Assembly: GCA_012730105.1 (NCBI GenBank)
Contig: JAAYBJ010000207.1
Span: 1 to 40,886, forward strand
Length of the DNA stretch: 40,886 nucleotides
From: Candidatus Hydrogenedentota bacterium
Lineage (GTDB): Bacteria; Hydrogenedentota; Hydrogenedentia; Hydrogenedentales; CAITNO01
Reading direction: 5' to 3'
Shown here piece after piece: positions 1 to 40,886 of this stretch. Position numbers and translations under genes: made by a program. The notes below the pieces were generated by a model. It was not told the DNA's origin. It saw nothing but the letters and a program-made list of their open reading frames with translations, and did no database searches. Numbering within the stretch: the first letter of the stretch is position 1; each line of letters opens with the position of its first letter.

Positions 1-710
1 TCCGCCGTGGAACACAAATCAGTAATCAGCCCGTTGAGGTCGCCTATGGGCAGGAAATGCTGCTGGTAGAGTTTCAGCGGGTGGCCTGCACGCGCGGCGC
101 GCCAGAGAACCACCAGAGCCCTGCCCAGCACACGAAGTTTTACCCACTCGCGAACTACGGGCACACCGAGTTGATCGGCCAGACCCATGTAATGCCGCAG
201 ATACGCGCCGTCCAGCACAATATCGACCAGCATCTGGCTTTCGGCATCTCCGCCGGACACGCCGGCAAGCGAAGCCACGGCCGGGCGGACAATGTCAGGG
301 AGCAGGCCGGTCGCGCCGGCGGCGACCTCGGCGAGGCGCGCTTCGGGGAACACATTCATATTGAAGGGATAACCCGAGCGGTTCTGCACCGCCCGCTTCA
401 GGTTCAGGTAGTCCTCGGAGAGGGTGAACAAATCGGCAATCTCGGGATCGGGACAATTGCGGCGCAAAGACACGACCTGGTCATGCACATACGTGTCAAG
501 AATAGTGCTCCAGTCCTCCCAGGACACCGCACCCGGCACCATGTGCTCGCGAAGCGAGGTGTCCTGCAGGCGATGGAACAGGTCATCCACCTTCTCCAGG
601 CCAGCAAGAGTCTCGAAGAATTCGTACGGTATAAGCCGTCCTTCCAGAACGCTTACGCGGCCGCAGGTAAATCCCCATTTATTCTGGCTTTTTGTCAAGG
701 CTGCCAACAA
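1..710 (-). CDS. ntpC: V-type ATP synthase subunit C, 3' end outside window
   Basis: Reading the minus strand from TTG at 710 gives an open frame of 236 codons to the window edge. The product is hydrophilic and helical and resembles the AC39/subunit C family, for example the stretch LSEDYLNLKRAVQNR followed by FNMNVFPEARLAEVA. In this family subunit C is the funnel-like socket that joins the central stalk to the proteolipid ring. There is no early ATG; the tandem TTG codons at 710 and 707 sit just after GAGAGGA, which is why I start there. The gap to the upstream subunit E stop is only 12 nt, so it is translated from the same operon. The C terminus is missing because the window ends. The family call rests on sequence style and operon position. 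Confidence 0.78.
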   Translation of the reverse strand, partial: MLAALTKSQNKWGFTCGRVSVLEGRLIPYEFFETLAGLEKVDDLFHRLQDTSLREHMVPGAVSWEDWSTILDTYVHDQVVSLRRNCPDPEIADLFTLSEDYLNLKRAVQNRSGYPFNMNVFPEARLAEVAAGATGLLPDIVRPAVASLAGVSGGDAESQMLVDIVLDGAYLRHYMGLADQLGVPVVREWVKLRVLGRALVVLWRAARAGHPLKLYQQHFLPIGDLNGLITDLCSTA

Positions 711-722
711 AGATTCCTCTCG

Positions 723-1319
723 TTATTTCTGCCCTGAAAACAATTCCGCTGAAATTTGCGGGGCCAAACCATATTCTATGTTCTCAAGCAGGGTACCCAG
801 GGTCTGGTCCACTTGGAACTTATCACTAACAAAAATGAAACCACCCTGTTCCGACAGGAAATGTTCCTTGTCAATACATACCTGTTGGTCTTCAGGACGG
901 CCCTCGTTAAATCCGGCTGTCAGTCCTTCGAAAAGATCCTTGTCGGAAGCATGGATACGCAATTTGCCGCCCCGACCGGTCACCGTATTCTCCAGCAAAT
1001 TCTTGAGTATGGAACCATACTCCTCGGCGGGCAGGGCCAGAATCCGTTCGCGGGCCTGCGCGAATACCTTGCGCAACAGCGCATTCTTACGCGTCAGAAG
1101 TTCCTTGTTCGCCTCACCCTGGAGTTGGATGAGTTTCCGCGCGAACTCTTCCTCAACGGCGCGCGCCAGTGTCTGGTAACGGCGCTCCGCGTCCTGTTCC
1201 GCGGCTTTGCGCGCCGAAGCAAGCGTCTCTTCCGCGGCTTTCTTTGCGGATTTCAGAATAAGGTCCGCTTCCGTACGGGCCGCTTCGTGCACCGCCTGCG
1301 TAATCTGCTCTAGTGCCAT
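723..1319 (-). CDS. ntpE: V-type ATP synthase subunit E (peripheral stalk)
   Basis: The 198-residue product starts MALEQITQAVHEAARTEAD and carries a long Ala/Glu/Lys-rich helical N-terminal half (about residues 1-105, predicted coiled coil) and a compact C-terminal half. This is the architecture and usual length (about 190-205) of subunit E, which pairs with the small G/H subunit to form the outer stalk holding the catalytic head against the membrane subunit I. It lies 45 nt downstream of subunit K and 12 nt upstream of subunit C in the same minus-strand operon. No cofactor motif is expected. Nothing unusual is seen. Confidence 0.85.
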   Translation of the reverse strand: MALEQITQAVHEAARTEADLILKSAKKAAEETLASARKAAEQDAERRYQTLARAVEEEFARKLIQLQGEANKELLTRKNALLRKVFAQARERILALPAEEYGSILKNLLENTVTGRGGKLRIHASDKDLFEGLTAGFNEGRPEDQQVCIDKEHFLSEQGGFIFVSDKFQVDQTLGTLLENIEYGLAPQISAELFSGQK

Positions 1320-1364
1320 GACATTTATTCCCTGTTTTGAACCATCTTCCGGACCGCAAAAGGC

Positions 1365-1877
1365 TCAGGCAGCGTTCGCGCCCATGGAGGTGAGCCAGAT
1401 GATGGTCAGAATGCCGGCCAGCAACGCCACCACGGCATAGGTTTCCACCATGGCGGGGAACAGCAGGGCGCGGCCCGATTCTTCCTTGCGGCGCGCGACC
1501 AGCGCGATACCAGCGGCGGACGCTTCGCCCTGCCACACCGCCGAAACGAATAAGGCCAACCCTACGGCCAGGCCCACGAAAAGCAGGGCCACACCCGTGC
1601 TGACCGAGGCGGAGGGCTCCCAGGCGCCGTTAATCAGGCCTGTCCGCATGAAAATCATGATGGCTGTGATGAAGCCATAAAAGCCCTGGGTTCCCGGCAA
1701 CGCCAGCATGACGAGTAATTGCCCGAACAAGTCCGGCTTCTCGCTGATCACACCCGCGGCGGCCTGCGAGGCAATACCAATGCCTTTACCAGACCCGCAG
1801 CATCCCAGGCCGACGGCAAGGCCCGCCCCGGCAATCGCCAATCCACGACCGATTTCAATAGCTAGTGCTTGATCCAT
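1365..1877 (-). CDS. ntpK: V-type ATP synthase subunit K (proteolipid ring)
   Basis: This 170-residue membrane protein has four hydrophobic helices arranged as two hairpins, as in duplicated V-type c subunits. Helix 1 has glycine-rich packing (GLAIAGAGLAVGLGCCGSGKG), and the loop region contains the conserved LALPGTQGFYGF. The ion-binding carboxylate is in the last hairpin, in FPAMVETYAVVALL; the matching site of the first hairpin (after LPGTQGFYGF) has no acidic residue, as is usual for 16-kDa V-type proteolipids with one site per four helices. Whether the coupling ion is sodium or protons cannot be settled by eye. It lies between subunits I and E in the operon. Confidence 0.9.
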   Translation of the reverse strand: MDQALAIEIGRGLAIAGAGLAVGLGCCGSGKGIGIASQAAAGVISEKPDLFGQLLVMLALPGTQGFYGFITAIMIFMRTGLINGAWEPSASVSTGVALLFVGLAVGLALFVSAVWQGEASAAGIALVARRKEESGRALLFPAMVETYAVVALLAGILTIIWLTSMGANAA

Positions 1878-1953
1878 GGTTACTCTCCATTAACTGATGT
1901 TGTAAACGTTCAGCACGAATGCGGTTCCGTTCCATGAACAACGACTTGGGCCT

Positions 1954-4017
1954 CTACTGCTGCCTATGCAGTATCGCGGACTTGGAATCAAAGCCAAGCG
2001 GCGCGAAAGACCGGGAACCCGTCTCATAGAACCGTCCAAAAAACTCCACAAAAATAAGGCGCATCGAATGGACGAACGCGCCCAGCACACTGATCAGGAA
2101 ATTAAAAATATGCGCGATAATCAGCACAAAGATGAACAGGAAAATGCCCACATAGGGGATGGGGCGAAGCAAATCAGCCATCATATTAAAGGATAAAGCG
2201 ACAATGGCCGTGGTCAGGGACAAGGCCAGCAAACGGCAATAGGACATGGTGTCCCCGATAAAGGCGGTAAGGCCGTAACTGCCGACAATCCCGTAGAGAC
2301 TGATGACCCCTGTAATCAGCTTGCCCGCCAATCCGCTGGATTCGCGGCCCTGGGTCAGAATAAGCCCGAGCGCCCCCGCGAAAAACAACACCAGCCCGAG
2401 GTAAAACAGCGGCGCAGGCACCGGGGCGAACATCTTGGCAATCATGACGACAAAACCCGGCAGAATCACCAGCCACAAGAGCCCGTCGCACAAGGCTTCC
2501 GCCTTGTTGCCGCGCAATATCGCGCTGTACATTTTCAAGGCAATCCCGTAAAACTGGTTGAACATGCCGATTGCCAGCGCCGCCATAAGCACCACGATAG
2601 GCTTCTGTATCGGGTCTATAACCTGCGTGGTCATCATAATCCGGTACATGAGGTTGTTCTCGCCTAGATACTTCTCGGCATAGAGGTCTCCAAACCACGA
2701 ACCCAACAGGAAGCCGAAGATGATCGTGGTAATGCCCGCATAAAACATAAGCCGGGCGAAATTATACACGCCCGCATAGGGCTTGGTCTTATGCATGATA
2801 TACAGGCTGAGCAGAAGCAGCATGCCGCCATAGGCGACATCCCCGAAGCAGATGCCGAAGAAAAGCAGGAACGTCGGCATGATAAAGGGCGAAGGATCAA
2901 AGGTGTTGTAGGCGGGACGTCCGAACAGGTCCACCAGCATCTGGACCGGCCGGACCATGGGGGACAGTGAAATATTTACAGGCGGATTATCCTCGGGCAA
3001 GGGATCTTCCACGCAAGCGGTAACCGTGGGGAAATCCGCTTTCAAAACCGCCTCCAACCCGGGCACATCCATCTCCCGGACAAACCCCGTCACGACCTGG
3101 ATCCATCGGGCATGGGCGCTGTTAGTGCGGGCCAGGCTCAATTTACGGTTATCTTCCCAAAAGGCCTTGAGCATCAGGAACTCCTTCCTGTGCTCCACCA
3201 GTTTCTCGACTCTCGCAACGATCCCCTTCACCCGCCCTTGCAGTTCGTCAAGATCCCCTTCGAGGGACCGAATCATTTCATGAACCGTTCCGCTGATTTG
3301 CGGCAACGTAATCTCCGCGAATCCGTGAGCGTCAAGAACCCCGCGCAGCGCTTCCCCGACTTCCGGGCGGCACGCGACAAGTATCCAGACATTTTCCCTG
3401 GCGGAGGCACCCCCACTTTTTTTCTGATTATCATTGTCCCCAGCGAGACGGATCGGAACCACCTCTTCCACTGCCGCAAGCGCGGGCAGGGCGGCATCCC
3501 GGACAAGGGCTTCCAAACCCTGCCGAGAAATGCTTCCGAAAACCACCTTCGCGGATTGGATCTTCCGGAGAGCATCAACGGGAAAGGGTACGGACTCAAA
3601 AGGCCGAAGATCCTTAAGCCGATTTTCCGTGTCCCCAATAGCGCGTTCGATACGCCGATATTCCGTATCCATATCTTCGGCCGCAGCATACTGTGCATCC
3701 AGGGGAAACTGAGTTTTGATGCGGCTCAATTCCTGGGGATCCACCAAGAGGGGAACCGGCGCCAGTCCCTGAACAAAAGATTTCTTCTCCGGGGCGAACA
3801 AATCCATCAGCCCGATAATAAGGTTCAGCCGCTGCAGTTCGAGATCGCAATCTTCCGTGGATACTTCCTGGCGGGTCAGTTTTTCGCGGGCGTCTTCATA
3901 GCGGTCGAAAACATCGACCACCTCCATGACGCTCATCTCATGGAGTTTCTTCATCAGGCGCTGTGTGGCGGTGACCGGACAAAGCAGGGTCACCTTTTTC
4001 ATTTTATCAATCGCCAT
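1954..4017 (-). CDS. ntpI: V-type ATP synthase subunit I (membrane stator)
   Basis: The 687-residue product has a cytoplasmic N-terminal half (about residues 1-360, starting MAIDKMKKVTLLCPVTATQR) with long coiled-coil helices, and a C-terminal half with about seven to eight hydrophobic segments, including FLLFFGICFGDVAYGGMLLLL and GLTAFIGDTMSYCRLLALSL. These match the subunit I/a family, which forms the half-channels for ion flow beside the K ring and anchors the outer stalks. The length is typical (about 600-690). The start ATG lies 2 nt after the stop of the upstream small stalk subunit, so the two are translationally coupled. Confidence 0.92.
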   Translation of the reverse strand: MAIDKMKKVTLLCPVTATQRLMKKLHEMSVMEVVDVFDRYEDAREKLTRQEVSTEDCDLELQRLNLIIGLMDLFAPEKKSFVQGLAPVPLLVDPQELSRIKTQFPLDAQYAAAEDMDTEYRRIERAIGDTENRLKDLRPFESVPFPVDALRKIQSAKVVFGSISRQGLEALVRDAALPALAAVEEVVPIRLAGDNDNQKKSGGASARENVWILVACRPEVGEALRGVLDAHGFAEITLPQISGTVHEMIRSLEGDLDELQGRVKGIVARVEKLVEHRKEFLMLKAFWEDNRKLSLARTNSAHARWIQVVTGFVREMDVPGLEAVLKADFPTVTACVEDPLPEDNPPVNISLSPMVRPVQMLVDLFGRPAYNTFDPSPFIMPTFLLFFGICFGDVAYGGMLLLLSLYIMHKTKPYAGVYNFARLMFYAGITTIIFGFLLGSWFGDLYAEKYLGENNLMYRIMMTTQVIDPIQKPIVVLMAALAIGMFNQFYGIALKMYSAILRGNKAEALCDGLLWLVILPGFVVMIAKMFAPVPAPLFYLGLVLFFAGALGLILTQGRESSGLAGKLITGVISLYGIVGSYGLTAFIGDTMSYCRLLALSLTTAIVALSFNMMADLLRPIPYVGIFLFIFVLIIAHIFNFLISVLGAFVHSMRLIFVEFFGRFYETGSRSFAPLGFDSKSAILHRQQ

Positions 4018-4019
4018 AA

Positions 4020-4331
4020 CTATATCTCTCGAAACCGGGCCACGACCTTCTCCACCTGCCTGGAAACTACTGCTTCAGGAACCCGCCCGACTTCCTCAAG
4101 GGCTCTTTCGGCTTCCGCCTTTTGTTTCGCGGTCTCCACCTCGTGACGCTTAAGGAGCTCTTCACGGAAAGCGGCCAACTTCCTGTCCACCTCCGCCGAT
4201 ACCTCCTGCCGCATGGCCGCGATAGCGGCATTTGCCTGTTTATCCAGTTCTTTGGCCTCGGCACGCGCCGTTTCAATCACGGCACCCGCCTCGCCCTCTA
4301 CGGTTAACAGTCTGTCAATCAACGAATCCAT
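4020..4331 (-). CDS. V-type ATP synthase small peripheral-stalk subunit (G/H)
   Basis: A 103-residue, almost wholly helical protein rich in Ala, Glu, Lys and Arg with no membrane segment; a central stretch reads AEVDRKLAAFREELLKRHEV. This fits the small G/H (NtpF-like) subunit that twists around subunit E in the outer stalk. It is the first gene of the ATPase operon in this window and ends 2 nt before subunit I. Such short coiled-coil proteins diverge fast, so the call leans on position as much as on sequence. The ATG at 4331 is the only good start. Confidence 0.75.
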   Translation of the reverse strand: MDSLIDRLLTVEGEAGAVIETARAEAKELDKQANAAIAAMRQEVSAEVDRKLAAFREELLKRHEVETAKQKAEAERALEEVGRVPEAVVSRQVEKVVARFREI

Positions 4332-4494
4332 AATCTTGATCCACCATCTGGTTTCGTCTTTGCGATACCTACTGAACGGTAGGTCTAATTCCGCCTGTAT
4401 TAGTGCGTTACTGCGTGCAGTTCTGTAATTCCTCCCGATTGTCTGGGCGACAATGGGACTCCACTTTCCAGCAAAAAATCTGAAAGCGAAAATG

Positions 4495-4524
4495 ATTATA
4501 GCCTATGCGTTTCCGGAGATGCAA
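4495..4524 (-). promoter_or_regulatory. Candidate sigma70 promoter for the V-ATPase operon
   Basis: On the minus strand TTGCAT (4524-4519), an 18-nt spacer and a perfect TATAAT (4500-4495) face the ATPase operon. The leader to the first start codon would be about 155 nt. Match seen by eye; no transcript data. Confidence 0.5.
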
Positions 4525-4770
4525 CTTTTCAAACAAAAGTATTTGGTCCTTCACTATAAGGCATTTCCCCCTCCCTCCCCCGTGCGTTCCCTGCCGTCCC
4601 TATACACGCCTTAAACGCTTCACGAAACCACAATACCCTGTTGTATTCTTTCGAAACCAGGACGGGCCAGTAAAAACATGGAAACTCTTCTGGGACATGT
4701 TTGATACGTTGCGCGGACAGCGCAAATCAGCCAGAACGCAGGTCTCCCGCGATCGGGTTCCGGTGGAAAA

Positions 4771-4800
4771 TTGCACCCCTATCCGTAAGCATGTTATGAT
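4771..4800 (+). promoter_or_regulatory. Candidate sigma70 promoter for rpsB operon
   Basis: TTGCAC (4771-4776), an 18-nt spacer and TATGAT (4795-4800) point toward rpsB. Transcription would begin near 4807 and give a leader of about 120 nt, long enough to contain the hairpin at 4864-4882. Confidence 0.5.
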
Positions 4801-4863
4801 AAGCGCTCTCAATTTCACAGGGGCGCCATTCCATGCCTTTAAGCGTGGTAAACGATTCGGGTG

Positions 4864-4882
4864 TCCGGCGATGTGCGCCGGA
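4864..4882 (+). promoter_or_regulatory. Leader hairpin upstream of rpsB
   Basis: TCCGGCG, a five-base loop ATGTG and CGCCGGA form a perfect 7-bp GC-rich stem about 30 nt before the Shine-Dalgarno GGAGG (4915-4919). No U tract follows, so it is not a terminator. Ribosomal protein operons are often controlled by leader structures bound by their own product; here that is only a possibility. Confidence 0.4.
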
Positions 4883-4926
4883 TGCGCGCGGCGCCCCGAG
4901 GTTTAACCCGAACGGAGGATATACTC

Positions 4927-5826
4927 ATGGCATTGGTAACAATGCGCGAACTGCTGGAAGCAGGCATTCATTTCGGCCATCAAACCCGCCGCTGGAATCC
5001 CAAGATGGCGCGGTACATCTACGGCCAGCGCAACGGCATCTACCTTATCGATTTACAGCATACCCTGCGCCAACTGTACCGGACCTACGGTCTCATACGC
5101 GACATCGTCTCCCAGGGCGGCCACGTACTTTTCGTGGGCACCAAGCGTCAGGCCCAGGAACCCGTCCGGATCGAAGCCGAACGCTGCGGCATGTACTACG
5201 TGACCACACGCTGGCTGGGCGGCACACTGACCAATTATCAGACTGTTCGCCAGAGCATCGGTGAACTGTTCCGGTTGCAGACCATCGAAAAAGACGGCAC
5301 CATCGACAAGTTCAGCAAGAAGGAAGCCGCCATGATGCGCAAGCAGCGCGTCAAACTGGAGAAGAATCTCCTCGGCATTCAGAACATGCCCGGCCTTCCT
5401 GATGCGGTATTCGTGGTGGACGTGGGCCGCGAGGATATCGCGGTCAAAGAAGCGCGGCGCCTGAAAATCCCCTGCATCGGTGTCATCGACACGAATTGCG
5501 ACCCGGACGACGTGGACTTCCCGATTCCAGGCAATGATGACGCCATCCGCGCCATCAACCTGTACTGCAAACTGATCGCGGATGCTGTCATCGAAGGCAA
5601 ATTGCGCGCAGAAAAGATCCGCGCCGAGGAAGAAGAGACGCGCCGTGCCCGGAATGAAGGCGCCGATAGTCCGGCCCCGACCCCCGAACCCGAAGCCCCG
5701 GCCGACGCATCCGCCAAAGACGACACCTATGACGCGCAGTATGAGACTGCCGCTGCGGCACCTGTAACGGTTGAAGAAGCGGCGGCAGAGACAATTGAAG
5801 ACAAAGCCGCGGATGCGGACGCCTGA
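4927..5826 (+). CDS. rpsB: 30S ribosomal protein S2
   Basis: The 299-residue product starts MALVTMRELLEAGIHFGHQT, the S2 signature, and contains the conserved blocks MARYIYGQRNGIYLIDLQHT, RWLGGTLTNYQTVRQSI and the GVIDTNCDPDDVDFPIPGND segment near residues 193-212. S2 bridges the head and body of the small ribosomal subunit. I chose ATG 4927 because GGAGG lies 7 nt upstream; an upstream in-frame extension has no homology. The last 60-70 residues form an acidic Ala/Glu/Pro-rich tail longer than in E. coli S2 (241 residues); such tails are common in several phyla. It is followed after 96 nt by tsf, the classic order. Confidence 0.97.
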   Translation: MALVTMRELLEAGIHFGHQTRRWNPKMARYIYGQRNGIYLIDLQHTLRQLYRTYGLIRDIVSQGGHVLFVGTKRQAQEPVRIEAERCGMYYVTTRWLGGTLTNYQTVRQSIGELFRLQTIEKDGTIDKFSKKEAAMMRKQRVKLEKNLLGIQNMPGLPDAVFVVDVGREDIAVKEARRLKIPCIGVIDTNCDPDDVDFPIPGNDDAIRAINLYCKLIADAVIEGKLRAEKIRAEEEETRRARNEGADSPAPTPEPEAPADASAKDDTYDAQYETAAAAPVTVEEAAAETIEDKAADADA

Positions 5827-5922
5827 TATAATCCGCCCCGCGACACCCTGAATACCGGGACGCGGAGCGCATTCTTAACTAGAATTAATTTACCTGAATT
5901 ATCTTTAAGGAGAAAAAATAAC

Positions 5923-6582
5923 ATGGCCATATCAGCGGCACAAGTAAAAGAACTGCGCGACGCGACAGGCGCCGGCATGATGGACTGCAAACGCGCCCTG
6001 GAAGAACGGGGCGGCAACTTTGAAGAGGCAGTAAAGTACCTGCGGGAAAAAGGCATGGCCAAGGCCGCGAAACGCGCCAGCAAGGTCGCATCTGAAGGCG
6101 CCATCGCTTCCTATATCCACATGGGCGGTAAAATCGGGGTGCTGGTTGAAATTAATTGTGAAACCGACTTTGTCGCGCGCGGTGAAGCCTTCCAGACCTT
6201 TGTCAAGGATATCTGTCTTCAAATCTGCTCGGCCAACCCGGTTTTCGTAACCAAGGAAGAAGTACCCCAGTCCGCCTATGACGCGGAAAAAGAGGTCTAT
6301 GTAAAGCAGGCCCTCGAAACGGGCAAGCCCCAGAACATCTGCGAAAAAATCGCGGAAGGCAAGATGAACAAATGGTTCAGTGAAGTCTGCCTGCTGGAAC
6401 AGCCTTATGTTAAGGACGACAAAAAGACCATCCATGACCTGATCGCCGAACTTACCGCCAAGTGCGGCGAAAAAATCGTTATCCGCCGTTTTGCCCGGTT
6501 CCTGCTGGGCGAAGGCATCGAAAAGGTGCAAACGGATTTCGCGGCCGAAGTCGCCGCGGAACTGGCGAAAGTTCAGCAATAA
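5923..6582 (+). CDS. tsf: Elongation factor Ts
   Basis: EF-Ts exchanges GDP for GTP on EF-Tu. The N terminus [20 protein letters not shown] is the UBA-like domain with the diagnostic [16 protein letters not shown] motif, and [10 protein letters not shown] (around residues 78-87) is the second signature. At 219 residues it is a short form, with one core subdomain rather than the two of the E. coli protein (283 residues); similar short forms exist in Thermus and cyanobacteria. AAGGAG at 5907-5912 lies 10 nt before the start. It sits between rpsB and pyrH in a conserved operon. Confidence 0.97.
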
Positions 6583-6601
6583 CCAAAGACTGGAGTACGG
6601 C

Positions 6602-7324
6602 GTGCCCGAAGCAGTCTACAAGCGTATCATGCTTAAATTGAGCGGCCAGGCGCTGGAAGGCGCCGACGGCCGCGGCGGCATTGACTTCAAAACCGTCGGC
6701 CGCTTTTGCGATGAAATCGTGGAAGTGGCCGCGCTCGGCGTGCAGATTGGCCTTGTGGTCGGCGGAGGCAATATTTTCCGCGGCGAACAAGGCGCGGAAA
6801 CCGGCCTTGACCGCCCGACGGGAGATTACATGGGCATGCTGGCCACGGTAATCAACGCCCTGGCCATTCAGGCGTCCCTGGAAAGCCGGGGCGCGGCCAC
6901 CCGCGTGATGAGCGCCATAGAAATGCCCCCGGTCGCCGAGCGCTATATACGGCGCCGGGCGACACGCCACCTCGACAAGGGGCGCGTCGTGATCTTTGCC
7001 GCGGGCACGGGCAACCCCTTTTTTACCACGGACACTGCGGCCGCGCTACGCGCCAGCGAAATCGGCGCGGAAGTGCTGATCAAGGCGACCCGTGTGGACG
7101 GCATTTACAACGCGGACCCGGAATCGCACGCGGATGCCGTACGTTATGACCGGCTTACCTACTCCGAGATTCTATCCCGTCGGCTGCGCGTCATGGACGC
7201 GACCGCCGTCTCACTTTGCCGAGAAAACAAACTGCCCGTGCTGGTATTCGATCTGACCCGGCCGGGCAATTTGCTTCGTGTCATACAAGGAGAGCCCCTG
7301 GGCACATTGGTGAAGGAAGAATAG
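6602..7324 (+). CDS. pyrH: UMP kinase
   Basis: Bacterial UMP kinase makes UDP from UMP and ATP in pyrimidine synthesis and belongs to the amino-acid-kinase fold. The 240-residue product has the family blocks [39 protein letters not shown] and [17 protein letters not shown] start at GTG 6602, preceded by GGAG at 6592-6595; this gives the usual length of about 240. An open frame extends back into the end of tsf but has no ribosome site. The gap to frr is 2 nt, so the two are probably coupled. Confidence 0.96.
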
Positions 7325-7326
7325 CC

Positions 7327-7887
7327 ATGCCACATACCCTGACCATGCAAGAAGCGCGCGACAAGATGGACAAAAGCGTGCAGGCCTTCAAACAGGAACT
7401 GACGAACATCCGGACAGGACGTGCCAACCCTGCCATGCTGGACAGTGTGGACATCGAAGTGTACGGTTCCAGGATGAAAATCAACCAGTTGGGCACGGTG
7501 ACCGTGCCGGACCCCCATATCATCGCGATCGACTTGTGGGATAAGTCCCAGATTGCAGCGGTGGAAAAATGCCTGCGCGCCTCGCCCCTTGACATCAACC
7601 CCACCAACGACGGGCGCCTGATCCGTATTCCTATCCCCCCCCTCACCGAGGAGCGCCGCCGGGATATGGTAAAACTTGCCGGTAAAATCGCGGAGGAGGC
7701 CAAGGTTGCCATCCGTAACGTGCGCCGGCACGCCATAGAGGCCATCAAACAGTTACAGAAAGATGGCAAGATTCCAGAGGACAATGCCCATCACCTCTCG
7801 GACGAAATTCAAAAAATAACGGACGGTCACATTCAGACGATTGACGAAGTGTTCAAGTCGAAAGAAACTGACATCATGGAAGTGTGA
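7327..7887 (+). CDS. frr: Ribosome recycling factor
   Basis: This 186-residue protein splits post-termination ribosomes together with EF-G. Family blocks are clear: LTNIRTGRANPAMLD near residues 22-36, LGTVTVPDPHIIAIDLWD, and PIPPLTEERRRDMVK. The ATG at 7327 lies 2 nt after the pyrH stop and gives the normal length of about 185. It ends the translation-factor part of the operon; an intrinsic terminator follows 35 nt later. Confidence 0.97.
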   Translation: MPHTLTMQEARDKMDKSVQAFKQELTNIRTGRANPAMLDSVDIEVYGSRMKINQLGTVTVPDPHIIAIDLWDKSQIAAVEKCLRASPLDINPTNDGRLIRIPIPPLTEERRRDMVKLAGKIAEEAKVAIRNVRRHAIEAIKQLQKDGKIPEDNAHHLSDEIQKITDGHIQTIDEVFKSKETDIMEV

Positions 7888-7922
7888 CCGGCAGGCGGCC
7901 CAGGCCGCGAACACGCCGAAAT

Positions 7923-7960
7923 AAGCCGCGGCAGGTAAGGTTCCTTTCGCGGCTTTTCTG
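7923..7960 (+). terminator. Intrinsic terminator after frr
   Basis: AAGCCGCG (7923-7930) pairs with CGCGGCTT (7948-7955) across a 17-nt loop, followed by the T-rich TTCTGTT. It would end or attenuate the rpsB-tsf-pyrH-frr transcript before uppS, though the T tract is short and read-through is likely. Confidence 0.6.
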
Positions 7961-8030
7961 TTGGATATGGGAGGTCTTCTATCCCGGGCAGGATTCGCCC
8001 CCTCGGCCCCTGCCGAAATGGAGCGCAGTT

Positions 8031-8771
8031 ATGAAAAAGCAAGAGGCGCCGGACAGTCGTATCGACCCGGAACACATACCCGGTCACATCGCCATCATTA
8101 TGGATGGGAACGGACGCTGGGCCGAACGCCATGGGAAGTCCCGCTCAAAAGGGCACGAAGCGGGCGCCAAAAACGTGTATGAAATCACGGAGGCTTGCCG
8201 CGAACTGGGCGTAAAAACGCTTTCCCTGTTCGCCTTCAGCACGGAAAACTGGCGCCGTTCCAAAAAGGAAGTGGACTCTCTTTTCCGCCTCATGTCCAGA
8301 TACGTGAAACGGTACTCAGACCAGATACAGAAAACCGATGTGCGCCTGCTTCACATGGGCAATCTGGAGGACCTTCCTCGGGAAACCGCCGGTGACATAC
8401 GGGAGTGTCTGGAACAGACACGCAATAACAAGGCCATGGACGTCTGCATTGCCTTGAATTACGGGGGACGGCAGGAGCTGGTGGACGCGGCCAGGCGCCT
8501 GGCCGGACAGGTCAAAGCGGGAAACTTGAGAGAAGAAGACATCACGGAAGAAGCGCTCGAAGCCAATCTCTATTTGCCGCAACATTCGGAAGTAGACCTG
8601 CTAATCCGCACCAGCGGCGAGAACCGGATCAGCAACTTCATGTTGTGGCAGATATCCTACGCCGAGATTATCGTCACGCCAACCCTGTGGCCGGATTTCA
8701 ACCGGTCCTGCCTGAATGATGCCATCGTGGAATACCAGGCCAGGAACCGCCGTTTCGGAGGCCGCCCATGA
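8031..8771 (+). CDS. uppS: Isoprenyl transferase (undecaprenyl diphosphate synthase)
   Basis: A 246-residue cis-prenyltransferase that adds isopentenyl units to farnesyl diphosphate to make the lipid carrier for wall and O-antigen precursors. The first signature IIMDGNGRWA carries the catalytic Asp25. Later blocks are LSLFAFSTENWRRS, ALNYGGRQELVDA, and the C-terminal DLLIRTSGENRISNFMLWQ with its conserved Arg residues. ATG 8031 follows GGAG at 8020-8023 and gives the normal length; upstream codons in frame are not conserved. Its stop overlaps the cdsA start (ATGA). Confidence 0.96.
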   Translation: MKKQEAPDSRIDPEHIPGHIAIIMDGNGRWAERHGKSRSKGHEAGAKNVYEITEACRELGVKTLSLFAFSTENWRRSKKEVDSLFRLMSRYVKRYSDQIQKTDVRLLHMGNLEDLPRETAGDIRECLEQTRNNKAMDVCIALNYGGRQELVDAARRLAGQVKAGNLREEDITEEALEANLYLPQHSEVDLLIRTSGENRISNFMLWQISYAEIIVTPTLWPDFNRSCLNDAIVEYQARNRRFGGRP

Positions 8772-9595
8772 CATTTCCACGTCTGGAAGGCACCGCGTTG
8801 CGCTTGGCAACGGCATTGATTTGGCTGCCGGCTGTCACGGCCATCGTGTGGCTGCCCTCGTTACGCTGGGCCTTTGTGCTGCTGGTACTGTTCCTGAGTT
8901 TCGTAGGCGCCTGTGAGTTCTTCGCCATGGCTCGCAAACTGGATATGGACGCGCGGGGGTTTCTTGTGACACTGCTGGCTCCCCTGCTGGCGGCAGGATC
9001 GGCAATCGCTGACCTGCGCATGCTCCTCGCGATCTGCCTTCTCCTGATCATGGCCGCGCATTTATTGTCCGCACGAAAAGACATCGCGGGTTTGTCCGTG
9101 TCCATCTTAGGATTGATGTACGCAGGATACCTGCCAGCCTATTTTACTGCCCTTCACCAGACCCCGGTCTCCGGACCGGCCATGATTACACTATTGCTCG
9201 CCGTAATTGGTATTTCGGACACGGGCGCCTACCTGATCGGTAAGAGGCTCGGAAAGCACAAGCTGGCCCCAAAAATAAGCCCCAATAAAACCGTGGAAGG
9301 CGCCATAGCGGCCCTCTTCAGCGCCGCGGCGGCTGCCGCGGTGCTGTACGCCCTCAAAGAGGCGCTGCACTGGGAATCCTACCCGGATTGGCCCCTGGCC
9401 CTATATATTTTGGTCGCCATCCTGTTGTCCGTGGTTGGGCAGCTGGGCGATCTTACGGAAAGCACCCTTAAACGCAGCGCCGGCGTCAAGGACTCGGGCA
9501 CCCTGTTTCCCGGCCATGGCGGCGCCCTGGACCGGTGTGACGCCTTTTTGTTCGGCGCACCGGCCCTGTATTACCTGGCCTTTTATATCGGATAA
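8768..9595 (+). CDS. cdsA: Phosphatidate cytidylyltransferase
   Basis: Makes CDP-diacylglycerol, the precursor of the bacterial phospholipids, in the inner membrane. The 275-residue protein has about eight hydrophobic segments and the full CdsA signature near residues 233-258: STLKRSAGVKDSGTLFPGHG, then GALDRCD. The upstream KLAPKISPNKTVEGA block is also typical. It overlaps uppS by 4 nt, so the two lipid genes are coupled. No dxr or rseP homologue follows, unlike the common order in proteobacteria; prfB is next. Confidence 0.95.
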   Translation: MTFPRLEGTALRLATALIWLPAVTAIVWLPSLRWAFVLLVLFLSFVGACEFFAMARKLDMDARGFLVTLLAPLLAAGSAIADLRMLLAICLLLIMAAHLLSARKDIAGLSVSILGLMYAGYLPAYFTALHQTPVSGPAMITLLLAVIGISDTGAYLIGKRLGKHKLAPKISPNKTVEGAIAALFSAAAAAAVLYALKEALHWESYPDWPLALYILVAILLSVVGQLGDLTESTLKRSAGVKDSGTLFPGHGGALDRCDAFLFGAPALYYLAFYIG

Positions 9596-9645
9596 TCTAG
9601 CCCACCCTGTTGCTGCGGGGTCTATACCGAGGATTACGTTATCTT

Positions 9646-10767
9646 ATGTACGAACTGGAACTTGAAACGATAGAAGCCTACGCGAACCGCCTGCGTGAGC
9701 TGCGTTCCTGCCTCAATGTGGACGCTGTAAAGAGAGAAATTACGGCCATCGAGAAGAAAATGTCCGCCCCGGGATTCTGGGACGACCAGGAATCCGCGCA
9801 GAAGGAGGTTCAGCAACTCAAGGCATGCAAGGCCGTGGTGTCAGCCCCGGACGAATTGCGCCGGGAAATGGAAGATGCCGAGACACTGATCGGGATGGCC
9901 TCCGAAGAAAACGACGCTTCCCTGACCGCGGAAATCACGGCGCACCTCGAAAACGTGAAAAAGAAACTGGACCGCCTTGAACTGAACAGCCTGTTCATGG
10001 ACCCCCGGGATGAAAAGACCGCCATTATAAGCATACACCCCGGCGCAGGCGGCACCGAATCCTGCGACTGGGCGGAAATGCTGTACCGGATGATTACCCG
10101 GTACTGCGAGCAAAGCGAGTTTAACGTTGAAGTGCTGGACTATCAGCCCGGCGACGAGGCGGGCTTAAAAAGCGCTTCCTTACGCGTCACAGGGCCCTTT
10201 GCCTACGGTTCCCTGAAATCCGAGGACGGCGTCCATCGACTGGTGCGCATTTCGCCCTTCGACGCCAACGCGCGCCGTCATACGTCCTTTTCGGCCATTG
10301 AAGTGCTCGCGGAGGTGGACGACACCATTGAAATCGAAATTCGGGACGAAGACTTGAAATTGGACGTATTCCGGTCCAGCGGCGCGGGCGGCCAGAAGGT
10401 GAACAAGACGAGTAGCGCCGTTCGGCTAACCCATCTTCCCACGGGTATCGTCGTGGCCTGCCAGATAGAACGCTCCCAGCACCGCAACCGGGAAACCGCT
10501 TTGGGTATGCTCAGGGCGAAATTGTACGACTTGGAACTGAAACGCCAGGAAAGCGAACTGAGCGCTGTACGTGAAAACCAACAGGACGTAGCCTGGGGCA
10601 GCCAGATACGCAGTTATGTCCTGCACCCTTACCAGATGATCAAGGATCACCGTACCAACGTAGAAACGGGAAACGTGGTTAAGGTCCTTGACGGCGACCT
10701 GACGCTGTTTGTTGAAGCCTATCTGAAATGGAACCTGGAAAGAAAGAGCAAAAGTAATTCCAAATAA
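9646..10767 (+). CDS. prfB: Peptide chain release factor 2, no frameshift site
   Basis: RF2 reads UGA and UAA and triggers peptide release. The 373-residue product has the codon-recognition tripeptide Ser203-Pro204-Phe205 in RISPFDANARRHTSF, and the catalytic GGQ at residues 248-250 in GAGGQKVNKTSSAVRLTH. In many bacteria an in-frame UGA near codon 26 forces a +1 shift. Here the equivalent place (9700-9720, reading LRSCLNVDA) has no stop and the gene is one continuous frame. ATG 9646 is chosen for homology; the purine stretch GAGGA is rather far (13 nt), and an in-frame TTG at 9610 is an alternative. Ends 54 nt before lysS. Confidence 0.95.
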   Translation: MYELELETIEAYANRLRELRSCLNVDAVKREITAIEKKMSAPGFWDDQESAQKEVQQLKACKAVVSAPDELRREMEDAETLIGMASEENDASLTAEITAHLENVKKKLDRLELNSLFMDPRDEKTAIISIHPGAGGTESCDWAEMLYRMITRYCEQSEFNVEVLDYQPGDEAGLKSASLRVTGPFAYGSLKSEDGVHRLVRISPFDANARRHTSFSAIEVLAEVDDTIEIEIRDEDLKLDVFRSSGAGGQKVNKTSSAVRLTHLPTGIVVACQIERSQHRNRETALGMLRAKLYDLELKRQESELSAVRENQQDVAWGSQIRSYVLHPYQMIKDHRTNVETGNVVKVLDGDLTLFVEAYLKWNLERKSKSNSK

Positions 10768-10821
10768 CGGGAACGCCCGACCCGTTGCATCCCTTTGCGG
10801 CACGATGGAGATGACACCAAG

Positions 10822-12366
10822 ATGATCACACTACCCGCCGACTCCGGCGATATCAACACTCAGGATGAAGAAAACATAAAGGGCGGCGAAGCCGAACTGC
10901 GGCGCCACCGCCTGGCGAAACTTGAGCGCTTCCGCGAGCGGGGTGATGACCCTTACAAGTACGCCTTTGCCCGCACCCATACGGTTTCCGAAGCCCGGAA
11001 CCGCTTTGAGGCGCTTGAGGCGGAAGCGGCCGGCGTAGCGCCGGAACCTCTGCCCGCACAACTCGCGGGACGCATTGTTGCCCGGCGCATCCAGGGGAAA
11101 AGCACATTTCTGGACATACGCGACGAAGGCGCGCGCATCCAGATTTTTCTGGGCGAAAAACAGGTGGGTGAGGCTTCCTACGAAACCTCGAAAGACCTGG
11201 ATATCGGTGATTTTATCGGTGTAAAAGGCAACATAAAACGCACGCGCCGAAATGAGATTACGCTGTTCGCGGAAGAATTCTGCCTGCTGGCGAAATCCCT
11301 GCGCGCCTCCGCGGAAAAATATCACGGCCTATCCGACGTGGAAACGCGCTACCGGCAGCGCTATCTCGACCTGGTCGCCAACCCGGAGGTGATGGATATT
11401 TTCCACAAGCGCATTCGGATGATAGACGCCATGCGGGGCTGGCTCATGAATCATGGATTTCTGGAAGTGGAAACGCCCATGCTGCATCCGATTCCGGGCG
11501 GGGCCACCGCGCGGCCCTTCATCACCCACCACAACACCTACGACGCGGATTTTTATCTTCGTGTCGCACCGGAACTCTATCTCAAGAAACTGTTGGTCGG
11601 CGGCTTCGAACGGGTGTTCGAAATCAACCGATGCTTTAGAAACGAGGGTGTCGACGGACGGCACAACCCCGAATTTACGACCATGGAACTCTATGAGGCC
11701 TACCAGGACTACATGGGACTCATGGACGAAACCGAAGAAATGCTCACCCATGTCATCGAAACCGTGGTGGGAAGCAGCGAGTTCACCTATCAGGGGAACA
11801 CGATAAGTGTCGAACGTCCCTGGAAGCGGATCACCCTCTTTGAAGCCATCCGTCAGCATGCGGGTATCGACCTAGGAAGCACCCGGGACCGCAATGTGGC
11901 CGCACAGCTCGCCGTCAGCGCGGGCGTGGAAGTAACGCCGGACATGGGCTACGGGAAAATCGTGGACGAGGTCATGTCTCTAAAGGTACAGCCCCACCTC
12001 ATTCAGCCAACCTTCCTTTACGACTACCCTATCGAGCTGTCCCCGCTGGCAAAGAAGAAACGCGGCAATGACGCGCTCACGGAACGGTTCCAACCCTTTA
12101 TCGCCTGTCTGGAAGTGGGTAACGCCTTCTCCGAGCTAAACGACCCGCTGGATCAGCGTCAGCGTTTCGAAGCGCAGGCCGCACTGCGCGAAGCCGGTGA
12201 TGACGAGGCCCAATACCTCGACGAGGATTTCCTCACCGCGCTGGAAGTGGGCATGCCCCCGGCGGCCGGCCTGGGCATCGGTATCGACCGCCTGGCCATG
12301 CTTGTCACCGACTCGCCCTCTATACGCGACGTGATCCTCTTTCCACAACTCCGGCCGGAAGAATAA
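10822..12366 (+). CDS. lysS: Lysyl-tRNA synthetase, class II
   Basis: Charges tRNA-Lys. The 514-residue product has the N-terminal OB-fold anticodon-binding domain (about residues 60-170, with AGRIVARRIQGKSTFLDIRD) and the class II catalytic core: motif 2 FEINRCFRNEGVDGRHNPEF and motif 3 GLGIGIDRLAMLVTDSPSIR near the C terminus. The length is normal. ATG 10822 follows GGAG at 10807-10810. The N-terminal 40 residues are poorly conserved. A segment of this gene (11722-11895) recurs as an isolated fragment at 15890-16060. It is the last gene of this plus-strand cluster. Confidence 0.96.
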   Translation: MITLPADSGDINTQDEENIKGGEAELRRHRLAKLERFRERGDDPYKYAFARTHTVSEARNRFEALEAEAAGVAPEPLPAQLAGRIVARRIQGKSTFLDIRDEGARIQIFLGEKQVGEASYETSKDLDIGDFIGVKGNIKRTRRNEITLFAEEFCLLAKSLRASAEKYHGLSDVETRYRQRYLDLVANPEVMDIFHKRIRMIDAMRGWLMNHGFLEVETPMLHPIPGGATARPFITHHNTYDADFYLRVAPELYLKKLLVGGFERVFEINRCFRNEGVDGRHNPEFTTMELYEAYQDYMGLMDETEEMLTHVIETVVGSSEFTYQGNTISVERPWKRITLFEAIRQHAGIDLGSTRDRNVAAQLAVSAGVEVTPDMGYGKIVDEVMSLKVQPHLIQPTFLYDYPIELSPLAKKKRGNDALTERFQPFIACLEVGNAFSELNDPLDQRQRFEAQAALREAGDDEAQYLDEDFLTALEVGMPPAAGLGIGIDRLAMLVTDSPSIRDVILFPQLRPEE

Positions 12367-12464
12367 GGATCTACGCTTCGTCCGGAACTTCGCCCGGAAG
12401 AAGCGGCGCCTTCGGCGCAACAAAATTCAGTATTGGCTTTCAGTATAGACACCCCTGAACCTTC

Positions 12465-12703
12465 GTCATTCCGGTTTTTTCGCGACCCATGACTCGGGTC
12501 AAAGAACAATACTGGGTAACGCGAAAAAGACCGGAATCCAGATTCAGCCCGCTGTAATGAATGTCCGCTTCCCCGTTGCAAAAATAAGAGGAAACGGACG
12601 GTTCCGCCTCCAGGGTTGCAGAAGATAGATTCCGGTCTTTTCGCGGCCTGGTACTCCCTTCGATACACGTCTTTTTTTCCACCGCGAAAAACCGGAATGA
12701 CTC
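12465..12703. repeat. Nested inverted repeats of an ATTCCGG/TTTTCGCG unit
   Basis: Four copies of one motif occur in alternating order. Copy A at 12465-12484 (GTCATTCCGGTTTTTTCGCG) pairs with copy D at 12682-12703. Copy B at 12521-12542 (GCGAAAAAGACCGGAATCCA) pairs with copy C at 12628-12646. The outer and inner pairs differ in their centres (GGTTTTTT against GGTCTTTT), so each keeps its own partner. The GTCATTCCGG...CCGGAATCCAG layout is like the short palindromic REP/MITE families common in bacterial intergenic DNA. The 504-bp gap 12367-12870 has no other convincing content. Confidence 0.75.
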
Positions 12704-12815
12704 GTTGTTTTGAGATTGTTGCACTGAACCAGAACATAACACTCCTCTTGACAACAAACAGAACCCATAATTTTTTGTCAACGGAATCGCTCTGAGCGCC
12801 TTTGTGCAACAGCAG

Positions 12816-12846
12816 GCGGGCCGCCATGGGATTCATGACGGCCCGC
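12816..12846 (-). terminator. GC-rich hairpin downstream of LRR gene
   Basis: GCGGGCCG (12816-12823) and CGGCCCGC (12839-12846) form an 8-bp stem with a 15-nt loop, 25 nt beyond the stop of the minus-strand LRR gene. The following bases on that strand are not U-rich, so its role as a terminator is uncertain. Confidence 0.35.
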
Positions 12847-12870
12847 AAGAAATTCGGTAAGAGTTCAAGA

Positions 12871-14607
12871 TTAAGCGCGTTTCTTCCGTATCAGGAATCC
12901 TAACATACTTCCGGCCGCAGCCAGGGCAATCAGGCCGAGCGTATTCAAGGCGGGAAGTTCGTCCACGACCCGCACCGGCGCTTCAAACACCTGTATAGCC
13001 TTGGCGCTATCGTCGTAGGTGCAGGTATACAGACCGGAATCTTCAATCGTCAACAGGATGATGTGCAGCGTGCGCGCGTTGGCGCCATAGATACGGCCAC
13101 TGTCTGCAAGCGGGACACCATCCTTTGCCCATGCATAAGTGGAAGTACTGGAAACGGGCCACGGCACACACAGGCATAAATCATCCCCTGCTTCGTAGGT
13201 ACCGCCGTAAGGCTTAGGACAGCCTTCCGGATTCTCAATGACTTCGCCTTCTCCTTCGACCGGTGGTTCGCCTTCCCCTTCAACCAGAGGTTCGCCTTCC
13301 CCTTCAACCAGAGGTTCGCCTTCCCCTTCGGCTGGGGGTTCACCTTCGCCTTCAGAAGCGGTGCAGTTTTCATCGCTGTAGGTAGTGAATACAACATCTA
13401 CACCATTCTCCTCCAACAGGGGAATCTGTACGGTAATGGCGGTGTCGCTCAGCGGATTTAAATCGATTCCAAGATATCCCCCGGCGGGCAGCCCTAGCAG
13501 CGGAGTCAAATCCGATATGCAGTTCACGTGCAGCCCCACCGAGTCCAGGCTGGTGAGCCCAGAAAGCGGCGTGAGGTCGCTGATTTGGTTCTCGCCCAGG
13601 TACAGAACCGTCAGGCTGGTGAGCCAAGAAAGCGGCGCGAGGTCACTGATTTGATTATGGTTCAGATGCAATATACGCAAGTCTGTAAGCCCCTGCAGCG
13701 GCGCGAGGTCATTGATTTGGTTCAATTCCAATCTCAGGCTCTCCAGGTGGGGGAGCCCAGAAAGCGGCGTGAGGTCGCTACACTGGTTGTTGAAGAGATT
13801 CAGGGACTCCAAGCCGACACAGTATTCCAGTCCGGTCAAGTCTGCGATATTGTATTCCTCCGCATTCAAATACATAATCCCCGCCAAGGCGGCTTTCGTA
13901 AGCGGGTCGGTGGGTCCAAGTCCAAGGTTAGCGCGAATGGCGCTGTTCAGGCCGGGGTCGGGGATGGTAACTCCCGCAGCGCAGTAGTCATCACTCCAGG
14001 TGATAAAGTCTACGCCCACCCCATTACCAACTAACTGGGGTATTTGCACGTTTTGAGCGGTATCGCTCAGCGGATTGTGATTAATACTCAAACTTAATAA
14101 TGCAGGTAAACTTAACAGGGGACTTAGATCCGATATGCAGCTCTCACTCAGGATTAACACTTCCACACTGGTAAGTCCCGACAACGGCGTGAGGTCGCTA
14201 ATTTGGTTTTCGTACAGCCACAGCTCCGTAAGGCTGGTGAGGCCAGAAAGAGGCGTAAGGTCGCTAATTTGGTTGTTGTGCAAGTACAACGTCGTCAGGC
14301 TGGTGAGCCCCTGCAGCCCCGTAAGGTCGCTGATTTTGTTGTCCTCTAAATGCAACACCGTCAGACTGGTGCAATACTCCAGGCCGGTCAGGTCCACAAT
14401 ACTATCTGCGTTAGCATAAAGATGTGTCAGCCCTGCCAGGGCGGTTTCCGTAATCGGGTCGGTGGGTCCAAGTACAAGGTTAGTACGAATGGCGCTTTCC
14501 AGGCCGGGGTCGGGGATAGTGACGTCGGCGGTGGCCTGCGTGGCGGTCAGGATGGCCGCAAGGGCGATGAGGAGGAGGAGAATTCGGGGTGTCGCACGGA
14601 GTTTCAT
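12871..14607 (-). CDS. Secreted leucine-rich-repeat protein with Ig-like domain and C-terminal membrane anchor
   Basis: A 578-residue surface protein of unknown binding target. Residues 1-27 are a signal peptide ending ATQATA. Two tandem LRR modules follow, about residues 28-215 and 216-415. Each starts with a cap (IPDPGLESAIRTNLVLGPTD and IPDPGLNSAIRANLGLGPTD), runs through 22-residue internalin-type repeats such as NQISDLTPLSGLTSL, and ends with a similar Asp/Tyr/Cys block. Then comes an acidic EGEGEP linker, an immunoglobulin-like domain (about 455-550, with two Cys and SGLYTCTYD), and a C-terminal hydrophobic helix followed by RKKRA, resembling exosortase/rhombosortase-type anchors. AAAGGAC precedes the start. 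The module duplication is clear in the sequence; a role in adhesion is inference. Confidence 0.85.
   Translation of the reverse strand: MKLRATPRILLLLIALAAILTATQATADVTIPDPGLESAIRTNLVLGPTDPITETALAGLTHLYANADSIVDLTGLEYCTSLTVLHLEDNKISDLTGLQGLTSLTTLYLHNNQISDLTPLSGLTSLTELWLYENQISDLTPLSGLTSVEVLILSESCISDLSPLLSLPALLSLSINHNPLSDTAQNVQIPQLVGNGVGVDFITWSDDYCAAGVTIPDPGLNSAIRANLGLGPTDPLTKAALAGIMYLNAEEYNIADLTGLEYCVGLESLNLFNNQCSDLTPLSGLPHLESLRLELNQINDLAPLQGLTDLRILHLNHNQISDLAPLSWLTSLTVLYLGENQISDLTPLSGLTSLDSVGLHVNCISDLTPLLGLPAGGYLGIDLNPLSDTAITVQIPLLEENGVDVVFTTYSDENCTASEGEGEPPAEGEGEPLVEGEGEPLVEGEGEPPVEGEGEVIENPEGCPKPYGGTYEAGDDLCLCVPWPVSSTSTYAWAKDGVPLADSGRIYGANARTLHIILLTIEDSGLYTCTYDDSAKAIQVFEAPVRVVDELPALNTLGLIALAAAGSMLGFLIRKKRA
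13245..13355 (-). repeat. 24-bp tandem repeats coding for the EGEGEP(L/P)V linker
   Basis: Four to five direct repeats of 24 bp (eight codons, EGEGEPPV or EGEGEPLV) sit inside the LRR gene between its repeat region and Ig-like domain. Nearly identical DNA in the central copies suggests recent slippage expansion. Confidence 0.8.
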
Positions 14608-14652
14608 GATATAGTCCTTTCTGGGTTCTTGTATAACACTTAAGATGCTCTT

Positions 14653-14723
14653 GTATGTTGTTCACGCTTTAGCGTGCGGGCATGGCCTATGCCGAAGCGC
14701 ATGCTAAAGCATGAACAACATAC
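14653..14723. repeat. Palindromic repeat element, copy 1
   Basis: A 71-bp inverted repeat. The arms read GTATGTTGTTCACGCTTTAG and, on the other strand, GTATGTTGTTCATGCTTTAG. Each arm also has its own small palindrome, CACGCTTTAGCGTG on the left and CATGCTAAAGCATG on the right. The left arm recurs exactly (24 nt) at 37303-37326. It lies between two minus-strand genes and may also stop transcription of the upstream one. Confidence 0.8.
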
Positions 14724-14731
14724 GCATGTTC

Positions 14732-15403
14732 TCACAGGGTTACGGTGCATTCGGCGGGGTCGCCGTAGGGGCCGAGTTTGAGGTTTTTGCCAACGTAGCG
14801 GGCACGGTAGGCGATGGTGGTCGGCGCGGTTTCGCTGACGCTGTGGATGCAGGGAGAGTCGGTGTCGGTTTCGAGCACGCGCCAGACGTTTTCATCAGCA
14901 GGGATGCCGCCGAGGGCGTATTCGACCTGGCAGCCGATGACGCCGGCGGGCCGTCCGTTCTGCTGTTCGTTGGACGGGTTGGGCCCCCAATGGATGGTGA
15001 CCTGGCGGCGCACGCTGAAATCGAGCAGGATCAACGGCGCGGCAACGCTCAAAATGGCGTCGGCGTCGGCCGACGTGGGGGTGCTGTCGGGGATGGTGAT
15101 GCCCGCATCGGCCCGGTCGGCATCGGTGGTGGTGGGCCAGCTCTGGAGGCGCTGGGCGTCTTCGCGGGCTAGCGCAACGGCCGCGCCCATGGCGTCGTTC
15201 TTGGTGGCGGTGGCGGCGCGCGCGGCGGCCCGGGCGGTTTCCATATCGGTGAGGGCGTCCATGGCAACCGTGGCGGCGGCGCGCATGGCGTTGACTTCGT
15301 CTACGGTAAACCCGTGGGTCGCGCCGTTGGCCAGCAACCAGTTGCTGAACTGATTCAGCCATATCGCTTTTTCCGTATCGCTTCCTGGAATGTAATCTGA
15401 CAT
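14732..15403 (-). CDS. Hypothetical protein, helical N-terminus with possible fibronectin-III-like C-terminus
   Basis: I do not recognise this 223-residue protein. It begins MSDYIPGSDTEKAIWLNQFS, has no signal peptide, and residues 1-90 are helical and Ala-rich (METARAAARAATATKNDA). After a Thr/Asp/Pro-rich linker, residues 120-223 alternate as beta strands, ending in IAYRARYVGKNLKLGPYGDP, which looks like the last strands of a fibronectin-III fold. Two Cys lie in the C-terminal half. The start is supported by an AGGAGGAAAG stretch just upstream on the minus strand. Structural or phage/particle-like roles are possible but unsupported. Confidence 0.65.
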   Translation of the reverse strand: MSDYIPGSDTEKAIWLNQFSNWLLANGATHGFTVDEVNAMRAAATVAMDALTDMETARAAARAATATKNDAMGAAVALAREDAQRLQSWPTTTDADRADAGITIPDSTPTSADADAILSVAAPLILLDFSVRRQVTIHWGPNPSNEQQNGRPAGVIGCQVEYALGGIPADENVWRVLETDTDSPCIHSVSETAPTTIAYRARYVGKNLKLGPYGDPAECTVTL

Positions 15404-15562
15404 GGTGCTTTCCTCCTTTTATGTTGCTCCATTATCATGTTTTACGCAACTTGCTCCCTGAGCATACCCGTTGCGTTTACGCCCGCTATCGAGGGGGTAC
15501 GGCCTTCCTGCAGACCTTCGTTGGTTTCAAAAAATCATTTTTTGACGTCCGCAAGTGGTTCA

Positions 15563-15730
15563 CAGAACTCTGGGTGCGACAGGCAGAACTCTGAGTGCGA
15601 CAGACAGAACTCTGGGTGCGACAGGCAGAACTCTGGGTGCGACAGACAGAAGTCTGGCTGCGACAGTCAGAAGTCTGGGTGTGACAGGCAGAAGTCTGGG
15701 TGCGGCAGACAGAAGTCTGTCTGGGATAGG
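15563..15730. repeat. Eight 21-bp tandem repeats
   Basis: Eight direct units of exactly 21 bp, each starting CAGAA(C/G)TCTG and mostly ending GCGACAG(G/A). Units 1-4 have AACTCTG, units 5-8 AAGTCTG; the last is degenerate. There are no unique spacers, so it is not a CRISPR array. Because 21 is a multiple of three, several frames stay open, giving artefactual heptad peptides such as CDRQNSG. Confidence 0.9.
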
Positions 15731-15889
15731 CTGTTGCATGCTCACCCCGCTAAGACATTCAACTTTCCCATACTCGTATCGTTCTATAAGAAGATAGCAT
15801 ACCTATTGATCCCGTCAATGTCAAGTAACCGTTCGTATTATTGTGTTAGCAGAATGCGCAATTTGGCGATTTTGGCAAGGGAAGAGCCT

Positions 15890-16060
15890 ATGGACGAAAC
15901 CGAAGAAATGCTGACCTGCGTCACGGAAACGGTGCTCGGCTGCAGTGCATTCACCTATCAAGGACATGTGATCCGCGTGGAAGGTCCCTGGAAACGGATC
16001 ACCCTCTTCGAAGCCATCCATCAGCATGCGGGTATCGACCTGCGAAGCCCCCGGTACCGC
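15890..16060 (+). pseudogene. Displaced internal fragment of lysS
   Basis: Translating from 15890 gives MDETEEMLTCVTETVLGCSA, then FTYQGHVIRVEGPWKRITLF and EAIHQHAGIDLRSPRYR. This matches residues of the intact lysS at 11722-11895 (MDETEEMLTHVIETVVGSSE, FTYQGNTISVERPWKRITLF, EAIRQHAGIDLGSTRDR) with about three quarters identity and no gap. Only about 57 codons from the middle of the catalytic domain are present, lacking motifs 2 and 3, so it cannot be an active synthetase. It lies on the same strand as lysS, 4 kb away. It is open in frame with the tandem repeats upstream, but no ribosome site or promoter is evident. Confidence 0.85.
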
Positions 16061-16122
16061 AAGGGCTTTCACCGGTCCACACCGTCCCTATAGGCAAAAT
16101 GCAACAGCGCGCCGCATTTGGC

Positions 16123-16509
16123 TCAGTGTCTTCTCCGGGGCCCGCGGCGGGTCTGGCCGGGACGTTTCCTGCGCGCGGCATTGCGGCGCGGCAGGACTTG
16201 TTCTTCCTTTTCCCGCGCATTTTGCTCTTCCTGGGCCTCGACCAGATACCTGCGCGACATACCCACGGCGCGGTCCTGGCCGTCGGCAATGGTGTTGTAA
16301 CTGCCGCAGCGGGGGCAAAGGGACAGGGTAGCGGCGTCTTCGTCCAAGTACATAAAACTGCAAAAGGAACAACGCCAGAGGAACTGTTTTTCCAGGACGC
16401 GATATACATGCCGGGCACGAAGTTCACTGAAGAAATAAAGAAAAATAAAACCTGCCAGGATAATGGCGCCATAGACGAGAATGGCCGTGCTGAAGGTGAT
16501 TTCAATCAT
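16123..16509 (-). CDS. Small membrane-anchored zinc-ribbon protein
   Basis: A 128-residue protein of unknown function. Residues 5-27 form one membrane helix (TAILVYGAIILAGFIFLYFF). A zinc ribbon follows with Cys47/Cys50 (WRCSFC) and Cys65/Cys68 (LCPRCGS), then a charged helix and an Arg-rich basic tail. Its ATG overlaps the stop of the TonB-like gene (ATGA), so it is the last gene of the arg/exb operon. The zinc ribbon facing the cytoplasm beside an ExbB/ExbD/TonB module suggests an accessory part of that complex, but this is inference from position only. Confidence 0.75.
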   Translation of the reverse strand: MIEITFSTAILVYGAIILAGFIFLYFFSELRARHVYRVLEKQFLWRCSFCSFMYLDEDAATLSLCPRCGSYNTIADGQDRAVGMSRRYLVEAQEEQNAREKEEQVLPRRNAARRKRPGQTRRGPRRRH

Positions 16510-17366
16510 GGGGCGTCCCCCGTCGCCCCGATAATCAGCACACCGGATTGTTCGGCGGCGCCGACCAGCGGCGCGAAACGGTACTGTAACACCGTCATCT
16601 GCACATCGTCAATCATGCCGGAATCTTCAAGGATGGGGCTCCACACGTTAACCACCTTGCCGCTTGAATCCACTTTAAACACGATTTCAAGGGGCCGCTC
16701 GAGGTCGTTCGGATTCACGCCCCACAAGGCTTTGACGGGAGGAGAAAAAAGGAGTTCCCGGTTTTCGGGCGGCCCGTTCCATTCGATATAGGCTTCAAAA
16801 CCTTCCGCAGGCCGATGCGTCAGCAACCGTTTCTTTCCCGGCGGGGCCACCACTGGAGGCGCCTCCTCGCCGGGAAACGCCAGTTCCCGAAGTGTTTTGC
16901 CAAAGCGCTGCAGCTCACCGCCAAAGCGCGCCCAGCTGTCCGTGGGTTGGTAGTCCTCAAAGAGGCTGTCCATTTCCGGCAGCGGTTTCGCAGCATCGTA
17001 GCGGATGCGCAGACGCTCCAGTTCCGCGAATTCAATAACGGGCAGTTCCACCTCGGGCAGGGCATCATACAGGGATGCACCGCCAAGGGAAAGGGTGTCC
17101 TCCGGGCGCGCCGGCGCTGCGCCGGGATCGGGCGCAGCCGCAGGCGGACTGGACACGATATGCACATCGTAGTAACTGACCTGATCCCTTGGCAGGACGA
17201 TGACAATCCTGAAAATGGTGATCATGGACAGGTGAAAGAACAGGGAGACTACCAGCGCCGTAATCAGCCGTCCGCGCTTTTTCCAGTGAAAAACTACGTT
17301 CGGGGACCGGCTATTCCTTCCCCCCTTGCGCTTGTCAGGCACAGATTCCGGCGCGGTAACCGCCAT
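16506..17366 (-). CDS. TonB-like energy transducer
   Basis: This 286-residue protein has a basic cytoplasmic N terminus, one membrane helix near residues 31-55 (LITALVVSLFFHLSMITIF, with the in-membrane His typical of TonB), a modest Ala/Pro linker, and a C-terminal domain resembling TonB-C (about 225-275: IVFKVDSSGKVVNVW, then LQYRFAPLV). TonB passes the ExbB/ExbD motor force to outer-membrane transporters. I start at ATG 17366, one base after the exbD stop, rather than at an upstream in-frame codon inside exbD. The Pro-rich span is weak for a TonB; a TolA-like or envelope-specific transducer is an alternative. Confidence 0.75.
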   Translation of the reverse strand: MAVTAPESVPDKRKGGRNSRSPNVVFHWKKRGRLITALVVSLFFHLSMITIFRIVIVLPRDQVSYYDVHIVSSPPAAAPDPGAAPARPEDTLSLGGASLYDALPEVELPVIEFAELERLRIRYDAAKPLPEMDSLFEDYQPTDSWARFGGELQRFGKTLRELAFPGEEAPPVVAPPGKKRLLTHRPAEGFEAYIEWNGPPENRELLFSPPVKALWGVNPNDLERPLEIVFKVDSSGKVVNVWSPILEDSGMIDDVQMTVLQYRFAPLVGAAEQSGVLIIGATGDAP

Positions 17367-17367
17367 G

Positions 17368-17808
17368 TCACTGTTCTTCCTTTGGCGGGATGGCCGCAAT
17401 CCCGTAATGCTTGATGCCCACGCTATTCGCGAAGCCCAGCACTTTCACCAAACGTTCGGTGGGTACGCGCGCGTCGGGACGGATAAGCACCACCGCCTCC
17501 GGTTCCCGTTCACGCAATTCGGCCATTGACCGGGTCAGCTGGGTCCAGTTGGCAATGGCCACATCATTGAGGTACACTTCGCCGCCGTCCTCCGGTCCAC
17601 CCGTACCGTAGGCAAGCGTAATGGACATTTCCTTATTGTCCAGTTCCGAGGTGCCCTTGGCCTCGGACAACTCGACGGGCACGGAGGTGTGCACGACGAA
17701 GCTGGAGGTCAGCATAAAAAATATCAGCAACTGGAACACCACGTCGATGAGGGGCGTCGAATCGATGGCTGCGCGTACTTTTCGGTCGCTTGTCCTTCTG
17801 AATTTCAT
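17368..17808 (-). CDS. exbD: ExbD/TolR family biopolymer transport protein
   Basis: A 146-residue protein with a short basic N terminus, one membrane helix (about residues 20-42) and a periplasmic domain. The helix carries the essential Asp22 in STPLIDVVFQLLIFFML, the proton-binding residue of the family. The periplasmic part ends with the conserved pattern VLIRPDARVPTERLVKVL. It works with ExbB as a proton-driven motor. It starts 3 nt after the exbB stop and is followed by the TonB-like gene after one base. Confidence 0.93.
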   Translation of the reverse strand: MKFRRTSDRKVRAAIDSTPLIDVVFQLLIFFMLTSSFVVHTSVPVELSEAKGTSELDNKEMSITLAYGTGGPEDGGEVYLNDVAIANWTQLTRSMAELREREPEAVVLIRPDARVPTERLVKVLGFANSVGIKHYGIAAIPPKEEQ

Positions 17809-17811
17809 AGG

Positions 17812-18450
17812 TTAAATCTCACGCTCCCCGTGGTGCCGGGTCAGCAGTTCGATCAGTTCCGACGAACTCATTTCCATTTCCAGAACCATGCCGTCTACAC
17901 GGGTCACGAAATAATTGTAAATTACAATAATCGGAATGGCCACGGTCAGGCCGGCCGCCGTAGTGATCAGCGCGTTGCCGATGCCTTCCGCGAGATCGCT
18001 CGGTTTGACCTGCCCGCCCTTGAGCTGAATCTGGCTGAAGGCCTTGATCAGGCCCTGCACCGTGCCGAGCAGCCCGAGCAACGGTGCGATGTTGGAACAG
18101 GTGGCAAGGGCCGAAAGATACCTTTCCAACCGGGGGATTTCAAAGCGACCTGCGTCCTCGATGGCCTCGCGGATGTCCTCTTTGCTGCGGTTGTGCTTGA
18201 GGATGCCCGCCTTCATGATGCGCGCCACCGGCACCTGGGCCTCGTCGCAAACTTCGATGGCCTCGCGGATACGGTTCTGCCGCAACAGCTGCCGCATGAC
18301 ATCCATGAATTCGCGGGTGTCAATATCCGCGCGGCGCAGCGCGAAGAATCGTTCTATGATCACGGCAAGGCCGATGATGGAACACAACATGATGGGCCAC
18401 ATAAGGATGCCGCCCCTGATAATGATGTCTACGAGAAAATAATCGCGCAT
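17812..18450 (-). CDS. exbB: ExbB/TolQ/MotA family proton channel protein
   Basis: The 212-residue product from ATG 18450 has three membrane helices: residues about 8-32 (GGILMWPIMLCSIIGLAVI), and two near 105-130 and 150-180. The MotA/TolQ/ExbB signature is clear in NIAPLLGLLGTVQGLIKAF and GNALITTAAGLTVAIPIIV. I chose 18450 because GGAAGGA precedes it; an open frame runs 32 codons further back into argB but is unlike the family. The argB stop is only one base upstream. This direct coupling to an arginine gene is unusual. Confidence 0.93.
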   Translation of the reverse strand: MRDYFLVDIIIRGGILMWPIMLCSIIGLAVIIERFFALRRADIDTREFMDVMRQLLRQNRIREAIEVCDEAQVPVARIMKAGILKHNRSKEDIREAIEDAGRFEIPRLERYLSALATCSNIAPLLGLLGTVQGLIKAFSQIQLKGGQVKPSDLAEGIGNALITTAAGLTVAIPIIVIYNYFVTRVDGMVLEMEMSSSELIELLTRHHGEREI

Positions 18451-18451
18451 G

Positions 18452-19345
18452 CTAAAATCCTTCCACGCCTTCGGGCACGTCGTGGCTGACCAAGGAACCC
18501 AATCCTTTATCCGTAAAAATTTCCAGCAACAGGCTGTGCGAAACACGTCCGTCGATAATGTGGGTGCGGCGCACGCCGAAATTGAGCGCCTTCAGGCAGG
18601 CGTCAATCTTGGGCGCCATGCCGCCGACAATAATACCCTGCTTCTTGAGTTGCTCCACGTCGCGCGAATGCACCCGGTGGATCAGGGATTCCGGGTCATT
18701 CACATCCCGCAACAGGCCGGGCGTGTCGGTAAGGAACACAAGTTTTTCCGCGCCGACCGCCGCGGCGACATCTCCAGCCGCCGTGTCGGCGTTAACATTC
18801 CACGTGCCGCCGGACTTGTCCGTGGCGATAGGTGCGATCACGGGAATAATGCCGTTTTCGCAAAGCACGTCAAGCACCTTGGTATTGACGGAATCGATTT
18901 CACCGACATGGCCGATGTCTTCGCCGTCCGGCGCCGCGGCCTTGCGGGCATAGAGAAGCCGACCATCCTTGCCGCTCAGGCCGACCGCCTCAGCGCCCGC
19001 CTGGCTGAGCAGGGTGACAATATCCTTGTTCACGGAGCCGGCAAGCATCATTTCCACCACGTTCATGGTCTCCCCATCCGTCACGCGCAGGCCCTGCTTT
19101 GTGAACCTGGACTGGATGTCCAGTTTTTTCAGCATGGCGTTGATGGCCGGACCACCGCCGTGCACGATGATGGGGCGCATGCCCACGTAACGCATCAGCA
19201 CGATATCCTGCGCCGTACTCGCGCGTAAAGCGGGATCGAGCATGGCCGCGCCGCCGTACTTGACAACCACGGTCTTGCCGAAAAACTGACGGATATAGGG
19301 CAGCGCCTCGATGAGGACCTCCGCCTTTTCTATGTAACGCTGCAT
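18452..19345 (-). CDS. argB: Acetylglutamate kinase
   Basis: Phosphorylates N-acetylglutamate in arginine synthesis. The 297-residue protein has the amino-acid-kinase blocks KTVVVKYGGAAM near residues 24-35, RPIIVHGGGPAINAML, GIIPVIAPIATDKSGGTWNV and GGMAPKIDACLKAL. The N-terminal helix (MQRYIEKAEVLIEALPYIRQ) is of the kind seen in hexameric, arginine-inhibited enzymes, so feedback control is plausible but not proved. It lies 22 nt after argJ and 1 nt before exbB. Confidence 0.96.
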   Translation of the reverse strand: MQRYIEKAEVLIEALPYIRQFFGKTVVVKYGGAAMLDPALRASTAQDIVLMRYVGMRPIIVHGGGPAINAMLKKLDIQSRFTKQGLRVTDGETMNVVEMMLAGSVNKDIVTLLSQAGAEAVGLSGKDGRLLYARKAAAPDGEDIGHVGEIDSVNTKVLDVLCENGIIPVIAPIATDKSGGTWNVNADTAAGDVAAAVGAEKLVFLTDTPGLLRDVNDPESLIHRVHSRDVEQLKKQGIIVGGMAPKIDACLKALNFGVRRTHIIDGRVSHSLLLEIFTDKGLGSLVSHDVPEGVEGF

Positions 19346-19367
19346 AATCAGGTTGTCTCCACCCGGT

Positions 19368-20576
19368 TCAGGTACGATAATCCGCGTTTATTTTTACATA
19401 ATCAACGCTCAAATCGGAAGTCCAGAACACAGCGCGGCCGGAACCAGACTGCAGTTCGACGCGCACTTTCAAGTCATGTTCTTTCATGCGGGCCTGCACC
19501 TCCGCTTCGCTGTACATTGTCGGACGGCCTTGCTGTAGGACGCAGATGCCCTGAATATGCACGTTGACACGTTCCGGATCGAAGGCCACACCGGCATACC
19601 CGGCGGCGCATGCGATACGCCCCCAGTTCGCGTCCTGACCGTAAAAAGCCGTCTTACATAATTGGGAACGGGCTATGCTGCCCGCAACCTGGCGGGCCAA
19701 GGCGTCATCAGGAGCGCCATCGACTTCTATCTCGACAAACTTCGTGGCGCCTTCACCATCGCGCACAAGCGCCCGGGCAAGATCGCCGCATACGCTGGTT
19801 AACGCTTCTCCGAAACGCAAGTACGCGTCCGTTCCCGGCAGCAATTCCCCGGTGCCGGAGGCGCCGTTCGCCAGGCAGAGCAGCGTGTCGTTGGTGCTCA
19901 TGTCGTTGTCCACGCAGATACAGTTGAAGGACCAGTCAGCGGCGGCGCGCAACAGGGGCTGCAGGTGCTCGGGGCGGATATGGGCGTCCGTCGTCAGAAA
20001 CGCCAGCATGGTGGCCATGTTCGGCGCGATCATGCCGGCGCCCTTGGCCATGCCGCCGATACGCGCCACACCGCCGTCCACAGCCACATCAACCGCCGCT
20101 TCTTTCGGTACGGTATCTGTGGTCATGATGGCCCGGGCGGCATCCCCGCCGCCCGCATCCGACAGGGAGGCGACACAAGCGCGCACACCCTGCGCCAGAC
20201 GGTCCATGGGCATGGGCACGCCAATGACGCCCGTACTGCAGACGCATACCGCTTCCGGGGCGCAGTCCAGCAGGCCCGCCGCCAGCCGCGCGGTCTCGCG
20301 GACATCCTCGTATCCGTGCTCGCCCGTACAGGCGTTGGCATTGCCGCTGTTGGCGAAAATGGCGCGGGCCTCCCCGGCACGGCATATCTCGCGGCAGTAG
20401 CGGACCGGCGCGGCAAAAACGCGGTTTGTTGTAAACACGCCCGCCACGGCAGCGGGCCTGTCAGTGACAATAAGGGCGCAATCCAAGCGGGTGGCGCCCG
20501 GTTTCTTAATGCCTGCCGCGGCGGCGGCGGCCCGGAACCCTGCCGGCGCGCATACGCCCTTGGTTATGGTATTCAT
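19368..20576 (-). CDS. argJ: Glutamate N-acetyltransferase / N-acetylglutamate synthase
   Basis: Moves the acetyl group from N-acetylornithine to glutamate, recycling it in the arginine pathway. The 402-residue precursor has the self-cleavage site Ala188-Thr189 in KGAGMIAPNMATMLAFLTTD, where Thr189 becomes the nucleophile of the beta chain. Other family blocks are ANSGNANACTGEHG and STGVIGVPMPMD. ATG 20576 overlaps the argC stop (ATGA), which decides the start over an upstream in-frame codon. Whether it also uses acetyl-CoA cannot be read by eye. Confidence 0.95.
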   Translation of the reverse strand: MNTITKGVCAPAGFRAAAAAAGIKKPGATRLDCALIVTDRPAAVAGVFTTNRVFAAPVRYCREICRAGEARAIFANSGNANACTGEHGYEDVRETARLAAGLLDCAPEAVCVCSTGVIGVPMPMDRLAQGVRACVASLSDAGGGDAARAIMTTDTVPKEAAVDVAVDGGVARIGGMAKGAGMIAPNMATMLAFLTTDAHIRPEHLQPLLRAAADWSFNCICVDNDMSTNDTLLCLANGASGTGELLPGTDAYLRFGEALTSVCGDLARALVRDGEGATKFVEIEVDGAPDDALARQVAGSIARSQLCKTAFYGQDANWGRIACAAGYAGVAFDPERVNVHIQGICVLQQGRPTMYSEAEVQARMKEHDLKVRVELQSGSGRAVFWTSDLSVDYVKINADYRT

Positions 20577-21586
20577 GGCGCCATGCCTCCCCAGCGTAAT
20601 CCGGTCGTTTCCTCCAGGCCGAACATGAGATTCATGCATTGGACCGCCATGCCGGCCGTACCGCCCATCAGGTTGTCGATGGCGCTGACGATCAGCAGGT
20701 TGCCCGTGCGTTCATCACGGACCCAGCCAAAATCACAGAAATTGGAAGCGCGCACATAACGTATTTCCGGCAGACGCCCCTCACCCAGCACCCGGATAAA
20801 AGGTTCATCCGAATAGCGGGCATAGAAGGGCGTCGGATCAAATAAGTGCTGCGGGCGCACCGTGATGGTGGTAAGAATGCCGCGTGTCAGGGGCGCCACG
20901 TGGGGCGTAAACTGGACCGTCACTTTGTGCAGCAGTTCCTGCTCAATCTCGGGCGTGTGCTGGTGGAGACCGAGTTTGTAAGCCTTCAAGTTTTCGTTCA
21001 TCTCCGGAAAGTGGAAGGCTTCCGAGGGTGTTTTGCCGGCACCGGAAATGCCTGAGATACTGTCTATCACCACCGGGATATCCGAAAGGGCGGCTTCCAT
21101 CAGCGGGCGCAAGGGCAGAATGGCACTGATGGGATAGCAGCCCGGCACCGCTACCAACTGCGCGTCGCGCAGTCGGTCCCTGTACCAGGGCACCAGACCA
21201 TACACGGACTCCTCAAGCAGGTGGGCAGCCGTATGATCGGCCCCATAATACCGGTGGAACGCTCCAGTGTCCTTCAACCGAAAATCCGGACCGATGTCAA
21301 TTACGCGGATACCCGCTTCACGCAACGCGGCCACCGGCGCCATGCTCGCCTTGCCGGGCACCCCGACAAAAACAACATCACAACGCTGGGCAAGAGAGGC
21401 TGCGTCAAAAGATTCAAACTCCAGGTCAATAAGTTTGTTAAAGGCTGGAAGTTCCTGCCCAAGCGGCTTGTCCGCCACGCTCGTGGATGCCGCAGCAACC
21501 AGGCGCGCCTGGGGATGGCCAATTAAAAGGCGCAACAACTCCCGGCCACCATACCCGGTGGCGCCAACAATACCAATGTTAATCAT
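20573..21586 (-). CDS. argC: N-acetyl-gamma-glutamyl-phosphate reductase
   Basis: NADPH-dependent reductase, third step of arginine synthesis. The 337-residue product starts MINIGIVGATGYGGRELLRL, a dinucleotide-binding Rossmann motif, and has the catalytic Cys150 in VAVPGCYPISAILPL; SISGISGAGKTPSE is also typical. I chose ATG 21586 since GAGGAGA lies 8 nt upstream; a longer frame would start inside that ribosome site. It is the first gene of the arg/exb operon. argD, argF and argG-H are not in the window. Confidence 0.96.
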   Translation of the reverse strand: MINIGIVGATGYGGRELLRLLIGHPQARLVAAASTSVADKPLGQELPAFNKLIDLEFESFDAASLAQRCDVVFVGVPGKASMAPVAALREAGIRVIDIGPDFRLKDTGAFHRYYGADHTAAHLLEESVYGLVPWYRDRLRDAQLVAVPGCYPISAILPLRPLMEAALSDIPVVIDSISGISGAGKTPSEAFHFPEMNENLKAYKLGLHQHTPEIEQELLHKVTVQFTPHVAPLTRGILTTITVRPQHLFDPTPFYARYSDEPFIRVLGEGRLPEIRYVRASNFCDFGWVRDERTGNLLIVSAIDNLMGGTAGMAVQCMNLMFGLEETTGLRWGGMAP

Positions 21587-21601
21587 GGGAAATCTCCTCA
21601 T

Positions 21602-21985
21602 TGATAACAGAAAGACTGATATATAAGGGATGGGCTCCAGAACAACTCACCCGCGACTCTCACAACCCCTTTTGTGAATAAGATTATACGTTTCAATGCC
21701 GCTCTGTTCAACTGTATAGACCTGCGGGAACTTATCCTGTAATATTTATGGCAAGCCATATCCCTAAATTTCAGTTTCAAGTTCCTGACATTCGGCAGTG
21801 AATACAAGCATTAAAGTCTTCCCTCATAACCAGGCTCATAAACAGGCCGTATTGATACTTGACAATCTTTAGTGATATTGTGGGAATAGAGACCGTGCTG
21901 GTAAGTGTTAAGTTCATACCGATTGATTTATCCCCTTAGTAAAAAAGAGATTGAGAAAGAAATTAGTGAATGGAAAGGGAAGGAT
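21602..21985. other. Divergent argC/cysK intergenic region
   Basis: This 384-bp region holds the argC promoter (separate entry). On the cysK side, TTGACA occurs at 21859-21864, but I see no good -10 at 16-19 nt, so the cysK promoter is left open. A short in-frame extension before cysK (from 21905) is unlike the family. No gene is seen. Confidence 0.55.
21683..21711 (-). promoter_or_regulatory. Candidate sigma70 promoter for the argC operon
   Basis: On the minus strand TTGAAC (21711-21706), exactly 17 nt, then TATAAT (21688-21683). The leader to argC would be about 90 nt. This is a close match to the consensus. Confidence 0.6.
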
Positions 21986-22915
21986 ATGAAGATCTTTCAT
22001 GATAACACTTTTTCCATCGGGCGCACTCCTCTGGTCAGATTGAATAACGTTGTATCCGGCTCCAAGACCGCCCAGGTACTCGCAAAAATTGAGGGCCGTA
22101 ACCCCGCTTACTCTGTAAAATGCCGTATCGGAGCAAACATGGTTTGGGAAGCGGAGAAACTCGGCAAACTCAAACCAGGCGGCACGATTGTGGAGCCAAC
22201 ATCAGGAAATACCGGCATTGCGTTGGCCTTTGTAGCGGCGGCCCGGGGTTATCGACTTATACTGACTATGCCTGAAACCATGAGTCTTGAAAGGCGTTCC
22301 ATGTTGAAAGCCTTCGGCGCCGACCTGATACTTACGCCCGGCGAAAAGGGAATGCCCGGTGCCATCGCCACCGCCGAACAAATCGCGGATGAGAATCCCG
22401 ACTATTTCCTGCCCCAACAATTTAGAAATCCCGCTAACCCGGATATCCACTTCAAAACCACCGGCCCGGAAATATGGGAAGATACTGACGGCACCGTGGA
22501 TGTCGTGGTCGCTGGCGTAGGCACGGGGGGCACCATAACCGGTATTACCAAGTATATCAAGCACGAAAAAGCCAAAGAAATTGAGAGTGTTGCGGTGGAA
22601 CCTGACGCATCCCCCGTACTGTCGGGAGGGAAACCCGGTAAACATAAGATTCAAGGTATCGGCGCCGGCTTCAAGCCGGAAGTTCTTGACCTTAAACTTA
22701 TAGACAAGGTGGAAACCGTCACCGATGACGAAGCCTTTGAAATGGCGCGGCGTCTGGCCAAAGAAGAGGGCATTATTTGCGGTATCAGCAGTGGCGCGGC
22801 TGCCGCAGTGGCGGTTCGGCTCGCCCAACAGCCCGAATATACGGGAAAGAACATCGTAGTGATCCTGCCTGATTCCGGTGAACGGTATTTGTCCACGCCG
22901 TTGTTCCAATATTGA
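21986..22915 (+). CDS. cysK: Cysteine synthase (O-acetylserine sulfhydrylase)
   Basis: PLP enzyme that makes cysteine from O-acetylserine and sulfide. The 309-residue product has the PLP lysine Lys45 in [17 protein letters not shown], the phosphate/substrate loop [22 protein letters not shown] and the C-terminal [11 protein letters not shown] and [13 protein letters not shown] blocks. ATG 21986 follows GGGAAGGAT closely and gives the normal length. It is monocistronic: divergent from argC, with a strong terminator about 90 nt beyond its stop. Not a cystathionine beta-synthase, as there is no CBS domain. Confidence 0.95.
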
Positions 22916-23003
22916 TCCCCCGGGGTACTGCAAGCCGGTAATCAACCGGCCAGACCCAAAAATGAAGGTGGCCCAAGATCAAAGGCCAGTACTATGATTC
23001 CTC

Positions 23004-23043
23004 AAACGCCGCTCCATTCCATGCATGTTGCGGCGTTTTTTCC
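23004..23043 (+). terminator. Intrinsic terminator of cysK
   Basis: AAACGCCGC (23004-23012) pairs perfectly with GCGGCGTTT (23030-23038) over a 17-nt loop, and the T tract continues to six T. Strong rho-independent form. Confidence 0.85.
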
Positions 23044-23733
23044 CTCCTTGGCAGCGGTTTTATTCTCTCCTGAAGCACTCTCCGCAAAGTCCCAAAGGCG
23101 GCACCTCTCGTTCGGGAAAAACTCGGAGAACATCTCAATACTTGTTGCGCCTCTACCACCCGTCGCAAGAAACGGGGTAAAAAATATCCAGAAGCACTTA
23201 CCGAAGATAAAACGCTACATAGAAGCGTTTCTCTCAGTATGGATAGAAGATAAAAGGAAGCATAATACGTTATCCGTTTGCATTATGGACTTGGAAATGG
23301 TAACATTAAGGGAGAAGCGACTGTTGTTTTTATTTGCATAGAATTGACAAAAATAACTGTGCCGTCTATCCACAAAATTTTCTTTTTTAGTTGCCGCAAA
23401 AATGAACCATACCCACAATTAATCACGAAGTGCACGATAAGTTCAAAAACGTCAAACTGAAAAGACAAGCGGACAAAAAAACAGATTTTGCTATCTATTC
23501 TTTATAAATACATCGGTAAGTATATTTTTGGGAAGTATATTTTTGATAATCACTTCGTTTTGCTTAGTATATATAGAATTGATAGGTAATTTTGTCCAAT
23601 ATACCAGATGTACAAGTATTGTTAGTTGTCATGTGATGAAAAAACATTTAATATCAACGAATCGTTCCCTATGCGTAAAACATCCTCAAGTGATATATGT
23701 TTTGCACATGTTTCATTTACATTAAAATTAAAG

Positions 23734-23763
23734 TTGACACATTGCCGTAAGTCACGGTATACT
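23734..23763 (+). promoter_or_regulatory. Near-consensus sigma70 promoter for the two-component locus
   Basis: Perfect TTGACA (23734-23739), 18-nt spacer, TATACT (23758-23763), 122 nt before the response regulator start. The spacer includes GCCGTAAGTCACGG, a partly dyad stretch. Confidence 0.7.
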
Positions 23764-23884
23764 TATTGGGAATTCGTTTGAATTTGTGAATTGTGTACCA
23801 TGGGGGCTGTATATCCCCAGGGTGCAACAGAGTGTCATCGGCAGAGTTTTGTTACAACTTGTGAGAAAGGGAAAATTTTTCGCC

Positions 23885-24466
23885 ATGGACAGAGAACAAA
23901 AAGCGTATACGACCTTTGAAGCCGCCAAGGTATGCCATGTGACCCATCACAGCATTAAAAACTGGATTAAGCAGGGCTTGATCAAGGCGTCCCGCACCCC
24001 CGGCGGTCACTATCGTATATTGGAAAAAGACCTGGATATTTTTCGGGAACAGTTTGATATGTTTCCCCGGGACAAAGGTTTTGGCCATCGCCAGATCATG
24101 ATTGTGGACGATGACCCCGACGCGCTGGCCTTGATGGAACGCATCCTGGGCGATGAAGGTTATGAGCTCATTAAAGTCAGCAACGCAACCGAGGTAGGGT
24201 TGCGTGCGGCCCAGACCACTCCGGATCTGATTCTGCTCGACTTCCTAATGCCGGAAATCAACGGATTTGACGTTTGCCGCGCATTGCGCAATAATGAAGC
24301 CACCCGTAACATTCCGATTATGGCGGTCACCTGTCTCGACAAAGAACAGGATATAGAGCGTGTATTTGCCTGCGGTGCGGATGATTATCTCGCCAAGCCT
24401 TTCAAGGTGGATCTGTTTCTTGCAAAGGTCCGAGAACTGATGAGCCGGAAGGTCGGCAAGGAATAA
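23885..24466 (+). CDS. Response regulator with N-terminal MerR/excisionase-type HTH
   Basis: The 193-residue protein joins two domains in an unusual order. Residues 8-52 are a MerR/excisionase-like winged HTH (FEAAKVCHVTHHSIKNWIKQ, then the wing SRTPGGHYRI). Residues 70-190 are a receiver with all key residues: Asp75-Asp77, phospho-acceptor Asp119 in LILLDFLMPEING, Thr149 and Lys171 (KPF). It is therefore likely a phosphorylation-controlled DNA-binding protein. ATG 23885 matches the domain start; GAGAAAGG is 14 nt upstream, so an upstream GTG at 23861 or nearby could be used. The adjacent hybrid kinase is the obvious partner. Confidence 0.88.
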   Translation: MDREQKAYTTFEAAKVCHVTHHSIKNWIKQGLIKASRTPGGHYRILEKDLDIFREQFDMFPRDKGFGHRQIMIVDDDPDALALMERILGDEGYELIKVSNATEVGLRAAQTTPDLILLDFLMPEINGFDVCRALRNNEATRNIPIMAVTCLDKEQDIERVFACGADDYLAKPFKVDLFLAKVRELMSRKVGKE

Positions 24467-24503
24467 TCAGCGTCAGAAAATCCGACACCCTGTTGTGATT
24501 GAT

Positions 24504-24547
24504 GACCGGCGTTCGGGCTTGGTTCGTACGCCGGTCTGTTTCTTTTT
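24504..24547 (+). terminator. Intrinsic terminator between response regulator and kinase
   Basis: GACCGGCGT (24504-24512) pairs perfectly with ACGCCGGTC (24528-24536), followed by TGTTTCTTTTT. The T tract runs directly into the GGAGGAG ribosome site (24547-24553) of the kinase gene, so the kinase needs read-through or a promoter inside this spacer. Confidence 0.75.
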
Positions 24548-24562
24548 GGAGGAGTTCTGGGA

Positions 24563-27500
24563 GTGAAGTCCGGTCGTTCCAGCATAGAACGCAGATTTAT
24601 CCTTTCCATTTTGTGGGTGGGTGTGATTCCCATGACCCTGGCCCTCTTAATCGGCTATTTTGCCGCGCGCGAGGGTCAACAAATCACGGTGATGCGCAAT
24701 CTCCTGACGACAGCCCGTAAAACTGCCGGTGGAATGCGGTTGGTAGTCCAGGAACGGGAGCGTATTGCGGTGAGGATTTCTCAAGCCCCGGTAATCCTGC
24801 ACTATCTTCGAGACTATAACGCCGGTAAAAATCCCGACCGCACCGAAGTGGACCGGTATTTTTCCTATGAAGCAGAAGCCAGCCAGTCGCTGGCATCTGA
24901 CTTTTACTTGTACGACAACAAATGCCAGCCCCTCATTTTCCCTCCGGACGCGGTGCCGCCGGAGTTGCCTGGCGCCCCACGCCCGACACGAACAGGATTT
25001 GTCGACCTGAATTATGTGCTCGGGCAGGGCCGGTATGCAGCCCAGATATTAACGCCTGTCCTCGACCCGGTGGACAATGCGATTTTGGGTTATCTGTACG
25101 AGAACCAAAGCGTGCACGATTTGCTGGAACTGATCCTGGATGAACAAAATCGTCCGGAGGACGAACAGCGCAACCGTTATGAAGTCGTTTTCTTCTCCTC
25201 CTCCCTGCAGTTTACCGTGTTTCTGGGCGAAGGAACCGGGGGCATTTTACCACCGCCCACCGTCGTGGAGGTGCATCCCAAACTTGCGGAACGCCTGATG
25301 CGGGATATGGAAAAGAGTGAAGACGCCTTCCTGCTCTGGAGTTACTCCTCGCGCGGGCAAACGCTGCCGGTGCTGATGGCCTATCACAGGCTCAGCGAAC
25401 GTTTTCCGGTTTATGTAGTAGTGCACCAGCCGACCCCCGGTGTCTTTGCCACCATAAATATCGCCGCCGCGGCCACCTTGCTGGTGAGCGCGCTGGTGAT
25501 CGGCTTCTTTTGCATGGTTGCCTACCGTATCGTTAACAACAGCATCATTCGCCCCGTGTCCCTCCTTAACGAAGGCGCCCAGATCATCCGCCAGGGCAAC
25601 TTTGAGTTGAAACTGCGCATCGAAACCGGGGATGAAATAGAAGAACTGGCAACTTCCTTCAACCAGATGGCCTCGGCACTGCGCACGAACATGCGCCACC
25701 TGATGGAATCCGAAGAGAAATACCGCAGCCTGGTCACCTCCATGCGTGACGGCCGGTTTCAGACAGATGCAAAAGACCGGATCACCTTTATCAATCCCTC
25801 CGGGGCCGCGATCCTGGGATACGACAATTACGAGCATATCCTGGGCAAAAAACTGGGCGATTTCTTTGTCGACCGCGCCGAATACGACCGGATTGCCCAA
25901 GCGCTGACCGGTTCGCCCTATGTTGAAAACGCCCGCGTCTGGCTGAAACGGCCTGATGGCGAGATGGCCTGCGTGGAGTTTTCAGGAACACGCATTTTTG
26001 ATGAACAGAACGAGTTCGCCGGCACGGACGGTTCCTTCCGCGACGTAACCCGCAATGTAAGACTTGAAGGGGAAGTGCAGGAACGGGCTGAACGCATCGC
26101 CGCCATCAACCAGATTGCCAATGTGGTGAATTCAAGCGTGGAGGCGGGCCTGGTCTATGAGAACCTGACCCGGGAAGTGCGGCATCTTGCCGAGTTTGAC
26201 TACGCTGCCGTATCCTTGAAACTCAGCGACGGCACTTTTGAAACGCGGCAACTATGGCCGGAACCGACGGAAGGCCCGGCAATGTTCCCGCGCATGGACG
26301 ACGACAACAGCTGCGCGGGCTGGGTGGCCCAGGAGTGCCGATACCTGCTGGTGAAGGACTTGGTGGCTTCTTCCCTGCCCATACGTTACCAGTTCCCCCC
26401 GTCCGTGCGCAGTATTCTTTGCGTGCCGCTGCACGCCGCGAACGGCATCGCGGGCGCCCTTTCCTTCGGTTCCGACATGGCAGGTGGTTTTACGGAGCGC
26501 CATGCCGAGATATTCGAGCAGATGGCGCCGCACCTTGCCGCAGCGATACGTAACGCCCAGCTGTTGGAAAATTTGAAACAATCCCTTCAGGAAGTGAATC
26601 AGGCGCGGGAAAAACTGCATGCCGCCAACGTGGAATTAAAATCCCTGGACGAGATGAAGACCCACCTGCTTTCCAACGTATCCCACGAACTCCGCACGCC
26701 GCTGGTTGCCGTCATGGGTTACACCGACATGATTATGAACAATAAAGCGGGCCCCATTACCGACCTGCAGCGTGAATATCTCGGCATCACCATGCGTAAC
26801 GTGGAAAAGCTCGTGACGCTGATCGAAAACCTGCTCGACTTTGCCAGGCTGCACCGCGGTTCGGAGGAGATGTTGTTTACCCCCTTTGACGTGGTGGATT
26901 GTATTCTCGCAAGCATGCAGACCGTGCGTCCGGTTGCCGACGGCAGATCGATACGCCTGCACCTGAATGTCCATGATCCGTCCGATGCGCCCGTCGCCCC
27001 CCCGATTCTGATAGAAGGCGACAAGGGCAAACTAGGCCAGGTGTTCAACAACCTGCTCTCCAATGCGGTTAAATTCAACAGCAACGGCGGATCCGTCACC
27101 ATTGACGTGGAGGTCCGCAAAAAGGATGTGCATTTCTCCGTGATCGACACGGGCATAGGCATCCCCAAGGAGGCGCAGGACAAGGTATTCAACCGCTTTT
27201 ACCAATACGACAGTTCCTCCACGCGAAAATACGGCGGCACAGGCATCGGCCTGTCGATTGCCCAGGATTTCGTGCGGCTGCACGGCGGACGCATTACGGT
27301 ATCGAGCGAGGAAGGCAAAGGCACCACGTTCCGGTTCACCCTTCCCCGCTATGAAAAGGCCGAAACCTTTGAGGAAGCACAACGGCAGATGGCGCTGCCG
27401 ACGGAAACACATTTGTTGGTTGAGCTGGTTTCGCAGGATCGCGCGTTGAGCGCACAGGTGCGCCAGGCGTTGTTATCAGAGGGCATGGATATTATTCATG

Positions 27501-28171
27501 CCGCCTACCCGGCCGCCGCGGCCACCCTGGCGCACAAATATAACCCGGACTGCGTTATCGTGGACACGGAATCGGGCCCCACGGGCACCATGCTGCTCGA
27601 CGAGATATTCTCCGAACCGCTTTCCGCCTCCGTTCCTATCGTAATCCTGACGGACAATGACCGTTTGTACGAGGTGTTCAGGAACCGCGTAGCGGCTCGG
27701 GTCAAACGCAGTTTCAGGAAAAGCACCCTGCTCAGCGGCATTCATTACGCGCTCGGGCAGAAGACTTTCGAGGAACACACCCTTGGTAGCCGGATTTTGT
27801 ATGTGGATGATGACGAAGAAACCTGCCTGTTCATCAAGCGCTGCCTCAAGGAAGAGGGCTATCAGGTGGACTATTGCCTCACCGGCGAGGATGCGTTGAA
27901 ACTGGCGGAGGAGGGCAGGCATTGGCTGGTCATGCTTGAACTTGCCCTGCCCGATACGGACGGCTGGGAATTGTGCCGCAAAATCAGAAGCAACAACCGT
28001 CTGGCCGGAATCAAGGTGTACATTGTCACGGCAAAAGCCGTGGAACAGCATTCTGCGGAAATGCGCACTTCAGGTGCGGACGGTTTCCTGATAAAACCAT
28101 TCAAGGCCGAGGATATCCTGGCGGTTATGGATACCTTCGACCCGGGACATTTTCAATCCGACCCGAATTAA
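24563..28171 (+). CDS. Hybrid sensor histidine kinase (HAMP-PAS-GAF-HisKA-HATPase-REC-REC)
   Basis: A 1202-residue inner-membrane kinase. Helix 1 is at about 12-34 and helix 2 at 294-326, enclosing a 260-residue extracytoplasmic sensor that I cannot assign. Then HAMP (327-380), PAS (381-495), GAF (509-666), a coiled linker, HisKA with phospho-acceptor His708 in LLSNVSHELRTPLVAVMGYT, and HATPase_c (about 790-930) with NNLLSNAVKFN, DTGIGIPKEA and GGTGIGLSIA. A degenerate receiver (950-1066) lacks the N-terminal acidic pair but keeps Asp1001. The last receiver (1078-1196) has DDD, Thr and Lys-Pro, but Glu1126 at the phosphorylation site (MLELALPDTDG). GTG 24563 follows GGAGGAG by 9 nt. The regulator upstream is the likely output. 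Confidence 0.92.
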   Translation: MKSGRSSIERRFILSILWVGVIPMTLALLIGYFAAREGQQITVMRNLLTTARKTAGGMRLVVQERERIAVRISQAPVILHYLRDYNAGKNPDRTEVDRYFSYEAEASQSLASDFYLYDNKCQPLIFPPDAVPPELPGAPRPTRTGFVDLNYVLGQGRYAAQILTPVLDPVDNAILGYLYENQSVHDLLELILDEQNRPEDEQRNRYEVVFFSSSLQFTVFLGEGTGGILPPPTVVEVHPKLAERLMRDMEKSEDAFLLWSYSSRGQTLPVLMAYHRLSERFPVYVVVHQPTPGVFATINIAAAATLLVSALVIGFFCMVAYRIVNNSIIRPVSLLNEGAQIIRQGNFELKLRIETGDEIEELATSFNQMASALRTNMRHLMESEEKYRSLVTSMRDGRFQTDAKDRITFINPSGAAILGYDNYEHILGKKLGDFFVDRAEYDRIAQALTGSPYVENARVWLKRPDGEMACVEFSGTRIFDEQNEFAGTDGSFRDVTRNVRLEGEVQERAERIAAINQIANVVNSSVEAGLVYENLTREVRHLAEFDYAAVSLKLSDGTFETRQLWPEPTEGPAMFPRMDDDNSCAGWVAQECRYLLVKDLVASSLPIRYQFPPSVRSILCVPLHAANGIAGALSFGSDMAGGFTERHAEIFEQMAPHLAAAIRNAQLLENLKQSLQEVNQAREKLHAANVELKSLDEMKTHLLSNVSHELRTPLVAVMGYTDMIMNNKAGPITDLQREYLGITMRNVEKLVTLIENLLDFARLHRGSEEMLFTPFDVVDCILASMQTVRPVADGRSIRLHLNVHDPSDAPVAPPILIEGDKGKLGQVFNNLLSNAVKFNSNGGSVTIDVEVRKKDVHFSVIDTGIGIPKEAQDKVFNRFYQYDSSSTRKYGGTGIGLSIAQDFVRLHGGRITVSSEEGKGTTFRFTLPRYEKAETFEEAQRQMALPTETHLLVELVSQDRALSAQVRQALLSEGMDIIHAAYPAAAATLAHKYNPDCVIVDTESGPTGTMLLDEIFSEPLSASVPIVILTDNDRLYEVFRNRVAARVKRSFRKSTLLSGIHYALGQKTFEEHTLGSRILYVDDDEETCLFIKRCLKEEGYQVDYCLTGEDALKLAEEGRHWLVMLELALPDTDGWELCRKIRSNNRLAGIKVYIVTAKAVEQHSAEMRTSGADGFLIKPFKAEDILAVMDTFDPGHFQSDPN

Positions 28172-28425
28172 GATCGTTTCCCAAGCCTTTCACGCACTGA
28201 AAACACGCTGAAAGCAATCCGGGGCCGGACGACTCGCACGCGTACAAAGGGCTCTTTTACCCGCAGGCGGACCTGGAAACGACACACATCAAAACGCGCC
28301 GGCATAATTGGATACTCCCTGCAACCAATTTCCACTGAAACCGCGCGACAAAATCACAGGAAAAAGGTGAAGCATGTTTCCCTTTTGGGGTATGATCTTT
28401 TATACAACTAGAAGATTGGGCAGAC

Positions 28426-28860
28426 GTGAGCGTTTATGTGTATGATTATCCTCGTCCCATGGTCACGGTGGATGCGGTAGTTTTTTCGGGTCGGGACAGG
28501 AACCGACAGGTGGCGCTTATCCGGCGAAAAAATAATCCTTTTGCCGGGAGTTGGGCGTTGCCCGGCGGTTTTCTTGATATGGAGGAAACACTGGACGCGG
28601 CCGCCGCCCGTGAATTGGAGGAAGAGACCGGCCTTGCCGGCATACCGTTGAAACAGTTTTATACCTTTGGCGATCCCGGACGCGACCCTCGGGGTCGCAG
28701 CATCTCGGTGGCTTTTTACGGATTTATACCATTACCCGCGCCCCTGGGGGCAGCGGACGACGCCGCGGAGGCCGCATGGTTTCCGGTATCGGACCTGCCG
28801 CCGGTGGCATTCGATCATGACAAGATTATTTTTATCGCCCAGCAAGTATTTCAAGGATAA
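28426..28860 (+). CDS. Nudix hydrolase (ADP-ribose pyrophosphatase-like)
   Basis: A 144-residue Nudix protein with a perfect box at residues 48-70 (G48, E54, R62, E63, E66, E67, G69; GGFLDMEETLDAAAARELEE). The N terminus and the size fit small ADP-ribose or dinucleotide hydrolases. It lacks the winged-helix domain of NrtR regulators. It is followed after 6 nt by pncA and then pncB and nadE, so a job in NAD turnover, such as clearing ADP-ribose, is likely by context. The GTG start at 28426 has only a weak ribosome site (GAAGATTGGG); no other start fits. Confidence 0.85.
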   Translation: MSVYVYDYPRPMVTVDAVVFSGRDRNRQVALIRRKNNPFAGSWALPGGFLDMEETLDAAAARELEEETGLAGIPLKQFYTFGDPGRDPRGRSISVAFYGFIPLPAPLGAADDAAEAAWFPVSDLPPVAFDHDKIIFIAQQVFQG

Positions 28861-28866
28861 CGCCAG

Positions 28867-29439
28867 ATGTTGCAGGTGACCGCGAAGGACGCATTACTGG
28901 TTGTTGACGTTCAAAACGATTTCTGCTCCGGCGGCGCGCTTGCCGTTCCGGAAGGGGAACGTGTTGTCCGCGTCATCAACTGCATGCAAAAAGCCTTCGA
29001 CCATATTGTCTTCTCCCGGGACTGGCATCCGGACGAACACTGCAGTTTTTCTTATTCGCCGGAATACAAGGATGGCAGTTGGCCCACCCACTGTGTCCAA
29101 GACACGCCCGGAGCCGAGTTTCACGGCGACCTGCGCATACCCGTTGACGCCCTGATCGTGGACAAGGCAGTCACCCCGGAAAAGGACGCCTACAGCGCTT
29201 TTGAAGGTACCGGGCTGGCTGCCAAACTGCGTGGCCGCAGGGTGGAACGCGTATTCGTTACGGGACTGGCGCTTGATTACTGCGTAAGAGCCACCGCACT
29301 TGACGCGTTGAAGGAGGGCTTCTCGGTCCTGCTCGTGCAGGATGCCGTGCGTGCCGTCAATCCCGCCAACACAACGGAAGTCCTTAAAAACCTGGAAGAG
29401 GCGGGCGTCACGATCATAAAAAGTGAATGCCTCACATGA
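28867..29439 (+). CDS. pncA: Nicotinamidase
   Basis: Hydrolyses nicotinamide to nicotinate in NAD salvage. The 190-residue isochorismatase-fold protein has the catalytic triad Asp14 (LLVVDVQNDFC), Lys100 (IVDKAVTPEKDAYSAF) and Cys139 (GLALDYCVRATALDA), and metal ligands Asp52, His54 and His58 in RDWHPDEHCSF. All active residues are present. It starts 6 nt after the Nudix gene and its TGA overlaps the likely start of pncB (ATGA), so the three are one transcription and translation unit. Confidence 0.96.
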   Translation: MLQVTAKDALLVVDVQNDFCSGGALAVPEGERVVRVINCMQKAFDHIVFSRDWHPDEHCSFSYSPEYKDGSWPTHCVQDTPGAEFHGDLRIPVDALIVDKAVTPEKDAYSAFEGTGLAAKLRGRRVERVFVTGLALDYCVRATALDALKEGFSVLLVQDAVRAVNPANTTEVLKNLEEAGVTIIKSECLT

Positions 29440-30905
29440 ATACCCCGCGACATCCCTGGTTCCTGCGCGAAGATATGGCGCTGCTGACCGACTTCTACCA
29501 GCTGACCATGATGGCTGGTCACTGGAAAAGTGGCCGGACGGGGCAGGCGGTCAGTTTTGACTATTTCTTCCGCAGCCTTCCCCCGAACACGGGCTATGCG
29601 GTGGCCGCCGGTCTCGAAGACTTTTTAAACTACCTCGAGCACTTGCGGTTTAGCGAAGATGACCTGGCCTATCTGCGTTCGCTGGGCACCTTTGAAGAGG
29701 CTTTCCTTGACTACCTGCGCGGGTTTACCCCCTGCTGCACAGTGCGCGCCGTTCCGGAAGGCGACTGCGTTTTCCCCAGCGAGCCTGTCATTCAAGTGGA
29801 GGGCCCCATCTTGGAAGTGCAACTGGTGGAAACGGCCCTGCTGAACATGGTCAACTACCAGACCCTCATCGCCACCAAGGCCTCCCGTGTCTGCCTGGCC
29901 GCCCAGGATGACCCGGTCATGGAGTTCGGGCTGCGGCGCGCCCACGGCCCTGACGGGGGCGTCAGCGCGTCCCGGGCGGCCTACATTGGCGGCTGCTCCT
30001 CCACCTCGAATGTGCTCGCAGGAAAAATACATGGCATCCCCGTGGCCGGCACCCACGCGCACAGTTGGGTAATGAGTTTCCCCTCGGAACTCGAGGCCTT
30101 CCGCGAATTCGCACGCCTTTATCCCGACCGCTGCGTGCTGCTGGTGGATACCTATGACCCGGTAAAAAGCGGGTTCCCTAATGCCATACAGGTTTTTCGT
30201 GAAATGCGCGCGCAGGGCATTCCCATACGCCCCGCGGTGCGGCTCGACTCGGGCGACCTGGCAAAACTCAGCAAAATCTGTTATTCCATGATGATGGAAG
30301 CGGGCTTTGGCGAACCGCTCATTGTCGCCTCGAATGATTTGAATGAGGACCTGATAGCGGACCTCAAGCGCCAGGGCGCAAAGATCAATTCCTGGGGCGT
30401 GGGCACACAACTGATTACCGGCTATGACGCCCCGGCGCTTCCCGGTGTATACAAACTGGTGGCCATCCATGAAAACGGCGAGTGGCAGCCGCGCATGAAA
30501 GTCACCTCCAATTTCGAGAAGGCCACGGACCCGGGACGCAAAAACCTGGTGCGCTACTATGACGCCGCCGGACAGCCACTGGGCGACGTATTGTACCTCG
30601 AATCGGAAGCGTGGCCCGGGGAAGGCGCCATACCGGGACGCGCCCAAAAACATCCCCACGCGGCGCGGCACCTTGAAAACGCCGTGTCGGCAAAATCACT
30701 GCTGGAAACGGTTTTTGAAAAAGGAAAACGCGTGCGGCCGCCATTGTCCGCCTTGGCCATACGGGAACGCGCCTTGGCGGAACAGAAGCGCCTCCCGGAG
30801 GAATATAAGCGCCTTAGAAACCCGGAGATTTATAGAGTGCTGCTGTCGCCCCGCCTGGGAGAGATGAAAGACAGGATGCTGATCAATCCGGAAGGTACGG
30901 CGTAA
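29436..30905 (+). CDS. pncB: Nicotinate phosphoribosyltransferase
   Basis: Joins nicotinate and PRPP to form nicotinate mononucleotide, the step after PncA. The 489-residue protein matches the long NAPRT type: ALLTDFYQLTMMAGHWKSG near the N terminus, the phosphorylatable His in AGTHAHSWVMSF, and RLDSGDLAKLSK followed by SNDLNE and WGVGTQLITGYDAP. An in-frame ATG at 29427 is an alternative start; I prefer 29436 because of the ATGA overlap with pncA. The last 60 residues after the PRPP-binding core are charged and typical of the longer family. Confidence 0.95.
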   Translation: MNTPRHPWFLREDMALLTDFYQLTMMAGHWKSGRTGQAVSFDYFFRSLPPNTGYAVAAGLEDFLNYLEHLRFSEDDLAYLRSLGTFEEAFLDYLRGFTPCCTVRAVPEGDCVFPSEPVIQVEGPILEVQLVETALLNMVNYQTLIATKASRVCLAAQDDPVMEFGLRRAHGPDGGVSASRAAYIGGCSSTSNVLAGKIHGIPVAGTHAHSWVMSFPSELEAFREFARLYPDRCVLLVDTYDPVKSGFPNAIQVFREMRAQGIPIRPAVRLDSGDLAKLSKICYSMMMEAGFGEPLIVASNDLNEDLIADLKRQGAKINSWGVGTQLITGYDAPALPGVYKLVAIHENGEWQPRMKVTSNFEKATDPGRKNLVRYYDAAGQPLGDVLYLESEAWPGEGAIPGRAQKHPHAARHLENAVSAKSLLETVFEKGKRVRPPLSALAIRERALAEQKRLPEEYKRLRNPEIYRVLLSPRLGEMKDRMLINPEGTA

Positions 30906-31087
30906 AAAAACGGCGGGCGCCCTGTTCGCGACAGATTGGGAACCGGACAGGCGTTCCATCGCTTTGTTTGTGTAAACCACGGTTATCCACTTCCTGGTTG
31001 GGACCCTTAATTTGGACATTGACGACCGGACAAAATTTCACCGGGCGGGGTCTCCGCCCCTATGGATGGCACAGGAAAGGTTCAACG

Positions 31088-33016
31088 ATGCGTCTGATAA
31101 ATATCGGCGTAGCGGCAGTATCCGTGAAGGTGGGCGACTTCGCCGGGAACAAGTCGCGCCTGACGGAAGTCATCGGAGCGGCCCGGCAGGCGGGCACCCA
31201 TCTCCTGGTGACACCGGAACTCGGCATCCCGGGGTACAGCCTGGAGGACCGGATTTTCTGGCCCGACATCGCGCACCAGAGCTGGGCGGCGCTTGCGGAG
31301 ATAGCCGCCTGTTGCGAAGATATCGCCGTGCTGGTCGGACTGCCCGTGCTCCACAATTCCATGATCTTCAACGCCGCGGCGATGATCAGCAACAAAATTA
31401 TTTACGGGCTTGTACTGAAAAAATACCTGCCCGCCTACAGCATTTTTTACGAGGCCCGCAACTGGACCTCCTGGCAGGGCGGCGTTACGACCATCAACGG
31501 CGTGCCCGCAGGAGACCTGGTCTTCCGGCTCCCCTTTGGCAGTGTCACGGCTGAAATTTGCGAGGACCTGTGGAGTACGGCGTCGCCCGCCCGCGAACGG
31601 GTGCGCGCAGGCGCGGAAATCGTGTGCAACCCCAGCGCCTCCCCCTTCACCCCGCGCAAGAACGAAGAACGCAAGCGCCTCGTCATGAGCGCCGCTTCCA
31701 ACCTGAAATGCGTCTATGCCTACGCCAACCTCCTCGGCTGCGACAACAGCCGCCTCGTCTTTGACGGCGGCGGCCTGATCGCCACCCCTTACCGCCTCGC
31801 CGGTGAAGGCCCCATCCTCTCCAAGCGCGCGTGGACCCTGGCAAACGCGGTGGTGGACCTGGGCGAAATTGAACGTCTTCGCATGGAGAATACCACCTGG
31901 CGCCAGGATGCGGGCGCCGCGGGCGTTAATGACCGTACCGGCTATATTGACGCGGCACAAGGAGGCTTCACGCCGTCCCCCATGCGGAATTATGTGGAAC
32001 AGCAGCCTGCAAGTTATTACATTCCTTCCGCGCGCAAAAGACACCGCGACTGCAACCCGGCGCTGGACGAACTCTTTGATGCGCTCGCGCTGGGATTGCG
32101 CGACTATTTTGAAAAAGTCGGTATATTCAAGAAGTTCCTCGTCGCTTTGTCGGGCGGGCGGGACAGCGCCCTGTGCCTGTTGCTCGCCGTACGCGCTGCA
32201 AAAATGCTGCGGGAGGGCGGCGATGCCAAGCGTTTTGCCGATTATGTGAACACGCTCTATCTGCCCAACGGTTCCCTGAGCAGTGACGCCACTCAGGACG
32301 CCGCGCGTGCTCTTGCCAAAGAACTGCATGTGCCTTTCAAGGTGGTCTCCATCGAGGAAGAAACGCGGATCGCCCTGGACAAGGCCGCCGAAATTGTGGA
32401 GGGCAAAGACAAGGTGTCGCCCATGGCCCGGCAAAACCTCCAGGCCCGCGTGCGCGGGGCCATGATGCTCAACTGGGCCAACAGCGTGGGCGGGCTGTTG
32501 CTGGTTACCTCCAATCTGAGCGAAGCCGCCGTGGGATACAGCACTACCGGCGGCGATAACCAGGGAGGGTACTCCCCCATTGCGAACGTGCCGAAAACCG
32601 TCGTCTCCCAGATGCTGGAATACCTGTCCGAACGCGACGGCCTCACCGCGCTGCGGGCCATCCTCGACATTCCGCCCAGCGCGGAACTGGCGCCGGGACA
32701 GACCGATGAAGCGGACCTGATGCCCTATGCCGTTCTGGACGACCTGCTGTACCTCTATGCCAGGAAACGCCTGTCCCTGGCCGATTGCTGGCGCATGGCC
32801 TGCCTGCGCTTCCCGGAGCACGACCCGAAGCAAATGCGCCTATGGGCGGCTGATTTTGCCAGGCGTTTCGCCGCCAGCCAATGGAAACGCGACCAGCACC
32901 CGGTGGCGTTGAAAGTCATGGAACTGGACCTTGACCCCAAAACGGGATTCCGTTTCCCGGTCACCCAGAGCATTCAATATGAGTTGGACGAACTTGCGAA
33001 AGCAAGCCTGGACTGA
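31088..33016 (+). CDS. nadE: Glutamine-dependent NAD+ synthetase
   Basis: Amidates nicotinate adenine dinucleotide to NAD using glutamine nitrogen. The 642-residue product has an N-terminal nitrilase-type glutaminase domain with Glu44 (TPELGIPGYS), Lys111 (LKKYLPAY) and Cys158 (TAEICEDLW), and a C-terminal ATP-pyrophosphatase domain with the loop LSGGRDSA (about 354-361) and TSNLSEAAVGYSTTGGDNQG. ATG 31088 follows GGAAAGG; the upstream extension in frame has no homology. It lies 182 nt beyond pncB on the same strand, completing a salvage route apart from NadD, which is not in the window. Confidence 0.96.
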   Translation: MRLINIGVAAVSVKVGDFAGNKSRLTEVIGAARQAGTHLLVTPELGIPGYSLEDRIFWPDIAHQSWAALAEIAACCEDIAVLVGLPVLHNSMIFNAAAMISNKIIYGLVLKKYLPAYSIFYEARNWTSWQGGVTTINGVPAGDLVFRLPFGSVTAEICEDLWSTASPARERVRAGAEIVCNPSASPFTPRKNEERKRLVMSAASNLKCVYAYANLLGCDNSRLVFDGGGLIATPYRLAGEGPILSKRAWTLANAVVDLGEIERLRMENTTWRQDAGAAGVNDRTGYIDAAQGGFTPSPMRNYVEQQPASYYIPSARKRHRDCNPALDELFDALALGLRDYFEKVGIFKKFLVALSGGRDSALCLLLAVRAAKMLREGGDAKRFADYVNTLYLPNGSLSSDATQDAARALAKELHVPFKVVSIEEETRIALDKAAEIVEGKDKVSPMARQNLQARVRGAMMLNWANSVGGLLLVTSNLSEAAVGYSTTGGDNQGGYSPIANVPKTVVSQMLEYLSERDGLTALRAILDIPPSAELAPGQTDEADLMPYAVLDDLLYLYARKRLSLADCWRMACLRFPEHDPKQMRLWAADFARRFAASQWKRDQHPVALKVMELDLDPKTGFRFPVTQSIQYELDELAKASLD

Positions 33017-33179
33017 CACGCGCCACCCGGGTTTTGCCTGACGAAGAGAAATCCAACCAGTTCAGGGCACCTTGAAGCACTGCGTTCCTTTGTTCTATCA
33101 TAAGCAACGCAGAGGGGCTATTTTGCACCCAAACTGAAGAAGAGCCATACAGAGACCCGGCAAACCAAGGAGCGTTGGC

Positions 33180-34208
33180 ATGCGCAAAGCACTTAAAATA
33201 ATCGGCGGCGTGTTTTTGGCGATCATAGTACTGTTGCTGGTCGCGAAAATATGGGCGGATAGTACCTATTTCAACGATTATGACCCCTCCCTTCCTTTTA
33301 ATGTCCAGGTGCAGGAGGTTGCCCAAATCAACGATACGATTGAACTCTTCGGCATTTCCCGCCCCCGCCGCTTTGAAAAGGTGCTATTCACCATGGACAC
33401 GCGACCGAATGAGTCCATGCCTGTGCTGATGACCCTTCCCGCGGAACGCAAAGGCCGGGTACCCGCGATTGTTTTTCTGCACGGCATCGGCCAGAGCAAG
33501 GGCTTCCTACAGCAGATCTGCACGCCCTTCAACGAGGCTGGCTTTGCCATGGCCTGTTTCGACCAGTCCATGCAGGGGGACCGCGAGGTGGAAGGCATCT
33601 GGAACTCCGCCGTGGCCTTCCGCAAGCGCCCTTGGAAAACCATCAACGACACGCGCCGCCTGATTGATTATTTGCAGACCCACCCGGAAATCGACCCGGA
33701 GCGCGTCTACCTGGTGGGTGCGAGTTACGGCGCCATTACCGGCACCACCGCTACCGCGTTTGACAACCGTATCCGCGCAAGCGTATTGGTCGTCGGCGGC
33801 GCCAATATCCGGACCATGCTCGACGCGCCGCTTATCAAGAATGCGGTACCCAATTCCCTGCTGCATTGGCTGGGCAAACAGGTGGTCGCCTTCATGATGA
33901 AGCCGGCCGATCCCAAGCGCTACGCTGCGGGCACCGCGGGGCGTCCGATACTGATGCTGAACGGCTCCGAAGACACACTGGTCAGCCCGGAAGCCGGCAA
34001 CGAATTGTATGCCGCACTGGGTGAACCCAAAGAAATCCGGTGGTATCCCTGCGACCATCCGGGCCTTCGGGATAGCGACGCCGCCATCGTGGTGCAGATT
34101 CTGGATGACGGACTCGCTTGGCTGCTGGAACAGGACAAACCGTTCAGGCAGGATACCCTCGCCGCCGAACCGGCGTCCCAGCCGGCAGGCGGGCCCACGG
34201 CCAACTGA
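33180..34208 (+). CDS. Membrane-anchored alpha/beta hydrolase
   Basis: A 342-residue protein with an N-terminal hydrophobic helix (residues 7-24, IIGGVFLAIIVLLLVAK) acting as a signal anchor. The alpha/beta-hydrolase fold shows the oxyanion segment VFLHGIGQSKG near 98-108, the nucleophile Ser182 in VGASYGAITG, and a candidate acid in NGSEDTLVSPE. Residues 85-300 resemble dipeptidyl-peptidase-IV-like or acyl esterase domains (DLH/DUF1749-type), but the substrate is unknown. AAGGAG lies 7 nt before the start. The tail is Pro/Ala-rich. It is convergent with the next lipase-like gene. Confidence 0.82.
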   Translation: MRKALKIIGGVFLAIIVLLLVAKIWADSTYFNDYDPSLPFNVQVQEVAQINDTIELFGISRPRRFEKVLFTMDTRPNESMPVLMTLPAERKGRVPAIVFLHGIGQSKGFLQQICTPFNEAGFAMACFDQSMQGDREVEGIWNSAVAFRKRPWKTINDTRRLIDYLQTHPEIDPERVYLVGASYGAITGTTATAFDNRIRASVLVVGGANIRTMLDAPLIKNAVPNSLLHWLGKQVVAFMMKPADPKRYAAGTAGRPILMLNGSEDTLVSPEAGNELYAALGEPKEIRWYPCDHPGLRDSDAAIVVQILDDGLAWLLEQDKPFRQDTLAAEPASQPAGGPTAN

Positions 34209-34240
34209 CCGGGCCGACCCGCGCCGCCCCTGGCACCTTC

Positions 34241-34966
34241 TTAAGGATACGCCGGGACGAAACTGCCTGCCTTCAAAAAACGGATGGTGGCCGCAATCAC
34301 CTTTTTATTCCGCATCATAAAGGTGTGGGTGGTATGTACAACCAGGTGCTCTTTCATGCCGGCCACCTTGGTGCGTTCCACGGACACCTTTCCGTCATCC
34401 CTCCCGTCAATCATGGCCAGGCTGTTGATCCAGTTGATGGAACGGTCGCCCGCGATGACTCCGCACTCGAAATTCACCGGTCCAAGGGCATTCGGGACAG
34501 AGCCCGCCTCCGTTCCCAGTTCGTTCCCCGCAGGACCGTTCAGTTTTTGGAACAGCGTCCAGGACTTGAGGGAATCGACCACCTCGCTTCCCCGATTCGG
34601 CGGGCCCAGCATCACGACCCGGCCCAGACGATCAAAGGTGTGCCGCGCGAAATAGCTACGCACCAGAATACCGCCCAGGGAATGGGTCACAAAATGTATC
34701 TTCGGGCATTCCTTCAATTTTTCGCTTTTCAACGCGGCGCCAATCGCGTCGTCACTCAGTGCTTCAATGGATGCCGTGCGGGAGGGATAGCCCACATTTT
34801 CCACGACGAACCCGGCCTCCTGGAGGGATACCTCCATTTTTCGCATGCTCGAATCGGTGCGGCACAAGCCGTGCAGCAGCACCACCCCGTCCTGGGCATG
34901 CAGGGGAAACGCGAAAAGAAACAGAAAAACTACAACAAGAAACTTATGCAAGATTTTGTTCGTCAT
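34241..34966 (-). CDS. Secreted lipase/esterase of the alpha/beta-hydrolase fold
   Basis: The 241-residue product has a signal peptide ending PLHA at residue 24. The mature part has VVLLHGLCRTDSSM (oxyanion His32-Gly33), nucleophile Ser96 in VTHSLGGILVR, and late GRDDGKVSVE and HTFMM segments that could supply the Asp and His. This resembles the short PGAP1/lipase-2-type enzymes acting on lipids or esters outside the cytoplasm. An in-frame ATG 12 codons upstream would hide the signal peptide, so I use 34966. It is convergent with the hydrolase on its right end and divergent from the heparinase-like gene. Confidence 0.83.
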   Translation of the reverse strand: MTNKILHKFLVVVFLFLFAFPLHAQDGVVLLHGLCRTDSSMRKMEVSLQEAGFVVENVGYPSRTASIEALSDDAIGAALKSEKLKECPKIHFVTHSLGGILVRSYFARHTFDRLGRVVMLGPPNRGSEVVDSLKSWTLFQKLNGPAGNELGTEAGSVPNALGPVNFECGVIAGDRSINWINSLAMIDGRDDGKVSVERTKVAGMKEHLVVHTTHTFMMRNKKVIAATIRFLKAGSFVPAYP

Positions 34967-35088
34967 AAGAACATTATATTCGGGGGAAAACCCCAAGCAC
35001 AATCCTGCGGCCCCCCATTATGAAATTCCTGTCGCAGCAGGAACAATCGCTGCCGATACCATTCACATGTCCAGTTATCCGCATGCCC

Positions 35089-35117
35089 TTGCACCTCCGT
35101 CCCCATACTCGTATAGT
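35089..35117 (+). promoter_or_regulatory. Candidate sigma70 promoter for the heparinase-like gene
   Basis: TTGCAC (35089-35094), a 17-nt spacer, and TATAGT (35112-35117) stand 38 nt before the start at 35155. AAGGA before the ATG serves as ribosome site. Confidence 0.6.
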
Positions 35118-35154
35118 ATGTTTTACACATACCGCAGGAAAATAAGGACAAGCC

Positions 35155-37047
35155 ATGCCAAAACAGACAGCCCTGACTATAACTGCCGTACTTCTTCTTT
35201 GTTGTTTCGCCACCGCTTCGGAGACGGAAGACCAGGTGCGCGCCCGCATCGGCGATGCGGCAGATCATCCCCGACTCTTGATGTCCGCCGCGGATGACGT
35301 CCGGATACGGGGTGAAATTGCCGCCCATGAAACGAAGCAGTCACTTTTTGCGCTTATCCGTAAGCAGGCCGACAGCATCCTTGACGAAACGCCGGTCATA
35401 CGCAAAAAGTCGGGGAAACGCCTGTTATCGGTGTCCCGCGAGGCCTTGCGGCGCATTTTGTCCCTCTGTTTCGTCTACCGTGTCACCGGGGAATCCGACT
35501 ATGCCGCACGCGCGGTGCGGGAAATAGAAGCCGTAACTGCCTTTTTGGATTGGAACCCGTCCCACTTCCTCGATGTGGCGGAAATGACCGCCGCCCTGGC
35601 CATCGGCTATGACTGGCTGCTCCCGCTACTCACGGAGGAACAGGAAGCCTCCATCCGTACGGCAATTATCGAGAAAGGGATTGCGCCCTCTTTCAACGGC
35701 CACGACAGTTGGGCCTTCCGTGACAATAACTGGAACCAGGTGTGTCATGCCGGGCTTATGATGGGCGCCCTGGCGGTGTTGGAACATGACCCCGAGCTCG
35801 CCGTGCGGGTGATTGCCCGGGCACTCGACGGCCTGCCCCATGCCATGAAGTCCTACCAGCCCGATGGCGTCTATCCCGAGGGACCGAGCTATTGGGAATA
35901 CGGCACGACCTATAACGTCCTTGGCATTGCCGCACTGGAGTCCGCGCTTGCCACTGATTTCGGGCTGGTCGATTTCCCAGGATTCCATGAAACCGGCGCG
36001 TTCCCCTTGTATATGACCGGGCCCACGGGCAACCATTTCACCTTCAGCGATTGCGGTTCGCGCAACCGGTGTTTTCCGGCGGTGTACTGGTTCGCCCGTC
36101 GGCTGGATGACCCGGGCCTGTTCCACCTTGACCACCCCTGGCTGGAAAAAGCCTTACGCGGCGAGGCCTCGGCGGAAAGCCGTTTCCTGCCCCTGCTCCT
36201 GCTCTGGTGGGACGGCCGGCCATCCGTTACACCAAGCCAGCCCCTGCACTGGAAAGGGGAAGGAAAAAATCCCGTGACCATACACCGAACATCGTGGACG
36301 GATCCCAACGCGGTGTTCCTTGCGGTCAAAGGCGGCACCCCCTCCGCGAATCACGGGCATATGGATATCGGCTCCTTCATTCTGGAGGCCGACGACACCC
36401 GTTGGGCCGTGGATATCATGGGCCGGGGCTATGGCGACCTCGAGGCACGAGGGTTGAATCTCTGGAACATGTCCCAGGACTCCGACCGCTGGCGCATCTA
36501 CCGCTATCACAACAGCAGCCACAATACGCTTACCGTCAATAAACAGGGGCAGCGGGTCAAGGGGCGTGGTGACATCAAGGCCTTTTCAGCGGATCCCGCT
36601 AACGCCTTTACGATACTGGATCTGAAATCCGTATATGAGGGGCAACTCTCGGAAGCCGCGCGCGGATTCCGGCTGCTTCCGGATGGACGGGTACTGGTAC
36701 AGGATGAGATCACCGCTGGGGACACCAAGGCGCGCGTGTGCTGGGCCATGACCACCCCCGCGGAAATGACCAAAAATAAATCAGGCAGCGCCGTGCTGAC
36801 TCATAACGGACAGCGCCTGTTTATCGATGTACTTTCCCCCAGTCGGGCCAGGCTCCAATATTTCTCCACGGAACCCCGTGAAGACTGGGATCTTGCCACC
36901 CCGGATATCCGCCAGGTCGGGTTCCATGTGAAACTTTCCAAGGGCGAAACGGAAACCCTGGCGGTCCTGCTGACACCCGGAAGCCGGGAAACTGCCCGCG
37001 AGGCACCCCCGGAACTATGCCCCCTTGCCAAATGGGGTAAGCCGTAG
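35155..37047 (+). CDS. Secreted heparinase II/III-like polysaccharide lyase
   Basis: A 630-residue protein with a signal peptide (about 1-21, ending ATAS). Residues 35-330 form the helical toroid typical of alginate and heparinoid lyases, including DNNWNQVCHAGLMMGALA near 190-207 and GVYPEGPSYWEYGT. The rest is beta-rich, with ANHGHMDIGSFILEADDTRW near 398-417, the conserved heparinase II/III block. It probably cuts a uronic-acid polymer in the periplasm or outside. The polysaccharide lyase family number and substrate cannot be given by eye. It stands alone, with no SusC/D or sulfatase genes nearby. Confidence 0.88.
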   Translation: MPKQTALTITAVLLLCCFATASETEDQVRARIGDAADHPRLLMSAADDVRIRGEIAAHETKQSLFALIRKQADSILDETPVIRKKSGKRLLSVSREALRRILSLCFVYRVTGESDYAARAVREIEAVTAFLDWNPSHFLDVAEMTAALAIGYDWLLPLLTEEQEASIRTAIIEKGIAPSFNGHDSWAFRDNNWNQVCHAGLMMGALAVLEHDPELAVRVIARALDGLPHAMKSYQPDGVYPEGPSYWEYGTTYNVLGIAALESALATDFGLVDFPGFHETGAFPLYMTGPTGNHFTFSDCGSRNRCFPAVYWFARRLDDPGLFHLDHPWLEKALRGEASAESRFLPLLLLWWDGRPSVTPSQPLHWKGEGKNPVTIHRTSWTDPNAVFLAVKGGTPSANHGHMDIGSFILEADDTRWAVDIMGRGYGDLEARGLNLWNMSQDSDRWRIYRYHNSSHNTLTVNKQGQRVKGRGDIKAFSADPANAFTILDLKSVYEGQLSEAARGFRLLPDGRVLVQDEITAGDTKARVCWAMTTPAEMTKNKSGSAVLTHNGQRLFIDVLSPSRARLQYFSTEPREDWDLATPDIRQVGFHVKLSKGETETLAVLLTPGSRETAREAPPELCPLAKWGKP

Positions 37048-37247
37048 TTACTACGCTTTTCCATCAGAAATACTATCCCCCGGAATTGAACCCGAACGAA
37101 AACGGGGACTGGTAACGGTGCGCCCAAAAGTCCTACGCCTGTTACTCTTCGCCCCGCACAGCGCACCGGTACCTGTCCCCGCTTTCGTGGAACGTACTAA
37201 TAGCCTAACGTGAGTCTTGCCCACACCCCAGAAAGAAAATATTCAGA

Positions 37248-37326
37248 GTATGTTGTTCACACGTTAGTGTGCGTATTAACACAAAGGCTTTGAACAACAT
37301 AGCACGCTAAAGCGTGAACAACATAC
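37248..37326. repeat. Palindromic repeat element, copy 2
   Basis: A 79-bp inverted repeat related to the one at 14653-14723. The right arm, read on the minus strand, starts GTATGTTGTTCACGCTTTAG and is identical over 24 nt to the left arm of copy 1. The left arm is a variant with its own inner palindrome CACACGTTAGTGTG. An extra partial arm TTGAACAACATA lies in the middle. Confidence 0.8.
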
Positions 37327-37377
37327 CTAACCGGGTTGCGGGCAATGCTTGCGTTGGATTTCCATCTATTTCAATCG

Positions 37378-37470
37378 TATCCCGGAGGGATGAAAGCCAG
37401 TAGCCGGTGGTCGAGCGAAGCGACACCATCGGTACACAACCCACCTTGCTCCCCATCCCGGCAGGGATGG
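37378..37470. repeat. Short dyad element around GGTCGAGCGAAGCGAC
   Basis: ATCCCGGAGGGATGA and ATCCCGGCAGGGATGG flank CCGGTGGTCGAGCGAAGCGA and CACCATCGG, which form imperfect stem-loops. Such sequences are typical of multicopy intergenic elements; only one copy is in this window. Confidence 0.4.
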
Positions 37471-37623
37471 AGGAAAAACTCCAGCATTTTCGAAGCCAGC
37501 CCCCCTTTCCCCCAAAAAACATGAACAACAACTATACTTTTGCGCACCCGGCAACCGACCCTGACGTACAGGCCAGAGTAGAAATGTGACGCGATAGGTG
37601 GGCGCGTTACAGGTAACCGCCGA

Positions 37624-37851
37624 TCAGCCCCGCGGTTGATTTGTCAGATGTTGGGTTGTGTTGGCAAGTTTAAGAAGCGACCGCAATGCGGTGTTTACCG
37701 CTTCTGAATTTTGAAATGCTTCCGCAATATCGGGTTCAAGGACGATTATGGAGGAATTTTCCGCCAATAAACGCTTGTGATACTTGCCTCGGACAGCCTT
37801 GGAGTAGTCAAACGTATATTCGGAACGCATCTTATTTTGTCCCTTCTTCAT
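37624..37851 (-). CDS. Putative antitoxin of BrnT-type toxin
   Basis: A 75-residue protein starting MKKGQNKMRSEYTFDYSKAV. The N-terminal MRSEYxFDYSKAVRGKYHKR pattern and the following IIVLEPDIAEAFQNSEAVN segment look like the ribbon-helix-helix antitoxins found beside BrnT-type toxins. ATG 37851 has AGGAAAG 8 nt upstream and overlaps the toxin gene by 20 nt; an in-frame ATG at 37830, one base after the toxin stop, is an alternative. It would bind the toxin and the shared promoter. The antitoxin family is assigned mainly by gene pairing. Confidence 0.75.
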   Translation of the reverse strand: MKKGQNKMRSEYTFDYSKAVRGKYHKRLLAENSSIIVLEPDIAEAFQNSEAVNTALRSLLKLANTTQHLTNQPRG

Positions 37852-38110
37852 GGCGTTTTCTTTCCTGTTCAGTTGCCGGACGCGCACTGATTATCCGTAA
37901 TGTGTCTTCCCGCTCAGCATATACAACGATGCATAGACGATTCCGTGACGAATAGCCCACCGTAATAAACCGGCTCTCTTCGTCTGAATGGTCCGGATCA
38001 TCAAAGGTCGCTGAAAGCGGATCGTAAAAAACAGTAGCTGCCTCTTCAAATGATAACGCGTGTTTTCTTACGTTGCTTTTGGCTTTTCCCGGATCCCAAT
38101 CGAAATGCAT
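37832..38110 (-). CDS. brnT: BrnT family toxin
   Basis: The 92-residue protein shows the BrnT pattern throughout: FDWDPGKAKSNVRKHALSFE at the N terminus, then AATVFYDPLSATFDDPDHSDEESRF, and ending IVVYAEREDTLRIISARPAT followed by ERKRHEE. BrnT is a RelE-like ribonuclease that stops translation when free of its antitoxin. Toxin-first order is normal for this family, and the antitoxin overlaps its 3' end. All key charged and aromatic positions seem present, so it is likely functional. Confidence 0.88.
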   Translation of the reverse strand: MHFDWDPGKAKSNVRKHALSFEEAATVFYDPLSATFDDPDHSDEESRFITVGYSSRNRLCIVVYAEREDTLRIISARPATEQERKRHEEGTK

Positions 38111-38627
38111 ACCTGACTTTCAGCATTCTGCGTGATGTTTTGTTGTGAATGTCTACCACGCACTCGTTTTGGACGTGTAAAGCACCGATTTACGTTTCCC
38201 GCTATGTTACCACAAATTGACAAATAAGGCGGAATATCCGACACCATGACAGTCTTTGTAACCGTCACCCCCCCCCCCCGAGAAGGATTTAACGAGGGAA
38301 GGGGCCGATATCCCTGTTTCCGGGATACAAATAGAGTTCCTTTTACGCCTGCCCAATAAGTAACCCACGGACAAGGAACTGACCCACGTTGGCGTAACAA
38401 TGTATGCTGGCGCCTGATAATGGAAACAGAGTCTGACAACAGCCGACTTCAAAAACTGCTCATTACAAGGCCCTATCCACCACAACGCGATCATGCCTGT
38501 ATCCACTTTCTGTGTGTAACAAATTATAATAGACGCCTGTCCCCGTTAACCTTGAGCAGAGTTATATACCATTGATAGAGAACGCTTCCTAAATACACAG
38601 GCATAATTATCACTGCCAACAGCATCT
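38111..38627. other. Intergenic stretch with a C12 homopolymer
   Basis: About 520 bp upstream of brnT. It contains a run of twelve C (38268-38279) and short GTCCC-type motifs. Small open frames cross it on both strands without ribosome sites or recognisable features. The brnT promoter must be here but I cannot point to one. Confidence 0.5.
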
Positions 38628-38779
38628 TTATGCTGCACACTTCTTTAAACCTGCACGTTGTAGACTCATTTTTTTGCATAACGTGACTCCGCACAGCAAG
38701 GGTCTCTCATCGTCTTCCAGAAGCAGAAACCCAGACCGATGTTGTATTTCGGCAGTTTTATACTTTTGAGCAGCGTCTC

Positions 38780-39235
38780 GGCAAAACACGTGAGCGGTTG
38801 CGCATACTGACACCAAACGCCCCCACGGATCGTAGGTATAGGACGAGGTCACGCCGGACGTGGTCATGGTCGCCAGATGGTTCTTTATCTTTCGATTCGA
38901 TGAAAGAGACAAATGCCGGTATCGCCCCGGGAAGATACATCCCCCGGCGCTCCGCGCCACCCCCCTCGAGGGGGGACTTTGCGGAGTATGCCTTGGGTAA
39001 TATGCGGATACGAACCGTCTTATTCCACGCCCGGATATTCTCTCGGGGAATGTCCTTGCGTTACACACCCCTGATGAGCGCCCTGAAAGGTCCCCCCTCG
39101 AGGGGGGTGGCGCTTCAGCACCGGGGGATGTAAAGGCAACGTAAGTCATCCTTGCTTTCACCGTCCACGCCGGGCTGGTGGTATAGTCACCGTCCGTAAA
39201 GGGGTCATAGACCCGGCTCGTAAAACTCGCAAGCG
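38780..39235 (-). pseudogene. Decayed RHS gene remnant, interrupted by a repeat element
   Basis: On the minus strand, 39222-39139 reads RVYDPFTDGDYTTSPAWTVK and MTYVAF, phrases usual in RHS/YD-repeat proteins. After a 190-bp inverted-repeat element the frame reads HLATMTTSGVTSSYTYDPWG RL, almost identical to the intact RHS gene at 40629-40700 at both protein and DNA level (38816-38880). Past that point similarity stops and the sequence ends in an unrelated tail. The whole is open from 39371 to 38628 (247 codons), but it has no RHS core and its middle is repeat-derived, so I call it a remnant. Confidence 0.7.
38939..39130. repeat. MITE-like inverted repeat with CTCGAG palindromes
   Basis: Arms of about 37 bp face each other 190 bp apart. 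The left arm (38939-38975) runs TCCCCCGGCGCT...GCGCCACCCCCCTCGAG and the right arm (39091-39129) is its inverse with few changes. Each arm contains its own perfect palindrome CCCCCCTCGAGGGGGG or nearly so. It carries no transposase and sits inside the RHS remnant. Confidence 0.75.
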
Positions 39236-39298
39236 AGGGACTGTCCCCTGCGAGCGTAGCGAGTACGCCCCGGCGCACAAGCCGGGACTGTCCCTCGC
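39233..39298. repeat. Small inverted repeat GCGAGGGAC/GTCCCTCGC
   Basis: GCGAGGGAC at 39233-39241 and GTCCCTCGC at 39290-39298 bound a 66-bp segment with an inner stem CCCGGC...GCCGGG. Probably another copy of a dispersed intergenic element; no other copy is in this window. Confidence 0.5.
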
Positions 39299-39370
39299 GC
39301 ACCTGCGAAGGCAGAGACTTCACTATTTCCGGAGTCAAAAGCACGTCACTTTTCAAAAAATTGTCCATCA

Positions 39371-39589
39371 TTATGGCTTATTTCGTGGTCTGTCCCTGAA
39401 TTGCCCCAGATTAGTATGACATATTGGACAAATTGGATATCGAAAAACCCTGTTTTTATTATTAACTAGTATTGATATAATACAATATGGAGACGATAGA
39501 CATCTGATCAGCATTTTATAAATTTCTTCTGTTGTCCATAATCCACAAAATGGACATATATGTATATTTATTATTTTTACTCTACTCAT
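39371..39589 (-). CDS. Small protein with two CxxC motifs, downstream of RHS
   Basis: A 72-residue open frame, 136 nt after the RHS stop on the same strand. It has Cys12/Cys15 (ICPFCGLW) and Cys54/Cys57 (PICPICHTN), spaced like the two knuckles of a zinc ribbon, plus Cys30 and Cys36 between them. The two knuckles are what make chance coding unlikely. The DNA is as AT-rich as the RHS tip. In polymorphic RHS systems the gene after the tip is often the immunity protein; that role here is a guess from position. The ribosome site is weak (AAGTGG). Confidence 0.5.
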   Translation of the reverse strand: MSRVKIINIHICPFCGLWTTEEIYKMLIRCLSSPYCIISILVNNKNRVFRYPICPICHTNLGQFRDRPRNKP

Positions 39590-39725
39590 TATATGCCACT
39601 TAAATCTTTCTCTGATTTTATTTCACAAATGTAAAGTAAAACAGATTTTAGTAATCTATCCATGAGCAATATATAATTTTCAATATAGTACATCTTGTTA
39701 TTTTCAATAAGTTATCTTAAATATG

Positions 39726-40886
39726 TTACTTGCATGGAATTAAACACCATAACATAGCACCATAACCACAGCCAGCCGCTACTCCGCCTGCTGCAACTAA
39801 ACAAGTGATACAACCATCACAGCTCAAGCCAGCAAAAAAACAAGATGTGCATGGTCCGGTACAGACATCTAGATTCATACAATGCAAACAGGACTTCGCC
39901 ATTCGACCTGCACAATCTAACCAGTCTTCTCCATCTTTTCTACATGCACCATTTCTATAATCATTACACGGATCCTCATCACAATTAATAAAAAGGCCTA
40001 GGACATCAAAATTATTAATAGAATCTCCCCTTGTGTACCCATACGCATTCGGCCCATCAATCAATCCCACCGGATCAGGTGCTGTCCAGCGGTTCATACT
40101 CGGACTGTAGTAGCGATACGGGAAATAATACATCTGCGACTCAGCGTCCCAAGGCTTGCCCGTGAACTCATGGTACGGGGAATTGCCATAGACATAACTC
40201 CGTTGCCCAAAGGGTAAGTGTACGTTCTGAGACACCACGGTCTTGGACTGGTCATATCCATGGGTGCTGGTCCCCAGATGGTCATGAGCGAGGTAGGTGT
40301 AGGCCGCATTGGCGGGCACACCGCTGGCATCCAGGTCGGCCTCGGCCAGGGCGGTATGGCCGAAGGGCACGAAGAAGCGGTCAAAGCCGCTGATGCCCCA
40401 ATCCGGCGTGGTGTCTTGGTATTGGGCCAGTACGGAATAGCCCGCATCCCAGCGCCAGTAGGTCGTGTCATTACCAATGGCTTTCAGGCGCCGTTTGCCC
40501 AGGCCGTCGTAATTGTACAGCACCACGGGTGTTTCGCCCGGGAAGTTGCTGTCGATCCGCTGCAGTTTGTCCCCGAAACGATAGGTATAGGTGGCCGTGT
40601 AGCTCTGCCCGCCGATTGTGGCGCTGCGCGAGGCTAAACGTCCCCACGGATCGTAGGTATACGACGAAGTCACACCGGAGGTGGTCATGGTCGCCAACTG
40701 ATTCGCCGGGCCGTAGGTGAAGACCATGGACAGACTCGCGTGAATGCTGCGGCTGCACACCCGGAAATCATCGAATTCGAAGGGCATCACGCCGCTCACG
40801 CGCACCCGCAACGCGCTCGTAGTCGCGCCCAGGCTGGTCGTGGTCTCCAGAAGCCGTTGCACCGTATCGCCCCGTTCACACGCGAA
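39726..40886 (-). CDS. RHS repeat-associated core protein with Cys-rich C-terminal tip, 5' end outside window
   Basis: The 386 residues in the window are open to the right edge. They contain YD-repeat sequence (TSSYTYDPWGRLASRSAT, then TYTYRFGDKLQRID), the region DHLGTSTHGYDQSKTVVSQN, and the RHS core end EFTGKPWDAESQMYYFPYRY followed by YSPSMNRWTAPDPVGLIDG. RHS shells enclose a variable C-terminal tip that is often toxic to rival cells. Here the tip is about 90 residues after NNFDVLGLF and has 15 Cys, with a glycine-rich hydrophobic end. Base composition drops sharply to AT-rich in the tip. I recognise no toxin fold. A short copy of the YD region lies in the remnant at 38816-38880. Confidence 0.88.
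   Translation of the reverse strand, partial: FACERGDTVQRLLETTTSLGATTSALRVRVSGVMPFEFDDFRVCSRSIHASLSMVFTYGPANQLATMTTSGVTSSYTYDPWGRLASRSATIGGQSYTATYTYRFGDKLQRIDSNFPGETPVVLYNYDGLGKRRLKAIGNDTTYWRWDAGYSVLAQYQDTTPDWGISGFDRFFVPFGHTALAEADLDASGVPANAAYTYLAHDHLGTSTHGYDQSKTVVSQNVHLPFGQRSYVYGNSPYHEFTGKPWDAESQMYYFPYRYYSPSMNRWTAPDPVGLIDGPNAYGYTRGDSINNFDVLGLFINCDEDPCNDYRNGACRKDGEDWLDCAGRMAKSCLHCMNLDVCTGPCTSCFFAGLSCDGCITCLVAAGGVAAGCGYGAMLWCLIPCK

Follow-up and report, generated by a model that had tools for sequence, protein, structure and literature searches.

A predicted main/orphan RHS toxin locus with an exchangeable cysteine-rich tip in a Candidatus Hydrogenedentota genome

The main/orphan arrangement of rhs-CT/rhsI genes has been described in Salmonella and the Enterobacteriaceae (Koskiniemi et al., 2014; PMC3967940). 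In polymorphic toxin systems more broadly, tip and immunity gene are replaced jointly by recombination at the 3' end, and small two-helix immunity proteins such as Imm17 and Imm-CdiI are known (Zhang et al., 2012; PMC3482391); the terms 'cysteine-rich' and 'disulfide' are absent from the text of that survey as searched. Contact-dependent inhibition (CDI) provides a further point of reference in its ionophore toxins, which are five-helix bundles carried on CdiA that bear a glycine-zipper motif and insert into the target membrane (PMC11630599).

We have analysed a contig of 40,886 nucleotides from a Candidatus Hydrogenedentota bacterium (JAAYBJ010000207.1, assembly GCA_012730105.1; hereafter the window), one end of which carries the C-terminal part of an RHS gene. 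The locus resembles the enterobacterial rhs loci (PMC3967940) in having a conserved core, a variable C-terminus after a DPxGL-type motif and a small linked gene downstream, and also in having displaced core-tip-immunity modules that share core sequence. It differs from them in that the orphan modules share a leader repeat, that RHS N-termini in the genus look Sec-exported, and that the tips are Cys-rich and match no described toxins. The likeness to the surveyed polymorphic toxin cassettes (PMC3482391) lies in the joint replacement of tip and neighbour and in the two-helix proteins that accompany the nearest related tips, although the window's own 72-residue neighbour, unlike Imm17 and Imm-CdiI, is not a two-helix membrane protein. 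With the CDI ionophore toxins (PMC11630599) the likeness is one of proposed action, a small polymorphic C-terminal domain that would insert into a target membrane; in the window this is a short Cys-rich domain on an RHS protein. The features of the locus are as follows.

39993 to 40886, minus strand: C-terminal part of an RHS (YD-repeat) core, matching TIGR03696; 5' end lost at the contig end
39726 to 39992, minus strand: variable RHS tip and predicted toxin domain, 88 aa with 15 Cys
39589 to 39693, minus strand: 34-aa ORF between the tip and the 72-aa ORF, doubtful as a gene
39371 to 39589, minus strand: 72-aa ORF in the immunity slot, with CPFC, CPIC and two more Cys
39408 to 40036, minus strand: exchangeable cassette of about 629 bp, AT-rich, between the conserved core and the leader repeat
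39309 to 39407, minus strand: leader repeat of displaced RHS modules, forming the 3' border of cassettes, with copies elsewhere
38628 to 39371, minus strand: decayed orphan RHS module consisting of leader, core fragment split by a dispersed element, and remnant tip
38524 to 38694, minus strand: truncated 56-aa ORF related to a small membrane protein that is 108 aa long on contig C106

Conserved cores and the exchangeable cassette

The 386-aa RHS ORF (39726–40886, minus strand), which is cut by the contig end, matches TIGR03696 (Rhs_assc_core) with an E value of 3.9e-17 and 62.5 bits against a cut-off of 32.5; the match stops at residue 298, and the core ends with DPVGLIDG followed by NNFDVLGL, after which the Cys-rich tail begins. 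RHS cores were found at 14 places in the window's genome. The window core is 85–90% identical to those on contigs C220, C106, C70 and C42 of the same genome, and five cores of this degree of identity bear five different tips. DNA identity between the window core and other loci stops at 40036–40040, and when the cassette (39408–40036) was compared with every other RHS locus that was fetched, it matched only itself. On its far side lies the leader repeat, of which further strong copies are present on C238 (98%), C106 (96%) and C220 (90%), in each case closing a cassette that follows an RHS tip of its own, and an 82% copy heads an orphan RHS module in a genome of the same genus. The array in that genome is intact: a full RHS gene whose tip is Cys-rich precedes a 400-aa gene, after which come the leader, a core with a second Cys-rich tip, and a gene of 422 aa. 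In the window the corresponding downstream module is decayed; its remnant, including the 56-aa ORF, spans 38524–39371, and the module is 87% identical over 657 bp to a downstream remnant on C106. The 56-aa ORF itself is probably the old immunity gene of this orphan module.

The original prediction had proposed a swapped RHS tip module, and near-identical cores with different tips, a cassette that lacks homology although its borders are conserved, and the orphan module that lies downstream make this reading a well-supported one. An alternative is that the RHS surface protein is non-toxic and that its Cys-rich tail serves structure or adhesion, as might fit a tip that contains no enzyme motif and whose toxicity is itself putative; but sharp replacement of tip and neighbour on near-identical cores, with orphan modules downstream, is the pattern of proven rhs toxin loci (PMC3967940), and we consider a non-toxic end quite improbable. 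Two loci in this genome, on C223 and C49, have tips that are 94% and next genes that are 83% identical: the same tip is followed twice by the same gene, and therefore tip and neighbour travel together in this genome. A tip common to two genera, with 48% identity between the C238 and G004 copies, counts against such pairing, since nothing recognizably homologous to the gene beside it on C238 was found around it in G004.

A shift to AT-rich DNA at the tip, continuing through the next gene, had also been noted and is evident in the GC profile, which stands at 0.57 for the core, drops to 0.42 within the tip and reaches 0.28 over the next 400 bp before rising to 0.62 beyond. A drop in GC at the tip is, however, general in the phylum (present at all 48 RHS loci measured, with a median of 12 points), and because it was found at every RHS tip measured we no longer regard it as special evidence for a module in the window.

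Related full-length RHS genes, in this genome and in one relative, open with a signal-peptide-like segment, in which AxA-type sites come after a hydrophobic stretch, and for this reason the window RHS protein is predicted to be exported, probably through Sec. Two N-termini of this type were found, whereas the near-identical C-terminal cores number at least five. Several of the contigs C163, C220, C106, C70, C42, C61 and C226 of G000 stop inside an RHS gene; the repeated RHS cores broke the assembly, which does not link each tip to its main gene.

The dispersed element that interrupts the RHS remnant of the window contains inverted repeats of 46 bp (89%) at 38936–38980 and 39087–39132, has copies on C70, C106, C2, C264, C130, C23 and C309, and forms an in-frame insertion within the C70 RHS ORF. 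Elsewhere in the window are a BrnT toxin gene (PF04365, E 7e-29) and after it, in the BrnA position, an 87-aa gene that matches nothing in Pfam (37624–38110, minus strand), and a heparinase II/III-like polysaccharide lyase (PF07940, E 1e-11; 35155–37047, plus strand) with two alpha/beta hydrolase-like genes upstream.

The cysteine-rich tip and its relatives

The Cys-rich tail that had been noticed beyond a normally ending core comprises 88 residues, of which 15 (17%) are Cys, and has a hydrophobic end rich in Gly, Ala and Cys. It was said to be unlike known nuclease or deaminase tips, and indeed it had no match in Pfam, NCBIfam, PHROGs, PADLOC or PDB. Sequence matches in PDB to mS37 (E 0.05) were set aside as short CHCH-like Cys coincidences. 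Halocin C8-type peptides are likewise short and hydrophobic, with many Cys in CxxxC and CxxC pairs, and the window tip resembles them in these respects; the comparison with Pfam and NCBIfam, which gave no family match, was made with libraries that may hold no halocin model. As far as sequence comparison extends, the window tip matches no described toxin family, while the main/orphan layout is itself already known. The predicted structures of the tip and of the 72-residue protein both had a mean pLDDT of 44, too poor to interpret.

One clear relative of the tip was found, the RHS tip on C70 of the same genome. The two are 30% identical in a gapless alignment of 61 residues (BLASTP E 2e-6 as a single comparison), their score (z 5.5) was reached by none of 200 composition shuffles, and they have the identical Cys spacing CTGxCxxCx6CxxCxxCx4GGVx3C. 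A weaker match, also with 15 Cys, is the tip on contig C109 of the same-genus genome G002. Beyond these, searches for the tip and the 72-residue protein in 100 related genomes gave matches at chance level except for the C70 tip, and a profile built from the two tip sequences, applied to 68 genomes of the phylum, recovered the C70 tip and one match at 0.006 containing an internal stop. Relatives of the tip were found neither by peptide pattern nor by Cys-spacing pattern in 85,000 species, nor in viral contigs or plasmids; a looser Cys pattern did give matches in viral contigs, but on checking these were mostly low-complexity repeats and were dropped.

A census of 57 distinct RHS tips from the phylum places this tip in context. 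At least 7% Cys was found in 22 of the 57, whereas the preceding 200 core residues have a median of 0% Cys; Cys-rich tips are thus common on RHS proteins of the phylum, and that of the window is one of many. Among the 34 census tips with at least seven Cys, 28 have an odd number (one-sided binomial 1e-4, a value that ignores shared ancestry), which suggests that one Cys has a separate role. In one RHS tip of the phylum (L235; genome G030, contig C6) we noted a phospholipase A2 active-site motif, CCFGHDLC, with an E value of 0.0036 against Pfam PLA2G12 that falls below the cut-off. Phospholipase A2 with this motif is a secreted, envelope-directed, disulfide-based enzyme.

What the Cys residues do can be read in two ways. 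The tip might bind metal in the cytoplasm through Zn or Fe-S knuckles, for example to act on nucleic acids as a binding effector, and the CPxC protein might be a partner that binds metal in a similar way, given the CxxC pairs in both proteins and given that 15 Cys would leave one unpaired, as would the odd counts of most Cys-rich tips in the census; the hydrophobic Gly/Ala/Cys-rich end of the tip, the signal-like N-terminus of related RHS proteins and the occurrence in the phylum of a tip with a phospholipase A2 motif and hence a disulfide-type fold, albeit below Pfam's cut-off, tell against it, and we think it unlikely. Our best guess for the tip is instead a putative disulfide-rich, membrane-active toxin, which is made likelier by the Cys-free cores, by the signal-like RHS N-terminus and by the membrane proteins encoded beside the two nearest tips, those on C70 and on contig C109 of G002, each of which is followed by a protein of 50–60 residues with two predicted helices. 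We considered whether a membrane neighbour might mark Cys-rich tips in general, but over the phylum this was not clear, a neighbour with two or more helices accompanying 10 of 20 Cys-rich tips and 11 of 34 others.

The small gene in the immunity slot

A small gene with two CxxC motifs had been noted after the tip, and is indeed present at 39371–39589 (CPFC and CPIC). The encoded protein has a net charge of +8 and no transmembrane segment by hydropathy, and no homologue of it was found in Pfam, NCBIfam, 100 related genomes, viral contigs or plasmids. It contains two CPxC motifs, and its matches to zinc-ribbon profiles are weak and below threshold (best E 0.011, 15.7 bits against a cut-off of 29). 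When the AT-rich stretch was subjected to 1000 dinucleotide shuffles, an ORF at least as long arose in 11 and two CxxC in one open stretch in 9; since its length and its double CxxC are thus rare by chance (about 1% each), and since GC is depleted at the third codon position (0.32/0.40/0.19 by position) as in coding sequence, the 72-aa ORF is probably a real gene. The 34-aa ORF, which overlaps it at a shared stop/start (TAATG), has a base composition by codon position that is not coding-like.

That this gene encodes the immunity protein, as the original prediction had it, is a different matter. An immunity role can be argued from position, as other cassettes hold a neighbour gene in the same place between tip and leader repeat. 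We give a working immunity protein, putative as it is, an even chance, and a remnant or bystander a distinctly smaller one. The 72-aa ORF may instead be something other than the immunity gene, if the joining of leader repeat and cassette removed or shortened the true antidote and left a decaying orphan locus. The final 12 or so codons of the ORF fall in the leader repeat, so that the native C-terminus of the protein may be missing; 136 bp separate the RHS stop from the start of the ORF, a distance that for most census neighbours is no more than about 50 bp; decay is plain to see in the next module downstream; and the closest tips are accompanied by two-helix membrane proteins. Against such a loss, the ORF exceeds chance length and has a coding-like composition, and a 139-aa membrane gene on C220 also stops within the repeat yet looks intact. 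We regard loss of the antidote as possible, though not the favoured account. The absence from the 72-residue protein of the membrane helices seen beside the closest tips does, nevertheless, count against the explanation that we prefer.

Proposed mechanism and significance

Taken as a whole, the locus is in our view rather more probably than otherwise a main/orphan RHS polymorphic-toxin locus, with a disulfide-rich tip that would damage envelopes and a 72-residue CPxC protein that would be its protector or a remnant. Our working model is that a cage-forming RHS core, predicted to be exported through Sec, bears an interchangeable C-terminal effector, here the disulfide-rich hydrophobic domain of 88 residues. 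Tip and neighbour would arrive jointly by recombination, for which the conserved core and the leader of the downstream orphan modules would provide the two borders. The released tip would most likely fold through disulfides outside the cytoplasm and harm competing cells at their envelope, probably through membrane insertion, which we infer to be its likeliest action given its hydrophobic Gly/Ala/Cys end. The CPxC protein in the immunity slot would most likely protect the producer, if it is not what is left of a protecting gene.

The same may hold more widely, because Cys-rich tips on Cys-free cores, signal-like N-termini and the tip with a phospholipase A2 motif together suggest extracytoplasmic, disulfide-based folding of the phylum's tips and an attack on the envelope. 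A bolder version, to which we attach little weight, is that Sec-exported RHS proteins of the phylum carry many disulfide-rich, membrane-active mini-toxins with odd Cys counts, that of the window being neutralized by a small zinc-ribbon protein and not by a membrane protein. To our knowledge, neutralization of a disulfide-rich mini-toxin by a zinc ribbon is a chemistry that has not been described for RHS systems.

Taken by itself, the locus in the window adds only modestly to this picture, as a further tip that has no match and whose partner is putative, but the census provides about twenty tip/neighbour pairs as a test set. RHS tips that have been described in detail are mostly enzymes acting in the cytoplasm. 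A phylum in which short Cys-rich RHS tips recur would point to an envelope target and to a different folding route.
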